Positions 1-56,023 of a DNA stretch of 56,023 nt are shown here, one piece after another. Under the pieces are notes generated by a model, which did not search any database, had not been told where the DNA came from, and worked only from the letters and a program-made list of their open reading frames with translations. The translations under genes and the position numbers were made by a program. This DNA comes from Eubacteriales bacterium (GTDB lineage Bacteria > Bacillota > Clostridia > Lachnospirales > Lachnospiraceae). Position 1 is the stretch's first letter, and the number at the start of each line of letters is the position of its first letter. The stretch is from the NCBI GenBank assembly GCA_030533405.1, contig JAUNJF010000023.1, forward strand, positions 1 through 56,023. Direction: 5' to 3'.

Positions 1-1
1 G

Positions 2-1090
2 GAAGAACCGGAGGATCCAGAGGAACCAGAAGATCCGGAAGAGGATGAAATTCCACATGTGGTATTTAGCTGGTTAGATCATGAACATGTTGTTGCAACG
101 CTTGTATATGATGAACATCCAGAGAAAAATGTCACAAAGGACTGTGTAGTATCTACAGAAAAAGGATACCAGAAGAAGACCTATATAGCAGAGGTTACCT
201 TTGATGGCATCAAATACACAGATTCCAGAAGTGAAAAATCTGTAAAGAAAGGTAAAATCGAAATTACAGAAAGTTTGTCGAAGTTTTTTGATGATGAGTC
301 GGCTGGCATTCCATCTTATACAACCAACAATAAGAAGGGCAAAGTGGTAATCCTGTATAAGAAGAAGGGTGCAGATGATTCGGAATATACAACGGTTGCG
401 CCAATAGACCCAGGTGAGTATGTTGTTAAGGTCGTATTGATGGAAGATGCAAATTATACTTCTGCACAGGATACCAAGAGTTTTACCATAAAGCTTGACA
501 CAGAAGAGATTAGTTCGGAATTGAAAGTACAGCAAATTGGCAAACGTGTTATTGTGAGCTGGGGTAAAGTGAAGGGTGCAGATGGATATGAGGTGTTTAT
601 CGAGTACTGTGGTACCAAACTGGGGAAAAAGCCAGCTATGGTTGCTGATGGTATGGATACAAATCGTGTTACGATTACCAAGATTAATGGTAAGCCACTC
701 AATCGTAAAGCCTCTTACAAGTTGTATGTAGCAGCATATAAAAATGAAAATGGTAAAAAAGTAAGGATTGCAAGAACAATTATTGCACACTTTGCTGGTA
801 ATCATAGTAAATACAACACAAATGTGAAACATGTTGTTGTAGAAAAGACCAATTATCATATCAGAGTGAAAGGAACAGCTCAAATCCACGCAAGTACCGA
901 GTTGGTTGATGATACAAAGAAACCGCTGAATGATAAACATTGTAAGGAATTGCGTTATTTATCTTCTGATAAGCATGTGGCAAAGGTTTCAAGTACTGGT
1001 AAGATTACAGCAGTAGGCAAAGGAAAATGTATCATTTACGTATATGCAAGAAACGGATTTACCAGAAAAATTAAAGTTACTGTGTACTAG
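2..1090 (+). CDS. C-terminal part of a secreted surface protein with Ig-like and Fn3-like modules (5' partial)
   Basis: The frame is open from base 2 with no start, so this is the 3' end of a longer gene; a GTG at 59 is internal. The first visible residues are a Glu/Pro/Asp-rich linker of EEPEDP type. An MBG-like module follows (GEYVVKVVLMEDANYTSAQ near visible residues 140-160), then an Fn3-like segment (VSWGKVKGADGYEVF) and a C-terminal Big_2-type domain (SSDKHVAKVSSTGKITAVGKG). This modular build is typical of clostridial cell-surface proteins. No catalytic domain or sortase motif is visible in this part. The function is unknown, but extracellular location is likely. Confidence 0.75.
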   Translation, partial: EEPEDPEEPEDPEEDEIPHVVFSWLDHEHVVATLVYDEHPEKNVTKDCVVSTEKGYQKKTYIAEVTFDGIKYTDSRSEKSVKKGKIEITESLSKFFDDESAGIPSYTTNNKKGKVVILYKKKGADDSEYTTVAPIDPGEYVVKVVLMEDANYTSAQDTKSFTIKLDTEEISSELKVQQIGKRVIVSWGKVKGADGYEVFIEYCGTKLGKKPAMVADGMDTNRVTITKINGKPLNRKASYKLYVAAYKNENGKKVRIARTIIAHFAGNHSKYNTNVKHVVVEKTNYHIRVKGTAQIHASTELVDDTKKPLNDKHCKELRYLSSDKHVAKVSSTGKITAVGKGKCIIYVYARNGFTRKIKVTVY

Positions 1091-1154
1091 AACTTGTGGG
1101 AAATGCTACATTTACACAGCACGATATATTTGTCATAATTTTTAATGTAAATAG

Positions 1155-1200
1155 GATACACGCTAGAAGGAAAAACGCTTCTTAGCGTGTATCTTTTTTT
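1155..1200 (+). terminator. Intrinsic terminator of the left-edge gene
   Basis: GATACACGCTA-GAAG pairs with CTTC-TTAGCGTGTATC across a short A-rich loop and is followed by seven T. It lies 65 bp after the stop codon. Confidence 0.85.
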
Positions 1201-1208
1201 CGCTTTAA

Positions 1209-1237
1209 TTGACACTTTTCTCCAATATTGATAAAAT
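1209..1237 (+). promoter_or_regulatory. Sigma-A type promoter for the acidic-tail surface protein
   Basis: A perfect -35 TTGACA (1209-1214), a 17-bp spacer and TAAAAT (1232-1237) lie about 70 bp upstream of the start at 1305. The promoter at 7289 has the same hexamers and spacing. Confidence 0.75.
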
Positions 1238-1304
1238 AAGGTTAGTGTTTTTGTACGGATGAGAAACGTGAAAATATTAATAAATTAGCGGGAGGGAAAC
1301 GCGT

Positions 1305-2357
1305 ATGGAGAAGGTAAGAGAGGGAATGAAAAACTGCTTGAAAAAGTCCTTTGTGATGGTACTTGTATCACTACTGTTATGTGGTGTGGGCGGAGAAGAG
1401 CTTCGCATGGTAGCAAAGGCAGAGACCATGGTGTATGTGACATCAACAGGAAAGAAGTATCATGCAAAGAAGTGTGGTTCTGGTAATTTTTCAAAATGTA
1501 CATTATCACAGGCTAAGAGCAAAGGATTGACACCATGTAAAAAGTGTTACCCAAATGGAGCACCAAACGACAAAGCAAAAGAAAAACCATTGAAATTAAA
1601 TTGTACAAGCAAGGTTTTGGTTGTCGGACAGACATTTAATTTGAAGGCAACAGGTCCTTCTGGTAAAGTAACATGGAAGTCAAGTAAGGCTTCTATTGCG
1701 AAGGTTGACAAGAAGGGTAAAGTCACAGCTGTGAAGAAGGGTAAAGCGAAGATTACAGCGACCTGCAATGGTAAGAGTAAGTCTTGTACCGTAACAGTTG
1801 AGAAGCCTTATTTGAGTCAGACAAGTGTTACCATCGAAGAGGGTGAAGTGTTCACTTTGACATTGAAGGGTTGTTCTCATAGTAAGATCAAATGGACATC
1901 TAGCGACAAAGAGGTATTGGAAGTAAAGAATGGTAAAGTGGAAACAATGGCACCAGGAACTGCAACTGTTACAGCACAGTCGCATGGTAAGAAGTATACA
2001 TGTAAGGTAACAGTGACAGAATATATTAATGAAGATGATGTGGATGACGTAGACAACGATGATGATGTGGATGATGACGACGATGATGTAATCGTGGATA
2101 ATCCAGATAACAAGGATCCAGCTCAGCCAGGTACAGACAATGGAAACAACGATGCGAATACAGGATCCAATGACAAGCCATCAACAGATCCAAATGCTGG
2201 AACACCAGGTTCTAGCGAGGATATGGATGACGACGACTTAGATGATGATGATGACCTTGACGATTCTGACGACGACCTAGATGATGATGCTGACGATGGT
2301 GATGATGCGGATGGAACAGACGACGATAGCGAAGATGACGCAGATGATGAAGAGTAG
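1305..2357 (+). CDS. Secreted protein with CxxC module, two Big_2 domains and a poly-acidic tail
   Basis: 350 aa, preceded by GGGAGG. Residues 1-40 form a long signal peptide with a hydrophobic core around 17-30. Residues about 43-85 form a compact Cys/His module (YHAKKCGS...CTLSQAKSKGLTPCKKC), a motif seen at the ends of many Firmicute secreted proteins and possibly metal-binding. Two Big_2-like repeats follow at about 97-165 and 168-240 (KGKVTAVKKGKAKITA; PGTATVTAQSHG). The last 110 residues are almost entirely Asp, with some Asn, Gly, Pro and Ser, giving an extremely acidic disordered tail. There is no sortase motif or transmembrane anchor, so it is probably released or electrostatically bound. 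Calcium binding by the tail is only an inference. Confidence 0.8.
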   Translation: MEKVREGMKNCLKKSFVMVLVSLLLCGVGGEELRMVAKAETMVYVTSTGKKYHAKKCGSGNFSKCTLSQAKSKGLTPCKKCYPNGAPNDKAKEKPLKLNCTSKVLVVGQTFNLKATGPSGKVTWKSSKASIAKVDKKGKVTAVKKGKAKITATCNGKSKSCTVTVEKPYLSQTSVTIEEGEVFTLTLKGCSHSKIKWTSSDKEVLEVKNGKVETMAPGTATVTAQSHGKKYTCKVTVTEYINEDDVDDVDNDDDVDDDDDDVIVDNPDNKDPAQPGTDNGNNDANTGSNDKPSTDPNAGTPGSSEDMDDDDLDDDDDLDDSDDDLDDDADDGDDADGTDDDSEDDADDEE

Positions 2358-2380
2358 TCAGTAAGGGAAGTATAAAATAA

Positions 2381-2431
2381 GACCTGACATCATATGGTAT
2401 GATGATTACCATGTAATGTCAGGCCTTTTTT
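2381..2431 (+). terminator. Terminator between convergent genes, probably bidirectional
   Basis: GACCTGACAT...ATGGTA pairs with TACCAT...ATGTCAGGCC and is followed by a seven-T run on the plus strand. On the minus strand the same hairpin is followed by a T-rich stretch, so it can also serve the convergent gene ending at 2433. Confidence 0.8.
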
Positions 2432-2432
2432 G

Positions 2433-3863
2433 TTATTCAGACTGATAGGCTTCTGCTTTCTGAATTAATTCTTTTCGATTCTTGCAGTCCGTTTTGTGTA
2501 AAATGTTCTTCACATGAAACTTGACTGTATTTTCAGAAACAAATAGCGATTCTGCAATGGCTGGATTGGAAGCTTTCTTCAGAATCAAATCAAAAATTTC
2601 ACACTCTCGTTTGGATAAATCATAAAATTCCTCAAAAGAAAGGGATGGTTGTGATTCAGTCTCTACAGCTACAGACATTTCCGTCTCCGTAATTACAACG
2701 GAAGCCATGTTGATTGTGTATACCAAAATAGAAATCAGGATAAACAACAAACTGAGTGTCACAATCGTTGCAATGTGATGCTCTGTAAGCATAAGTCCGA
2801 AATAAGCACCTGTTGCTTCACCGAGACGTCCAATTGCGAGACCTACTGGTGCTAAGAAAAGTAATGTTTTGTTATAGTCAGTGGCATCTGCAAAGGATAC
2901 AACACGGTAGACAATTGGGAATGCCAACGTAATATATCCGATGATTGCTAATAATAACGTAACATTTGGTGTGTTATACAACCCTAGAGAAATGAGCGAG
3001 AACACCAATGCTAGCAGGCATAGAAGAGGACCAAAACGTCGATTCTTGTCATTTATATATCCTGCAAGTAATAGTCCAATCGCATAAAAGGCTCTTGAAA
3101 ATTCTAGTCCGATTGTACCATTTAAGTAAGAAATAGCAGGAATCGCATTCATAAACTGATTCATGAGTGTTACAAGGAAAATCAATGCTGCAGGCGCAAG
3201 CAACATACGAAAAACAGTAGTCTTGTCTGTGATTTGTGGCTGCCTTGTAGCGTTTGCAACAGACTGTTCTAAGTCGGCTTGTGGAATGTCTGTCTGTAAT
3301 TGTGCGATTTGTTTTTGGATGGCTGGTAGCATACCGATGGTTGCTGCAATCATTAACAAATATACAACAGAAATTGCCTTGCCAGCCAAAAAGTTTCCAC
3401 TGTCTGGCAGAGACAACAGATAGGAGGCAATACTGCCAATGGCATATCCAGTGGCAAATGCCAGTCCTCTGTGTTGTTTTGGCACCATCATGGCAAGCAG
3501 TGTCAGGTAAAAGCCACATAGAATGCCGTGTAAATAGCTGATGATGAAGCCACTACACAAAACGAGAGAACTTTGCGAAGGGAAAATACAGCCCATCACA
3601 AAAAGTGCATCCAGTCCACACAAAAAAGTGAGAAATGGAATCGTAAATGCCCATTTCTTATTCGTAGCAACAAAATATGACCAGGTAAGGATTCCTGCAA
3701 TCTGTGGCAGGTAACCACCCCAGGATTCTGTCACAATATATACAAAATTTACATCATAAAACTGTTTGAGCTGATGCAACCATGAAATATACGATGATCC
3801 CGTCCATGAGAAGCATAGCGCAATAAAAATAGTCGTCAATATAGTTGATTTTTTTTGATTCAT
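2433..3863 (-). CDS. MFS-like membrane protein fused to a LuxR-type HTH (membrane transcription regulator)
   Basis: About 476 aa from the ATG at 3863, which has GAGGACC eight bases upstream. The frame stays open further upstream, but that would overlap the divergent gene at 4043 and lacks a better RBS. Residues 1-385 are about 12 hydrophobic helices resembling a major facilitator. Residues 409-476 are a LuxR/GerE HTH (LSKRECEIFDLILKK, SENTVKFHVKNILHK). Proteins of this build are known from gut Actinobacteria and Firmicutes, where the transporter-like half is thought to sense a ligand. Its divergent position suggests that it controls the secreted-protein genes at 4043 and 5180, which is inferred from position. 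Confidence 0.85.
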   Translation of the reverse strand: MNQKKSTILTTIFIALCFSWTGSSYISWLHQLKQFYDVNFVYIVTESWGGYLPQIAGILTWSYFVATNKKWAFTIPFLTFLCGLDALFVMGCIFPSQSSLVLCSGFIISYLHGILCGFYLTLLAMMVPKQHRGLAFATGYAIGSIASYLLSLPDSGNFLAGKAISVVYLLMIAATIGMLPAIQKQIAQLQTDIPQADLEQSVANATRQPQITDKTTVFRMLLAPAALIFLVTLMNQFMNAIPAISYLNGTIGLEFSRAFYAIGLLLAGYINDKNRRFGPLLCLLALVFSLISLGLYNTPNVTLLLAIIGYITLAFPIVYRVVSFADATDYNKTLLFLAPVGLAIGRLGEATGAYFGLMLTEHHIATIVTLSLLFILISILVYTINMASVVITETEMSVAVETESQPSLSFEEFYDLSKRECEIFDLILKKASNPAIAESLFVSENTVKFHVKNILHKTDCKNRKELIQKAEAYQSE

Positions 3864-3928
3864 AATATGGTCCTCAGTTGTTAAAGTGTCATGCACCATT
3901 ATATCTATTTTTCTTTGAATATTCAAGC

Positions 3929-3949
3929 AAACTACCCTGAAAACTACCC
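3929..3949. promoter_or_regulatory. Candidate operator: tandem AAACTACCC repeats
   Basis: AAACTACCC occurs at 3929-3937 and 3941-3949, a 12-bp period. The repeats sit just upstream of a possible -10 (TAAAAT, 3972-3977) that has no good -35 hexamer. This would suit an activator site in the divergent region between the LuxR-type regulator and the gene at 4043. Confidence 0.35.
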
Positions 3950-4042
3950 CTAAAAAAAGCGATAAAAATGGTAAAATAGAGAAGTGACAGATGGGTACTT
4001 TGTTACGGAGTGCCAAAATACAGAATGGGGAGGTAACAGACA

Positions 4043-5074
4043 ATGAAAAAAAGAATGATAGCATGTATGGCAATTATGATGGTGACGATTAGCTGTCTGA
4101 CCATTTCGTGGGTCGCAAGAGCGGAGGGACCAGATTCAAACGACAAATCCGTCTCGTTGGATTTGAGAATTGGAGACAAAGAGTATTATGGTGTCAAAGG
4201 AAATGACTACTTTGAGGTTCCAAGTTTGGATGTCATCAAAGACATTACGGTGTTGCAACAGGATGGCGTGGACGTTGAGGGAATGTCATCAAAATGGTCC
4301 ATGTCGACCAAATATTTGGATAATCAGGGCAGAGGTGTGTTAGAGGTACAGACCAATGAAGAGGGTAAAAATTATGTTTCCATTAATCTTTGTTCTCATT
4401 ATGCAGACTGCCCTGGTGCGAAGGTGGATGATTTCTATGTGTTAAATATTACGCTTTACGTTAAGAGCTTCAAGTCTACAGTTTCCATTTATAATGCAGA
4501 TCCTGTTTTGGATGGAGATTCGTTTGATTTTGCGCCAACTTATGTAGATTTGACAAAGACAAGTAAGAAAAAACCTGCAATCGTTACAGATTTCTTCAGC
4601 ACCGTATATATGAATATTGTAGGTGTGCCAGGGGTAAATGATGTTGCTTTTATTAAGCTTGTCAATGATGCAGACAAGAAGTTTGTGACGATTGGTCCAG
4701 AAATTGTATTTAAAAAACCAACAAAAGACATCACATTCCAGATTAAATTAAATGATGGAACAGTCGGATATGTGACGATTCAAAAGGTACCGGACAAGAC
4801 AACCATTAAGAGCTTGAAGGCAACAAAGAAGAGCTTTACTGTAAAGTGGGGTAAAAAGACAAAAAATGTGACAGGATATCAGGTTCGCTATCGTGTGAAG
4901 GGTGCAAGTAAATGGGTAACAAAAACATATAAGAAGAGTTCGGTTGCCTCTGCAACATTCAAGAAATTAAAGAGTGGAAAGACATATGAGGTTCAGGTAC
5001 GAACATTTTTTAAGCGATTTGATGGAAACGTATATTCAGCATTTTCTGCTAAGAAAACAGTGAAGGTAAAGTAG
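4043..5074 (+). CDS. Secreted protein with C-terminal fibronectin III-like domain
   Basis: 343 aa with GGGGAGG ahead of the ATG. Residues 1-28 are a signal peptide (MKKRMIACMAIMMVTIS, cleavage likely after WVARA). Residues 30-250 have no family I recognise. Residues 255-343 form an Fn3-like domain (SFTVKWGKKTKNVTGYQVRYR, SGKTYEVQVRTF), common at the C-terminus of clostridial surface proteins. It is the first gene after the divergent LuxR-type regulator, and the next gene at 5180 is also secreted, so the pair may be co-expressed. Function unknown. Confidence 0.75.
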   Translation: MKKRMIACMAIMMVTISCLTISWVARAEGPDSNDKSVSLDLRIGDKEYYGVKGNDYFEVPSLDVIKDITVLQQDGVDVEGMSSKWSMSTKYLDNQGRGVLEVQTNEEGKNYVSINLCSHYADCPGAKVDDFYVLNITLYVKSFKSTVSIYNADPVLDGDSFDFAPTYVDLTKTSKKKPAIVTDFFSTVYMNIVGVPGVNDVAFIKLVNDADKKFVTIGPEIVFKKPTKDITFQIKLNDGTVGYVTIQKVPDKTTIKSLKATKKSFTVKWGKKTKNVTGYQVRYRVKGASKWVTKTYKKSSVASATFKKLKSGKTYEVQVRTFFKRFDGNVYSAFSAKKTVKVK

Positions 5075-5076
5075 GA

Positions 5077-5153
5077 GGAACACTTATGAAACGAAGTTTC
5101 ATAACTGGAATGTGTTCCGACGACATGGCAGGATTCATGGAATGAATCGTGCC
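5077..5153 (+). repeat. Two-hairpin intergenic element, copy 1 (order A-B)
   Basis: Hairpin A (5077-5120) has outer arms GGAACAC/GTGTTCC and an inner stem TGAAAC-gaa-GTTTCA. Hairpin B (5127-5153) is GGCA-GATTCAT / ATGAATC-TGCC around a GGA tip. Hairpin A is repeated at 8008-8051 with two differences in 44 nt, one of which turns a C-G closing pair into a U-G wobble. The element ends about 25 bp before the start at 5180 and has no T-run, so it is not a terminator. Confidence 0.6.
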
Positions 5154-5179
5154 GATACATTAGACTAGGAGGAATATTT

Positions 5180-6250
5180 ATGGGAAAAGGTTTAAAATGG
5201 ATCGCAACATTTATGGTTGCATGGATTTTGGTATTAGGTGTAATGGTAGGTAAGGTTGAGGCTGCAGGAAATAATGTGCATGGACCAAGTGGAAGTGGAT
5301 ATGAGTATATTTGTATTGAGAATCACGAATCAAATCCTGTGATTTCAACATATTTGAAAGCGGGAACAGGATATACGAGCATGGGAATTGCAGAGCAGAA
5401 TATGTCTGGATTTTCTTATGATCTCGCAACCAATACCATTACGATGACAAATGTAAATATGCCATTGGCAGTATTAAATATTAATGAATTTGGTGATGAT
5501 TTAAAGATTTGTGTGGTAGGAGATAATGCACTGGGAGAAATTTTAGTTTGGGGTTACGGATATGGAGGAAGCTTGGAGATTACGGGCTCAGGTAGTTTGA
5601 CTTTGACACCAGCAGGTGGTCGTTATTTTAACAATGGTATTTTGTTAATGGCAGAGGGTTCTGCTTCTGTATTAAAGGTAGCAAAAACAGTAACCTTTAA
5701 GGCGAGTGGTTACACAAGTCCAGATGGTGTTGACATTTATCCTGCCATTGAGGTTGTGGAGTCTTTGAGTAAAAATAGTATTATTTTTGAAAGCGCAGAC
5801 GCATCAAAGCTTCCAATTTATATAGAAAAGGCAGGTGCATTGCAGGATGGAACGGTTGTTTATAACGCACTTGTTGACCTGGCACAGATGCAGGTAAATG
5901 CAACAACGGATACAAGCTGCAAGTGGGGCAATGCAAAGGTGACCAAGAAGGCAACCACAAAGGCAAATGGTGTGATTACTTACACTTGTTCCGATTGCGG
6001 AAAGACAAAGAAACAGACCATTTACAAGATTGCAAAAGTAAAGCTTTCAAAGACTTCTTATGTGTACAACGGAAAGGCAAGAAAGCCAGGTGTGACATTG
6101 ACAGATAGCAAGGGTAAGAAAATCGACAAAAAATACTATACTGTTTCTTATAAGAAAAATGTGAAGGTAGGTACGGCTTCTGTTGTAATTAAGTTAAAGG
6201 GAAATTATAGCGGTACGATCACAAAGAAATTTAAAATTAAAAAGAAATAA
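5180..6250 (+). CDS. Secreted beta-rich repeat protein with C-terminal adhesin-type module
   Basis: 356 aa with AGGAGGAA eight bases upstream. Residues 1-28 are a signal peptide ending near KVEAAG. Residues 60-190 alternate short hydrophobic and Gly/Ser/Thr-rich strands (GGSLEITGSGSLTLTPAGG) and look like a parallel beta-helix. Residues 245-275 hold a CSDCGK motif in a small knot. The C-terminus (YNGKARKPGVTLTDSKGKK ... GTASVVIKLKGNYSG) is a module repeated in many Lachnospiraceae surface proteins. No enzyme active site is recognisable. A role in surface binding or polysaccharide contact is inferred. Confidence 0.7.
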   Translation: MGKGLKWIATFMVAWILVLGVMVGKVEAAGNNVHGPSGSGYEYICIENHESNPVISTYLKAGTGYTSMGIAEQNMSGFSYDLATNTITMTNVNMPLAVLNINEFGDDLKICVVGDNALGEILVWGYGYGGSLEITGSGSLTLTPAGGRYFNNGILLMAEGSASVLKVAKTVTFKASGYTSPDGVDIYPAIEVVESLSKNSIIFESADASKLPIYIEKAGALQDGTVVYNALVDLAQMQVNATTDTSCKWGNAKVTKKATTKANGVITYTCSDCGKTKKQTIYKIAKVKLSKTSYVYNGKARKPGVTLTDSKGKKIDKKYYTVSYKKNVKVGTASVVIKLKGNYSGTITKKFKIKKK

Positions 6251-6337
6251 TGGAAAATTTACAGTTTGTATAACTCCGAAAAAGATGTGAAAACTATAGG
6301 GATATAGGTTTTATAAGACATCTTCCGGAGGTGAAAT

Positions 6338-7228
6338 ATGAAGGATAATAAATTATGGCCCGGCAGATACCACTCTGTCGGGTTTTTGCTTCAAAAAATG
6401 GGTTTGATTTTAGTGGGAACATTTTTATATGCAGCGGGAATTGCATTGTTTTTAGACCCCAATGAGCTGGCACCAGGTGGCGTGGTGGGACTTGCTGTGA
6501 TTGCCAGTCATACAATTGGTGGCACAACTGGTAATTGGTATTTTTTGCTTAACATTCCGATTGTTATTTTGGGGTGGAAGAAGTTTGGTGGAAAGTTCAT
6601 TGCATTAAGCTTTTACGCAATCTGCTTAAATTCCTTGTTTACCAATATGTTTTCAATCTTTCCAACGATTACAGATAATTTATTGCTGGCTTCTATTGCA
6701 GGAAGTTTGCTGGTTGGTACCGGGATTGGACTGGTATTGCGTGCTGGCTCGACAACAGGCGGGATGGATATTGTAATTAAGGTGCTACGCAAGCGCTGGC
6801 CGTCTCTCAAGACGAGTACTCTATTTTTGGTTATTGACCTTGCAATTGTCACGCTGGCAGGATTTATTTTTCGAGATTTTAATATTGCAATGTATGCGTT
6901 CATTACGGTGGCGCTAAATGGACGCGTGCTGGATTACATTTTGTATGGCGGGGATGAGGCAAAGCTCATTTATATCATTTCCGACCAGACAAATCAGATT
7001 CGGAGAAGGTTGCTTGCGGAGTTAGAAATTGGTGCTTCTATTTTGCAGGGACAGGGGGCATACAGTGGGGCGCCAAAGGAAATTATCATGTGTGTGGTGC
7101 GAAAGAGAAATGCACCCTATGTGGAAGAGGTTGTTAAGCAGGAGGACAATCAGGCATTTATGATTATTACGCGAGCCAATGAAATCTACGGAGAGGGATA
7201 TAAGGACATGATGAAAGAGCGGATTTAG
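6338..7228 (+). CDS. YitT family membrane protein (DUF161 + DUF2179)
   Basis: 296 aa, with CCGGAGG seven bases before the ATG. Five to six hydrophobic helices lie between residues 16 and 200, including the family-typical AGSTTGGMDIV segment. A cytosolic DUF2179 domain occupies about 210-290 (GASILQGQGAYSGAPKEIIMCVV). Length and domain order are those of the YitT/YpjC/YqfU group, whose transported substrate is not established. The gene probably forms its own unit; the following gene has a separate promoter at 7289. Confidence 0.9.
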   Translation: MKDNKLWPGRYHSVGFLLQKMGLILVGTFLYAAGIALFLDPNELAPGGVVGLAVIASHTIGGTTGNWYFLLNIPIVILGWKKFGGKFIALSFYAICLNSLFTNMFSIFPTITDNLLLASIAGSLLVGTGIGLVLRAGSTTGGMDIVIKVLRKRWPSLKTSTLFLVIDLAIVTLAGFIFRDFNIAMYAFITVALNGRVLDYILYGGDEAKLIYIISDQTNQIRRRLLAELEIGASILQGQGAYSGAPKEIIMCVVRKRNAPYVEEVVKQEDNQAFMIITRANEIYGEGYKDMMKERI

Positions 7229-7288
7229 TGTACATTTTGCTGGCAATGGAGGGGCGGAATGATTAACAAATATAGAAAAAACGTATAT

Positions 7289-7317
7289 TTGACACACATA
7301 TTCGATACTGATAAAAT
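7289..7317 (+). promoter_or_regulatory. Sigma-A promoter for the 7364 gene
   Basis: TTGACA (7289-7294), a 17-bp spacer and TAAAAT (7312-7317). It lies inside the longest possible reading frame of the next gene (open from 7259), which argues that translation really starts at 7364. Confidence 0.7.
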
Positions 7318-7363
7318 TATGGTAAAGACGGAAATTACAAAGGAAAAAGGGGGCGTATGTGAT

Positions 7364-7897
7364 ATGATAATAGTTCCGGAACGTCAGGAGTACACATTGG
7401 ATTTTGCAGGACACAAGATATTGGCTGGTGTTGCAACGAAAGATGATGAGAAAGTGTTGACAATAAGCTTTGATGACAAGGTGATTTCGACAACCAAAGT
7501 GGATGTGGATGATGTAGTTAGTTATTCCAATGTAATCGCAGATGGTGTACTGCAGTATATTCGTAGCAAAAAGGATAAGTATGCGGATTTGGTTATGCAT
7601 CACGCGGACAAAATCAAACTGGTATCGATTACCATAACAATGGCAACAAACAATTATGGTTTGGATATGAACATGATTCTGGTCATTGAAAAGGGGTATT
7701 ACACATTTAAGACATTTTCTCCAAATATGGAAGATAAGCTGGTGTGTCAGCTCAAGGCGTATTCTTTTACGGAGGCATATGAAAAGCTTAGAACGATAAC
7801 TGGATATGCAGACGTTATGGTCGATGGTGTAGGGGTACATCTTACAGATTATGTGCACGATAGAATTGTGGAAAAATTTGAATGGTTTGAAAAATAA
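7364..7897 (+). CDS. Conserved-looking cytoplasmic protein of unknown function
   Basis: 177 aa from the ATG at 7364 (MIIVPERQEYTL), preceded by AAAGGGGGCG. A frame from 7259 would add 35 residues but would run through the promoter at 7289. The protein is acidic and soluble, with no signal peptide, membrane helix or metal motif. The middle part alternates beta strands (SITITMATNNYGLDMNMILVI) and the end is helical (DRIVEKFEWFEK). I recognise no family. The neighbours are a YitT protein and the decarboxylase-tmk operon, whose promoter lies 30 bp downstream, so this gene is probably monocistronic. Confidence 0.6.
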   Translation: MIIVPERQEYTLDFAGHKILAGVATKDDEKVLTISFDDKVISTTKVDVDDVVSYSNVIADGVLQYIRSKKDKYADLVMHHADKIKLVSITITMATNNYGLDMNMILVIEKGYYTFKTFSPNMEDKLVCQLKAYSFTEAYEKLRTITGYADVMVDGVGVHLTDYVHDRIVEKFEWFEK

Positions 7898-7925
7898 AGT
7901 GGAGCAAATGGAAGCGGAATCCATT

Positions 7926-7954
7926 TTGCAAAATTTGCTAGAGTTTGATATAAT
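7926..7954 (+). promoter_or_regulatory. Promoter of the decarboxylase-tmk-holB-rsmI run
   Basis: TTGCAA (7926-7931), a 17-bp spacer and a perfect TATAAT (7949-7954). It would give a leader of about 105 nt containing the two hairpins at 7962-8051. Confidence 0.7.
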
Positions 7955-7961
7955 AGATTGG

Positions 7962-8051
7962 ATACACACTAAATGATTATGGAATGAATCAGTAGGTGTA
8001 TTGAGTAGGAACACTTGTGAAACGAAGTTTCATAACTGGAATGTGTTTCGA
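7962..8051 (+). repeat. Two-hairpin leader element, copy 2 (order B-A)
   Basis: Hairpin B-like (7962-8001): ATACAC/GTGTAT outer arms and an inner TGATT/AATCA stem around ATGGAATG. Hairpin A (8008-8051) matches 5077-5120 in 42 of 44 positions. The two hairpins are in the opposite order to copy 1. The element forms most of the predicted 5' leader, and GAGGAG follows directly. Confidence 0.6.
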
Positions 8052-8066
8052 TGAGGAGTAATTCTT

Positions 8067-9635
8067 ATGGAACAACCGATTTTAGATGGATTAATTGAAT
8101 ATCAGACAACGGGTTGTTATCCTTGGCATATGCCAGGACACAAGAGAAGATTGAATACCATCTTTCCAGAGTTGGTGAATAATCCGTTTTCTATAGATGT
8201 GACAGAGGTTTCGAATTTGGACGAGTTCCATGATCCGCAGGGCATTATTCAGGATGCGTTTGACAGAGCAGCGGATATTTATGGCTCGCACAAAAGCTAT
8301 TATTTGGTCAATGGTTCCAGCTGTGGATTGTTGGCTGCGATTTCAGCGGTTTGTAAGAAGGGTGACAGTTTGTTGGTTGCGCGCAACAGTCACAAGTCTG
8401 TGTATAATGCGATGCGATTGTTACAGGTCAATCCGGTCTACATTTTACCAGAATGGAATGCGGAGCTCGGGATGTTTGGTGGTGTTTCAACTGAGCAGGT
8501 CAAGAAGCTGTTAAAACAGCATCCAAATGTGAAGGGCATTTTGATTGTGTCGCCAACCTATGAAGGGGTTGTGAGTGATGTAGAGAAGCTTGCGAAGATT
8601 GCACATAAGAGTCGAATTCCGTTAATTGTAGATGCAGCGCATGGAGCACATTTTGAGTTTATGTCAAATGTCAATGAGACCTTGTCAACAACCAATTATA
8701 AAAAGGTGCCAGCACCTGCAATTCGTCAGGGAGCGGATCTTGTTGTGGAGAGTCTGCATAAGACCTTGCCAGCAATGACACAGTGTGCGATTTTGCATGA
8801 GAATAGTTCGCTGGTGGATTTGGAGCGGTTAGAAGAATTTTTATCCATTTATCAGAGCACATCACCATCGTATGTGTTTATGGCTTCGATGGAAGCTTGT
8901 ATTGAAAAAATGAATCACGAACGCGATGGTTTGTTTATCATTTATAAAGAATTGTTAGCAGAATATCGTAAGAAGTTTGAGCAGCTTTCACACATTCATT
9001 TAGTGCGAGAAGAGGATTTCAAACGTGAATGTGCAGCGGGATATGATGGAGGTAAGCTTGTATTTTCGGTAAAGAACTGTTCCATTCAGCGAGGGGATAG
9101 CAGGGTAGCCTTAACGGGAGCAATGCTTTCCAAAATGTTAGAGGAAGAATATGGACAGATGATGGAAATGGCAGGCGGAGATTACATTATTGCCATGACT
9201 TCAGTCGCAGATTCGCCAGAGAGCTTTGCAGCATTATATGAGGCAATGGAAGCAATTGACGGACAGCTAAGTGAATGGGAAGATTTGTCCGATAATATAG
9301 TATATAGTCGAGTGCCACAGCATTTTATTGATATGACGAAGGCGCGCGATTTACCAGGGAACAAGGTATTACTTACCGATGCACCAGGCAGGGTAAGTCG
9401 TGATTATATATTTGCCTATCCGCCGGGCGTACCAATTATCACACCGGGTGAGGTGTTTACTGGCGAGATTGTAAATGAAATCTGCAAAGCGTTAGATAAA
9501 GGTTTGAATATAAAGGGTGTTCGTTTAGATGAAAAAGGCAATCGCATTGTGCAGGTAACAGCAGTTGGTGCGCAGGGCGAGAAGAAGCGGTCGAAGATTA
9601 AAGAGCGATTATGGCATATGAAAGATAGAAAGTAA
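8067..9635 (+). CDS. Orn/Lys/Arg decarboxylase family PLP enzyme
   Basis: 522 aa, with GAGGAG nine bases upstream. It has the fold-type I PLP core: HMPGHKR at 21-27, DAAHG at 189-193 and the Schiff-base lysine in SLHK (K232). The C-terminal domain typical of short Gram-positive arginine/lysine decarboxylases runs from about 390 to 510 (YPPGVPIITPGE). It lacks the N-terminal wing domain of the large enterobacterial enzymes. The gene precedes tmk, as yaaO does in Bacillus subtilis. It should make cadaverine or agmatine/putrescine; the substrate cannot be fixed from sequence alone. Transcription starts at the promoter at 7926. Confidence 0.9.
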   Translation: MEQPILDGLIEYQTTGCYPWHMPGHKRRLNTIFPELVNNPFSIDVTEVSNLDEFHDPQGIIQDAFDRAADIYGSHKSYYLVNGSSCGLLAAISAVCKKGDSLLVARNSHKSVYNAMRLLQVNPVYILPEWNAELGMFGGVSTEQVKKLLKQHPNVKGILIVSPTYEGVVSDVEKLAKIAHKSRIPLIVDAAHGAHFEFMSNVNETLSTTNYKKVPAPAIRQGADLVVESLHKTLPAMTQCAILHENSSLVDLERLEEFLSIYQSTSPSYVFMASMEACIEKMNHERDGLFIIYKELLAEYRKKFEQLSHIHLVREEDFKRECAAGYDGGKLVFSVKNCSIQRGDSRVALTGAMLSKMLEEEYGQMMEMAGGDYIIAMTSVADSPESFAALYEAMEAIDGQLSEWEDLSDNIVYSRVPQHFIDMTKARDLPGNKVLLTDAPGRVSRDYIFAYPPGVPIITPGEVFTGEIVNEICKALDKGLNIKGVRLDEKGNRIVQVTAVGAQGEKKRSKIKERLWHMKDRK

Positions 9636-9647
9636 GAGGGCAAAAGC

Positions 9648-10274
9648 GTGGAAGGAATCTTTATTACCATGGAAGGACCAGATGGTTCGGGTAAGACAAC
9701 ACAGATAGAGTTGTTAAAGACATATTTAGAGGAAAAGGGCTATGATATCGTGATAGCCAGAGAGCCGGGTGGAACTGCGATTGGCGAAGTAATTCGCGAG
9801 GTGATTTTGAATCCGGAACACAAGGAAATGAGTCATATGACCGAGCTTTTGCTTTACGCATCTGCGAGAGCACAGTTGGTAAATCAGGTGATTGCACCAG
9901 CTTTGTTAGAGGGCAAGGCTGTCATTTGTGACCGATTTGTAGAGTCATCTGCTGTGTACCAGGGAATCGGCAGAGGTCTTGGTGTAGATACCGTATATGA
10001 GGTGAATAATTATGCGTTGGGAAACGTAAAACCAATGCTTACCATTTTCATGGATTTAGATGCAGATCAGGGTATTCGACGCAAGAAAAAGCAGGCAGAG
10101 CTAGACCGCATGGAGCAGGAGGATTTGAGTTTCCATGAGCGTGTTGTAGAAGGGTATCGTATGTTGGCAAAATTGTATCCAGAGCGCATTGTTCCGATTG
10201 ATGCGATGTTGCCAATTGAAGAGATACATAAAAAGATTGTAGACGAAGTAGAGAAGAGATTCTTTGCAAAATAA
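9648..10274 (+). CDS. tmk: Thymidylate kinase
   Basis: 208 aa from a GTG start 12 bp after the decarboxylase stop. The P-loop GPDGSGKTT is at 10-18, the DRF motif at 95-97, and the Arg/Lys-rich lid near 146-152. It phosphorylates dTMP to dTDP for DNA synthesis. Length and gene order (decarboxylase-tmk-yaaR-holB) match Bacillus. A weak SD (AAGAGGG) and the GTG start suggest modest, operon-coupled translation. Confidence 0.95.
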   Translation: MEGIFITMEGPDGSGKTTQIELLKTYLEEKGYDIVIAREPGGTAIGEVIREVILNPEHKEMSHMTELLLYASARAQLVNQVIAPALLEGKAVICDRFVESSAVYQGIGRGLGVDTVYEVNNYALGNVKPMLTIFMDLDADQGIRRKKKQAELDRMEQEDLSFHERVVEGYRMLAKLYPERIVPIDAMLPIEEIHKKIVDEVEKRFFAK

Positions 10275-10384
10275 GACGGAAAATGTGCATGAAGACATGA
10301 TTCGAATATAAATTGTTCGTGGTTAGTAAGCAGTGCACATTACCATTTATGATTTCAAAGAGAAAAAGTAAAGGAGGGTTTGAA

Positions 10385-10828
10385 ATGGATATGATGCGGG
10401 TGAATCAGGTGCAGAATCAGACACCGATTGAGAATAATACCCATACTCAAAAAGGGGACGATAGTTTCAAATTTACATTGGTCAGTCACATAGAGAATAG
10501 TGAACTTAAGGAAAAACTCTCCGGTTTGATGAAGGATATTGAGGAGCAGGGAGAAAAAATTGCGAAGCATATGGATATTCGTGACATGAAGCGATATCGT
10601 AGCTTGGTGAAGCAATTTATGAATGAAGTGGCTGCCAACTCGCATGAGTTTTCCAGAGAGAATTTCCTGGATCGTAGAGGACGCCACCGCGTGTATGGTA
10701 TTGTAAAAGAAGTCGATAAGTCATTGGACGAGTTGGCTGAGGAGCTTCTAAAAGATGAGAAGGACAATCTTGCAATTCTTGGTAAGATTGATGATATCAG
10801 AGGAATGCTGCTGGATATATCAACCTGA
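10385..10828 (+). CDS. yaaR: YaaR family protein (DUF327)
   Basis: 147 aa from the ATG at 10385, which follows AAAGGAGGG. The frame is open from 10313, but that stretch has no RBS and would add a non-conserved leader. The protein is charged and helical, with the family-like stretch [16 protein letters not shown] followed by [24 protein letters not shown]327 genes sit between tmk and holB in many Firmicutes; their molecular role is not settled. The darA gene found here in Bacillus is absent. Confidence 0.85.
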
Positions 10829-10855
10829 TTAGGGAGATTGTGATTGGATGAAAAT

Positions 10856-10930
10856 GTAATTGCGAAACTCAATTTAGGTGGTTGAAAGTTATACAATATA
10901 AGTTACATAATTGCGAGTTTCGCAATCACC
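10856..10930 (+). repeat. Palindromic element with AATTGCGAAACTC ends (short copy)
   Basis: The arms GTAATTGCGAAACTC (10856-10870) and GAGTTTCGCAATCAC (10915-10929) are inverted repeats. The left 40 nt follow the long copy at 21403 closely (AATTTAGGTGGTTGAAAGTT), but the central tip is missing. It lies between yaaR and the RBS of holB. Confidence 0.7.
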
Positions 10931-10963
10931 TATTTATATGGAATGAAAAAGAAGGAGATACAA

Positions 10964-11959
10964 ATGGCGAATTATAGTGATATTATTGGACATGAAGATA
11001 TAGTGAAACACTTTAAAAGTAGTATTGAGCTTGGTAAAGTATCGCATGCTTATATATTAAATGGTGAGAAGGGTGTTGGTAAAAAGACCTTGGCTGCCGT
11101 TGTTTCGAAGTCGTTACAGTGTGAGAAGGGTGAACCAGATCCATGTAATACTTGTAAATCCTGCTTACAGGCAGAGTCTGGCAATCAGCCGGATATCATT
11201 TGGGTGAATCATGAGAAACCAAATGTAATCTCAGTAGAAGAGATTCGTACACAGATTGTAAATGATATTTCATTAAAACCATATAGCAGTAAATATAAAG
11301 TGTATATTGTTCCGGATGCACAGATGATGAATCCACAGGCACAAAATGCACTGTTAAAGACATTGGAGGAACCACCAGAGTATGCCATTATTATGTTATT
11401 GACTACAAATGTGGACAAATTCCTTCCAACCATCTTGAGTCGTTGCATCGTACTCAATTTTAAGCCAGTAGAACCGATGGATGTGATTGAGTATTTAACC
11501 GGTCAGATTGGTGTGGATCAGGAAACTGCAAAGTTCTGTACAGATTTTGCACAGGGTAATTTGGGAAAAGCCGTTCGCTTGGCAATCTCGCCAGAATACA
11601 ACGAGATTAAAGAGGATGCGGTACGTTTGCTCCGTCAGATTGATGCAATGGATATGGAAGATATCATTTTGGCAATCAAGAATATGGGAAAATTCAAATT
11701 AGATGTAACGGATTACATTGATATTATGACCATGTGGTTCCGTGATATTTTGATGGTGAAGATTTCGAACTCACCAAATAAAATGTTATTTAAAAATGAG
11801 TATTCCGTAATACGCAAGCAGGCATCGAAGCTTTCTTATGAGGGAATCGAACAGATTCTTGCGGCAATGGATAAATTAAAAATCCGCTTAGAAGCAAATG
11901 TAAATTACGACATAGCAATGGAGCTTATGCTTCTTACAATAAAGGAGAATTTAGAATGA
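10964..11959 (+). CDS. holB: DNA polymerase III delta' subunit
   Basis: 331 aa. The ATG at 10964 has GAAGGAGAT at ideal distance; an in-frame ATG at 10943 has none. Walker A-like GEKGVGKKT is at 34-42, a zinc module has C53, C61, C64 and C67, and there is a DAQMMNPQAQNALLKTLEEPP segment and the SRC motif (LSRCIVLNF) typical of clamp-loader subunits. It acts with DnaX and HolA to load the sliding clamp. It overlaps ricT by four bases (ATGA), so the two are translationally coupled. The preceding gap holds a palindromic element at 10856. Confidence 0.95.
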   Translation: MANYSDIIGHEDIVKHFKSSIELGKVSHAYILNGEKGVGKKTLAAVVSKSLQCEKGEPDPCNTCKSCLQAESGNQPDIIWVNHEKPNVISVEEIRTQIVNDISLKPYSSKYKVYIVPDAQMMNPQAQNALLKTLEEPPEYAIIMLLTTNVDKFLPTILSRCIVLNFKPVEPMDVIEYLTGQIGVDQETAKFCTDFAQGNLGKAVRLAISPEYNEIKEDAVRLLRQIDAMDMEDIILAIKNMGKFKLDVTDYIDIMTMWFRDILMVKISNSPNKMLFKNEYSVIRKQASKLSYEGIEQILAAMDKLKIRLEANVNYDIAMELMLLTIKENLE

Positions 11960-12870
11960 TAGAGGTAATTGGAGTTCGTTTCAGACCCAACGGAAAAATA
12001 TATTTCTTTGCACCAGAGAACCTTGAGTTAGAGGTTGGCGATGCGGTCATCGTTGAGACAGCAAGAGGTGTTGAGTACGGTAAAATGGTACTGAGCAAAC
12101 GTGAGGTGGAAGAAGAAAATATTACAGGTACATTAAAGCCAGTAATTCGTAAAGCAACAGCAGAGGATGATGCTAAAAATGAAGAGAACAAGCAGAAATG
12201 TAAAAAGGCATTTGATATTTGTTTAGAGAAAATTGCAAAACATGGGTTGGAAATGAAGTTGATTGATGTAGAATACACATTCGATAATAACAAGGTGTTG
12301 TTCTACTTTACAGCAGATGGACGAATTGACTTTAGAGAGTTGGTTAAGGACTTGGCATCCGTATTTAAGACTCGAATTGAGTTGCGCCAGATTGGTGTGC
12401 GTGATGAGACAAAGATGCTTGGTGGAATCGGTATCTGCGGTCGTGAGCTTTGTTGCCACCAGTATTTATCAGACTTTGTGCCAGTATCGATTAAGATGGC
12501 AAAGGAACAGAATCTGTCGCTGAATCCAACAAAGATTTCTGGTGTTTGTGGACGTTTGATGTGCTGCCTGAAAAATGAGCAGGATACGTATGAGTACTTA
12601 AATGACAAGTTGCCAAATGTTGGTGATTTTGTTCGTACAACAGATGGATTTAAGGGTGAGGTTGTCAGCATGAGTGTACTTCGCCAGAAAGTAAAGATTA
12701 AGATTGAGCTTGATAATGGAGATAAGGAAATCCGTGAGTATCTTGCAGATGAGTTGAAATTCAAGCCAAGAAAGAGACGCAATAATGATCGCGACAAGGA
12801 AAATGATGCAGAATTAAAGGCATTAGAGGCGTTAGAACGTAAGGAAGCTGGCTCGAAGCTAGACGATTAA
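11956..12870 (+). CDS. ricT: RicT/YaaT PSP1-domain protein
   Basis: 304 aa, starting inside the holB stop. The PSP1 domain spans about 60-150, and the Cys motifs CGRELCC (161-167) and CGRLMCC (198-204) are those that bind Fe-S clusters in the Bacillus RicT-RicA-RicF (Y) complex. That complex stimulates RNase Y-dependent mRNA maturation and influences Spo0A phosphorylation. The C-terminus is a KOW-like segment followed by a charged tail. The gene order holB-ricT is conserved in Firmicutes. The other two complex members are not in this window. Confidence 0.93.
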   Translation: MIEVIGVRFRPNGKIYFFAPENLELEVGDAVIVETARGVEYGKMVLSKREVEEENITGTLKPVIRKATAEDDAKNEENKQKCKKAFDICLEKIAKHGLEMKLIDVEYTFDNNKVLFYFTADGRIDFRELVKDLASVFKTRIELRQIGVRDETKMLGGIGICGRELCCHQYLSDFVPVSIKMAKEQNLSLNPTKISGVCGRLMCCLKNEQDTYEYLNDKLPNVGDFVRTTDGFKGEVVSMSVLRQKVKIKIELDNGDKEIREYLADELKFKPRKRRNNDRDKENDAELKALEALERKEAGSKLDD

Positions 12871-12893
12871 AACCTGAATTTACATGAAGGTAA

Positions 12894-12924
12894 ATCGGTA
12901 ATTGCGAAACGCACAATCACCGAT
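12894..12924 (+). repeat. Minimal palindromic element (AATTGCG family)
   Basis: ATCGGTAATTGCG pairs with CGCACAATCACCGAT across AAA, with one mismatch and one bulge. It keeps only the terminal sequence of the family seen at 10856 and 21396. It sits between ricT and the next gene's RBS. Confidence 0.55.
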
Positions 12925-12950
12925 ATAAAATAATGCATAAGAGGTTGAGT

Positions 12951-13685
12951 ATGGTTCAGATACAAGAGGATGAGCGTATCGACGATTTGCAATGCAAGGG
13001 TTATCAGATCATTCAGAAACCACAGGGTTTTTGCTTCGGCATTGATGCAGTGCTTCTTTCTGGATTTGCAAAGGTAAAGAGAGGGCAAAAGGTTTTGGAT
13101 TTGTGCACAGGCAGTGGTGTGATTCCTATTTTGTTGGCAGCAAAGACCAATGGAGAACAGTTTACTGGTTTGGAATTGCAGGAGCCTTATGCAGATATGG
13201 CAAGTCGTAGTGTGCAGTTGAATCATTTAGAGGATAAAGTGAATATTGTATGTGGCGATGTAAAGGATGTAAAAGGGCTGTTTGCTCCTGCATCCTTTTC
13301 CGTTGTTACCGTGAATCCACCGTATATGACAGAGCATCATGGGCTGACGAATTTGTATGAACCAAAGACGATTGCAAGACATGAAGTCGCACTGTCACTT
13401 GAGGATGTGATTGCGGCAGCAAGCTACGCATTACCAGTAAACGGTAATTTTTTTATGATTCATAAACCATTTCGTGTGGCAGAGATTTTCAGGGTAATGA
13501 AAGCGTATCATTTAGAGCCGAAACGTATGCGATTTGTGCATCCATATGTGGATAAAGAACCTACGATGGTGCTGATTGAGGGGATAAAATGTGCGAAAGA
13601 GCGCATTACCATTGAGTCGCCACTAATTGTGTACGAAAAAGATGGAGCGTATACGGATGAGATTTATCAGATATATGGAAACTAG
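12951..13685 (+). CDS. trmN6: tRNA1(Val) A37 N6-methyltransferase-like protein (YabB/TrmN6)
   Basis: 244 aa from the ATG at 12951, which has AAGAGG nine bases upstream; the ATG at 12933 lacks an SD. It is a class I methyltransferase with SAM motif I DLCTGSG at 50-56 and the N6-adenine catalytic motif NPPY at 122-125. Its place between ricT and rsmI is that of yabB in Bacillus. The closest characterised relative is E. coli TrmN6, which methylates A37 of tRNA1-Val. Substrate identity in Firmicutes is inferred. Confidence 0.85.
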   Translation: MVQIQEDERIDDLQCKGYQIIQKPQGFCFGIDAVLLSGFAKVKRGQKVLDLCTGSGVIPILLAAKTNGEQFTGLELQEPYADMASRSVQLNHLEDKVNIVCGDVKDVKGLFAPASFSVVTVNPPYMTEHHGLTNLYEPKTIARHEVALSLEDVIAAASYALPVNGNFFMIHKPFRVAEIFRVMKAYHLEPKRMRFVHPYVDKEPTMVLIEGIKCAKERITIESPLIVYEKDGAYTDEIYQIYGN

Positions 13686-13708
13686 AATTGTTATGGGAGA
13701 ATGAGTGT

Positions 13709-14563
13709 ATGGCAGGAATGTTATATATATGTGCAACGCCGATTGGGAATTTGGAAGATATTACCTTGCGGACCTTGCGTATTTTAAAAGAGGTAGATTT
13801 GATTGCGGCAGAGGATACACGCAATAGTATTAAGCTGTTGAATCATTTTGAGATTAAGACACCGATGACGAGTTATCATGAATTTAATAAGTATGATAAG
13901 GCAAAAGTGTTGGTTGAAAAAATGCTAGATGGCACGAATATTGCGTTGATTACCGATGCGGGTACACCGGCAATCTCTGATCCGGGAGAAGAATTGGTGC
14001 GTCAGTGCCTGGAGGCGGGTGTGAAGGTAACATCTCTTCCTGGACCATCGGCATTTGTAACAGCACTTACGATTTCTGGACAGAAGACGCGAAGATTTTG
14101 TTTTGAAGCTTTTTTGCCATACGATAAAAAAGAGCGAGCTGCAGTGTTGGAGGAGTTGCAGCGTGAGACACGTACAATTATTGTTTATGAGGCTCCTCAC
14201 AAATTGAAAAAAACGTTGAAGGATTTATATGAGACATTGGGGAATCGAAGTATTTCTCTGTGTCGTGAATTGACCAAGAAGCATGAGGAGAATTTCAAGA
14301 CCACATTATCAGGTGCACTTGCTTATTATGAGGAAAATGAGCCACGCGGGGAGTATGCGCTTGTCATTGAGGGTGCGAATCGTGAGGAATTGCGTGCGGA
14401 GGAGATGCAGGATATTTTATCATTAAGTATTCCAGAGCACATGGAGCATTACATGAGTCAGGGCATGGACAAAAAAGAAGCAATGAAAGCGGTTGCAAAG
14501 GATCGTGGCGTTGGTAAACGAGAGATTTATCAGGAATTAGAGCGATTAAAGGAAGAAGAATAG
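13709..14563 (+). CDS. rsmI: 16S rRNA (cytidine-1402-2'-O)-methyltransferase
   Basis: 284 aa from the ATG at 13709, with GGGAGAA upstream. It is a tetrapyrrole-methylase-fold enzyme with LYICATPIGNLEDI at the N-terminus, AAEDTRN, SDPGEELVR and LPGPSAFVTAL, all RsmI signatures. The C-terminal HTH-like part ends MKAVAKDRGVGKREIYQEL. It 2'-O-methylates C1402 of 16S rRNA in the decoding centre. It is the last gene of the operon; a terminator follows the stop at once. Confidence 0.95.
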   Translation: MAGMLYICATPIGNLEDITLRTLRILKEVDLIAAEDTRNSIKLLNHFEIKTPMTSYHEFNKYDKAKVLVEKMLDGTNIALITDAGTPAISDPGEELVRQCLEAGVKVTSLPGPSAFVTALTISGQKTRRFCFEAFLPYDKKERAAVLEELQRETRTIIVYEAPHKLKKTLKDLYETLGNRSISLCRELTKKHEENFKTTLSGALAYYEENEPRGEYALVIEGANREELRAEEMQDILSLSIPEHMEHYMSQGMDKKEAMKAVAKDRGVGKREIYQELERLKEEE

Positions 14564-14569
14564 AAAAAA

Positions 14570-14616
14570 GACAATGGTCATTGATTTTTCATCAGTGATC
14601 ATTGTCTCTTTTTTCT
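14570..14616 (+). terminator. Terminator of the tmk-holB-rsmI run
   Basis: GACAATGGTCATTGAT pairs with ATCAGTGATCATTGTC across TTTTC and is followed by TCTTTTTTC. An A-run precedes the stem, so it could also act on the minus strand for the serpin gene ending at 14671. Confidence 0.85.
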
Positions 14617-14670
14617 TTAGGCGTTTTCTGATTTAAAATATGCAAAATCAGGGTTTGCAAATCTTATAAA

Positions 14671-16182
14671 TTATTTGTTTGTTACGGAATGAACGGCACC
14701 AATAAATAATGGTGTGTTGTGTTCATTATCCATAATCACAAATACAAACGGGCGATCTAAATAGACATATTTTTCAACCATTACATTTTTGTTTGGCATA
14801 GCAGTTGCCTTTGAAATTACAATCGTTGCAGCAGCTGCACGTGTACCATTTTCATCTAATTCAATATGTGTCTTATGAACAATATCTCCAATATAAATGT
14901 TAGAAGATGAATGATTCATGGTTGCCATGTTTCCAAAGTCGGCAGACACTTCGTCGAAGGCATTGATTACCCCCATTTCCTTTAATGCATCAATGACTTT
15001 GGCACCATCATAATCAAATGAAAACTGTGGAAGCTTTGTGTGAACGATATATTCATATCCTTTTGGTGTTTTTGTGTGGTTTTGGTAATACTGCATGAGC
15101 TTTTCACCTGTTAAGGAAGAAATACATTGTTCTACGCTTTTTCCATTCTTAGGAAGGATTGCCATAAAGGAATATCCGTCCTGATAAGCTTTGACAAAAC
15201 CAGAAACGTTCTGATCTTCAAAATAATTATTCTTGGTTGTTTCATACATCATTGTTGCTTTTTCTTTTGTTCCATCTTCGCGAGTAAATGTTTCTCCCTT
15301 TTTGATGTCCTGGCTGTTGTATTTTTCCAACCAGTTTCCTTCAAATGCCAATGCGTTTACAAGAATGGTTGCATCATCACTAGATAATCTTTGAAGCGGG
15401 TTCTTAATCATGTCTTTTGTGTTTTTTGCAATCCAGTCGTTAATCTCTGCACAAGTAGCTTCATCAAATGTTCTGTCGTAGGCAATCGCCTGGAATAAAT
15501 TCTGATTCTGTTCTACAAAGGCAGGATTTAAGGCACCAAGTTCCTGGTTCATCCAAATGGAATTTGCACTGTGAAATGTTGTTTTGCCTGTCTTTGATGC
15601 GGTTAAGTCTTTGTTTAATGCGCTCATGTATTGATTCACTGTGTTCAAATCATAATCGCCACATAGAGCACTTTCAAGCTGCTTTAAGGTCTCTTCCTTT
15701 GCACCATTTGTCATCATGAGCATGGCAAGAGAAATGGAATATGGAGATACCATAATATTTTTCTTGCTCTGCAAGTCATCTTTTGTTGATTTCTGTAACA
15801 TGCTTACAGAGAAATCTGCTACCTGACGGGAAACAGAAGGTTTGATGTTAGTTGTTGGAACAGCTGGAATATCTTTTACAGTTACCGAACAAACTAATCT
15901 TGTCTTACCATTTTTCGCTACAATTTTGGTGCTACCTTTTTTCTTTGCAGTGATAACACCTTTGCTGGTTACGGTCACAACTTTTTTGTTTTTTGTATAC
16001 CATCTGAACTTTTTCTTGGTATTCTTTACCTTCAATGTAACTTGCTTACCAACGGTTGTGGTAATCTTTGTTTTGTTTAATGTTGGCTTCTTGGTTGCTG
16101 CCGATGCTGCGTTGCTATGCATAAGAGCAAAACATGCAACAAATAAGAATGATAAAACGATAAATCTTTTTTTCAATTTCAT
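14671..16182 (-). CDS. Secreted serpin with N-terminal Big_2 domain
   Basis: 503 aa, with AAAGGAG and AAAGG ahead of the ATG. Residues 1-28 are a signal peptide (cleavage near ASAA), 32-105 a Big_2-like domain (SKGVITAKKKGSTKIVAKNG), and 118-503 a full serpin fold (NIMVSPYSISLAMLMMTNGA, NALAFEGNWLEKY, RPFVFVIMDN). The reactive-loop hinge ENGTRAAAAT (444-453) has small residues at P12-P9, as needed for loop insertion, so it should be inhibitory. By standard 17-residue counting P1 is T460 in the segment SKATAMP, pointing to an elastase-like or broad target. Arg at P13 replaces the usual Glu. Gut bacterial serpins are thought to block host or rival serine proteases. Confidence 0.93.
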   Translation of the reverse strand: MKLKKRFIVLSFLFVACFALMHSNAASAATKKPTLNKTKITTTVGKQVTLKVKNTKKKFRWYTKNKKVVTVTSKGVITAKKKGSTKIVAKNGKTRLVCSVTVKDIPAVPTTNIKPSVSRQVADFSVSMLQKSTKDDLQSKKNIMVSPYSISLAMLMMTNGAKEETLKQLESALCGDYDLNTVNQYMSALNKDLTASKTGKTTFHSANSIWMNQELGALNPAFVEQNQNLFQAIAYDRTFDEATCAEINDWIAKNTKDMIKNPLQRLSSDDATILVNALAFEGNWLEKYNSQDIKKGETFTREDGTKEKATMMYETTKNNYFEDQNVSGFVKAYQDGYSFMAILPKNGKSVEQCISSLTGEKLMQYYQNHTKTPKGYEYIVHTKLPQFSFDYDGAKVIDALKEMGVINAFDEVSADFGNMATMNHSSSNIYIGDIVHKTHIELDENGTRAAAATIVISKATAMPNKNVMVEKYVYLDRPFVFVIMDNEHNTPLFIGAVHSVTNK

Positions 16183-16291
16183 TTCCTTTTTCTCCTTTCA
16201 TTCAAACAATACATAATAATAGTGTACAATATTTTCCAAAGTGTTGCATTAATTTTTTATTTTTTTCAAAGTATGATTGCCAAGAAATGGG

Positions 16292-16320
16292 TTGACACGT
16301 TTTGGAAAAGCACCTATAAT
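16292..16320 (+). promoter_or_regulatory. Consensus promoter of metG
   Basis: TTGACA (16292-16297), a 17-bp spacer and TATAAT (16315-16320), both hexamers perfect. Transcription would begin just before the T-box leader. Confidence 0.85.
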
Positions 16321-16326
16321 GAAGCA

Positions 16327-16618
16327 CAGCGATAAAGACAAAAGCAAAGAAAAGAAGAGTACATTTGGAAAGTTTTTAACAGAGAACCTGAGTGGCTGAG
16401 AACGGGGAAAGATGGAACAGATGGAAGATGGTCTTGGAGCTTCTTGTGCGAGATGATTTATTTAGTGCAAGACGGGAACACCCGTTATAGTGTAAGCTGG
16501 TAAAGGATGTGGAAGCATAGACAAGCCAGTGATGGAGATTTGCATAGTGATATGCAGATGAAGTAAAGTGGTACCGTGAGATAACTCGCCTTTATATGAA
16601 GGGCGGGTTTTTTGTTTT
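16327..16618 (+). promoter_or_regulatory. T-box riboswitch upstream of metG
   Basis: Stem I begins near AGAGAACCTGAGTGGCTGAG (16381). The T-box proper, AAGTGGTACCGTGAG, is at 16566-16580. It is followed by a terminator (ACTCGCC / GGGCGGGT, 16583-16608) with a T-run to 16614. Uncharged tRNA should pair its NCCA end with the TGGTACC bulge and stop terminator formation. The downstream gene predicts a Met (AUG) specifier; several ATG triplets lie in the stem I region and I cannot assign one by eye. Confidence 0.9.
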
Positions 16619-16646
16619 TATGGTATCAAAAAAAGGAGGATAAAAA

Positions 16647-18599
16647 ATGTCAAAAAAACCATATTACATTACGACTGCGATTGCCTATACTTCAGGCAAG
16701 CCACATATTGGTAACACATATGAAATCGTTCTTGCAGATAGTATTGCAAGATATAAGAGATTTGTTGGATTTGATGTTCGTTTCCAGACAGGAACAGACG
16801 AGCATGGACAAAAGATTGAGTTGAAGGCTCAGGAAGCTGGAATTACACCAAAGGAATTTGTTGATCAGACAGCTGGTGAGATTAAGAGAATTTGGGATTT
16901 GATGAATACTTCTTATGATAAATTCATTCGTACAACAGATGAAGACCATGAGGAGCAGGTACAGAAGATTTTCAAGAAATTATACGATAAGGGTGACATT
17001 TATAAAGGACATTATGATGGACTTTACTGTACACCTTGTGAGTCGTTCTTTACAGAGTCACAGTTAGTAGATGGAAAATGTCCAGACTGTGGTCGTGAGG
17101 TTGAGAAGAAGCAGGAGGAAGCATATTTCTTCCGTATGAGTAAATATGAGGGCAAGTTGATTGATTATATCGAGAAACACCCAGAATTTATTCAGCCAGA
17201 ATCTCGTAAAAATGAAATGATGAATAACTTCTTAAAGGTCGGTTTGCAGGATTTATGTGTGTCTCGTACATCCTTTAAATGGGGTATTCCAGTAGATTTT
17301 GATCCAAAGCATGTTGTATATGTTTGGATTGATGCGCTTACAAACTATATCACTGGTTTGGGATACAAGTTGGATGAGACAAGTGATCCAATGTTTGAAA
17401 AGTATTGGCCATGCGATTTACATTTGATTGGTAAGGACATTTTGCGTTTCCATACTATTTACTGGCCAATTATGTTGATGGCGCTTGATTTACCACTTCC
17501 AAAGCAGGTATTTGGTCATCCATGGTTGATTCAGAGTGATGGAAAGATGAGTAAATCAAAGGGAAATGTAATTTATGCCGATGATTTAGTAGATATGTTT
17601 GGTGTGGACGCTGTTCGTTACTTCGTTCTTCATGAGATGCCATTTGAAAATGATGGTGTCATTTCCTGGGAGCTTTTGGTAGAGCGTTTGAATTCTGATT
17701 TAGCAAATACATTAGGTAACCTTGTAAATCGTACTATCTCTATGTCAAATAAATATTTTGATGGAGAGGTAAATAACAAGAAGGTTGCAGAAGATGTGGA
17801 CAACGAGTTAATCGAGTACGCATTGGATACAAGACTTCGTGTATCGAAGGCAATGGACAAGCTTCGTGTGGCAGATGCGATGACAGAGATCTTCAATCTC
17901 TTCAAGCGTTGTAACAAGTACATTGATGAGACAATGCCTTGGGCACTTGCAAAGGACGAGGAGATGCAGGATCGTTTGGCAACTGTTCTTTACAATTTGG
18001 TTGAGAGTATCGTAATCGGTGCAACTTTGTTAGAGCCATATATGCCTGAAACTTCAGAAAAGATTTTGGCACAGTTAAATGCGCCAAAGCGTAAGGTAAA
18101 TGATATCGTAAAATTTGGTGGTTATGCATCTGGAACAAAGGTGACAGACAAGCCAGAGATTTTATTTGCAAGATTAGATCTTGAGGAAGTAATGGCAAAG
18201 GTTGCTGAATTGCAGCCAGCTGCTGAGGCGGAAGAAGATGATAATCCGGGTATTGATTTAGAGGAGAAGAAACCAGAAATCACAATTGATGATTTTGATA
18301 AGGTTCAGCTTCAGATTGGACAGGTTATCGCATGTGAGGAAGTGAAGAAGTCAAAGAAGCTTCTTTGTTCACAGGTTAAGATTGGTAGCGAGGTTCGCCA
18401 GATTGTTTCTGGAATCAAAGCACATTATTCTCCAGAGGATATGGTTGGTAAGAAGGTTATCGTTGTGACTAACTTAAAGCCAGCAAAATTAGCAGGTGTA
18501 GAGTCACAGGGAATGATTCTTTGTGCAGAGGATGCAGAGGGTAATTTATCACTTATTACAAGTGAGAAGGATTTCCCACATGGTGCTGAAATTCGCTAA
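16647..18599 (+). CDS. metG: Methionyl-tRNA synthetase
   Basis: 650 aa, with AAAGGAGGA before the ATG. The class I HIGH-type motif is PHIGN (19-23), the zinc knuckle is CTPCESF...CPDCG near 127-150, and KMSKSKGN lies near 298-305. An anticodon-binding helical domain follows. Residues 546-650 are the EMAP/Trbp111-type tRNA-binding domain (FDKVQLQIGQVIACEEVKKS), as in dimeric bacterial MetRS. Expression is under the upstream T-box. The next gene begins 165 bp later without a clear terminator. Confidence 0.97.
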   Translation: MSKKPYYITTAIAYTSGKPHIGNTYEIVLADSIARYKRFVGFDVRFQTGTDEHGQKIELKAQEAGITPKEFVDQTAGEIKRIWDLMNTSYDKFIRTTDEDHEEQVQKIFKKLYDKGDIYKGHYDGLYCTPCESFFTESQLVDGKCPDCGREVEKKQEEAYFFRMSKYEGKLIDYIEKHPEFIQPESRKNEMMNNFLKVGLQDLCVSRTSFKWGIPVDFDPKHVVYVWIDALTNYITGLGYKLDETSDPMFEKYWPCDLHLIGKDILRFHTIYWPIMLMALDLPLPKQVFGHPWLIQSDGKMSKSKGNVIYADDLVDMFGVDAVRYFVLHEMPFENDGVISWELLVERLNSDLANTLGNLVNRTISMSNKYFDGEVNNKKVAEDVDNELIEYALDTRLRVSKAMDKLRVADAMTEIFNLFKRCNKYIDETMPWALAKDEEMQDRLATVLYNLVESIVIGATLLEPYMPETSEKILAQLNAPKRKVNDIVKFGGYASGTKVTDKPEILFARLDLEEVMAKVAELQPAAEAEEDDNPGIDLEEKKPEITIDDFDKVQLQIGQVIACEEVKKSKKLLCSQVKIGSEVRQIVSGIKAHYSPEDMVGKKVIVVTNLKPAKLAGVESQGMILCAEDAEGNLSLITSEKDFPHGAEIR

Positions 18600-18763
18600 G
18601 AAAATTTCACAATGAAATAGAAAAAATATATTCTGGCACTTTCATTTTGACAAAAAGTGCGTAGATATATGGAGATTTGGACAAGAGAACGGGCTATTCA
18701 TTTCGTCGTAAAAATGATATACTATCTTTGTGCGAAAAATCGTGGGAAGAGAGGATTTATTTT

Positions 18764-20242
18764 ATGAAAGAAAGAGAGAGCTTTGGTACAAGGCTGGGAT
18801 TTATACTGGTGTCAGCTGGTTGTGCTGTGGGTCTTGGTAATGTTTGGAAATTTCCATATATTTGCGGTCAAAATGGAGGTGCCGCATTTATTTTAATATA
18901 TCTTGTATTTCTATTATTTCTAGGATTGCCAATTTTGATTGCTGAGTTTGCAGTGGGACGAGGTAGTGCAATGGGACCCGCAAAGTCCTATGATCGATTG
19001 GAAGCGAAAGGTACAAAATGGCATCGTCTAAAATGGGCGTCTATTGCGGGTAATTATCTGCTTATGATGTTTTACACTATGGTTGGAGGCTGGATGCTTT
19101 ACTACGTGTTTTTGAGTGGCTCGGGGAAAATGAGCAACTTAGGGACAGAAGAGATTGTGGGTGTGTTTACAGGAATGCTTGGTTCTCCAATGATCTTAAC
19201 GCTATGGATGGTCGTAGCGGTGTGTATTTCTATGTTTGTTTGTTCAAAAGGTCTTCAAAATGGTATCGAGAAGATTACTAAGGTAATGATGAGTATGTTA
19301 ATTGTTCTCATTGTCGTGCTTGCAGTGCATTCATTGTTTTTGCCGAATGCGATGGAAGGTGTTAGATTTTATCTTGTTCCGAATATGGATGCGATTCGAA
19401 GCAGAGGTTTGGGACCGGTTGTGTTTGATGCGATGTCGCATGCATTTTTTACATTGAGTATTGGTATGGGATCAATGCAGATTTTTGGTAGTTATTTGAA
19501 AAAGGATAACACCATTGGTGGAGAGGCTGTTAATGTATTGATACTGGATACATTTGTAGCGCTGATGGCGGGTTTCATTATTATTCCAGCATGTTTTGCA
19601 TATGGTGTTCAACCAGATTCTGGTCCGGCACTTCTTTTTATGACATTGCCCAATGTATTTAATCACATGGGTGGTGGTCGTATTTGGGGTACTGCATTTT
19701 TTGTATTTATGTCGTTTGCAGCGCTTTCTACAATCATTGCAGTATTTGAGAATATTTTGGCATTTTACATGGATCAGTTTGATTGGAGCAGAGCAAAGGC
19801 AGTCAAGCTTAATGTGATATTGATTCCGCTGCTTTCGATGCCGGCGATACTTGGATTTAACATTCTTTCGGGTGTGCAGCCAATGGGTCTGGAAAGTTCC
19901 ATTATGGACCTTGAAGATTTCTTGGTGTCATATAATATTCTTCCGCTTGGAAGTATGGTTTATATTTTGTTTTGTACCAGAAAGAATGGTTGGGGCTGGG
20001 ACAATTTTATGAAAGAAGCCAATACAGGAAAAGGATTTAAAGTTCCGAATGCTTTGAAATTTTATATGTCATATATTTTACCGATTATCATTGTCGTGAT
20101 TTATTTAAAAGGGTATTATGATACATTTGCAAAACAGGGAAAGACATCACTTATTTTTTGGATGAGCTTTGCGGTTATTATTCTTGTTTCGCTAATGATG
20201 ATTGCATTTTCTAAGGGAGATAAAGAAAGAAACAATAAATAA
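18764..20242 (+). CDS. Sodium:neurotransmitter symporter (NSS) family transporter
   Basis: 492 aa from the ATG at 18764, with GAGAGGA nine bases upstream; the longer frame from 18677 adds a charged, non-conserved leader. The NSS signature GCAVGLGNVWKFPYI is in helix 1 (about 16-31), followed by NGGAAFILIYLVFL and about 11-12 helices. Homologues (LeuT, MhsT, Tyt1) import hydrophobic or aromatic amino acids with Na+. A hairpin (GCACTTT/AAAGTGC) and a possible -10 (TATACT, 18718) lie in the gap after metG. Substrate unknown. Confidence 0.92.
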   Translation: MKERESFGTRLGFILVSAGCAVGLGNVWKFPYICGQNGGAAFILIYLVFLLFLGLPILIAEFAVGRGSAMGPAKSYDRLEAKGTKWHRLKWASIAGNYLLMMFYTMVGGWMLYYVFLSGSGKMSNLGTEEIVGVFTGMLGSPMILTLWMVVAVCISMFVCSKGLQNGIEKITKVMMSMLIVLIVVLAVHSLFLPNAMEGVRFYLVPNMDAIRSRGLGPVVFDAMSHAFFTLSIGMGSMQIFGSYLKKDNTIGGEAVNVLILDTFVALMAGFIIIPACFAYGVQPDSGPALLFMTLPNVFNHMGGGRIWGTAFFVFMSFAALSTIIAVFENILAFYMDQFDWSRAKAVKLNVILIPLLSMPAILGFNILSGVQPMGLESSIMDLEDFLVSYNILPLGSMVYILFCTRKNGWGWDNFMKEANTGKGFKVPNALKFYMSYILPIIIVVIYLKGYYDTFAKQGKTSLIFWMSFAVIILVSLMMIAFSKGDKERNNK

Positions 20243-20252
20243 AGGGGAAGGT

Positions 20253-21386
20253 ATGAAGATAGTAGTAGCGATGGATTCGTTTAAAGGGAGTATGTCCTCG
20301 ATGGAAGCGGGAAGAGTGGTTCGAAAGGCTGCGCATATGGTGGATGAGGAATTAGATGTTGACGTGTTTCCGCTTGCAGATGGTGGAGAGGGAACAATGG
20401 AAACGCTCATTTATGGATTGGGTGGACGAATCGAAAAATTATATGCAGTTGGTCCGTTAGGGGCACCTGTGCCATGTGAGTATGGTATTGTGGAAGACCA
20501 GAAGCTGGCGATTATTGAAATGGCGAAGGTGGCTGGATTGACACTTGTTCCAGAGGAGACAAGGATGCCGTTTTATACAACAACATATGGAGTAGGTGAG
20601 TTGATTCGACATGCGATAGGAAAAGGCTGTCGGAAGTTTATCATAGGAATTGGAGGCAGTGCGACGAACGATGGAGGAATTGGTATGTTGCAGGCGCTTG
20701 GCTTTGGTCTGGTGGATCAGGATGGAAGACAGGTGCAATATGGCGCGATTGGATTGAGTGAGCTTGCAATGATTACCACAGCGGGTGCGATGCCAGAGTT
20801 AGCGGAGTGCGAATTCCAAATCGCATGTGATGTGAAAAATCCATTGTGTGGAGAGAATGGTTGTAGTTATGTGTTCGCACCACAAAAGGGAGCAACAAAA
20901 GAGCAAGTGGAGTTGATGGATCAATGGTTGCTTCAATATGCACAGCTAGCGAAGACTGTAAATCCGAAGGCAAACCGGCACGCAGAAGGTGCGGGCGCTG
21001 CTGGTGGTATGGGTTTTGCATTTTGCACATTTTTAAATGGAACATTAGAGTCTGGCAGTGAGATTGTTGCGCGGGCATTGGAGATAGAGGATGCAATTCA
21101 GGAGGCGGATTTGGTTATTACAGGGGAAGGCTGTCTGGATGGACAGTCTGCAATGGGAAAAGGTCCGTTACATGTGGCAAGTATTGCAAAAAAATATAAT
21201 AAAAAGGTAGTTGCGTTGGTTGGAAGCGTTGGGGAAGGTGCTTCGATGTGTCATGAACAGGGAGTAGATGCGTATTTTCCGATTGTGCAGCGACCGATGC
21301 AGTTGCAGGAGGCGATGGAGCCAGTGGTTGCAAGGGGAAGTTTGGAGGCGACCATGATACAGGTGCTTCGCCTGTTAGCAGAGTAA
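20253..21386 (+). CDS. Glycerate kinase (GarK/GlxK family)
   Basis: 377 aa from the ATG at 20253, preceded by AAGGGGAAGG and 10 bp after the transporter stop, so probably co-transcribed with it. Family landmarks are VAMDSFKGSMSS at 6-17, GIGGSATNDGGIGMLQALG, EGAGAAGGMGFA and GEGCLDGQSAMGKGP. It phosphorylates D-glycerate, normally to 2-phosphoglycerate in this family, and feeds lower glycolysis. No glyoxylate or tartrate pathway genes are beside it. Confidence 0.93.
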   Translation: MKIVVAMDSFKGSMSSMEAGRVVRKAAHMVDEELDVDVFPLADGGEGTMETLIYGLGGRIEKLYAVGPLGAPVPCEYGIVEDQKLAIIEMAKVAGLTLVPEETRMPFYTTTYGVGELIRHAIGKGCRKFIIGIGGSATNDGGIGMLQALGFGLVDQDGRQVQYGAIGLSELAMITTAGAMPELAECEFQIACDVKNPLCGENGCSYVFAPQKGATKEQVELMDQWLLQYAQLAKTVNPKANRHAEGAGAAGGMGFAFCTFLNGTLESGSEIVARALEIEDAIQEADLVITGEGCLDGQSAMGKGPLHVASIAKKYNKKVVALVGSVGEGASMCHEQGVDAYFPIVQRPMQLQEAMEPVVARGSLEATMIQVLRLLAE

Positions 21387-21395
21387 GTAAGATAA

Positions 21396-21612
21396 ATCTA
21401 AGTAATTGTGAAACTCAATTTAGGTGGTTGAAAGTTGTACCATATAAACAAATCCAAGTTGGGTCACTTTCGTTTAGTTACGAATGTAGCGATACATAAG
21501 GTAGCAAAGTACGCTACCTAAGTATCGACATTCGTAAATATCCCAACTTAGATTGTTGTTTATATGGTACAACTTTAATCTACATAATAGAGAGTTTCAC
21601 AATTACCTAGAT
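21396..21612 (+). repeat. Full-length palindromic element with structured tip (copy 1, 217 bp)
   Basis: The ends ATCTAAGTAATTGTG and CACAATTACCTAGAT are inverted, followed inward by paired arms (GTTGTACCATATAAACAA / TTGTTTATATGGTACAAC; CCAAGTTGGG / CCCAACTTAG). The tip folds as ACGAATGT/ACATTCGT, an AG bulge, CGATAC/GTATCG, an ATA|AA internal loop, AGGTAGC/GCTACCT and the loop AAAGTAC (21506-21512). It lies between glycerate kinase and the GH120 gene. There is no coding potential and no T-run. Confidence 0.85.
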
Positions 21613-21638
21613 TAACATATTATTAAGGAGGGTTACAG

Positions 21639-23570
21639 ATGGTTTATCATGTTTCAAAGAAGGGTAGTATGCATGCAAGTGGTTCGGAGAAGGACCCATT
21701 TTTGACAATTCAGCAGGCTGCAGATGTGATGGTAGCAGGGGATACTGCAATTGTTCATGAGGGTGTTTATCGTGAGTGGGTAAAGCCTGAAAATGGTGGT
21801 GTTTCAGAAGGAAAACGTATTACATATATGGCAGCAGAGGGTGAACACGTAGAGATTACTGGTGCAGAGCAGGTAGATGATTGGGAGCTTGTTGAGGGTA
21901 CGGTATACAAGACTGTATTATCGAATAAAATGTTTGGTTCCTATAATCCATATCAGACACGTATTTACGGTGACTGGTGGTGTGGACCATTTGAGCATGA
22001 CGTGCATACGGGTGATGTATATTTAAATGGCAAATCGATTTATGAAGCGGTTAGCAAAGAAGAAGTAATGCAACCTGTGATGCGCAAGGAATATATTTAT
22101 GATCCAAACTGTGTGGGAATGGCATTGTTCCATCCAGAGGAGACTATTTATCAGTGGTTTGCGGAAGTGGATGATGAGAATACAACAATTTATGTGAATT
22201 TTCAGGATTACAATCCAAAGGATACAGTAGTGACAATCAATGTGCGTCAGGCAGTATTTTATCCAGAAAAGACGGGACTTGATTTTATTACAGTAAAGGG
22301 ATTTGAACTTTCATGTGCGGCAACCTGGTATGCTCCACCAACAGGTGATCAGATTGGGCTGATTGGTCCACATTGGGCAAAAAAATGGATTATCGAAGAT
22401 TGTGATATCCATGATTCGAAATGTTCAGCGATTTCGCTGGGAAAAGAAGTATCCACAGGAGATAATCTCTGTACAAAATCGGGAAGAAAGCCAGGATATA
22501 CCTATCAGATGGAAGCCGTTTTTCTGGCAAGAAATATTGGCTGGAGCAAAGAACGAATTGGGTCTCATATTGTGAGAAATAATAAGATTCATGATTGTGG
22601 ACAAAATGGTGTCGTTGGCCATATGGGATGTGTGTTTTCAGAGGTTTATAATAATGAGATTTACAATATCGCACAGAAGGGCGAATGGTATGGATATGAG
22701 GTGGCTGCGATTAAGTTCCATGTTGCAATTGATGTGCAGATTCATGACAATTACATTCATGATTGTTCGCGTGGAAGTTGGATGGATTGGCAGGCACAGG
22801 GCACACACATTTATCGAAACATTTATGAAAACAATCTTGAGGATATCATGGTTGAGGTTTCGCATGGTCCATATTTGATTGAGAATAATATTTTAACATC
22901 CAAGAAGGCGTTGGAAAATGCTTCTCAAGGTGGTGCATTTGTGCATAACCTGATTCTTGGCGGTATGGTATGGTGGAATTCGCCAGATCGTGGAACACCA
23001 TATCATGTACAGCATTCGACAGAGGTGCTTGGTGTCGTTCCGGTTTACAAGGCAGATGACAGATTTTATCAGAATATTTTTATTAAACCGAAGGATGCAG
23101 ATGAGACAATTCCGAATGGAACGGCATGTTACAATGGATGTACCACTTCGTTGGAGGAGTATATTGAGGCAGTGCGTAACGCAGGTCATGGTGACTTGGA
23201 AATGTTCCACAAGGTAATGCAGCCAGCGTATATTAACAATAATGTATATTTGAATGGCATGGATGTGTTTGAAAAGGAGCAAAACTTCTTTAAAGGAGAT
23301 GGCGCTGAGGCAGAGCTAGTGCATCAGGATGGAAAGGTTTATTTGAAAATTGTGATTCCTGAGGGTGCATTTGCGAAGCTTGATACAGAGCTGATTGGCA
23401 CGCATAATTTGGAAATGACAAGACTTTCTGAGGAAGGATTTGAGAATCCAGATGGATCACCATTGATAGTGGATTTGGATTTGTTGAAGCATCCGATTGA
23501 GGAGAAGCCGGTTCCTGGACCATTGCAGTGTCTGAAGGAAGGGGAGAACTTCGTTCAAATTTGGGGATAG
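21639..23570 (+). CDS. GH120 family beta-xylosidase, right-handed beta-helix
   Basis: 643 aa, with AAGGAGGG upstream. There is no signal peptide, so it is cytoplasmic. Length and motifs follow, as I recall it, the GH120 enzyme XylC of Thermoanaerobacterium: GDTAIVHEGVYREWVKP (35-50), SCAATWYAPPTGDQ, KCSAISLGKE, and the catalytic segments WMDWQAQG (nucleophile D383) and VEVSHGPY (acid/base E406), which are D382 and E405 in XylC. It should release xylose from imported xylo-oligosaccharides. No xylan transporter or isomerase is adjacent. The ATG is 27 bp after the palindromic element. Confidence 0.9.
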   Translation: MVYHVSKKGSMHASGSEKDPFLTIQQAADVMVAGDTAIVHEGVYREWVKPENGGVSEGKRITYMAAEGEHVEITGAEQVDDWELVEGTVYKTVLSNKMFGSYNPYQTRIYGDWWCGPFEHDVHTGDVYLNGKSIYEAVSKEEVMQPVMRKEYIYDPNCVGMALFHPEETIYQWFAEVDDENTTIYVNFQDYNPKDTVVTINVRQAVFYPEKTGLDFITVKGFELSCAATWYAPPTGDQIGLIGPHWAKKWIIEDCDIHDSKCSAISLGKEVSTGDNLCTKSGRKPGYTYQMEAVFLARNIGWSKERIGSHIVRNNKIHDCGQNGVVGHMGCVFSEVYNNEIYNIAQKGEWYGYEVAAIKFHVAIDVQIHDNYIHDCSRGSWMDWQAQGTHIYRNIYENNLEDIMVEVSHGPYLIENNILTSKKALENASQGGAFVHNLILGGMVWWNSPDRGTPYHVQHSTEVLGVVPVYKADDRFYQNIFIKPKDADETIPNGTACYNGCTTSLEEYIEAVRNAGHGDLEMFHKVMQPAYINNNVYLNGMDVFEKEQNFFKGDGAEAELVHQDGKVYLKIVIPEGAFAKLDTELIGTHNLEMTRLSEEGFENPDGSPLIVDLDLLKHPIEEKPVPGPLQCLKEGENFVQIWG

Positions 23571-23577
23571 GAGTGAG

Positions 23578-23602
23578 ATAATAGAGAGTTTCACAATTAC
23601 CT
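23578..23602 (+). repeat. Solo right end of the palindromic element family
   Basis: These 25 nt are identical to the right end of the 217-bp element (21583-21607), including GAGAGTTTCACAATTACC. No left arm is present. It lies between the GH120 stop and the RBS of the next gene. Confidence 0.7.
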
Positions 23603-23635
23603 CATTTAGGAAAGACAGGAAAAGAAAGGAAAAAA

Positions 23636-25078
23636 ATGATGAAGTGGAATAAAAAATTATTAGTTGGTGTGATGACATTGGTGGCGGTTGCATTTGCAAA
23701 GGCACCAGTAGCAGAGGCGAGTGCATTGGATGTGCAGGTATCCGTTCACAAGGAGCATGCAGGAAAGAATACGATTCAGCCTCAAAATGGTGCGAATATT
23801 CATTTTCTATGGGACAAGTCCGTTTATGTAGATGAGGATGGCAAACGTTATACAAATGTATTAGAGAACCATCCAAGCTATTTGAAATGGACATTGAAGA
23901 GTGAGAAGCTTTCAAATTCTGATTATGAGGCTACAAAAGTAATAACAGCACCACAGGCACGTGTATTAACGGATACACTAGGAGCATCAGAGGAGTTTTA
24001 TAACAGAATGTTAGAATATGGTGGATATAGTCTTAGGGTGCCAGAGCTTAGGGTGGATAAAACGAATGGTTGTAATGCACGGGTTGAATTCACATGTGAT
24101 CCAGCAAGTGCAAAGCTTGTATTTTATCGTGAAGCCAATACGGGAAACATTGGGGATATCATGAAAATTGATAGTGTGTGGTATAGTCCGCAGATATCAG
24201 GTATATATAAAGTTAAAATTGTGGGTGATAATAATAAGCAGATTGGATATATGGAGATTCCCATTACTTGCGAGGTCGCATATAAGTTTCGTTTTAAAGA
24301 GAATTTAAAGTCAGGCGATAACGAAGGATATTTGAGAGTTTGGAGTAAAACCGGTATTGTTTTGGATGATACAAAGGTTGCAGAGAATTTGGAGTTAGGT
24401 AGTTTGGATGCGCAGTGGTATCTTGCAACCTATTACAAACAAAAAAATATCATTGCAGAGGACTGGTGTGTGTTAGAGCCAGGTCAGAAACTTCCAGTAA
24501 GTCTTAGCAATCAAGATGATAAGAACATGGTTTGTAATGCGAAGGCACGAGATGCATATTATGTCGCTGATAAAAAGGGCGTGAAAAAATGTACTGCATC
24601 AAAGTTGCCAGTAAATATCGGATACAAAAATGGTATTGTAAAGGTTGGAAAGAATGGTGTTATTACAGCGTTAAAGGATGGTGTGGCAAGAGTAGATGTC
24701 TATTATCCGGCTACAGGTCAGCATTTGGTGTACAAGATTGTTGTAAAGCAGACTGCGAAAAAGGTAGCAATTCAAAGTGCGAAAGGTATTGGAAACCACA
24801 AGTTAAAACTTACATGGAAAAAGGCGAGCAAAGTAGATGGCTATCAGATTCAGTATGCAACGAATAGTAAATTCAAGAATGCAAAGACAAAAACGATTGG
24901 ACGTGCAAGCAACAATAGTTGTACATTAGAAAAACTCTCGTCGAAGACATACTATGTAAGAATTCGTTCTTATGTGAATAAAGAAGCGTTTTATAAAAAA
25001 ACGAAGAATGGATATACGACGAAAGCTCAGAAATTCCCATCAGCCTGGTCAAAGGCGAAAAAAGTAACAGTGAAATAA
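23636..25078 (+). CDS. Secreted Ig-like/Fn3-like surface protein
   Basis: 480 aa, with AAAGAAAGG upstream and adjacent ATGs at 23636 and 23639. The signal peptide spans 1-30 (LLVGVMTLVAVAFAKAPVAEA). Residues 30-310 have no recognised family. About 330-378 is Big_2-like (VKVGKNGVITALKDGVARVD), and 385-480 is an Fn3-like domain (LKLTWKKASKVDGYQIQYAT, SKTYYVRIRSYV). It shares its C-terminal layout with the proteins at 4043 and 2-1090. A strong terminator follows, so it ends the unit begun by the GH120 gene. Function unknown. Confidence 0.75.
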   Translation: MMKWNKKLLVGVMTLVAVAFAKAPVAEASALDVQVSVHKEHAGKNTIQPQNGANIHFLWDKSVYVDEDGKRYTNVLENHPSYLKWTLKSEKLSNSDYEATKVITAPQARVLTDTLGASEEFYNRMLEYGGYSLRVPELRVDKTNGCNARVEFTCDPASAKLVFYREANTGNIGDIMKIDSVWYSPQISGIYKVKIVGDNNKQIGYMEIPITCEVAYKFRFKENLKSGDNEGYLRVWSKTGIVLDDTKVAENLELGSLDAQWYLATYYKQKNIIAEDWCVLEPGQKLPVSLSNQDDKNMVCNAKARDAYYVADKKGVKKCTASKLPVNIGYKNGIVKVGKNGVITALKDGVARVDVYYPATGQHLVYKIVVKQTAKKVAIQSAKGIGNHKLKLTWKKASKVDGYQIQYATNSKFKNAKTKTIGRASNNSCTLEKLSSKTYYVRIRSYVNKEAFYKKTKNGYTTKAQKFPSAWSKAKKVTVK

Positions 25079-25095
25079 AAGTTTAAAAAGAAAAT

Positions 25096-25141
25096 AAAAG
25101 GTTTTTTCTTCTAATGATTGGAAGAAAAAACCTTTTTTCTT
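25096..25141 (+). terminator. Intrinsic terminator
   Basis: AAAAGGTTTTTTCTTC pairs with GAAGAAAAAACCTTTT across TAATGATTG and is followed by TTCTTT. The A/T-rich symmetry could let it work on either strand. Confidence 0.85.
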
Positions 25142-25234
25142 TACTAGTGTATAATAAAAATCTTTTCGGAATGGCAATTATCATGTATAATTTTAGTATA
25201 GTGAGGGATGAAACATATTATTGGGGGATTGCGT

Positions 25235-27745
25235 ATGAAGAATAAAAAAAGAATACGGATGATAGGGTTAATATGTATTCTGATTTCGACCATTTTATTG
25301 CTGTCTAGACTGTTTGTCAGGACATATGATACTGGAGATGTGAAGAAAGCATATCTAACTTGGGGTTGTTTTGTAGATGTGTCGCAGGACCGTTCATATG
25401 CTGTAATCAATGACGGAGAGGACATGATTTATTATGTCGATTGGGTGAATCAATCCGTAAAATATATCTTACAAGGTGATGATATACCGGTGGATCACGG
25501 ACAACCTATGGAGGTTTGCCTGGATGAGGACAATAATCTCTATTTACTGGTTGTCGAGATGGATGATTCCGGAAAAAGAAATTTAGCAGAGCATGTATTG
25601 TTATATGATGCAAATGGTAAGTATCAAAAAGCGTATAAAACGATAACAGAGGAAAGTGATATCGCATGTGTAAGAACGATTGGCGTATATGTTGTTGATG
25701 GAACAATGTATTATGTAAAAGCACAGGAGGATAACTACGCTATTTGTTCTATTGATTTGGTAAATGAAAACACAAAGGTACTTGCAGAATTTGAATATCC
25801 GAAGAACGCAAATGTTCAGAATGCAACGTATGATCAAGATGGATATGTAGTTAATTTTACGGATGGTAGCATCGTAAATGCGAAATTTGATGGAAGTATA
25901 TCTCAGATTGCGCGATTTAATTTTAAAACGAATGATGGTTCTGATGATAATGTATATCCAGATATGTGTATTCATGTGGATGATCAGTATTATTTTTTGG
26001 ATAAGAAATATTTTGATTGTATATGTAGTTTGAAAGATAATCAGATTCGTAAAGAATATACTTTAGCAGAATTATATGATTGGGATCCAGAATTGGAACA
26101 GAATGATTATAGAGCATATCATGATGAGATTGTGGACAACTCTATTGCGGTGTTAGATTCCAAGGAAGATACATTTTTCTTTGCAAGCAATGCCAATTTA
26201 TTTGTGGTGCATGATGGGGAAATGCGTTCTCTTTATGCGACAGATGATGGTCTTTTGTTACCGACAAAATATATGATAAAGAACATTTACAAATTATATG
26301 GTTTGTATGTGGGAATTATTTTGGGGATGATAGGTCTTTTGACTTGTTTGTATTATATTATTCGGTATCGATTTAAGGTGCTGTATAAAACGCTTGTGTG
26401 GCTGATACCATCTGTTGTAATTGCATTTAGTTTGATTACGGTAATCGTTGTTAATCGTGTGGAAAAAATATATTTAGATGATGCAAAGTCAAAACTAGTA
26501 GCCATAAGTTCGCTTGTTGCGGCCTCTATGGATAAGGATTTGATTCATGAGATTGATGATTTGGATGACATTACGAATGGAAATGCTGCAAAAATAATGG
26601 AGCAGTTAAAACAGATCATTAGTGCGCATGCAGAATGGGGTGAGGACATATCATTTAATTTATATGAGTATGATCAGACCCAGTGTAATTATATTATTAT
26701 AGCCTATCCACAGGAAGAAAGAGAATTTTTGAATACTTATTTTTTGCAAACAGAGGAAAATCTCCAAAAAGTGTTGGTGGGAAAATCAAATACAGCATAT
26801 TCGGAAACTTTTGGTAATGATAATTATTTCATGGATGCAATTACAATTATTTATGATAAGGGAGATCCGATTGCGCTTTTGGATGTCTACGAATATATGG
26901 ATAAAATGAATGAGGATATTCGTTCGTTACAGCATTCCATTATTGTGATTGCAGTGTTGTTCACCGGCATTGTTATTATTTTGTTGGTTATAGTAGTAAG
27001 ATATATTACAACAAATTTGGAGAAAACAAGTCAGGTCATTGAGAAAATTTCTAGTGGAGATTTGGAGGCTCGTGTGGAGAAGCTACCAAAGGATGAGATT
27101 GGAATTGTAGGACAAGGAATCAATGATATGGCAAAGCAGTTGAAAGAACTGTTTGAGGAACAAGCTGAATTTTCAAAGCAGGTAATAGAGAGTCTTGTTG
27201 GAACAATCGATGCGAAGGATAAGTACACAAATGGTCATTCAATTCGTGTGGCGCAGTATTCGGTAGAAATTGCAAGAAGAATCGGTAAGAGTGAGGATGA
27301 AATGCAACAGATTTATTATTCTGCGCTGCTACATGATATTGGTAAAATCGGTGTTCCAGATGATATTATCAACAAAAAGGGTAAATTAACGGATGATGAA
27401 TTTGGAAGAGTCAAGACACATCCGGAAATTGGATATGAAATTTTAAGTAAATTGTCGAAGCTTGAAAATATTTCAATCGGTGCATATGCGCATCATGAGC
27501 GAATTGATGGAAATGGATATCCGCTAGGGCTCAAGGGGGATGAGATACCAGAGCTTGCCAGAATCATCTGCGTGGCGGATACATACGATGCGATGACATC
27601 GAATAGAAGTTATCGAAAAACAATGCCACAGGATCAGGTTAGAAGTGAGCTAGAGCGGGCAAAGGGTACACAGTTGGATGCGCGATTTGCACAGATTATG
27701 CTAGACTGGGATATTGAAACATATCCGAATGGATATCCAGATTAA
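25235..27745 (+). CDS. Membrane receptor with HAMP and HD-GYP domains (c-di-GMP phosphodiesterase)
   Basis: 836 aa from the ATG at 25235 (TTGGGGGA upstream); an ATG at 25208 abuts its SD too closely. TM1 is at about 8-28. An ectodomain of about 310 residues has repeated short beta motifs, like a YWTD or propeller fold. TM2 and TM3 lie near 350-380 and 395-415, a second extracytoplasmic region runs to about 570, and then TM4, HAMP and HD-GYP follow. H700-D701 (HDIGK) and G761-Y-P with DTYDAMTSNR are intact, so c-di-GMP hydrolysis is expected. A TATAAT at 25186 may be its -10. Confidence 0.92.
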   Translation: MKNKKRIRMIGLICILISTILLLSRLFVRTYDTGDVKKAYLTWGCFVDVSQDRSYAVINDGEDMIYYVDWVNQSVKYILQGDDIPVDHGQPMEVCLDEDNNLYLLVVEMDDSGKRNLAEHVLLYDANGKYQKAYKTITEESDIACVRTIGVYVVDGTMYYVKAQEDNYAICSIDLVNENTKVLAEFEYPKNANVQNATYDQDGYVVNFTDGSIVNAKFDGSISQIARFNFKTNDGSDDNVYPDMCIHVDDQYYFLDKKYFDCICSLKDNQIRKEYTLAELYDWDPELEQNDYRAYHDEIVDNSIAVLDSKEDTFFFASNANLFVVHDGEMRSLYATDDGLLLPTKYMIKNIYKLYGLYVGIILGMIGLLTCLYYIIRYRFKVLYKTLVWLIPSVVIAFSLITVIVVNRVEKIYLDDAKSKLVAISSLVAASMDKDLIHEIDDLDDITNGNAAKIMEQLKQIISAHAEWGEDISFNLYEYDQTQCNYIIIAYPQEEREFLNTYFLQTEENLQKVLVGKSNTAYSETFGNDNYFMDAITIIYDKGDPIALLDVYEYMDKMNEDIRSLQHSIIVIAVLFTGIVIILLVIVVRYITTNLEKTSQVIEKISSGDLEARVEKLPKDEIGIVGQGINDMAKQLKELFEEQAEFSKQVIESLVGTIDAKDKYTNGHSIRVAQYSVEIARRIGKSEDEMQQIYYSALLHDIGKIGVPDDIINKKGKLTDDEFGRVKTHPEIGYEILSKLSKLENISIGAYAHHERIDGNGYPLGLKGDEIPELARIICVADTYDAMTSNRSYRKTMPQDQVRSELERAKGTQLDARFAQIMLDWDIETYPNGYPD

Positions 27746-27779
27746 TGTAGAATCTGTAAAATAGAAAAGGAATAAAGAT

Positions 27780-28289
27780 ATGAACATTAAGAAAAAAAGA
27801 GTAGAGAATTTAGTAACAACCATTATTTCCATTGTATTAGTGTATGTATTAACAACGGCAGTGGCGAAGGTGGCACAGGCTACGATGGATGCAGAGCAGA
27901 TTCGTAAAATGATGAGTGTGATTAGAGGAGCTAATTATGCTGCGGGATTTTTAGCGTATGCAGTCGGAATGATTATCAGTTTTAATTTGATTTTCAAAAA
28001 GGGATATGCAATGAAAAAACTCTTTGCGTCCTCATTTATAACAATGTTTTTTTGTGATGGATTGATGATGATTGTTGCAATTATTATTGTAAAGCTTGTT
28101 GCAAATATAGGTGCACAGAATATGTCCATGGTTGTTTTGGTAACACAGTTTGTTATTCGATTTTTTGTGCTTTATATTGGATGTGCAACGACAAATATGT
28201 CGGATGCAGAGCGGGAAGAAATGCAGAAGCAAAATGAAGAATTCCTAGTGCAGTATGAGCAGCAAAAGGCGGAGAAGAAAAAGAAATAA
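27780..28289 (+). CDS. Small four-helix membrane protein of unknown function
   Basis: 169 aa with a weak AAAAGGAA upstream. It starts 34 bp after the HD-GYP stop, so probably shares its transcript. Four hydrophobic helices lie at about 12-32, 50-70, 80-105 and 115-138. The C-terminus is a highly charged coiled-coil-like tail (MSDAEREEMQKQNEEF ... KAEKKKK). No family recognised. It could be a helper of the upstream receptor, judged from position only. Confidence 0.65.
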   Translation: MNIKKKRVENLVTTIISIVLVYVLTTAVAKVAQATMDAEQIRKMMSVIRGANYAAGFLAYAVGMIISFNLIFKKGYAMKKLFASSFITMFFCDGLMMIVAIIIVKLVANIGAQNMSMVVLVTQFVIRFFVLYIGCATTNMSDAEREEMQKQNEEFLVQYEQQKAEKKKK

Positions 28290-28305
28290 AATGGATGGAA
28301 TAGAA

Positions 28306-28343
28306 AAGCCAGATACTTTGATTTAAAGTATCTGGCTTATTTT
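28306..28343 (+). terminator. Terminator between convergent genes
   Basis: AAGCCAGATACTTT pairs with AAAGTATCTGGCTT across GATTT and is followed by ATTTTG. On the minus strand it is followed by TTTTC, so it may also end the GGDEF gene at 28357. Confidence 0.8.
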
Positions 28344-28356
28344 GTTAGGTTAAATA

Positions 28357-30237
28357 TTATCTGACATCTTTTTTTCTAGCGCGTTTGTTTTCATACATTC
28401 GCATATCCGCTGTTTGGATACATGCGATTAAGGAAGCGCTTGGGTCTTCTGCTAATTCACATATTCCGACGCTTGCTCCAACCTGATAATTGCTGAGGCT
28501 GGCATTTTCGCGCTCTAACGCGTCATTCAGTTCATTACGGAACTCTTTTGCACGATTTGGTGTTGGAAGACTGATAAAGGCTGAAAACTCATCTCCACCA
28601 ATTCTTGCACAAAAATCTCCTGGTTTCATTATACTATTTAATGCATTTGCTAAGGTGATGATGGCGCGATCACCTTCTGCATGACCGTAGGTATCATTGA
28701 TTGTTTTGAGATTATCCATGTCGATACTGACAATTCCAAAATTGTTACCATTAAGTCTTGCAGAAACAATGTTTTCTTGTAAAAGCTTATCAAATCCTCT
28801 TCGGTTAAAGATACCAGTTAATGGATCCTTTTGGTAAAGGGAACGAATTTCCTCCAAGTGTGCCATTTGTTTGTGCGTCTGACCATTTTCAATGGCATTT
28901 GCTAATGTCATTAAAAATCCTTGTGTATAAATATCAAACCAACCTGTAGAAGGTATTGTTGCAGCCATGTAACCATATACCAGGTTCTTAAAATGAATGG
29001 TAAAGATAAAGTAATTGTTTGGCTCATCATCACTCCAACATTCATCTGGAAGAATGTTCCTTCTAGGGAATTTGACATTTAGCTTTTTAGCAGGTTGATC
29101 TTTTTCAAAGACTTGCTTTAAGACCATATGATTTGTAAATGAGCTATCATTTTCAATAGCATCAGCACCTTGTTCGTCACTATCCAAGAAACAAAAATAT
29201 GCTTTGTCACTACGGATAAACCAACGATATTTATCTGCAACATTCATATATTCATCAAATTCAAAAGCATCCTGGTAGTCAATAGATGAAAGAAAAATAT
29301 TCTTTGTATCTGATATGTGATGATGGTCACCGTCTAGGTAATCTGTAATATTTTTAAATTGATATTGTTCGCCACAACCACAGCTTTTATGTAGTCTTGT
29401 TTTTGCTTCGATACGATTAATGTATTCCGCTTCTTCTTTGTTGTGGGCAATGTTATCAATAATTTCGACTGCACGTTCAGCCATCGTTTCGAAATCAATT
29501 TCCAATGAGGTGAGTGTTGGTTCATAGGTCTTGGCTTCATCGATAAAATCAAAACCACTTACGCAGACATCTTCTGGAATACGAACATTACGTTTGCGCA
29601 GTTCCTCGCAGATGGAGAATGCCATATAGTCGTTCGCACATACGATTGCCTGTGGATAAGTGTCACGATCTGTCATAAACCAATTCATTGCTTCTTCGCC
29701 CTTGTTTCGCCAAAAATCACCGTGGAAAATCATGTGTTCCGTAACAGGTATATTTTTTTCCTTCATGACATTGAGATAGCCTTGTAAACGTTCAGCAGTA
29801 TCCACAATACCTTCTTTTCCTGACATATAGCAAATATCAGTAAATCCGTGTACATCTGTAAAGTGACGTACCATATTTTCGATAGAGGTGGTATTCTCAA
29901 GCAATATGGAATAGCAATTATCGCGTTGCGTTCTCATATATATAATTGGACAGGTTGCTGTTTTTTTCAAAAGGTCATACAATTCATCAGCCATTCCTGG
30001 AATATCAAAAACGTCTTCGGTAACAATAATGCCGTCAAACATAGAAAAATCTGGTATATGGATACATGATTTTTCACCTTCTGCATATAAGTAATGGCTT
30101 TCAAAATAACAACCGTAGGAACAAAAAGTCACAACATCATAGCCTAGTTTGTTAGCGCTTTTGGTAATTGATTCGCTAACGGTATGTTGGTACTCCCAAG
30201 CAATTTCACCTACGAGGAAAGCTATTTTTTTATGCAT
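28357..30237 (-). CDS. LacI/PBP1-like sensor fused to a GGDEF diguanylate cyclase
   Basis: 626 aa from the ATG at 30237, which has GGAGGAGGTG five bases upstream. A longer frame from 30315 would read through that SD. Residues 5-290 resemble a LacI-type periplasmic-binding fold (AERLQGYLNVMKEKNIPV, AIVCANDYMAFSICEELRKR, VCVSGFDFIDEA), with no signal peptide or HTH. A GAF-like linker runs from 320 to 455. GGDEF spans about 465-626 with an intact active site at 547-551. The inhibitory-site RxxD is KPGD, so product inhibition may be weak. It should be a cytosolic, ligand-controlled c-di-GMP synthase. Confidence 0.9.
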   Translation of the reverse strand: MHKKIAFLVGEIAWEYQHTVSESITKSANKLGYDVVTFCSYGCYFESHYLYAEGEKSCIHIPDFSMFDGIIVTEDVFDIPGMADELYDLLKKTATCPIIYMRTQRDNCYSILLENTTSIENMVRHFTDVHGFTDICYMSGKEGIVDTAERLQGYLNVMKEKNIPVTEHMIFHGDFWRNKGEEAMNWFMTDRDTYPQAIVCANDYMAFSICEELRKRNVRIPEDVCVSGFDFIDEAKTYEPTLTSLEIDFETMAERAVEIIDNIAHNKEEAEYINRIEAKTRLHKSCGCGEQYQFKNITDYLDGDHHHISDTKNIFLSSIDYQDAFEFDEYMNVADKYRWFIRSDKAYFCFLDSDEQGADAIENDSSFTNHMVLKQVFEKDQPAKKLNVKFPRRNILPDECWSDDEPNNYFIFTIHFKNLVYGYMAATIPSTGWFDIYTQGFLMTLANAIENGQTHKQMAHLEEIRSLYQKDPLTGIFNRRGFDKLLQENIVSARLNGNNFGIVSIDMDNLKTINDTYGHAEGDRAIITLANALNSIMKPGDFCARIGGDEFSAFISLPTPNRAKEFRNELNDALERENASLSNYQVGASVGICELAEDPSASLIACIQTADMRMYENKRARKKDVR

Positions 30238-30316
30238 ATTAACACCTCCTCCGCATAAATGTAAGTGATAGGGCATTATGCCTTTTCTCACTATGAATCG
30301 GCCGGAATATTTCAAT

Positions 30317-30337
30317 ATTATGAACGATATTCATAAT
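30317..30337. promoter_or_regulatory. Palindrome upstream of the GGDEF gene
   Basis: ATTATGAA-N5-TTCATAAT, a perfect 8-bp inverted repeat about 80 bp ahead of the ATG at 30237. This is a plausible operator; the binding protein is unknown. Confidence 0.4.
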
Positions 30338-30410
30338 AATCATTTCCTAATTAACATATATCATTATTTTACCACGATACGCGGAAACTGTCGAGAATTA
30401 TGCAAAAAAA

Positions 30411-30569
30411 ATAAAAGTCATGCAAGCATCTATGATAAAAGTCATGCAACCATTCATAGATGCTTTGCATCTATTTCATGGACGGCTAGCGCCGTATAAT
30501 AAAGGAAAAATAAACGTCCTTACAAGTAAACTTGCAGGACGTTTGTTTTCCCTTTATTGCATGACTTAT
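30411..30569. repeat. Palindromic/MITE-like region with AAGTCATGCAA repeats
   Basis: ATAAAAGTCATGCAA occurs twice as direct repeats (30411-30425 and 30435-30449) and again inverted as TTGCATGACTTAT (30557-30569), right after the rubrerythrin stop. Between the inverted copies lie a CATAGATGC inverted partner, a small ACGGC/GCCGT hairpin and the long hairpin at 30498. I see no coding content in this 335-bp gap. Confidence 0.5.
30498..30558 (-). terminator. Long hairpin terminator of the perR-rubrerythrin operon
   Basis: AATAAAGG...AAACGTCCT pairs with AGGACGTTT...CCTTTATT over nearly 29 bp, with two wobbles and one bulge. Read on the minus strand, the core ends in TTTATTTTTCC, which suits termination about 15 bp after the rubrerythrin stop. 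Confidence 0.7.
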
Positions 30570-30572
30570 AGC

Positions 30573-31160
30573 TTAACCAAAGTATCTGTCAAGCATTCCC
30601 TTTAATGCTTTGCCATGTCTTGCCTCATCTTTCGCCATCTCCATTACTGTGTCGGCAATGGCATCAAGACCATTCTTTCTACATAATGCTGAGAGATCTG
30701 CTTTTCCAGCTGTAGCACCAAACTCGCAGTCTACTCTCCAAGCAAGGTTATCTTTTGTTGTAGCCTTCATATTTTGTTCAAGATCCTCTCCAAGAAGCTC
30801 TGCAAATTTTGCAGCATGCTCGGCTTCTTCGAAAGCAGCCTTTTCCCAGTAGAGACCGATTTCAGGATATCCTTCTCTATGCGCGATTCTTGCCATGCAT
30901 AAATACATACCGACTTCGGAACATTCACCCTGGAAATTTGCCATTAATTGTTCAAAGATATATTTTTTATCTTCTTCTGAAATATTGGCATTATTTTTAA
31001 CAGTTTTTGCATAGACACCATATTCATGCTCTGCTGCAAGTTCTAATTCACCTTCCATTTTTGTAAATTTTTCACCACTTACGTGACATACTGGACACTC
31101 TGCAGGTGCCTCTTCTCCTTCATGTACATAACCACATACTGGACATACCCATTTTGCCAT
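30573..31160 (-). CDS. Reverse rubrerythrin (N-terminal rubredoxin, C-terminal diiron domain)
   Basis: 195 aa, with AAAGGAGGA ahead of the ATG. The rubredoxin-type FeCys4 module comes first (C6, C9, C22, C25), followed by a ferritin-like diiron four-helix bundle with Glu/ExxH ligands (EEAEHAAKFAEL, KDEARHGKAL). This is the reversed domain order of clostridial reverse rubrerythrin, an NADH-linked H2O2 and O2 reductase. It lies 16 bp downstream of perR on the same strand, so it is probably repressed by PerR and induced by oxygen or peroxide. Confidence 0.93.
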   Translation of the reverse strand: MAKWVCPVCGYVHEGEEAPAECPVCHVSGEKFTKMEGELELAAEHEYGVYAKTVKNNANISEEDKKYIFEQLMANFQGECSEVGMYLCMARIAHREGYPEIGLYWEKAAFEEAEHAAKFAELLGEDLEQNMKATTKDNLAWRVDCEFGATAGKADLSALCRKNGLDAIADTVMEMAKDEARHGKALKGMLDRYFG

Positions 31161-31176
31161 TGTTGTTTCCTCCTTT

Positions 31177-31575
31177 TTATATCATGTTTTGTTGTTTTAT
31201 TTGACATTCCGGGCAGATGCCGCGGAATAAAATATCATAATCTAGAAACTCGACGCCATGTGTGTCATGAATTTTCTTTTTCAAATTCGGAATGACATCC
31301 ATGTCGACATCAGACACATTGCCACAGTGCATGCATCTTACATGATAGTGCTCATGCAGTGTGAAATCAAAATGATCTGGTCCGTTTGGAATCGCAATCT
31401 TTCGGATTTCCCCTTCTTCAGCTAGAATATTCAAGTTCCTGTACACAGTCCCCTTTCCCACAGAAGGGTGTTCATTCAATATATATTGATATACTTCGTC
31501 AGCTGTAACATGACTTTTAAGCTTTCTGACTGCATTGAGAACAAGTTCTTTTTGAATCGTATGTCTTCTTTCCAT
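31177..31575 (-). CDS. perR: PerR-type Fur family peroxide regulator
   Basis: 132 aa with AAGGAG nine bases upstream. The winged-helix domain spans 1-75 (VGKGTVYRNLNILAEEGEI). The structural zinc site is C81, C84, C121 and C124. H36, D70, H76, H78 and an Asp at 89 or 91 fit the Fe/Mn sensing site whose histidines are oxidised by peroxide in Bacillus PerR. Co-transcription with reverse rubrerythrin supports PerR rather than Fur or Zur. Its promoter contains a symmetric site and its RBS lies in a second palindrome, consistent with autoregulation. Confidence 0.88.
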   Translation of the reverse strand: MERRHTIQKELVLNAVRKLKSHVTADEVYQYILNEHPSVGKGTVYRNLNILAEEGEIRKIAIPNGPDHFDFTLHEHYHVRCMHCGNVSDVDMDVIPNLKKKIHDTHGVEFLDYDILFRGICPECQIKQQNMI

Positions 31576-31583
31576 CTGACTCT

Positions 31584-31610
31584 CCTTATTAGGAATGGTT
31601 CTTAATAAGG
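31584..31610. promoter_or_regulatory. 27-bp palindrome over the perR ribosome binding site
   Basis: CCTTATTAGGAA and TTCTTAATAAGG are inverted around TGG, with one mismatch pair. In the perR mRNA the 3' arm contains the AAGG of the SD, so a folded leader would hide it. At DNA level it could be an operator at the transcription start. Confidence 0.6.
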
Positions 31611-31639
31611 ATTATATATCATTAATGATAAAAACGCAA
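31611..31639 (-). promoter_or_regulatory. perR promoter with symmetric operator in the spacer
   Basis: On the minus strand: TTGCGT (31639-31634), a 17-bp spacer and TATAAT (31616-31611). The spacer contains the perfect 14-bp palindrome TATCATTAATGATA (31617-31630), similar in type to the AT-rich PerR box. Confidence 0.7.
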
Positions 31640-31668
31640 GAGTTTATAATAAAAAGTCTCTTTTTAAT

Positions 31669-31692
31669 AAAAATGAAAAAAGTTTCATTTTT
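31669..31692. promoter_or_regulatory. TetR operator 1
   Basis: AAAAATGAAA-N4-TTTCATTTTT, ten paired positions on each side, immediately upstream of the -35 of the tetR promoter. The same half-site recurs at 31721-31742. Confidence 0.7.
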
Positions 31693-31696
31693 GTTA

Positions 31697-31725
31697 TTGA
31701 CAAATGGCAGGTGTATGGATAAAAT
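31697..31725 (+). promoter_or_regulatory. Promoter of the tetR-hydrolase operon
   Basis: TTGACA (31697-31702), a 17-bp spacer and TAAAAT (31720-31725). It is flanked by operator 1 on the left and overlapped by operator 2 on the right. Confidence 0.8.
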
Positions 31726-31742
31726 GAAACTAGATTCATTTT
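31721..31742. promoter_or_regulatory. TetR operator 2 overlapping the -10
   Basis: AAAATGAA-N6-TTCATTTT starts within the -10 hexamer and extends past the start of transcription. It has the same half-site as operator 1, centred 51 bp away, about five helical turns. Confidence 0.7.
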
Positions 31743-31779
31743 AAGAGTGTGACAGTAGAAGCAGAAAGGGGTAAAGCTT

Positions 31780-32448
31780 ATGCCAAAAGTATCAGAGGAA
31801 TACATCCAAAAAAAGAAAAATATGATTGTGCAGGCAGCTTACACATTGTGCTTGCGTAAGACGGTAAGTACAGTGACGATGCAGGATATCATCAATGAGA
31901 CTGGTTTGAGCCAGGGTGGAATTTATCGTTTTTATAAGGATATTGATGCAATATTTAGTGATATGTTTTTGTTTTTACGAGAGAAGGAAAGTATTAAAGC
32001 ACAGGTGGATGAGATTCTATCTCATGCGGATGATGTGCCGATGAAAGAAATCACCAATCGAATTTTTGATATGTTAGCAGATTTTATGGAGCGTGAATTG
32101 ATGGGAATTGCAAAGGTTGATTTTGAAATTAATGTGCTTGCAATGAATGAACCAGAACGTGTAGATCAGATTTTGAAAAACATTCCTAATGTTGGAAATA
32201 TGGAATATTTGACAATGCGCATGATGCAATATATGACTGACAAAATGAAGGCAGGTAAAATGCATCCACGGGTGTCGATAGAAGAGTTGTTTTCATTTAT
32301 ATCATCTTCTTTTTCAGGGATTCAGATGACTTGTATTGTGAACAACTGCTACAAGCAGGAGGAAAATCCTTTTTCACATTTATTTCAGCCAAAAATTCAG
32401 TTACAAACATTGGCTAGGACAGTGAATTATTTAATTGGGGAGGAATAA
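31780..32448 (+). CDS. TetR family transcriptional repressor
   Basis: 222 aa, with AAAGGGG upstream. The N-terminal HTH is typical (TMQDIINETGLSQGGIYRFYKDIDAIF, about 33-58). The C-terminal helical ligand domain has no close match that I can name. Two copies of the palindrome AAAATGAA/TTCATTTT bracket its own promoter, so it very probably represses itself and the alpha/beta hydrolase four bases downstream. An inducer that is a substrate of the hydrolase is a reasonable inference. Confidence 0.92.
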   Translation: MPKVSEEYIQKKKNMIVQAAYTLCLRKTVSTVTMQDIINETGLSQGGIYRFYKDIDAIFSDMFLFLREKESIKAQVDEILSHADDVPMKEITNRIFDMLADFMERELMGIAKVDFEINVLAMNEPERVDQILKNIPNVGNMEYLTMRMMQYMTDKMKAGKMHPRVSIEELFSFISSSFSGIQMTCIVNNCYKQEENPFSHLFQPKIQLQTLARTVNYLIGEE

Positions 32449-32452
32449 GAAC

Positions 32453-33433
32453 ATGACAAAGGAAAAAATATATGAGGAAGAATATGTGAATATTAATGGT
32501 GCAAATCATTATTTATTGCATTATAAGACAAAACAAGAGAATCCGGTTTTATTATTTTTGCATGGCGGACCAGGGCAGTCGGAATCTATGATGGCTTATA
32601 TTGTAGAGGATTATGCAAAGCGGAATTACAATATTGTGTATTACGATCAGCGGGGGGCTGGTAAAACTTTTTTGAAGAATAAGAAGCTAAGAGCAAATAC
32701 GCAGATTTTAAAGGATGATTTATTGGAAATTGTTCTTTATTTGAAGAAGATGTATGGGAAGGATAAGATTGGTATTTTGGGTCATTCCTGGGGAAGCGCA
32801 CTCGGTAGTATGTTTGTGCTCGAGCACCCGGAACATGTGCTTTGCTATATTGGATGTGGACAGGTTGTGGATGTGATGGAAAATGAGAGAGTTGGCTATC
32901 AGAAGTTAAGGGAAGCGATTGAACAGGCGGGAAACGATAAGGATCACAAAGCGTTGGAAAAGATTGGAACCTATCCGCTAGAAGGTGAATTTAATATGAA
33001 TTATATGAAAAAAATGGGTCAGATTCGAAATTTGCAGGGAAAGTATAATCTCGCCATTAAGGCGGACAAGTCTTTTGTTCGTATGATTATGAAATCACCA
33101 ATTATTGGTCTTCGGGATTTGTATCCATTTATGGTGGGAATTCTTTATAATAAACAGGTGACATCAGAATTAATGGCTTTCGATTTGCGTAAATTTGGTG
33201 TAAAATACGATGTGCCAATGTATTATGTACTTGGTGAAAATGACCAGCAAACTCCAGTAGAGATGGGTGTGCAGTATTACGAGGAAATAGAGGCTCCTAA
33301 TAAGAAACTGTATATCATTAAGAATGCAGGTCATGCGCCAATGGTGGATAATACTGTAGATTATCGTGAGGCTATTTGTGAGATTGTAAGAGAAATATTG
33401 GCAAAGGAAGCAAATTGTTATAATAAAATATGA
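32453..33433 (+). CDS. Alpha/beta hydrolase, proline iminopeptidase-like
   Basis: 326 aa from the ATG at 32453, with GGGGAGGAA upstream; a TTG-initiated longer frame would read through that SD. The oxyanion motif HGGPG (37-41) and DQRGAGKT are typical of proline iminopeptidases and related hydrolases. The nucleophile elbow is GHSWG (S112), the acid is likely the Asp of LGENDQQTP and the base the His of NAGHAP near the C-terminus. There is no signal peptide, so it is cytosolic. It could release N-terminal proline or hydrolyse a small ester; sequence alone does not decide. Confidence 0.88.
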   Translation: MTKEKIYEEEYVNINGANHYLLHYKTKQENPVLLFLHGGPGQSESMMAYIVEDYAKRNYNIVYYDQRGAGKTFLKNKKLRANTQILKDDLLEIVLYLKKMYGKDKIGILGHSWGSALGSMFVLEHPEHVLCYIGCGQVVDVMENERVGYQKLREAIEQAGNDKDHKALEKIGTYPLEGEFNMNYMKKMGQIRNLQGKYNLAIKADKSFVRMIMKSPIIGLRDLYPFMVGILYNKQVTSELMAFDLRKFGVKYDVPMYYVLGENDQQTPVEMGVQYYEEIEAPNKKLYIIKNAGHAPMVDNTVDYREAICEIVREILAKEANCYNKI

Positions 33434-33469
33434 ATTGAAATTTTAGAAGATTATCGGACGACAGAAGAA

Positions 33470-33751
33470 TTGCTGGAGGGAATTAAAAAACTTGTGGTAG
33501 TTTGCGAAAAGAAGATTGATCATTCCTGCATTTCGCTTGAGCAGGGTGAAAAATATTTTCGTTATAAATATGACTATACAAAGTTGGGTGTCGATGATTA
33601 TAATGATGCGTATGGCGGTTATGTACTTGCTGGGGAATATGTGCCAAATGAAGAATCAACAGGTTATCAGTTGATAGATGAAGATAAGATTGTGAACATC
33701 AATATTTTGGGGCATATCTACAAAGTGAGTCGAGATGAGATTATGAAATAA
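33470..33751 (+). CDS. Small protein of unknown function without a clear start codon
   Basis: The frame is open from just after a TGA at 33431 to 33751 and reads ILEDYRTTEELLEG then KKLVVVCEKKIDHSCI. No ATG or GTG lies at its beginning; a TTG at 33470 is the only standard start and has a poor SD. An ATG at 33430 in another frame runs into a stop after two codons, so a small indel may have removed the start. The coding-like composition and the 12-bp spacing to the response regulator suggest a real or recently damaged gene. Family not recognised. Confidence 0.4.
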   Translation: MLEGIKKLVVVCEKKIDHSCISLEQGEKYFRYKYDYTKLGVDDYNDAYGGYVLAGEYVPNEESTGYQLIDEDKIVNINILGHIYKVSRDEIMK

Positions 33752-33762
33752 GAGGATAAGAC

Positions 33763-34482
33763 ATGATAAAGATTGCGATATGCGATGATGAGCAAGAGAG
33801 AATAGAGTTACATAAACAAATAGTGGAGGAGAATCTGCAGCAATGTAAGGTAGGTTTTCAAATTGCGACTTATAACCAGAGTGACAATTTACTATATGAC
33901 ATTGTTGAGGATCATTTTTTCTATGATTTGTTGTTATTGGATATTGAAATGCCAGGCAACACAGGAATGGAGTTGGCTGAAAAGATAAAACCCTATCTGC
34001 CAAATGTGAAGATTATTTTTATCACATCACATATTGAATATGCAATCGATGCTTTTGAGTTGTCGATTTTTCGCTATGTGCCAAAAAATGATACTGAAAA
34101 GCGTTTGCCAGCGGCTTTGCAGGATGCGATGAAGCTCATCGAATTAGAGGATGGTAAGGTATACACCATTCAGACGAATAGCCGGTTGGAGAAGCTTCCG
34201 TATAAGGATATTTACTACATTGAAAGAGATGGGAAAAATGCAAGTTTCACCACTGCAAATGGTGTATCCAAGGTGCGAAAAAGTTTGCAACAGGTGTATG
34301 AAGAATTAGATGGTGACGAATTTATTTTCATTGACCGTGGTTGCATTGTAAATATCATTTACATTATGCAGATTAAAGAAGGAATGGCAGTTTTGAAGTC
34401 AGGTGAGACGTTGCCGATTAGTCGTTCACATTTACAGGAAGTGAAAGAGGAGATTAATCAGTATTGGGGGTTACATATATGA
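33763..34482 (+). CDS. LytTR-type response regulator (AgrA/ComE-like)
   Basis: 239 aa, with GAGGATAAG upstream. The receiver domain spans 1-120, with acidic pocket DDE at 8-10, phospho-acceptor D60 (LLLLDIEMP) and the switch region FITSHIEYAIDAFELS. The LytTR DNA-binding domain runs from about 140 to 235 (IYYIERDGKNASFTT, FIFIDRGCIVNI). It overlaps the histidine kinase by four bases. Such pairs usually control bacteriocin, toxin or cell-surface operons from peptide signals. No peptide precursor is visible beside it. Confidence 0.93.
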   Translation: MIKIAICDDEQERIELHKQIVEENLQQCKVGFQIATYNQSDNLLYDIVEDHFFYDLLLLDIEMPGNTGMELAEKIKPYLPNVKIIFITSHIEYAIDAFELSIFRYVPKNDTEKRLPAALQDAMKLIELEDGKVYTIQTNSRLEKLPYKDIYYIERDGKNASFTTANGVSKVRKSLQQVYEELDGDEFIFIDRGCIVNIIYIMQIKEGMAVLKSGETLPISRSHLQEVKEEINQYWGLHI

Positions 34483-35690
34483 GCAAAATGAAATTGGACA
34501 TGAAAAATGTAGCCTTTGTATTGTTGGGCTTGATGGCGATTGTTGGAATTGAATGGTTTTTGAAGCTTCCGTTGATGTATGGAGTTGGAGTAGAGACTAT
34601 CTGGATTGCCTTTTGTGCAAATCGTTTTTGGAAACTTGATGGAAGAATGAGTTTCTGTGTGGGATTCTTTTATGAAATATGCGTTCATTTGTGGCAGTAT
34701 CTTGCAGTGGTTTGGTTTGGTGTTCTCTTAAAAAGGAAGTTATTTGTACAGGATTATTTTATGGAGGGACAAGTAACACTTCTGGTGTTGCATGTTTTTT
34801 TTATTGGAATCGTAGCATACATTTTACAGTCAGAGCAGATGGATGACAATAAAATATTTCGCGTGTTATCTGGCATATGTATGTTAGGATTTTTTGGAGC
34901 GCTCAGTCTGAAAGAGCAGACAGTGGTAGAACTGGATCCGGATACTGTGGATATGTGGATTTATTTCAGTATTGCGCTGATGGTAGCACTATTAGTAATC
35001 AATATGCGACGTCAGTATGAAATGGAGCGTGAACTTGCGGATTTGAAATTGCAACAGGCGGAATTGTTGGAACGCGATTACGCAAACTTGAATCAGGCGT
35101 ATTCCATGAATGCAAAATTGTTTCATGATTTTCATAATCATATTGGTGTTTTGCGTCAGTTGCTTAATCATGAGAAGATGAAGGAAGCAATGGAGTATTT
35201 GGATGCACTGCAGGCGCCAGTACGTGAAATGACACAGACAATTTGGACTGGAGATGAAACGGTAGATTATCTGATTAATAGCAAAGAAGCGACCGCGAAA
35301 GAGCATCATATTGCGTATCAGGCACATGTGGAATTTCCGAAAAACACGAATCTTCGTGCGGCGGATTTGTGTGCGATTTTAGGTAATCTGTTAGATAATG
35401 CAATTGAGGCTGCAAAGCAGGTTGAGAATGTGGAACAGCGTTTTATAAAACTGACGATTCGAAGAATTAATCAGATGCTTGTAATCAAGGTGGAAAATGG
35501 ATATCGTGCTGCACCTGTGAAGGTGGACGGTGCATTGCAAACGACAAAAAAAGATGGCGGATTACATGGTTGGGGTGTCAAGAGTGCGCAGACAGCAGCG
35601 GAAAAATATGATGGCATGGTACAGACAAAATGCGAGGGACAGGTTTTTCAGGCAGTCGTAACATTATCTTTTGCGTGCTTAAAGGGATAA
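34479..35690 (+). CDS. GHKL-type sensor histidine kinase (AgrC-like)
   Basis: 403 aa from the ATG at 34479, overlapping the regulator stop, with GGGGG as SD. Five to six hydrophobic helices fill residues 8-175. A coiled coil follows (MERELADLKLQQAELLERDY). The phospho-acceptor region is FHDFHNHIG with H216, and the ATPase N-box is NLLDNAIEAA. A G-box (GGLHGWGVKSAQTAAEKY) is present. It pairs with the LytTR regulator upstream. The stop codon lies inside the terminator stem. Confidence 0.92.
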   Translation: MSKMKLDMKNVAFVLLGLMAIVGIEWFLKLPLMYGVGVETIWIAFCANRFWKLDGRMSFCVGFFYEICVHLWQYLAVVWFGVLLKRKLFVQDYFMEGQVTLLVLHVFFIGIVAYILQSEQMDDNKIFRVLSGICMLGFFGALSLKEQTVVELDPDTVDMWIYFSIALMVALLVINMRRQYEMERELADLKLQQAELLERDYANLNQAYSMNAKLFHDFHNHIGVLRQLLNHEKMKEAMEYLDALQAPVREMTQTIWTGDETVDYLINSKEATAKEHHIAYQAHVEFPKNTNLRAADLCAILGNLLDNAIEAAKQVENVEQRFIKLTIRRINQMLVIKVENGYRAAPVKVDGALQTTKKDGGLHGWGVKSAQTAAEKYDGMVQTKCEGQVFQAVVTLSFACLKG

Positions 35691-35723
35691 TGCATATGAA
35701 AAAATATGCATTATCCCTTTTCT
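35681..35723 (+). terminator. Terminator overlapping the histidine kinase stop codon
   Basis: AAAGGGATAATGCATAT pairs perfectly with ATATGCATTATCCCTTT across GAAAAA and is followed by TCTG. The TAA stop at 35688 is in the 5' arm. Confidence 0.75.
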
Positions 35724-35724
35724 G

Positions 35725-35733
35725 TGTTATAAT
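35725..35733 (+). promoter_or_regulatory. Extended -10 promoter upstream of the ECF sigma gene
   Basis: TGT-TATAAT matches an extended -10 (TGnTATAAT); no clear -35. It could give basal sigma-A transcription of the ECF operon in addition to the promoter at 35748. Confidence 0.45.
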
Positions 35734-35747
35734 TGGGCGAAATGAAA

Positions 35748-35777
35748 TGCAACCAAATGTGGGGATGAAAAGTATAT
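35748..35777 (+). promoter_or_regulatory. ECF-sigma-type autoregulatory promoter
   Basis: TGCAACC (35748-35754), 13 nt, then AAAAGTATAT (35768-35777). The same two boxes at the same spacing occur at 37019-37048 before the lipoprotein gene. An AAC-containing -35 box is typical of ECF promoters. It lies 25 bp before the sigma gene. Confidence 0.75.
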
Positions 35778-35801
35778 TATATAGAGTCCCTTGGAGAGAT
35801 T

Positions 35802-36314
35802 ATGAAAAAGAATGAAATTTTACAAATGAATACTGCCGGATACAGCGTGGATTTAGATAAAGCGGTGGATGATTATGCAGATATGGTATATCGTATTGCC
35901 GTGTCCTATGTAAAGAATACTACGGAGGCGCAGGATATATTCCAGAACACATTTCTTAAGTTAACCAGATATAAGGATACAATTGAAAGTGAAGAACATT
36001 TACGGGCCTGGTTAATCAGGGTGGCAGTCAACTGTGCGAAGTCTTTTGTGACAAGTACCTGGAATAAGACCACAGAGGGGCTTGATTTGGAAAGAATAAA
36101 TGAGCCTGTCTTTGAGATGGAGGAGCACAGTGAACTATATGAGATGATACTTGCGTTAGATGATAAATATAAAATGCCACTATATTTATATTACTACGAG
36201 GGATATTCTGTTAAAGAGATTGCTGAGATGTTAGGTGAAAAAGAAAATACGATTAAATCGAATCTAAGTCGAGGGCGTAAAAAATTAAAGGAAGACATGG
36301 AAAGAAAGATGTAA
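35802..36314 (+). CDS. ECF-type RNA polymerase sigma factor
   Basis: 170 aa with GGAGAG upstream. Region 2 is at about 20-85 (YADMVYRIAVSYVKNTTEAQDIFQNTFLKLTRY), and region 4 at about 115-165 (YEGYSVKEIAEMLGEKENTIKSNLSRGRKKL). The length and absence of region 3 place it in the ECF group. Its gene is followed 15 bp later by a one-helix membrane protein that is probably its anti-sigma factor. Two matching promoter boxes in this window (35748, 37019) give its likely target sequence. Confidence 0.93.
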   Translation: MKKNEILQMNTAGYSVDLDKAVDDYADMVYRIAVSYVKNTTEAQDIFQNTFLKLTRYKDTIESEEHLRAWLIRVAVNCAKSFVTSTWNKTTEGLDLERINEPVFEMEEHSELYEMILALDDKYKMPLYLYYYEGYSVKEIAEMLGEKENTIKSNLSRGRKKLKEDMERKM

Positions 36315-36329
36315 GTTGAGGAAGTGTGT

Positions 36330-36992
36330 ATGAATAAGGAAGGAATGCAAACGTATACAGAGGTTTATAACAACCTGAAAGCTCCTGAACAATGGAAAAC
36401 GGATATAAAATCATTGATGCGGGATGAGTTGACGAAAAATAACAATCATATTGATAATATGAATAGTATGCAAAGGAATCATTTGGAGTCTGTAGAGAAT
36501 CAAAAGGTAGTCAATATACAAAGTAAAAAGAGATTATCCAAGGGATATAAAATGATTCTGACGGCTGGGGGAATTGCAGCAGCAGTTCTTTTAATTTTTA
36601 CTGTTAATATAATGAATGGGCCGAGATTTGTTACTCCAATGAAGGATGGAGAGATACAATCTGAGGTGGCACTGAAAAATACCACTCTTTATTTTGAGAT
36701 ACAGGAAAAAGAGGATTCGGCTGTTTTGGCAGGGAAACAGGATGATAGTCAATCTTCGGTAACATTTCAAATAGATGGTGATAAGGGCGAGGTTATAACA
36801 AGTGATAACCAAGCTGACGAAAAGGGTTCGCCTTCATATGTAAAAGGAATTCCTGTATATTTGACCATTATTGCTACAGATGAGGGATATCAATATACTG
36901 CCGTTTATGAAAAGGATGGGGAGACCTGTGAATTTACACGCGTTGGTATTACGCAGAAGGAATTTATTCGGTTGTTATACAAAGCGTTGTAA
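36330..36992 (+). CDS. Probable anti-sigma factor, single-pass membrane protein
   Basis: 220 aa from the ATG at 36330 (TTGAGGAAG upstream); a GTG two codons earlier is less likely. The cytosolic N-terminus (about 1-70) is helical and charged (APEQWKTDIKSLMRDEL). One membrane helix lies at about 73-92 (MILTAGGIAAAVLLIFTV), and the rest is extracytoplasmic and beta-rich. This topology with an upstream ECF sigma gene is typical of membrane anti-sigma factors. I do not see a canonical zinc HxxxCxxC motif, so it is not a ZAS-type protein. Confidence 0.75.
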   Translation: MNKEGMQTYTEVYNNLKAPEQWKTDIKSLMRDELTKNNNHIDNMNSMQRNHLESVENQKVVNIQSKKRLSKGYKMILTAGGIAAAVLLIFTVNIMNGPRFVTPMKDGEIQSEVALKNTTLYFEIQEKEDSAVLAGKQDDSQSSVTFQIDGDKGEVITSDNQADEKGSPSYVKGIPVYLTIIATDEGYQYTAVYEKDGETCEFTRVGITQKEFIRLLYKAL

Positions 36993-37018
36993 ATGGGTAA
37001 AAAAATTTTTATTGTATT

Positions 37019-37048
37019 TGCAACCATTTTGTTGGTATAAAAGTATAT
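37019..37048 (+). promoter_or_regulatory. ECF-sigma-type promoter of the transglutaminase-like lipoprotein
   Basis: TGCAACC (37019-37025), 13 nt, then AAAAGTATAT (37039-37048), identical boxes and spacing to 35748-35777. A sigma-A-like TTGTAT-18-TATAAA overlaps it. Confidence 0.75.
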
Positions 37049-37073
37049 AAGGTGTAGGAACAAAAAATATATA

Positions 37074-37100
37074 GATAATTGCGAGTTTCACAATTACCTA
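37074..37100 (+). repeat. Minimal palindromic element (AATTGCG family)
   Basis: TAATTGCGA-gtt-TCACAATTA is a short palindrome, and the right half GAGTTTCACAATTACCTA equals the right end of the 217-bp element. It lies between the ECF promoter and the RBS of the next gene. Confidence 0.6.
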
Positions 37101-37129
37101 AACAAATACATGGAAAGAGGAGAAATAAA

Positions 37130-39706
37130 GTGAAAAAAAGATTTGTTTATGGGAAAAAATTTGTATCAGTTATGGCAGCTATGAGTATTATGGTAGGTAC
37201 GTTGTCAGGATGTGGCGCGAAGGATGTGAGTGATGGATCTGATTCCGCAATGACAGCAATTGCCGATGAGGCAGGAGAAGATGCGTTAGACCTAACGGAT
37301 GGAAATAGTCTGTTAGCTGCAATTAAGCAAAATTATGCTGCTGCTAGTGTGAATGCGGATTACAACAAAGGTTTGTATGACCTTGATAGTGATTATGTAT
37401 TTGAATTTTCTGCAGGAGAAGAGGCAGGGGAAGAGTGCTATGATGTATTTCAGGTGTATGACACAGATGATTTGGATCGTGAGTTCAAGCGTCCTTATAA
37501 TACGAATACATATGAAGATGGTGTGATTAAAGTTGCACCGGATGGGGTAATCAAACTTGATGGAGAAAATGGACAGGATTGTAATGACGGAACCTGGGGT
37601 TCTATGAATCAGTTATATCTTGTGCAGTATCGTGATCTTAAGACAGGGGAAGAATTAGCTAATCCGATTATCACACCATTTACAGTGAAGCATGACTTAA
37701 AGTCGCCTGCAGTAGGTCAGGGTGTAGATGAAAAGAATAATTATGTGTTGAAGTGGAAAGATGTTGAGGGAGCAAAGGAATATGCAGTTTACGAAAGAAT
37801 TGGTGATTCGGCATATACACTTCGTGCTACGACAACAGATACCATGATTAATAGCAGATCTTTTAATAATCAGGCAGAAACGGAAGACCTTCTTGAATTG
37901 TTTAAGAATGATTTGCAGAATACAGGTATGGAGGTTGACGAAGAAGGAATCTCTGCGATGAACAGCGGAATCGATATTGAGGATGAGGCAGGATATTATG
38001 TGGTTGTTGCCATTGGTGATCAGGGTAAAGTATCTGGTATGAGTAATATTGTTGATGCAAGAGATATTGCAGCAAATCTTCCAACACATATCAAGGATTA
38101 TTCTGTTGAACTTGATATCACATCAATCGAAGATGTACCGACTTATGTAGATGTGGAAATGGTGGATGGTTCTGTTACACAGATGATTATTGATTATCAT
38201 GGAGCACAGGCATATCAGTATCCAGATGAGCCAAATAAGATTACCATTAAAGCGCATGTAGCGAATACAGAGTTTGATAGTTTTATGGTTACATTAAATG
38301 GTATGAAGTACGAGGATGTTGTGGCACAGAAAGATTATTTCTTAGACAGAGAGGATAAGCTTCTTGCGAATATCAGACCAGCAGAGGTTGATGTGCCAAC
38401 CATAGAGATTACAACGGATGATGCAACTTCAGAGTCTACTCCCAGTGAGGAAGTAACAGAAGAGCCAGAAGAGGAGATTACGGAGGAAATTACAGAAGAA
38501 GTCACAGAGGAAATCACCGAAGAGGTAACAGAGGAAGTGACGGAAGAAGTGACTGAAGAAGAACCGCAGGAACCAGAGGTTGAGGAGCCAACCGAAGAGG
38601 AAACTTCTGCACCAACTGAAGTTGGAGAAGCACCAAGTGAAATGCCAACAAAGACACCAGGCAATACAACTGCAGAAAAGTTGATGAATGAGGTATCAGC
38701 TGATGTTGAAAATACGATTAATAATTTAGGTGCAGACAAAGTAAATCAAGTATTATATGCAAATTCAGATCTTGGTGCATGGATGGCGTATTGTCTCATT
38801 GCGCAGAGCGAGGTAATTCCAGTTCCAACAACTGTATTCCCAGAGGCAGCAAGTACAGAATATCTTTTAGAGGTATTGTTAGAGGCATATAGACAAAATC
38901 CAACAAGTGGTTTGCTTGATATTGGAGAAATTAAGTATAATTCAGAACTTGAGGCTTTAAAAATTGTATATATCGAGGATTGTGATACAAGATTGGATAA
39001 GACAAAATTAGAGCTTGAAAAGGCCGCAGAGGTAGCAGGTTCTGTATGTGAGGATTCCATGTCTGATTATGACAAAGTATTTGCGTTAAATGAGTATTTT
39101 AGAATTAATGCATCCTATGATTTTGATTCTATGTCAACAGATGTCGATATTCATAGTCTTTCAGAAAGCTTTTTAGATGCGCATGCGCCATATGGTATTT
39201 TGTGTAATAATTATGGTGTTTGTGAGAGTTATTCGGAAGCATTTATTCTTGCATCCAGAATGGCAGGATTGGAATCGATTGCTGAGGTTGGAACCCTTTT
39301 TGGTGGTGGACATGAGTGGAATCGTGTAAAGGTTGATGGTTCATGGTGTGTACTTGATATTACAAACAATGACAATGATGATATTACAAATGGATTGTTA
39401 AATGTTAGTGATGAGCAGATTGCTGGTACCTTGGTACCATCCAAAGGTTATATGGTGGATACAACACCATTTGCTGCTGACTCTTCAGATAAAGAATTCT
39501 ATTATGTGAATGGCTTAGCTGTAACAGATTATATGGATGCGAAGGACCTTATTATGGAGCAGCTTAAAAATGATTCCAAGGTTACTGTAAGAGTTCCAGC
39601 AGGCACAACAGAAGAGGAAGTAAAAGAGCTATTCCAGGCATTGGTACAGGAGGGAGCATCTATTCAGACAGGTAATTATGCATTTGGTCTTGTTCATGTT
39701 GAGTAG
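37130..39706 (+). CDS. Large lipoprotein with transglutaminase-like domain
   Basis: 858 aa from a GTG with GAGGAG upstream. The lipobox LSGC gives lipidated C28. Residues 90-430 carry beta-rich, Fn3-like sections. About 438-500 is a low-complexity linker of EEVTEE/EEITEE repeats. The C-terminal transglutaminase-like fold has a plausible Cys-His-Asp triad: C698 (YGVCESYSEAF), H728 (GGGHEWNRV) and D743 (LDITNND). Such domains act as cysteine proteases, peptide cross-linkers or isopeptidases at the cell surface. An ECF-type promoter at 37019 links it to the sigma/anti-sigma pair, suggesting an envelope-stress role. Confidence 0.85.
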   Translation: MKKRFVYGKKFVSVMAAMSIMVGTLSGCGAKDVSDGSDSAMTAIADEAGEDALDLTDGNSLLAAIKQNYAAASVNADYNKGLYDLDSDYVFEFSAGEEAGEECYDVFQVYDTDDLDREFKRPYNTNTYEDGVIKVAPDGVIKLDGENGQDCNDGTWGSMNQLYLVQYRDLKTGEELANPIITPFTVKHDLKSPAVGQGVDEKNNYVLKWKDVEGAKEYAVYERIGDSAYTLRATTTDTMINSRSFNNQAETEDLLELFKNDLQNTGMEVDEEGISAMNSGIDIEDEAGYYVVVAIGDQGKVSGMSNIVDARDIAANLPTHIKDYSVELDITSIEDVPTYVDVEMVDGSVTQMIIDYHGAQAYQYPDEPNKITIKAHVANTEFDSFMVTLNGMKYEDVVAQKDYFLDREDKLLANIRPAEVDVPTIEITTDDATSESTPSEEVTEEPEEEITEEITEEVTEEITEEVTEEVTEEVTEEEPQEPEVEEPTEEETSAPTEVGEAPSEMPTKTPGNTTAEKLMNEVSADVENTINNLGADKVNQVLYANSDLGAWMAYCLIAQSEVIPVPTTVFPEAASTEYLLEVLLEAYRQNPTSGLLDIGEIKYNSELEALKIVYIEDCDTRLDKTKLELEKAAEVAGSVCEDSMSDYDKVFALNEYFRINASYDFDSMSTDVDIHSLSESFLDAHAPYGILCNNYGVCESYSEAFILASRMAGLESIAEVGTLFGGGHEWNRVKVDGSWCVLDITNNDNDDITNGLLNVSDEQIAGTLVPSKGYMVDTTPFAADSSDKEFYYVNGLAVTDYMDAKDLIMEQLKNDSKVTVRVPAGTTEEEVKELFQALVQEGASIQTGNYAFGLVHVE

Positions 39707-39809
39707 GAAGTAAGGAAAAAAGAAAACCAATGATACTTTGCCAAATGGAAGGAGTTTGGTGAGAATTGATTATGAGATATGACATTCTTATTTTATAAAG
39801 GGGAAATAT

Positions 39810-40997
39810 ATGAAAAAGGACGATAGTTTTGTGTATAAGCAAGCGCTTCTTATAAGTATATGCTTAGCATGTGCTCATGCGGGAATGCTGTTATTATTTC
39901 TTTATATTCACGTATATGAAATGGTTGTGTATAACATAGTAAGCATTTTGTATTTTGGAATACTTTCATATTTGGCAAAATCTAAAAAACTAAGAAGTAA
40001 TATCCTGGTAATTATGAATGAATGTGAGATTGTACTCCATCAAATTTTAGCTGTTTGTTTTGTGGGATTAGACTTTGGTTTTCAATATATTTTACTTTCG
40101 CAGATGGTTCCAATTACATTGGTGTTAAAGGATGAAAGATTTAAAATATATACAATCATAAAGAATCTGTTTTGTGTCTGTGCTTTTTTTATACTGTTTT
40201 TGATGAATCAGAATGTAGAACCAGTCTATGTGATAGATAATGTTGCTCTTAAGAATATGTGTACAATTTTTATTGTGTTGTTTACAGTTGCTGCTGAGTC
40301 GTATATTATATTGACTTCTTATAGGCAGTTAGAAAATATGGTACGCAAAAGTCAAGAGAATGAAATACTTGAAAATAAAAAGAGAATTCAAATTCAGGGT
40401 AATATTATCGCTGCTATTGCAAGCATTATAGAAAGTAGAGATACATCTACTGGTGAGCATACAATTAGAACATCCCAGTATGTAGGATTGATTGCAAACC
40501 AGTTAAAAAAACAAAATAAATACCAAGCAGTTATTACGAATGATTATATAGAAAATTTAATGTCTGCAGCCAGTTTACATGATATTGGTAAGATCTCAAC
40601 GCCAGATTCTATTCTTAATAAGCCAGGTAAACTTGATGAAGACGAATACGAAATTATTAAACAGCATGCAGCGGAAGGTGGGGAAATAATTCACAAAATT
40701 TTAGTGGATATTGAGAATGAAATTTATGTTCAAATGGCTTATGAAATAGCTACCTATCATCATGAGAGATGGGATGGAAAGGGATACCCGCAGAAGCTTC
40801 AAGGGGATAATATTCCATTGAATGCAAGAATAATGGCTGTGGCGGATGTGTATGATGCATTAATATCGTCACGTTGTTATAAAAAAGGATTTAGTAAGGA
40901 GACGTCTACCGATATCATATTAGAAGGTCGTGGAACGCAGTTTGATCCAGATGTGGTAGACGCATTTATGGAGCTTAGAAAGCAAGATGCTTTATAA
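39810..40997 (+). CDS. Membrane-anchored HD-GYP domain protein
   Basis: 395 aa, with AAAGGGGAA upstream. About six hydrophobic helices lie in residues 10-175 with short loops, and a coiled linker runs 180-205. The HD-GYP domain spans about 200-390 with H257-D258 (HDIGK), HHERWDGKGYP and DVYDALISSR intact. It is likely a c-di-GMP phosphodiesterase responding to a signal sensed within the membrane domain. It is the second HD-GYP protein in the window; the short-loop sensor differs from the large ectodomain of the one at 25235. Confidence 0.9.
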   Translation: MKKDDSFVYKQALLISICLACAHAGMLLLFLYIHVYEMVVYNIVSILYFGILSYLAKSKKLRSNILVIMNECEIVLHQILAVCFVGLDFGFQYILLSQMVPITLVLKDERFKIYTIIKNLFCVCAFFILFLMNQNVEPVYVIDNVALKNMCTIFIVLFTVAAESYIILTSYRQLENMVRKSQENEILENKKRIQIQGNIIAAIASIIESRDTSTGEHTIRTSQYVGLIANQLKKQNKYQAVITNDYIENLMSAASLHDIGKISTPDSILNKPGKLDEDEYEIIKQHAAEGGEIIHKILVDIENEIYVQMAYEIATYHHERWDGKGYPQKLQGDNIPLNARIMAVADVYDALISSRCYKKGFSKETSTDIILEGRGTQFDPDVVDAFMELRKQDAL

Positions 40998-41047
40998 ATT
41001 TTTTCGTGCGATGCCGAGAGAAAACTCCAAAATTCAGACGCGCTTAT

Positions 41048-41090
41048 GCTCTATGAATATTTATTTGTGAATATTCATAGGGCGTTTTTT
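41048..41090 (+). terminator. Terminator after the HD-GYP gene
   Basis: GCTCTATGAATATT pairs with AATATTCATAGGGC (one U-G pair) and is followed by GTTTTTT. Confidence 0.85.
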
Positions 41091-41235
41091 AATGCGTTTT
41101 TTCTTGGTTATAAATGATAAACAATCAATTAAAATGATACTTATAAAAATAATAATGAAAAAAATAAAAAAAATATTGAAAAAAATTTTAAATTAATTTA
41201 GAGTTTTTTTTAGGACGTCCAAAACACATAAAAAA

Positions 41236-41282
41236 TTAAGGAGTTTCCTGCTATGCGGGATAAAATAATCCTTAGCACCTAG
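41236..41282 (+). promoter_or_regulatory. Structured leader with possible nine-codon ORF before the serine hydrolase
   Basis: TAAGGA/TCCTTA (41237-41242, 41269-41274) encloses TCCTGC-tat-GCGGGA (41246-41260). An ATG in the inner hairpin (41253) opens MRDKIILST, ending at 41282, with AAGGAG ten bases upstream. The rest of the 305-bp gap is very AT-rich with nothing else recognisable except GGACGTCC at 41213. Confidence 0.4.
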
Positions 41283-41302
41283 ATGTTTTAGGAGGAAGCA
41301 AA

Positions 41303-42298
41303 GTGGATAAAATAAGAGAAATTATAGGAAAAGAATACGCAAATACATTAGGTATTATTGCATACAAGGATGGCGAGAAGATAATAGAGGAATACTTCAG
41401 GGATGCCAATGCAGAAGAATCGGTGCATACATTTTCTATCGTGAAAAGCATTGTTGGAATCTTAGTAGGAATTGCGATTGATCAAGGTTTTGTGGAAGGT
41501 GTTCATCAGAAGGTTCTGGATTTTTTCCCAGATTATAAGCTAAAGAGAAATCAGGAGCAGTTAAAGGATGTAACCGTTGAAAACTACCTGACGATGACAG
41601 TGCCATATAAGTTCAAGAGTGAGCCATGGACTAAGATTTGTACCAGTGAGGACTGGGGAATGAAGGCTTTAGAACAGGTGGGAGGAAAGGAACAGATTGG
41701 TGAGCGGTTCCATTACAGCACACTTGGAATACAGATATTAGCAAACCTTTTGAAAGAGGCAACGGGAATGAATCTGAAGGATTTTGCTACCAAGTATTTG
41801 TTTGAACCACTTGACATAAAGGAGGTTCCGATTGCAAAGGTATATGATAGAGCTTCTCAGGAGGAGTTTTACAAGACTAGAAACAACCGTGGCTGGGTGA
41901 AGGATCCGAGTGATAATTATACTACAGGTTGGGGCTTATCTCTTACTACAGATGATTTTGCAAAGATTGGTTTGATGGTGCTGAATAAGGGTATCTACAA
42001 TGGAAAGCGTATTCTTTCAGAAGAATACATTGAACAGATGCTGACAGAGCATGAAGAAAGCTACGGATATTTGTGGTGGATTTATAAGAAGAATACAACA
42101 ATCAAAATTATTCGTAAGGAATATAATACAGGAAAATATGATTCTTACTGTATGAATGGAGTTGGTGGATCATTGGTTACCATTATTCCAGAGATGAATA
42201 CGGTGATTTGCATGACCTGTTCTTTGGTGTATAATCCAAAGCCCAGAATGGAATTGATTAATCAATATATACTTCCGTATATTGAGAAACTATCGTAA
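41303..42298 (+). CDS. Serine hydrolase, beta-lactamase/penicillin-binding protein fold (class C type)
   Basis: 331 aa from a GTG with AGGAGGAA upstream. The SxxK motif is SIVK (S45-K48) in TFSIVKSIVGILVG. The second-motif tyrosine is in GERFHYSTLG, with Ser-Thr in place of the usual Asn region, and GVGG near the C-terminus is the likely KTG equivalent. No signal peptide or anchor is visible, so the enzyme may be cytosolic, more like EstB-type esterases or D-aminopeptidases than a secreted lactamase. It precedes a two-component system but has its own leader. Confidence 0.82.
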   Translation: MDKIREIIGKEYANTLGIIAYKDGEKIIEEYFRDANAEESVHTFSIVKSIVGILVGIAIDQGFVEGVHQKVLDFFPDYKLKRNQEQLKDVTVENYLTMTVPYKFKSEPWTKICTSEDWGMKALEQVGGKEQIGERFHYSTLGIQILANLLKEATGMNLKDFATKYLFEPLDIKEVPIAKVYDRASQEEFYKTRNNRGWVKDPSDNYTTGWGLSLTTDDFAKIGLMVLNKGIYNGKRILSEEYIEQMLTEHEESYGYLWWIYKKNTTIKIIRKEYNTGKYDSYCMNGVGGSLVTIIPEMNTVICMTCSLVYNPKPRMELINQYILPYIEKLS

Positions 42299-42367
42299 TC
42301 ATTTCTCCATAAAAAACACATAATAGTATGTTAATATAACTCAAAAATTGTATGAGAGGAATTATTG

Positions 42368-43030
42368 ATGAACAGAATTTTGATAGCAGATGATGAAGCA
42401 GAAATGCGAGAACTTATATACAACTATTTAACTGATGCGGGTTACGATGTTGCAGTAGCATCAGATGGAATGCAGGCTTGGGAATTATTCGAAAAGCAGG
42501 TGTTTGATCTTGTGCTACTTGATATCATGATGCCTAAAATCGATGGATATGGTGTGTGTGAATTAATTCGCAAAAAGTCAGATGTTCCGGTTGTGTTTTT
42601 GACTGCATTAGATGGCGAAGAACATCAATTGATGGGGTATGATTCACAGGCAGATGATTATGTGACGAAGCCATTTTCCATGCCTGTCCTTCTCAAGAAA
42701 ATCGCTGCGATTTTGAGAAGAAAAGGAAATGAAAGTTCGGAGAATCTGCTTGAGTATAAGAATCTTGTTATTGATCGTGATGTGATGGAAGTGAAGGTGG
42801 ATGGTAAGAAGCTTAGTTTAACCATAAAGGAATTCGAGATTTTGTATCTGTTTGTCAGTCGTCCGGGTTTTGTTTATACGAGAGATATGATTATTGATGC
42901 GATTTGGAAGGATGGCTTTGCGGTGGAGGATCGCGTGGTGGATAGTCATATCAAGAATCTTCGTCAAAAAATTGGCGAGGGATATATTGAGACCGTGAGG
43001 GGGATGGGATATCGTGCAATCAAAGAATAG
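42368..43030 (+). CDS. OmpR/PhoB family response regulator
   Basis: 220 aa from the ATG at 42368, with GAGAGGAA upstream. The receiver has DDE at 8-10, D52 (LVLLDIMMPKIDG) and K-P-F. The winged-helix output domain is at about 125-220 (LTIKEFEILYLFVSRPGFVYTRDMI, VDSHIKNLRQKI, ETVRGMGYR). It overlaps the partner kinase by 17 bp, so the two are coupled. The target may be the esterase lipoprotein downstream or the serine hydrolase upstream, inferred from position. Confidence 0.94.
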   Translation: MNRILIADDEAEMRELIYNYLTDAGYDVAVASDGMQAWELFEKQVFDLVLLDIMMPKIDGYGVCELIRKKSDVPVVFLTALDGEEHQLMGYDSQADDYVTKPFSMPVLLKKIAAILRRKGNESSENLLEYKNLVIDRDVMEVKVDGKKLSLTIKEFEILYLFVSRPGFVYTRDMIIDAIWKDGFAVEDRVVDSHIKNLRQKIGEGYIETVRGMGYRAIKE

Positions 43031-44273
43031 AGCAAAACAATTTACCAAGGTATTACTAATCGCATTTGTGGTTCAAATGTTTGTCTGTGGTTTATTGTTT
43101 TTCTTTTTGTATAAAACAATGCCAGAGGGCTATAACATGGATCGAATTGAGAAAATTCAATCGGATTTTGATTTGCTTCGACCAAAACTTCGTGCAATCG
43201 CATCAACAGAATTTGGACCGTTGGTGGATGCATTTATCGGAGAAAGAAATATATTAGTTTATCTGACAAATCCGCCACAAAGTGAAAATGATGCTATGTT
43301 AGGCAATGTGATATATAAAACAAACTCGAAGCTTTGTGCATCATCAAAGGAGGATGTGCTGGCTTATTGGAGAAACATAGGAGAAAATGCATATACAACG
43401 TCCTGTGGGGAGAATGTATATTTTACGGATGAGAATAAGGAATACACGGTAGCGGTTGTGTTTTATGCAGAAAAAGAAAACTTTGTTTTAACTACCTGTG
43501 CAAAATATATGCCATATATCTTCTGTATTATGTTGGCTACATCATTTATATGTGCTTTTTTCTCTAGTCTGAAAAAAGAAATTGGACATACCAATAAGTT
43601 GGAGGCACAACGAAGTGTATTCTTTGCAGCCGCTGCTCATGAATTAAAAACACCACTGAGCATTGTAGATGGTCAGCTTTCAGGCATGCTAGATGGAGTA
43701 AGCGGATATGAAAATCATGATACATACTTGCGAAAGAGTCTTGAAAATGTTAGACGAATGGAGCAAACGGTTAAAAATATTATTACAGTATCTCGATTGC
43801 AGGCGGGTTCAGAGGCTTTGGAGGAACCGGTAAATGTTGACGAAGTCATTACAGAATTAATGAATATATATGGTGATTTGTTTGATCAGAAGAACATTGT
43901 TGTGGATGTAAATGTTGAAAGTAATCTTGCACTTATGATTAATCATGAGCTGGTGAAGGATTGCATAGGGGCATTACTTTCAAATGCATGTAATTATTCT
44001 CCTGTTGGGGCAGATGTTAATGTGAGCGGCCTAAAGCGAGGAAATATGATTGAAATCTCGGTGGAGAATACTGGCGTGACAATTGATGAAGAACATTTGC
44101 AGCATTTATATGAGGCATTTTTCCGTACGGACAAATCACGTAACAGTAATACTGGTGGAAGCGGATTGGGATTGTATCTGGTTAAGCTTGTTACAGAGAA
44201 TTACGGTGGTAACTGCAAGATTGAGAATACAGACAATGGAGTTAAGAGTACCATTGTGTTACCAGAAAAATAA
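43014..44273 (+). CDS. Membrane sensor histidine kinase
   Basis: 419 aa from a GTG inside the regulator gene, with GAGGGGGAT upstream. TM1 lies at about 12-33, an extracytoplasmic sensor of about 125 residues follows, and TM2 is at about 165-185. The H-box AAAHELKTPLS has H209. An N-box (LLSNACNYSPVG) and G-box (GGSGLGLYLVK) complete the HisKA/HATPase module. A short sensor with few Cys gives no clue to the signal. It pairs with the OmpR-type regulator. Confidence 0.93.
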   Translation: MQSKNRAKQFTKVLLIAFVVQMFVCGLLFFFLYKTMPEGYNMDRIEKIQSDFDLLRPKLRAIASTEFGPLVDAFIGERNILVYLTNPPQSENDAMLGNVIYKTNSKLCASSKEDVLAYWRNIGENAYTTSCGENVYFTDENKEYTVAVVFYAEKENFVLTTCAKYMPYIFCIMLATSFICAFFSSLKKEIGHTNKLEAQRSVFFAAAAHELKTPLSIVDGQLSGMLDGVSGYENHDTYLRKSLENVRRMEQTVKNIITVSRLQAGSEALEEPVNVDEVITELMNIYGDLFDQKNIVVDVNVESNLALMINHELVKDCIGALLSNACNYSPVGADVNVSGLKRGNMIEISVENTGVTIDEEHLQHLYEAFFRTDKSRNSNTGGSGLGLYLVKLVTENYGGNCKIENTDNGVKSTIVLPEK

Positions 44274-44330
44274 TAATCTCCACGAAAAATACATAAAGAC
44301 CGCATAATAAATCCATAAGAGATTAGTAGT

Positions 44331-44398
44331 ATAAAATTGCGGAACTCAGTAAGTATTTAACAAAAAAATATACGTGATTGAGAGTTTTGCAATTTTAT
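44331..44398 (+). repeat. Palindromic element (AATTGCG family), wobble-rich copy
   Basis: AAAATTGCGGAACTC (44333-44347) pairs with GAGTTTTGCAATTTT (44382-44396), with two G-U pairs in the middle. The interior is unrelated to the other copies. It ends six bases before the SD of the next gene. Confidence 0.6.
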
Positions 44399-44417
44399 AT
44401 TGATAAGGAGAATAAAG

Positions 44418-45842
44418 GTGCGGAACATAGTAAAGGTGTTAGTGGCAAGTGTTTTTATCGTGGGAACTTTGAACGGATGTAATCTGTCGGGAAAGGAACG
44501 AGATAGTCTTGTAAATCATATGTCACAAGCAGAGCGTGATTCGGTACAAATTGGTGAAATGACATTATTTAATCAACCATGGGATGAAGCTAATAAGGAT
44601 CCGTTTTTAAGTGAAACATTAATGGAAGAGTGGTATCCGTCAGACTATGTGCAGTACTATGAAGGTGAAAAGAATGCCTGCATTTATTGGGATGATCCTG
44701 AGATGCAGATGGAGTTTGATGAGCTGATTGCACTTAACAAGAACGAGGATTCATCCGTAAAAAATATAGGCGCAGCATCCACGAAAGGACATCGGCTTAA
44801 CTTTGCTGGTATGCTTCCAGAAGATTTTGAAGGTGATAATCTGACGGAGAAAAAAGAGAAGTTAAAGCGCGATTTGGATGAAGAAGTGAAAAGCAATCAT
44901 CTTACGCAAAGGGAAGCAGATAATATGTATCAGGATACTGTTTTTATGTGGGATGCATATGAGAATGGAGAATGTAAGGTAGTGCCTTGTGGCTACATTG
45001 CAAATCGGGAAATGCAATATATGCTTGCGGGATCTGGAAATAAAACATGGGATTTTGACTCGTCAAAGCTTTTGCAAATCAAAGATTCCATCACAGAAAT
45101 ACATTTATCGGATGATGAGATGGATATGGGATTTGTGTGTCATGTGATTGTACCACCAGAGTATAATGAGAAGGATAGTTATCCTATCCTGTTTTTGACA
45201 GATGCGGTTTGGCGAATGGATGCCGTGAATGCTATGTGGCAGGAGATGAAAAGTGGTAATGCCGATAAAGCAATTATTGTAACCCTGGGTTTTGATTATG
45301 CATTGGATAATAGCTGTCAGCCGTTACGTGAATATTATTTTATTCAGCATGCTAATTTGTTGGATGATTTCATAACAGATAATTTAATGCCGCTTTTGTC
45401 GGAACAGTATCCGATTGACTGCGATTCATCAACATTTATGGGACATTCTAATGGTGGATTCTTTGCATATTATTGTCTGTTTCAATCGGATCGGTATGAA
45501 AACCAGCCATTTGGAAATTACTTGATTGGGAGTCCGACCTTATGGTCTTTGCAGGAAGGATTTGGATACGGCGCGGTTATAAATGATTTTGGATATTGGG
45601 AAAGAAATGATTCACTGAGCAAAAAGGTTGTGATTGCAGTTGGGGAACTGGAAGATGCAGAGTATGCAGATTGTTTTGGAGATAAGCCTTCCACAACAGA
45701 GGGAGCAAAATTATTGAATGAGAGAATTTGCGCACATGGTGGCCAATCAAGTTATATTGTATATGATGGAGAAACACATTCTTCTTATGTTGCCAAAATG
45801 CTTGTGGAATATAGTAAAAAGCGTTCGTTACCGTTAAATTAA
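44418..45842 (+). CDS. Lipoprotein esterase (Fes/esterase D-like alpha/beta hydrolase)
   Basis: 474 aa from a GTG with AAGGAG upstream. The lipobox LNGC gives lipidated C21. Residues 25-220 are acidic with no known fold. Residues 230-470 form a putative esterase domain (HVIVPPEYNEKDSYPILFL) with the nucleophile elbow GHSNGG (S344). Glu/Asp of VGELEDAEYAD and His of GETHSSY are the probable acid and base. Relatives hydrolyse acetyl- or feruloyl-xylan or siderophore esters, so a surface deacylase is plausible. The palindromic element at 44331 ends just before its SD. Confidence 0.83.
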   Translation: MRNIVKVLVASVFIVGTLNGCNLSGKERDSLVNHMSQAERDSVQIGEMTLFNQPWDEANKDPFLSETLMEEWYPSDYVQYYEGEKNACIYWDDPEMQMEFDELIALNKNEDSSVKNIGAASTKGHRLNFAGMLPEDFEGDNLTEKKEKLKRDLDEEVKSNHLTQREADNMYQDTVFMWDAYENGECKVVPCGYIANREMQYMLAGSGNKTWDFDSSKLLQIKDSITEIHLSDDEMDMGFVCHVIVPPEYNEKDSYPILFLTDAVWRMDAVNAMWQEMKSGNADKAIIVTLGFDYALDNSCQPLREYYFIQHANLLDDFITDNLMPLLSEQYPIDCDSSTFMGHSNGGFFAYYCLFQSDRYENQPFGNYLIGSPTLWSLQEGFGYGAVINDFGYWERNDSLSKKVVIAVGELEDAEYADCFGDKPSTTEGAKLLNERICAHGGQSSYIVYDGETHSSYVAKMLVEYSKKRSLPLN

Positions 45843-45893
45843 TTATTTGATATGGAGTTTTCTCATACCGCTATAACTAGTACTCGATAACAG

Positions 45894-45921
45894 TTGCCAA
45901 AATGTTTTATTAAGGTATAAT
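45894..45921 (+). promoter_or_regulatory. Promoter in the gap before the U32-like gene
   Basis: TTGCCA (45894-45899), a 16-bp spacer and TATAAT (45916-45921). It would give a leader of about 260 nt. Confidence 0.5.
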
Positions 45922-46056
45922 TGTTAAATACATTATTGATTAGTTGTTTGTCTCATGGTCGAAAACAAGAACGAAAGCCTCATAGAGAAAATGGAGTAGT
46001 AATGAGAAATAGTGGAATAGAATTTGTGAAGGAAGAACAGTAGACAGTATTACTTG

Positions 46057-46167
46057 ATGGAGTGTTTTTTGGACGATATCGAAAAGGAAAGACAATTTAA
46101 GTTATCCTATGCTGAGATTGAAGAGATAGCAGGTGTTGCGATCAACCACTCTTTTTACTCTTATTAA
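46057..46167 (+). pseudogene. Short relic ORF
   Basis: 36 codons reading MECFLDDIEKERQFKLSYAEIEEIAGVAINHSFYSY. The stretch LSYAEIEEIAG resembles the conserved core of a small domain found at the C-terminus of longer proteins (IEEIxG followed by a basic surface). There is no SD. The surrounding 342-bp gap has stops in all frames and other short coding-like pieces (for example FVKEEQ just upstream), which suggests a decayed gene. Confidence 0.35.
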
Positions 46168-46184
46168 TGAGGAGGAACACAATA

Positions 46185-47108
46185 GTGGAAAGGAAAAAAA
46201 TGAAGGTTGCCCGGTTTCATCTTCCAGGTTTGTTCGAGTTTTATGAATTTTATAAGGTGTTTTTGCCGCTTTTTTACAATCATAGAGAATATTTTTATGA
46301 GTGGGTTACAATCGCGTCAATCTATGGTGCGCCAGATGGGTGTATTTGGAGTGGTGGTCGCTTTGGGGCAAATGAATACAGTGCCGAGGATGTTTTGGAA
46401 TTTATGCGGGAGTATGGGATTTCTGCACGTCTTACATTTAGTAATTCATTACTTCGCAAGGAACATCTTTCGGATGAAAAATGTAATCATCTTTGTGCGA
46501 TTTTTGAAAAGCAAAAGGATGCACGGAATGGCGTTCAAAATGGTGTGATTGTGCATTCAGATTTGCTCTTAGAATATTTGAGAGACAAGTATCCGCGACT
46601 TTATTTCGTTTCTTCTACGACAAAGGTACTGACGGATTTTGGACAGTTTTTAGAAGAAGTGCAAAGAGAAGAATTTCGCTATGTTGTACCGGATTTTCGC
46701 TTGAACAAGCAGTTTGAATCGTTGAATATAATGACGCAGTTTGAGAAAGATAAAGTGGAATTCCTTTGTAATGAGTGTTGTTATATTGGATGTACAGACA
46801 GAAAAGCCTGCTATGAAAATGTGAGTCAGAGAATTTTGGGAGAAGACTGCCCAGAGCATATTTGCAAAGCTCCTGGCGCTGGTGAGGGTTACCGGTTTTC
46901 GAAGGCGATGAATAACCCGTCTTTTATTGGCATAGAGGACATTCAAAATATATATCTTCCAAATGGTTTTTCGAATTTTAAAATTGAGGGGCGTGGACTG
47001 GGGACCGCCCTGATTCTCGAGTTTTTGCTCTATTACATGGTAAAACCGGAGTTTCAGTTGCAGGTTCGAGAGCACATATATTTGGACAGTATGTTGGATT
47101 TGTTTTAA
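46185..47108 (+). CDS. U32-peptidase-like conserved protein with cysteine cluster
   Basis: 307 aa from a GTG (GGAGGAA ten bases upstream); an ATG at 46200 is an alternative. The N-terminal part reads like a TIM-barrel U32-type fold (EWVTIASIYGAPDGCIWSGG, EYGISARLTFSNSLL, LYFVSSTTKVLTDFGQF). A C-terminal cluster CNECCYIGCTDRKACYENV followed by CPEHIC could bind a metal or Fe-S cluster, as in U32-family hydroxylases and proteases. I recall similar proteins in Lachnospiraceae genomes without assigned function. No neighbour suggests a pathway. Confidence 0.6.
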   Translation: MERKKMKVARFHLPGLFEFYEFYKVFLPLFYNHREYFYEWVTIASIYGAPDGCIWSGGRFGANEYSAEDVLEFMREYGISARLTFSNSLLRKEHLSDEKCNHLCAIFEKQKDARNGVQNGVIVHSDLLLEYLRDKYPRLYFVSSTTKVLTDFGQFLEEVQREEFRYVVPDFRLNKQFESLNIMTQFEKDKVEFLCNECCYIGCTDRKACYENVSQRILGEDCPEHICKAPGAGEGYRFSKAMNNPSFIGIEDIQNIYLPNGFSNFKIEGRGLGTALILEFLLYYMVKPEFQLQVREHIYLDSMLDLF

Positions 47109-47162
47109 AATATTTCATGAAGTGAAACACAGATTATTCACAAGTGCGTCAATATTCTTACT

Positions 47163-47420
47163 ATGCTTTTGAAGGACCCAGAGTCAGGACCTGTGATGGA
47201 AGGTACTGGTGGAATACGAAAGGTTAGATTTTCTCTTGAAAATAGAGGGAAAAGTGGTTGTGTTCGAGTATGTTATACAGATTTTGCAGATTATGAAGTT
47301 ATTTATTTAATAACAGCTTTTGAAAAAGAAAGAACAAGAAAATCTTACGAATGATGAAAAAAAGTTTTGAAAAAATTAGTAAAATCATTAAAAGAGGAAA
47401 CGTCAAAGAATAGGAGATGA
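47163..47420 (+). pseudogene. Frameshifted HigB/RelE-type toxin remnant
   Basis: Frame 1 reads LLKDPESGPVMEGTGGIRKVRFSLENRG..., then CVRVCYTDFADYEVIYLITAF, the core of HigB-like toxins. It then stops early at 47352. The neighbouring frame continues EQENLTNDEK, and after a seven-A run the original frame resumes as VLKKLVKSLKEETSKNRR, ending at 47418-47420. So there are two compensating frameshifts near A-runs, and about 30 N-terminal residues are missing. The stop overlaps the start region of the antitoxin gene, as in intact higBA operons. Confidence 0.7.
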
Positions 47421-47425
47421 TTTGC

Positions 47426-47737
47426 ATGGGTTCATTATTTGATGATTTAAAACAGGGATTAGAAGAAGCAATTTCATACGAAAAGGGAGAAGGCACAGCA
47501 CATGTTAAAACATATATGATTCATCCTGTCAAAGAATATTCCTGTAAGGAAATTAGAGAAATCAGAATGAAAGCAGGAATGACACAAAGGGTTTTTGCTT
47601 CGTATATGGGTGTTTCGAAAAAAACAGTAGAGGCATGGGAACATGGAACAACGCACCCATCGGGTCCTGTTTTTCGTTTGTTAGAAATGCTAGAAGCACA
47701 TGATATAGAGGATACGGAATATGTGATTGCAAAATGA
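47426..47737 (+). CDS. HigA-like antitoxin, XRE family HTH
   Basis: 103 aa. The ATG at 47426 has TAGGAG at good distance; the in-frame ATG at 47417 is too close to it. The N-terminal half is a linker (LFDDLKQGLEEAISYEKGEG). The C-terminal HTH is MKAGMTQRVFASYMGVSKKTVEAWEHG (about 49-76), typical of antitoxins next to HigB/RelE toxins. The reading frame is intact although the toxin upstream is broken. A terminator follows. Confidence 0.85.
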   Translation: MGSLFDDLKQGLEEAISYEKGEGTAHVKTYMIHPVKEYSCKEIREIRMKAGMTQRVFASYMGVSKKTVEAWEHGTTHPSGPVFRLLEMLEAHDIEDTEYVIAK

Positions 47738-47754
47738 CATGTTAAAGATGTTAG

Positions 47755-47804
47755 AAAACCAATGAAGACAAGGTATTTAATTACTTGTTTTCATTGGTTT
47801 TTAT
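47755..47804 (+). terminator. Terminator after the antitoxin gene
   Basis: AAAACCAATGAA-g-ACAAGGTA pairs with TACTTGT-TTCATTGGTTTT around TTTAAT, followed by TTATTG. Confidence 0.75.
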
Positions 47805-47847
47805 TGTTTCACAATTCGCGGACAAAAATCAACCAAATACGGACATT

Positions 47848-47877
47848 TTGGCATAGGACAGAAATTTTGGTTATGAT
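47848..47877 (+). promoter_or_regulatory. Probable promoter of the small-protein/ABC operon
   Basis: TTGGCA (47848-47853), an 18-bp spacer and TATGAT (47872-47877). Two related boxes, GGACATTTTGG (47841) and GGACAGAAATTTTGG (47857), overlap it as imperfect direct repeats and may be regulator sites. Confidence 0.45.
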
Positions 47878-47920
47878 GTACCTACAGTAAAACAAAGAAA
47901 GATTTTAGGAGGTATGTATT

Positions 47921-48088
47921 ATGCGTCATGTATATATGAGAGGAATTTTAGGTTTGATTTGGTTGGTAGCAGCAATTGCCTGCGCGGTAATGGGTAATTA
48001 TAGTATGATTGCTATATTTGCATTGTTAGGTGGTGTTTATTTGTATTCCGCTTATAGCAATTTCAAGAAATTAAATGTAGAAAAATAG
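47921..48088 (+). CDS. Small two-helix membrane protein
   Basis: 55 aa with a strong SD (TTAGGAGGT). Sequence MRHVYMRGILGLIWLVAAI then a second hydrophobic stretch (MIAIFALLGGVYLYSAY) and a basic end. It is the first gene of an operon with an ABC ATPase 14 bp downstream and a permease. Small membrane proteins of this kind accompany ABC exporters in Lachnospiraceae, perhaps as accessory subunits. Confidence 0.7.
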   Translation: MRHVYMRGILGLIWLVAAIACAVMGNYSMIAIFALLGGVYLYSAYSNFKKLNVEK

Positions 48089-48102
48089 GTTAGGTGACAA
48101 GT

Positions 48103-48798
48103 ATGGAAACATTATTAAAAATAGAGAATTTAAATGCGTGGTATACAAAGGGTGACCCCGTAATTAAGGGATTGAATCTGAAGCTTGCAACGAATAGTGT
48201 TGTTGGATTGCTCGGTTTAAATGGAGCGGGAAAGACTACTTTGTTAAATGTCCTTTGTGGTTTACACAGTGAATATGAGCAGGATGAGGCGACATTTGAA
48301 CAGAAAAAGTTCGCGTACCGCGATGGTAAATTCAAAAAGGATCGTTACATGGTTTTTTCAGAGGATGATTCTTTTGGTTATTTTAGTTTTGATGAATATT
48401 TGCATTATGTGTTTCGAACTTATGGAAAAAAGGTAGATCAAGCAGAGGTAGATTTGTTGGTAAAACGATTTGGATTTGATGCACATCGACAGACGATGAT
48501 TAAAAACCTTTCCATGGGAAATAAGCGAAAAGCATATTTGATTACAGGCTTTGCGCTTAAGCCAAAGTTGTTGTTGTTGGATGAACCAGTAAATGGACTG
48601 GATTTTCAGAGTACAGAAATGCTATATGAAATGATTACAGATTATAAGCAGTATGGAACGGTACTGTTTTCTTCTCATGTTATGGAGAGTGTAACATTGA
48701 CAGCAGATGAGGTTGTGATTTTGAAAGATGGATATATTGCAAAGACATTTTCAAATGAGGAAATAACAGCAGAAAATATAAGAGAGTATGTGTCGTAG
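48103..48798 (+). CDS. ABC transporter ATP-binding protein
   Basis: 231 aa from the ATG at 48103 (TTAGGTGA upstream). Walker A is GLNGAGKTT (about 42-50), Q-loop region SEDDSFGYFS, signature LSMGNKRK (a degenerate LSGGQ), Walker B LLLLDEP, and H-loop SSHVMES. The signature variant and short length fit exporters of the type that move antimicrobial peptides or serve self-protection. It overlaps no gene but is 11 bp from the permease, giving a complete two-component exporter. Confidence 0.94.
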   Translation: METLLKIENLNAWYTKGDPVIKGLNLKLATNSVVGLLGLNGAGKTTLLNVLCGLHSEYEQDEATFEQKKFAYRDGKFKKDRYMVFSEDDSFGYFSFDEYLHYVFRTYGKKVDQAEVDLLVKRFGFDAHRQTMIKNLSMGNKRKAYLITGFALKPKLLLLDEPVNGLDFQSTEMLYEMITDYKQYGTVLFSSHVMESVTLTADEVVILKDGYIAKTFSNEEITAENIREYVS

Positions 48799-48809
48799 GA
48801 GTGAGAAAT

Positions 48810-49946
48810 ATGTTTGAGGTATTAGGAAGAAAGTTATTAGGAGAGAAGGGAAGAAATGCAGTACGAAATGTTTTTGTTGCATTTGTTGTGTATATGGGTC
48901 TTTCCAACTTGGAATATCAGGTGAATGTGTCATTACAGGTTTTGTTGTTCACCAATTTGTTTTTTTCAGGAACTATCATTTTGCAGGTGCTTTCTTCTCA
49001 GGATAATGCCAGATATTTAAAAGGGTTCTTCTCTATGCCATTTGACGAGAAAAAGTTTTTTATTGGTTACGCAGAAGTGATTGGCGCGTATACATTGTTT
49101 ACAAAGACCGCTTTAGTGCTAGCTCTTATATTTGCATTTGGTAAGGTGACAGCATTACAGACTATGATTTTGATGGTTCATTTTGTATATGTATGTTTTG
49201 CAGCAATGATTGTTTTTGCGTTTTTAAAGGATAGAATTTATATTTCTGCATTGATTCTTTCTCTTAGCATTGTAGCTTGTTTTGTGCTTCCAGAGCATGG
49301 ATTTTTAATTGTTGTGTATGGGATTGCATGTGGAGTGATGGCTTTTGTGTTAAGCAAATTGGATCCATATCGTTTTATGGTAAAGGAAAGCCATTTGAAA
49401 AAGGCAAAGAAAGTAGCTAATGCGTCAAAATTTATGGTGACAAAATATATTCTTCGCTATCTCTTATCCAACAAAGGTTATGTGCTTGGAGGACTTTTTA
49501 TGATTGCATTTGGCTGTTTCTTTGCAAAGTCTATGGAAGAGGTTGGATTTTCAAATACTTGCGGATTTGCAATGGCTTTGCTTGCAGTAAATACACCACT
49601 TGCTATCGTTGTAAGCACCAATCGAGTATTGAAGAAAAAGTTGGAAATGATGCCAGATTCCATAAAAGGATTTTTTGTTCCTTATGCAGGATTTTTGTTT
49701 GGTTATTATATGTTATCTTATGTCATTTTTCTTGGTGTGATGCGTATACTGGGAACAGAATTACATTTATCAACTTTTGTGATGGCAATCGCATTTGCAT
49801 TGCAGGCAGCTATATTGGTTGCTACACTCGAGAATAGATGGACGATTGAAAATTGGAAGGTAGAGTCGGATTTGTTGCATCATCCAAGAAAATATATTGC
49901 GCCAGCGATTTTGATGGTGGAGGCATCGTTGTTGCAATTCTTGTAA
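48810..49946 (+). CDS. ABC transporter permease
   Basis: 378 aa from the ATG at 48810 (TAGGAGTGAG upstream). About nine to ten hydrophobic helices, starting at about 18-38, with a basic cytosolic loop (HLKKAKKVANASKFMVTKY) in the middle and a second helical bundle after it. No sequence family beyond ABC-2-like permease is evident. It is the membrane partner of the ATPase upstream. Substrate unknown. Confidence 0.85.
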   Translation: MFEVLGRKLLGEKGRNAVRNVFVAFVVYMGLSNLEYQVNVSLQVLLFTNLFFSGTIILQVLSSQDNARYLKGFFSMPFDEKKFFIGYAEVIGAYTLFTKTALVLALIFAFGKVTALQTMILMVHFVYVCFAAMIVFAFLKDRIYISALILSLSIVACFVLPEHGFLIVVYGIACGVMAFVLSKLDPYRFMVKESHLKKAKKVANASKFMVTKYILRYLLSNKGYVLGGLFMIAFGCFFAKSMEEVGFSNTCGFAMALLAVNTPLAIVVSTNRVLKKKLEMMPDSIKGFFVPYAGFLFGYYMLSYVIFLGVMRILGTELHLSTFVMAIAFALQAAILVATLENRWTIENWKVESDLLHHPRKYIAPAILMVEASLLQFL

Positions 49947-49968
49947 AAAAGAAATAAAAAAGGACACG

Positions 49969-50052
49969 ATGTCTTTCAGCATTAGAACGGTAGCCTCTTT
50001 CATTACTGCTATTATTTGTCTGGTTGCAGGAATAGTAAAATGGGTTGTATAA
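49969..50052 (+). CDS. Possible 27-residue single-helix membrane peptide
   Basis: ATG after AAAAAGGACACG; reads MSFSIRTVASFITAIICLVAG and then IVKWVV. The whole peptide is one hydrophobic helix with a basic residue at each end. It follows the ABC permease by 22 bp in the same direction. Coding is supported only by SD, composition and context. Confidence 0.35.
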   Translation: MSFSIRTVASFITAIICLVAGIVKWVV

Positions 50053-50086
50053 TAGAGCAGAATGAGATGATTTAAGGAGATACATA

Positions 50087-50665
50087 ATGTTATATATAAT
50101 GCGACATGGCAAAACAGATTGGAATGCGTTACATAAGCTTCAGGGAAGAACTGACATTTCTTTAAATGAGGAAGGAAGACGCATGGCAAAAAAAGCAAAT
50201 GAGGAGTACAAGAACGTACATATAGATGTATGTTACTGTTCCCCTTTGATACGAGCGCATGAAACGGCACAGATTCTTATTGGTGATCGTGAGATTCCTA
50301 TTATTACAGATGAACGACTTGTGGAAATGAGTTTTGGAGAGTACGAAGGAATTGCAAATAGCTTTGAAATTCCAGATTGTCCGATTAATGTGCTTTTTAA
50401 GGCGCCAGAGAACTATGTGGAATCCGTAGGTGGGGCAGAAACATTTGCGGAATTATTTGCAAGAACCGGAGCATTTCTTAAGGAAGTTGTAGAACCACAA
50501 TTGCAGGCAGGTAAGGATGTTCTTATTGTTGGACATGGTGCAATGAATGCAAGTATTGTATGTCAGATAAAGGATTTACCAATCAAGGATTTTTGGAGTG
50601 CTGGATTAGAACAATGTAAATTGCTGCAGTTAGAGTATCGAAATGCCGTTCCATGCGAAGTGTGA
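50087..50665 (+). CDS. Histidine phosphatase family protein (phosphoglycerate mutase-like)
   Basis: 192 aa, with AAGGAGAT upstream. The catalytic RHG motif is at 6-8 (LYIMRHGKTDWN), followed by LQGRTDISLNEEGR and YCSPLIRAHETAQIL. The second catalytic histidine is in IVGHGAMN near residue 150. It belongs to the broad-specificity phosphatase branch (CobC/PhoE-like). Likely substrates are small phosphate esters; no cobalamin genes are near. Confidence 0.92.
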   Translation: MLYIMRHGKTDWNALHKLQGRTDISLNEEGRRMAKKANEEYKNVHIDVCYCSPLIRAHETAQILIGDREIPIITDERLVEMSFGEYEGIANSFEIPDCPINVLFKAPENYVESVGGAETFAELFARTGAFLKEVVEPQLQAGKDVLIVGHGAMNASIVCQIKDLPIKDFWSAGLEQCKLLQLEYRNAVPCEV

Positions 50666-50693
50666 GAGGGCTATATTACAGGAGAGAAAAACG

Positions 50694-51278
50694 ATGAAGA
50701 CGATTCAATATCAAGCAACCTGTCCAAATTGTGGTGCACCAATTACAACAGAGATTTGTCCGTATTGTAATTCGGCAACAGGAATAGATACTGCATCAGC
50801 AAATATGGATTATCCATTATTGGAATGTAAGCCGGCTACCATTGATTTTTGGTCAGTAGGATTTCCTACTGTTTTTGCGGTAAGCTTTGGTTTTTTTGGT
50901 TTCTTTTTCCCATTTTTTATGCATAAATTGGGAAACGAAGATATGAGCATGGTATTATTATTATGCGTACCATTTATGTTGGTCGGATTAGGAAGTGCCA
51001 TTATTGTAATCCGCAAGCTTTTGCGGTATTTTGCACTGAAGGCAAAAGGGAAAAAAATCACTGCGACTGTTTATGGTTATATGGATGATACAATTTTAAT
51101 TAACAATATGCCTGCACAGGTCGTGAAATTGTTGGTAGAGACTTCGCATGGCAAACGTTTTATTTTATATAAGACGGGGAAAACAACACAGCCTTACGGA
51201 ATTAATACAAATATTGAATTAGCGGTATATAAAGATTTCTTCTTGATTGAGAAGAATACAGAAACTATTTTTGATTGA
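50694..51278 (+). CDS. Zinc-ribbon membrane protein of unknown function
   Basis: 194 aa from the ATG at 50694 with CAGGAGAG upstream; the frame is open from 50643 but without an SD. An N-terminal zinc ribbon CPNCGAPITTEICPYC lies at about 9-24. Two membrane helices are at about 58-80 and 90-112 (SFGFFGFFFPFFMH; LLCVPFMLVGLGSAII). The C-terminal 70 residues are a beta-rich cytosolic domain. The stop codon abuts the direct repeat at 51281. Confidence 0.7.
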   Translation: MKTIQYQATCPNCGAPITTEICPYCNSATGIDTASANMDYPLLECKPATIDFWSVGFPTVFAVSFGFFGFFFPFFMHKLGNEDMSMVLLLCVPFMLVGLGSAIIVIRKLLRYFALKAKGKKITATVYGYMDDTILINNMPAQVVKLLVETSHGKRFILYKTGKTTQPYGINTNIELAVYKDFFLIEKNTETIFD

Positions 51279-51280
51279 AC

Positions 51281-51306
51281 CGGAATGTGAAGGATTCGTT
51301 TTACAA
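51281..51306 (+). repeat. 26-bp direct repeat, left copy
   Basis: CGGAATGTGAAGGAT then TCGTTTTACAA. It matches 54091-54116 with three mismatches, the first 15 bases being identical. The two copies are 2.8 kb apart and bracket the attenuator, two GNAT genes and the methyltransferase-like gene. Confidence 0.6.
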
Positions 51307-51333
51307 AATATTTCGTTAAACTGAAAAAAGTGA

Positions 51334-51367
51334 TTGACAATAACGGAACACAATGGTAGTATTGTCA
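51334..51367 (+). promoter_or_regulatory. Promoter with overlapping inverted repeat
   Basis: TTGACA (51334-51339), a 17-bp spacer and TAGTAT (51357-51362). TGACAATA and TATTGTCA (51335-51342, 51360-51367) form a perfect inverted repeat covering both hexamers, a likely repressor site. Confidence 0.7.
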
Positions 51368-51392
51368 GAAAATAACAAGGAGACGAATAAAA

Positions 51393-51458
51393 ATGAGATA
51401 CAATTTACACGGGAAACATTATGATTGGATGAGATATGACAGACGTATTCGACTTTAG
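51393..51458 (+). CDS. 21-codon leader peptide of an attenuator
   Basis: ATG with CAAGGAGACG upstream. Begins MRYNLHGK and ends YDRRIRL; five of 21 residues are Arg. The stop codon is 15 bp before the first attenuator strand. The C-terminal R-R-I-R contains the Arg-X-Arg pattern known to stall ribosomes with macrolides in erm leaders; that link is an analogy. Confidence 0.65.
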   Translation: MRYNLHGKHYDWMRYDRRIRL

Positions 51459-51472
51459 TCAATGCAAAGAAC

Positions 51473-51597
51473 TGCACTGGATAAAGTCTGATAGGTCTTT
51501 TCATCGTCTAGTGTAGTATCTGAAGTGTAAATGTATAAACATTTCTATATCAAATATTAACACTAGACAATTACTAATTGTTTGGTGTTTTTTTTAT
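51473..51597 (+). promoter_or_regulatory. Transcription attenuator with alternative hairpins
   Basis: Strand 1 (51473-51482, TGCACTGGAT) pairs with strand 2 (51506-51515, GTCTAGTGTA). Strand 2 GTCTAGTGT can instead pair perfectly with strand 3 ACACTAGAC (51560-51568). Strand 3 also belongs to the terminator AACACTAGACAATT / AATTGTTTGGTGTT (51559-51589), a 14-bp stem with loop ACT and a run of T. This gives exclusive 1:2+3:4 (off) and 2:3 (on) states. Confidence 0.75.
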
Positions 51598-51600
51598 TTT

Positions 51601-51805
51601 AGTAATTATGCAATTACGTGGATGATGAAAATTGGTTTCATACCTAACATATATATTTTGCACACACTCTCGTTCGTTTCGAACGTAGCAGTACTAATGT
51701 TTCAAAGTACGAAACATAAGTACTGACGTTCTCAAACGGTGACAAAATATATATCATTAGATACGAACCCAAATTTATTAACAACTTGAAAATTGCATAA
51801 TTACT
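51601..51805 (+). repeat. Full-length palindromic element with structured tip (copy 2, 205 bp)
   Basis: The 15-bp ends AGTAATTATGCAATT and AATTGCATAATTACT are perfectly inverted. Inner arms include ATATATATTTTG / CAAAATATATAT. The tip is GAACGT/ACGTTC, an AG bulge, CAGTAC/GTACTG, a TA|AA internal loop, ATGTTTC/GAAACAT and the loop AAAGTAC (51704-51710). The tip has the same shape, bulge and loop as the copy at 21396, although the stem bases differ. It begins directly after the attenuator T-run. Confidence 0.85.
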
Positions 51806-51830
51806 GAAATAGTGGGAGTAGGAGGATAGA

Positions 51831-52580
51831 ATGGGAAAAAGTATGAAAGAAAAAATTGTTTTATTTGAAGAAATGGCTTCCAATGCGCATGTTGCATTGA
51901 ATGTAATGCAATATGATGGTTGGCTATTGAAGTTTTCGGAAGGACATACGAATCGTTCTAACTCCGTCAGTATGATTTATCCTTCCACGATTGACGTGAA
52001 TGAAAAAATTGCATTTTGCGAAAACATTTATTCTAAGCAGAATTTGCCATGTGTGTTTAAGCTTACAGATGGTGACGAAGAAATGATGAATATTCTTGCT
52101 GAGCGTGGTTACATAGAAGTTACACCTTCTGACATAATGGTTCGTGATACAGATGGCATTGCTATGCCGGAGGGAGATATCGTTTTCTATGATAAACCTG
52201 TTGAGGAATGGCTTGATGCATATTTTAATTATGAGGGATTTGGAGAGAAGAGTCAGAAAATATATAGACAAATGCTTGATAAGGTTTGTATTGATGCGAA
52301 GTATGTAGCGATAAGAGAACAGGGAGTAATCGTGGCAGTAGCTTCTTTGGCAATGGAACGTGGTTATATGTTAATTCAAAATGTTGTAGTACATCCCCAA
52401 TACAGAAGAAAAGGTTATGGAAAAGCTTTGTGTGAGGCCTTGATTTCAAAGGGAAAAGGCGAAGGTGCTAGGACTGCATGGCTTCAGGTTATTCAGAGTA
52501 ATGTGGGCGCGCATAAGCTTTATGAGAACCTTGGATTTCAAAAAGTATATGCCTACAGATATTTGAAGAAGGACGAATGA
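51831..52580 (+). CDS. GNAT family N-acetyltransferase (attenuator-linked)
   Basis: 249 aa, with AGGAGGA upstream. The N-terminal half (LNVMQYDGWLLKFSEGHTNRSNSVSMIYP) is the segment found in two-lobed GNATs of about 250 residues. The C-terminal half has motif A VVVHPQYRRKGYGKALCEALI (acetyl-CoA-binding RRKGYG) and motif B NVGAHKLYENLGF. It is the first gene after the attenuator and palindromic element, so expression may depend on readthrough. Substrate unknown; antibiotic acetylation is a hypothesis raised by the leader, not by the enzyme sequence. Confidence 0.88.
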   Translation: MGKSMKEKIVLFEEMASNAHVALNVMQYDGWLLKFSEGHTNRSNSVSMIYPSTIDVNEKIAFCENIYSKQNLPCVFKLTDGDEEMMNILAERGYIEVTPSDIMVRDTDGIAMPEGDIVFYDKPVEEWLDAYFNYEGFGEKSQKIYRQMLDKVCIDAKYVAIREQGVIVAVASLAMERGYMLIQNVVVHPQYRRKGYGKALCEALISKGKGEGARTAWLQVIQSNVGAHKLYENLGFQKVYAYRYLKKDE

Positions 52581-52616
52581 AATAGATTGTATAAATACAG
52601 TAAGAGGTGATTTCAT

Positions 52617-53126
52617 ATGAATTTAAAGCTTGTAAAAGTATCATTGGATTATAAAAAACAAATATTTGATATGTTAGATGAATGGTATAGCTCAGGAGAA
52701 AAAATAGTTCCTTATGCAATTCGTAAGACTGATTATCACGATTTTGATAAGTATTGTGAAGGCATTGAAGTAAAAGATGCTAGCGAAGGAAAGGTTCCTG
52801 ATTCTACATATTTTTGCCTGGATGTCGACAGAGACATTATGGTAGGCGCAGTAAATATTAGGCATTATCTTGATGAAGCATTGTTGCTTAATGGAGGACA
52901 TATTGGAGATGGAGTTGTTCCATCAGAGAGAAGAAAAGGAATTGCCACTGCTATGATTGGACTTGCGCTTAAAGAGTGTAAAAAACTTAAGATTGATAGG
53001 GTTCTTATGGTATGTGATAAAAATAATATTGGTTCGGCTAAAAGCATAATGAACAACGGTGGAGTTTTAGAGAATGAGATTCTTGTAAATGGCATCGTTG
53101 AGCAAAGATATTGGATAGAGATTTAA
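52617..53126 (+). CDS. GNAT family N-acetyltransferase
   Basis: 169 aa with AAGAGGTG upstream, 36 bp after the previous GNAT. The acetyl-CoA loop is PSERRKGIATAMIGLAL (about 102-118), preceded by GAVNIRHYLDEALLLNGGHIGDGV. The C-terminal VCDKNNIGSAKSIMNNGG then ENEIL is characteristic of the subfamily that also includes the proteins at 54430 and 55017. Likely substrates are small amines or amino acids. Probably co-transcribed with the gene upstream. Confidence 0.9.
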   Translation: MNLKLVKVSLDYKKQIFDMLDEWYSSGEKIVPYAIRKTDYHDFDKYCEGIEVKDASEGKVPDSTYFCLDVDRDIMVGAVNIRHYLDEALLLNGGHIGDGVVPSERRKGIATAMIGLALKECKKLKIDRVLMVCDKNNIGSAKSIMNNGGVLENEILVNGIVEQRYWIEI

Positions 53127-53149
53127 TATTTTGTTTATAAAATTTAAAG

Positions 53150-53230
53150 ATGGGATATGATTACAAAAATGGTATAGATATTCCGGATGAAGAAGGGTTG
53201 TTGAGATTAGAGAAGTATAGGCAACTATGA
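53150..53230 (+). other. Possible 26-codon ORF in the gap between GNAT and methyltransferase genes
   Basis: MGYDYKNGIDIPDEEGLLRLEKYRQL, preceded only by an A/T-rich stretch. The peptide is acidic and soluble. It may be a gene relic or non-coding. Confidence 0.2.
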
Positions 53231-53256
53231 ATTTAACAGCGAAAGGATGAATGTAA

Positions 53257-53934
53257 ATGGCATTTCAATTAAATAGTGTTGTCCCTTGGGGGCGTAATAT
53301 AGATGAATACTTTTCAATGTTTAATTTATCAGATAAAGATAAAGAATTGAAAATTGCTGGGTTTGGAGATGGACCTGCAAGTTTTAATTATGAGGCTACT
53401 GGATGTGGCTTTCATATCACTTCTTTTGACCCGATATATCAGTTCTCAAGAGAAGAACTTGGACAGAGAATTTCAGAAGTGCGCGATATAGTTATGAAGC
53501 AAATGGCTGAAAATAAAGAGAATTATGTATGGGAAAACATAAAGAATCTTGAAGAATTAGAAGAAGTTCGCATGTCGGCAATGAATATGTTTCTAGCTGA
53601 TTTTGAAAGAGGACTAGCAGAAAAAAGATATGTGTATCATGAATTGCCTAATAGACTTAATTGTGAAAATGATTCATTTGATTTAGGAATTAGTTCACAT
53701 TTTTTATTGATGTATACGGCATTAGGTTACGATTTTCATATCAAAGCAATAGATGAAATCCTGCGAGTCTGTAAGGAGGTAAGAATATTTCCGTTAGTTG
53801 ACCTTGATTCAAATCCATCCAGTATGATTTCAGAAGTGATTGAACATTATAGAGAATTGTATGATGTTGAAATTCATGAAACAAACTATGAGTTTCAAAA
53901 GGGTGCTAACAGATTGTTAGTTATCAAGAGATAA
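53257..53934 (+). CDS. SAM-dependent methyltransferase-like protein
   Basis: 225 aa, with AAAGGATG upstream. Motif I-like FGDGPASFNYEA (about 36-47) is followed by ITSFDPIYQF. A motif IV-like segment DLGISSHFLLMYTALGYDFH lies at about 145-164, then DEILRVCKEVRIFPLVDLD and a beta hairpin at the end. This is a class I Rossmann methyltransferase layout, but the acidic residue after motif I and the substrate pocket differ from families I can name. It sits among acetyltransferases, which suggests a small-molecule modifying cluster. Confidence 0.75.
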   Translation: MAFQLNSVVPWGRNIDEYFSMFNLSDKDKELKIAGFGDGPASFNYEATGCGFHITSFDPIYQFSREELGQRISEVRDIVMKQMAENKENYVWENIKNLEELEEVRMSAMNMFLADFERGLAEKRYVYHELPNRLNCENDSFDLGISSHFLLMYTALGYDFHIKAIDEILRVCKEVRIFPLVDLDSNPSSMISEVIEHYRELYDVEIHETNYEFQKGANRLLVIKR

Positions 53935-53952
53935 CATAGAATTTTTGTGATT

Positions 53953-54073
53953 GAACCAATACAAGCAGTCCCCCACCTCTAAGTCGTAGAGATGTAGGTG
54001 GCGGGTATGGGGGATGCTTGCATCAGTGGTGAGTTAAAGCTCCCACTGATGAGATACGAAGTATCATTGGTTC
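53953..54073 (+). ncRNA. Compact multibranched structured RNA candidate
   Basis: GAACCAAT (53953-53960) pairs with ATTGGTTC (54066-54073) and closes three hairpins: CAAGCA-CCCCC-ACC ... GGT-GGGGG-TGCTTG with a TCTA/TAGA tip (53962-54020); CATCAGTGG-GAG/CTC-CCACTGATG (54021-54051); and GATAC-gaa-GTATC (54053-54065). The first two stems resemble end structures of IS200/IS605 elements. No transposase is present. It could be an IS605-type remnant, an omegaRNA-like relic or an independent RNA. Confidence 0.55.
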
Positions 54074-54090
54074 CTGAACATGTAGCGAAG

Positions 54091-54116
54091 CGGAATGTGA
54101 AGGATCCGCTTTACTA
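54091..54116 (+). repeat. 26-bp direct repeat, right copy
   Basis: CGGAATGTGAAGGAT then CCGCTTTACTA, matching 51281-51306. The right copy also forms AAGCGGA/TCCGCTT (54088-54094, 54105-54111). It lies between the structured RNA and the truncated GNAT gene. Confidence 0.6.
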
Positions 54117-54145
54117 AATTTGTATTTCAGGATTGGAGAGATTGA

Positions 54146-54394
54146 TATGATCACGGTTATACTGTTTTTATTTCAGATGTAATCGTCAAACCTGAATATC
54201 AAAAGCAAGGACTTGGAAGATTACTTATGGAGAAAATCATGGATTACTTGCATAGTCAGCTTAAACCAGGTTATAAATTTATGGTTTGCTTAATGGCGGC
54301 AAAGGGTAAGGAAGAATTTTACAAAAAGTTTGGTTTTATAGATAGACCTAACGAAAACTTTGGATGTGGTATGCATCAGTGGTTGGAAACTTAA
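54146..54394 (+). pseudogene. 5'-truncated GNAT acetyltransferase
   Basis: The frame reads YDHGYTVFISDVIVKPEYQK then QGLGRLLMEKIMDYL and ends GCGMHQWLET at a TAA. This is a good C-terminal GNAT half with the acetyl-CoA loop QKQGLGRL, but a TGA lies directly before the first codon and no start or SD exists. About 55-60 N-terminal residues are missing compared with relatives of about 140 residues. The break lies just downstream of the 54091 repeat and the structured RNA. Confidence 0.85.
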
Positions 54395-54429
54395 ATTCCA
54401 GTTCGTAGAATTAAAAAGGAGAGGCGAAT

Positions 54430-54972
54430 ATGGATGAAATAGCATTAGTGGAAGTGAATGAATCCTACGCAAATCAGATATGGGCTTTTCGTCAGGAAGT
54501 ATTTGAATATGATGCAGAAAATGAGGATCAGTTCGCGGGTTGTATGTTGTTGGATAAATGCCAAAGTGCAGAGGAATGGATTCGCATTTGCAACCTGCGA
54601 AAGGATGAACAAACCTGTGAGCAGGCAGGAACTGAGGTGCCATCTCATTCATATTTGGCAGTAAGGAAGTTGGATAACAGAGTGGTTGGGATTATTGATT
54701 TGCGACATCATATTAATCATCCGATTCTTGGCACTTGGGGAGGTCATTGTGGCTACACGGTGAGATCTTCTGAGCGTGGAAACCGATATGCAATAGAAAT
54801 GTTGCGATTAAATATTGAAAATGCGAGAGTACTTGGAATTGATAAGTTATTAGTAACCTGTAGCGAAACCAATCCAGCAAGTGAAAAGACTATTCTTGCA
54901 AATGGTGGTGTATTTGAGAATGTTGTTGAGGTGGATGGAAGTACGATGAAGCGTTACTGGATTACAGTATAG
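54430..54972 (+). CDS. GNAT family N-acetyltransferase
   Basis: 180 aa with AAAAGGAGAGG upstream. Acetyl-CoA loop TVRSSERGNRYAIEMLRLNI (about 115-134), preceded by GIIDLRHHINHPILGTWGGHCGY. C-terminal VTCSETNPASEKTILANGG. The RGNRYA loop replaces the usual RxxGxA glycine by Asn. It is a paralogue of the proteins at 52617 and 55017. Confidence 0.9.
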   Translation: MDEIALVEVNESYANQIWAFRQEVFEYDAENEDQFAGCMLLDKCQSAEEWIRICNLRKDEQTCEQAGTEVPSHSYLAVRKLDNRVVGIIDLRHHINHPILGTWGGHCGYTVRSSERGNRYAIEMLRLNIENARVLGIDKLLVTCSETNPASEKTILANGGVFENVVEVDGSTMKRYWITV

Positions 54973-55016
54973 ATATTACATGTAAGTGAAAAGATACAGG
55001 ATTAGGAGGAAGCAAT

Positions 55017-55535
55017 ATGAGTGTACGCTTAGTAGTTCCTACAAAGGAACATGAGAAGGATGCGCTTGCATTCAAACAGGAGTTTTTTGATTATGGTGAG
55101 ACAACGATAAATGGCAGTGAATTGTTAGATCAGATGGATGATTATGATGCATGGCTTCAGTCGGTTACCAATAATGCGAATGTTGAAACTGTGAGTTCTG
55201 ATTGGGTTTTAACAGATACATTTTTTGCAGTAGATGATGCGGGATGCATCGTTGGTATCATTGATTTACGTCATGAGTTAAAAGTTTTTTTGGTGGATTT
55301 TGGAAACTCTGGTTACAGTGTGCGACCATCGCAGCGTAAGAAGGGATATGCGACAGAAATGCTACATTTGATTATTGATGTTGCAGCTAAGTCAGGAATG
55401 AAAGAAATGCATTTGTCGGTGGAGCGTTCGAATACACCTTCTGTCAAAACAATCGAAAGAAATGGTGGAGTGTATGAGAGAAGCTTCGAGTTTGAGGGTG
55501 AGCAGGCAGATGTGTATTGTGTAGCGATAGGTTGA
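55017..55535 (+). CDS. GNAT family N-acetyltransferase
   Basis: 172 aa with AGGAGGAAGC upstream, 44 bp after the previous GNAT. Shares GIIDLRHEL and SGYSVRPSQRKKGYATEMLHLI (acetyl-CoA loop RKKGYA) with the neighbour, and SVERSNTPSVKTIERNGG at the C-terminus. Tandem paralogy with 54430 suggests local duplication followed by divergence. Substrate unknown. Confidence 0.9.
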   Translation: MSVRLVVPTKEHEKDALAFKQEFFDYGETTINGSELLDQMDDYDAWLQSVTNNANVETVSSDWVLTDTFFAVDDAGCIVGIIDLRHELKVFLVDFGNSGYSVRPSQRKKGYATEMLHLIIDVAAKSGMKEMHLSVERSNTPSVKTIERNGGVYERSFEFEGEQADVYCVAIG

Positions 55536-55557
55536 GTAAGGATGAGAGGTGAAAAAT

Positions 55558-56023
55558 ATGATGGCAGATATGCATGTACATACAGAATTTTCATGTGATT
55601 CAGAGGCAGATATGGTAAAATATATGGAGTTGGGTTTGGAGCGTGGACTCGATGCTATTTGCTTTACGGATCATGTGGATTTGAACAAGGATGATTACGG
55701 ATACAATTACTATAATGAGGCTGCATATTTTGAAAAAATCAATCAAGTGAAGGAATCCTATAACGATAAGATTAAGGTGTTATCAGGAATAGAGTTTGGC
55801 GAGCCGCATTTATATGCAAATCGCCTGCAGGAGCTTTCTACACTTCCATATGATTTCATTATTGGAAGCATTCACTGGATTGGAGATATGTTTCCTTGCC
55901 AGAAGGTTCGAGAGCAGTATTCAGCAAAAGAATTTTATACCTTGTATTGGGAAGAAGTATTAAAGACCGTGAAGCAGGGTGGATTTGATGCACTTGGACA
56001 CATTGATTTCCCGAAGCGTTACT
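55558..56023 (+). CDS. PHP-type histidinol-phosphatase (3' partial)
   Basis: The gene runs off the right edge with 155 residues visible. AGAGGTG precedes ATGATG at 55558. PHP-domain metal motifs are present: DMHVHTEFSCDS near the start, CFTDHVD, GIEFGEPH and IGSIHW, then GHIDFPKRY at the edge. These match HisK-type histidinol-phosphatases of histidine biosynthesis. The first ATG pair is adjacent to the stop of the GNAT gene, so it may be co-transcribed. Confidence 0.85.
   Translation, partial: MMADMHVHTEFSCDSEADMVKYMELGLERGLDAICFTDHVDLNKDDYGYNYYNEAAYFEKINQVKESYNDKIKVLSGIEFGEPHLYANRLQELSTLPYDFIIGSIHWIGDMFPCQKVREQYSAKEFYTLYWEEVLKTVKQGGFDALGHIDFPKRY

Follow-up and report, generated by a model that had tools for sequence, protein, structure and literature searches.

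Two places of a contig from a Eubacteriales bacterium, 56,023 nucleotides long and called the window hereafter in its whole length, can be folded into hairpin tips whose three stems differ in sequence while staying paired. A sequence-only reading had taken this compensatory change around a fixed loop for the mark of selection on an RNA or single-stranded DNA structure. We asked what these tips belong to and whether their covariation points to RNA or to DNA.

Two palindromes of the window and their folded tips

By reading the sequence directly, we could confirm that every stem of both tips pairs as proposed (Table 1). We also found that the tips are the centers of palindromes of 219 and 217 bp. 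Element 1 has a glycerate kinase gene on one side and a GH120-like gene on the other, and element 2 sits upstream of an acetyltransferase gene. The unpaired pattern had been called identical; the AG bulge, the AA on the right and the loop AAAGTAC are indeed common to both tips, but the left internal loop has three nucleotides in tip 1 (ATA) and two in tip 2 (TA). The box reported upstream of the stem is present in both as well, and hides a covarying mini-hairpin of 2 bp. Two shorter, tip-less derivatives also lie in the window, the first of them flanked by a DUF327 gene and by a gene whose product has a domain of the DNA polymerase III delta type.

Table 1. Positions in the window of the two elements, their parts and the short derivatives
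Feature	Position	Strand	Basis or remark
Element 1, complete palindromic element	21395..21613	+	219 bp; inverted repeats I1 and I3; own-genome repeat family
Element 1, left terminal inverted repeat	21395..21416	+	95% complementary to 21592-21613
Element 1, right terminal inverted repeat	21592..21613	-	TA adjoins end motif on this side in 12/17 end pairs
Element 1, left middle arm	21420..21451	+	partner 21556-21587, 88% complementary
Element 1, right middle arm	21556..21587	-	inverted-repeat partner of 21420-21451
Element 1, conserved tip with foot stem AAGTTGGG/CCCAACTT	21456..21549	+	R1 and R2 matches 21456-21546; foot stem read off the sequence
Element 1, box	21465-21474		direct sequence reading
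Element 1, mini-hairpin AC-TTTC-GT within box	21466..21473	+	columns 13-20 and 14-19 covary above all null values
Element 1, three-stem tip	21480..21535	+	sequence read, pairing counts, covariation
Tip 1, stem 1 ACGAATGT/ACATTCGT	21480-21487/21528-21535		
Tip 1, bulge AG	21488-21489		
Tip 1, stem 2 CGATAC/GTATCG	21490-21495/21522-21527		internal loop beyond it: ATA opposite AA
Tip 1, stem 3 AGGTAGC/GCTACCT	21499-21505/21513-21519		
Tip 1, loop AAAGTAC	21506-21512		
Element 2, divergent palindromic element	51595..51811	+	217 bp; inverted repeat I6; R1 and R2 matches
Element 2, box	51665-51674		direct sequence reading
Element 2, mini-hairpin AC-TCTC-GT	51666..51673	+	sequence read; family covariation
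Element 2, three-stem tip	51681..51731	+	sequence read; R2 match 51656-51743, E 1.8e-14
Tip 2, stem 1 GAACGT/ACGTTC	51681-51686/51726-51731		
Tip 2, bulge AG	51687-51688		
Tip 2, stem 2 CAGTAC/GTACTG	51689-51694/51720-51725		internal loop beyond it: TA opposite AA
Tip 2, stem 3 ATGTTTC/GAAACAT	51697-51703/51711-51717		
Tip 2, loop AAAGTAC	51704-51710		
Tip-less short derivative with element 1 ends	10848..10937	.	inverted repeat I8; DNA match 10856-10901
Tip-less short derivative with related ends	44323..44406	.	inverted repeat I7; end motif at 44336 and 44382

That the tips are real beyond chance is supported in two ways. First, a covariance model (R2) built on 85 tips from pattern-scan records of other genomes, none of them identical to a tip of the window's own genome, matched the window at exactly two places, tip 1 (E 5.7e-21) and tip 2 (E 1.8e-14). 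Second, the folding z-scores of elements 1 and 2 as single strands were -14.0 and -7.6, a stability that none of 200 shuffles equaled; when folded as DNA, both strands were about equally stable. Searching the whole window against Rfam at gathering score gave no match to either element, and a search with element 1 at E ≤ 10 gave six weak matches, all far below the gathering scores. A literature search, carried out largely without subscription journals, found no description of such a palindrome family. With neither an Rfam match nor a paper found in that search, the assertion that the tip belongs to no described family is supported. Elsewhere in the window, Rfam recognized at gathering score a T-box leader (16338-16596) and a GA-cis RNA (5070-5163).

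Distribution of the elements and consensus of the tip

When the window's own genome (3.15 Mb, 94 contigs) was searched at the DNA level, a repeat family emerged, with numerous complete copies and still more incomplete ones, and the end motif of element 1's left terminal repeat recurs throughout this genome. A covariance model (R1) built on 17 own-genome tips, 16 of them distinct, gave 47 matches there, 30 of which at E ≤ 7.5e-6, that is about 30 copies; several of the weaker matches are the palindrome read on the opposite strand, and a few copies lie at contig ends. Among 60 relatives searched, R1 found the tip in 27: in 24 of the 26 genomes of the genus (own included), in three of ten from the family's other genera, where one match was weak (E 0.014), and in none of 24 from other families. 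R2 found it in 127 of 299 genomes across the family, representing 126 of 298 genera, and in 12 of 391 genomes across the class, 11 within the family plus one weak match outside it (G707). The covariance-model search of Lachnospiraceae that had been proposed as a check thus returned many intergenic homologues with statistically supported covariation.

A pattern scan of named genomes retrieved at least 120 stretches with the tip. The 80 listed are L112-L191, and L192-L231 are taken to be the remaining 40. Among the 80, 49 were titled Lachnospiraceae, other titles being Butyrivibrio, Acetatifactor, Falcatimonas and Eubacterium; the family name given here to the carriers rests on these record titles. 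Four contigs with the tip (L115, L133, L144 and L175) are titled as Gastranaerophilales or Bacteroides MAGs and probably are mislabeled or mixed bins. The tip pattern was absent from viral contigs, and element 1 had no match in plasmid or phage collections, from which near records may be absent.

The elements, about 200-500 bp in size, occur as single copies, as inverted pairs a few hundred bases apart and as tandem arrays. In Falcatimonas, 14 of the 27 model matches make seven inverted pairs, and one genome has tandem arrays of four and three copies that include flanking DNA. Estimates of palindrome span are noisy, most genomes in that comparison having one or two copies. The genome G019, with 52 matches, was followed at 19 loci, two of which (L271 and L284) failed to align; most of the 19 lie in palindromes of about 450-500 bp. 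In the complete genome GAM79, seven copies are on the plus strand and six on the minus strand and neither half is enriched, as counted by eye with the origin assumed at coordinate 1 rather than by a formal test, and a replication-strand bias of the elements was dropped on these counts. One element (L399 881-1091, in G020:C4) lies upstream of an sbcD gene at a distance of about 30 bases; the product of this gene together with SbcC cleaves long palindromes. G019 and its sister species G023, which have the longest palindromes, are without an SbcD match over the cut-off, and 16 of the 26 genus genomes have one, including that of the window (G000); this may be one lineage's accident, as other SbcD-lacking genomes carry ordinary elements.

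What is conserved is a center of about 90 nt, around which long inverted arms are free to vary. From the outside in, its constant parts are a foot stem, the box (typically ACGCTTTCGCT, whose four-base loop is closed by a covarying 2-bp stem), a stem 1 about 8 bp long with frequent mismatches in its outer half, a two-purine bulge, stem 2 (mostly CGGTAC/GTACCG), an internal loop with (A)TA opposite AA, and stem 3, in which both sequence and length are variable. Of the 165 unique tips collected, the own genome contributed 18, relatives 24, the surroundings of a Y1 gene one, L112-L231 94, and GAM79 together with Falcatimonas 28. The loop has the format seen in the window in 98 of them, but AAAGTAC itself in only 22 of these 98 and AAAATAC in 30. 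The fixed loop was thus an accident of comparing two copies. Of the two changes that the sequence-only reading had named as speaking against its structure, loss of pairing in the stems and drift of the loop, only the drift was found.

Pairing in the 17 own-genome tips (16 distinct) reached 95.9% of 416 cells, against 81.2% in shuffled controls and at most 36.1% when the partner was slid. In the 16 distinct tips, 18 of the 26 pairs showed a two-sided change (62 cells), and in no cell was there a one-sided change to another standard pair. The idea that the stems change while staying paired is borne out above the phylogenetic null: a phylogeny-aware test, run on the 165 unique tips with our own script modeled on the R-scape null, placed 12 column pairs above every null value in 15 simulations. 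Eight of these are proposed base pairs, four in stem 3, two in stem 1 and two in the mini-hairpin; the other four are neighboring combinations in the mini-hairpin, probably the result of alignment slippage. One alignment (A4) was made to model R1 and hence leans to its structure, and another (A2) was made without R1; some positions of stem 2, of the bulge and of the internal loop were prescribed by the pattern used to collect tips and therefore carry little information.

Between subfamilies the arms show no evident likeness although the tip stays, and the end motif GCGAAACTC is found again in several subfamilies. Among L270-L290, copies that are otherwise alike differ in a four-base block of the arms (GCCGG-NNNN-TCCTGCAT), which frequently but not invariably has a match on the opposite arm. 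Single copies can depart further, such as one whose left arm holds an additional insertion, rich in hairpins and about 75 bp long (L014, C58 about 48843-48919) and another with foreign sequence inside stem 3 (L018/L052).

Covariation at the level of DNA or of RNA

Since copying of one arm from the other at the DNA level also gives paired changes, compensation alone is no proof of selection. As a control for the substitution pattern of the tips we took RNase P of the same family, using 28 of the 30 loci fetched from 40 genomes searched (L374 and L379 were excluded for differing coordinates). Two-sided and one-sided changes stood at 62:0 in own-genome tips, 498:27 in tips of the family and 331:132 in RNase P, that is, at ratios of 18.4 for the family tips and 2.5 for RNase P. 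G-U occupied 0.4%, 2.0% and 8.6% of variable pairs in the three sets, respectively, and the transition-type share of Watson-Crick changes was 0.48, 0.36 and 0.66. Counted on the tree, 297 events in the tips replaced one Watson-Crick pair directly by another, while 39 led to GT and 26 to AC, and the difference between the latter two over all stems is not significant. Cells and tips are non-independent, so that Fisher values overstate certainty. Wobble pairs would likewise disappear if the stem were selected to be a perfect DNA duplex, and template switching is therefore unproven for the tip itself.

To see how arms change in place, we compared G019 with G023, whose flanks are about 97% identical, taking 800 kb of the latter. 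Nine of 30 G019 loci had flank matches in these stretches and the element was present at all nine; none being empty, movement is inferred from copy number only. Only six sites could be aligned, because a contig break runs through L282, and L288 and L290 both correspond to a single rearranged site of G023. In two of the six orthologous pairs the element is inverted in place. The rearranged G023 element (L325 18345-18820) joins flanks lying beside the two G019 copies L288 and L290, which suggests a chromosomal rearrangement between copies. Over 1045 paired positions of orthologous copies, which are about 4% divergent, we counted 57 one-sided changes and nine two-sided changes with pairing kept, compared to 0.5 expected under independence. 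Arms thus break first and are then partly re-matched. Template switching between inverted repeats homogenizes arms and inverts spacers, according to PMC8604942, which also mentions bacterial data in which template switching favored transversions; by analogy, the low transition share of the tips would be in line with such a process. Selection for pairing could add to it, and for the tip it must be invoked, since bulges and loops survive there.

An alternative is that the tip is a structured RNA, intercistronic or small, which would be spread by mobile palindromes and act in the operon transcript. Its strong covariation and strand-specific unpaired motifs would fit this, as would stem 2, which on the tip strand has 29 GT and no AC, a hint that one strand acts, as RNA or as single-stranded DNA. 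The mini-hairpin leans the opposite way (GT 1, AC 9), and in the arms neither kind of mismatch prevails (GT 102, AC 95), which is the pattern to expect when pairing is not required of one strand in particular; of the 192 tips found, 46 had arms aligned well enough for this count, and for 145 a position between genes could be assigned. Within the genus of the window, tips between co-directional neighbors are oriented 27 sense to 5 antisense, which is what an RNA function predicts and speaks against a DNA reading. In other genomes, however, the same count gave 37 sense and 43 antisense, hence no bias, and sense orientation was rejected as a general rule. Both strands fold equally well, too. Because wobble intermediates are few relative to RNase P, arms are strand-symmetric, copies are inverted in place and the sense bias is confined to one genus, we do not favor selection on RNA and consider a structured RNA unlikely. 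The covariation pattern instead points to folded DNA, so that of the two possibilities offered at the start, RNA or single-stranded DNA, we prefer the second. Nevertheless, the genus bias, the GT excess of stem 2 and the asymmetric conserved unpaired bases together suggest that the fold of one strand matters somehow.

Proposed movement of the elements and comparison with known systems

The ends of some elements invite another explanation, in which a TA-targeting DDE transposase moves miniature inverted-repeat transposons by way of their terminal repeats, and the tip is carried along as a passenger or regulates the element internally. The element 1 subfamily has GGTAATTGCGAAACTC-like ends, the exact 16-base form of which occurs in 20 of 26 genus genomes, and among 17 end pairs of the own genome, a set that includes short derivatives and one probably internal match, 14 have TA next to the left end and 12 next to the right one. 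For that subfamily the ends fit a TA-targeting transposase; the short tip-less derivatives share them, and one of the two units in the Falcatimonas pairs has a GCGAAACTC-like end. Elsewhere, the arms and in many subfamilies the ends too show no evident likeness while the tip stays, and no empty site proves a TA duplication, the nine flank-matched sites all being occupied. The widest spacings seen between paired ends were 4.2 and 2.3 kb, and these two pairs enclose a uridine-kinase-like protein, a beta-helix protein and two proteins without Pfam family; Pfam recognizes no transposase among them, and neither pair was taken for an autonomous transposon. This explanation is rather improbable. Recombination of the tip as a folded strand by a tyrosine recombinase, as for an integron attC site, would agree with a folded palindrome that has bulged bases and a variable end. 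The attC core boxes are RYYYAAC/GTTRRRY, and they flank the tip in 8 of 165 cases and in reversed order in 3 of 165, above the shuffled means of 0.7 and 0.8, yet far from conserved, which leaves this hardly probable at all. It is also very doubtful that the elements are REP/REPIN elements mobilized by a RAYT-type Y1 transposase, with GTAG/GTAA before stem 2 as the REP tag. GYAR does stand directly 5' of the hairpin (GTAG 85, GTAA 63, GCAG 13 and GCAA 4 of 165 tips, in a set collected by a pattern that itself required GYAR), and inverted pairs and tandem arrays are REP-like. However, the GY of this tag is base-paired with RC, REPs measure 20-40 bp, and GT pairing, rare here, is frequent in GTAG repeats according to PMC3733652. 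Moreover, the Y1 transposase (PF01797) is found in 13 of the 26 genomes of the genus, with no match in that of the window or in the high-copy G019, so that a Y1/RAYT partner was rejected.

Some neighborhoods were recorded on the way. A 263-residue protein without Pfam family starts shortly after a tip-less element (G009, L394 618-1409). Pairs of model matches 1.1 to 3.3 kb apart (L173, L163 and L131) flank metabolic and other host genes, and at L163 also small helix-turn-helix proteins, one with an HTH_38 plus a MazE-like domain. At L173 (3935-5114), two oppositely oriented elements surround a pantoate-beta-alanine ligase gene, with a ketopantoate hydroxymethyltransferase gene on one side and an aspartate decarboxylase gene on the other.

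The elements are widely distributed, multicopy, and found in tandem arrays and inverted pairs; they covary with scarce wobble intermediates and are inverted in place. With modest confidence, we favor the explanation that they are REP-like, probably mobile DNA elements with arms matched at the DNA level and the tip as a putative recognition hairpin. A protein would recognize the tip as a DNA hairpin, in single-stranded DNA or a cruciform, while the element is copied to new sites, and the arms would be re-matched in replication by template switching or by conversion between both arms. Such recognition would be the reason why the tip is conserved; we favor it because the ends often differ between subfamilies and the tip is common to all. 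Against mobility, no transposase or recombinase is tied to the elements. More tentatively, we propose mobile DNA hairpins throughout the family that do without RAYT, in which a putative enzyme of the host or of the element would recognize the tip as folded single-stranded DNA and copy the element to new intergenic sites, each arm being renewed from the other so that any sequence could serve in them.

These data describe a widespread family of palindromic DNA elements that share a conserved folded tip and apparently have no earlier description; they are carried by Lachnospiraceae, a leading family of gut and rumen. The tips are a case in which strong covariation, the usual proof of a functional RNA, comes with a DNA-level signature, and wobble intermediates, strand symmetry of mismatches and orientation flips offer a practical control when repeat-rich genomes are searched for new RNAs. 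Should the tip be a recognition hairpin, it would be a pointer to a new DNA-processing enzyme. The maintenance of many palindromes of about 450-500 bp in one chromosome is also relevant to the tolerance of bacteria for long palindromes.

Enterobacterial repetitive intergenic consensus (ERIC) sequences and comparable bacterial MITEs are imperfect palindromes of 100-250 bp in transcribed, noncoding intergenic DNA. The elements resemble them as imperfect palindromes without coding capacity, but ERIC sequences keep one consensus throughout, whereas here the tip is kept and the arms are replaced between subfamilies. Like structured RNAs of Rfam, the tips combine covarying stems with conserved unpaired bases; unlike them, they covary without wobble intermediates. 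Integron attC sites (PMC3053210) likewise conserve structure above sequence and have bulged bases on the folded strand and a variable apex, although the elements have long arms and no conserved core boxes. REP and REPIN sequences are dispersed intergenic palindromes occurring as singles, inverted doublets and tandem clusters, according to PMC3116915 and PMC3733652. The elements differ from REP, BIME and REPIN in being larger, conserved in the middle and variable outside, in stems almost without GT pairs, in the Y1 transposase not found in half of the genus, and in a paired tag where the REP tag of RAYT systems (GTAG or CGTC) is unpaired at the end of the hairpin. Still, with short, dispersed intergenic palindromes that are single, paired or in tandem with flanking DNA, and with GYAR before the hairpin, they appear by analogy to work most like REP/REPIN repeats.
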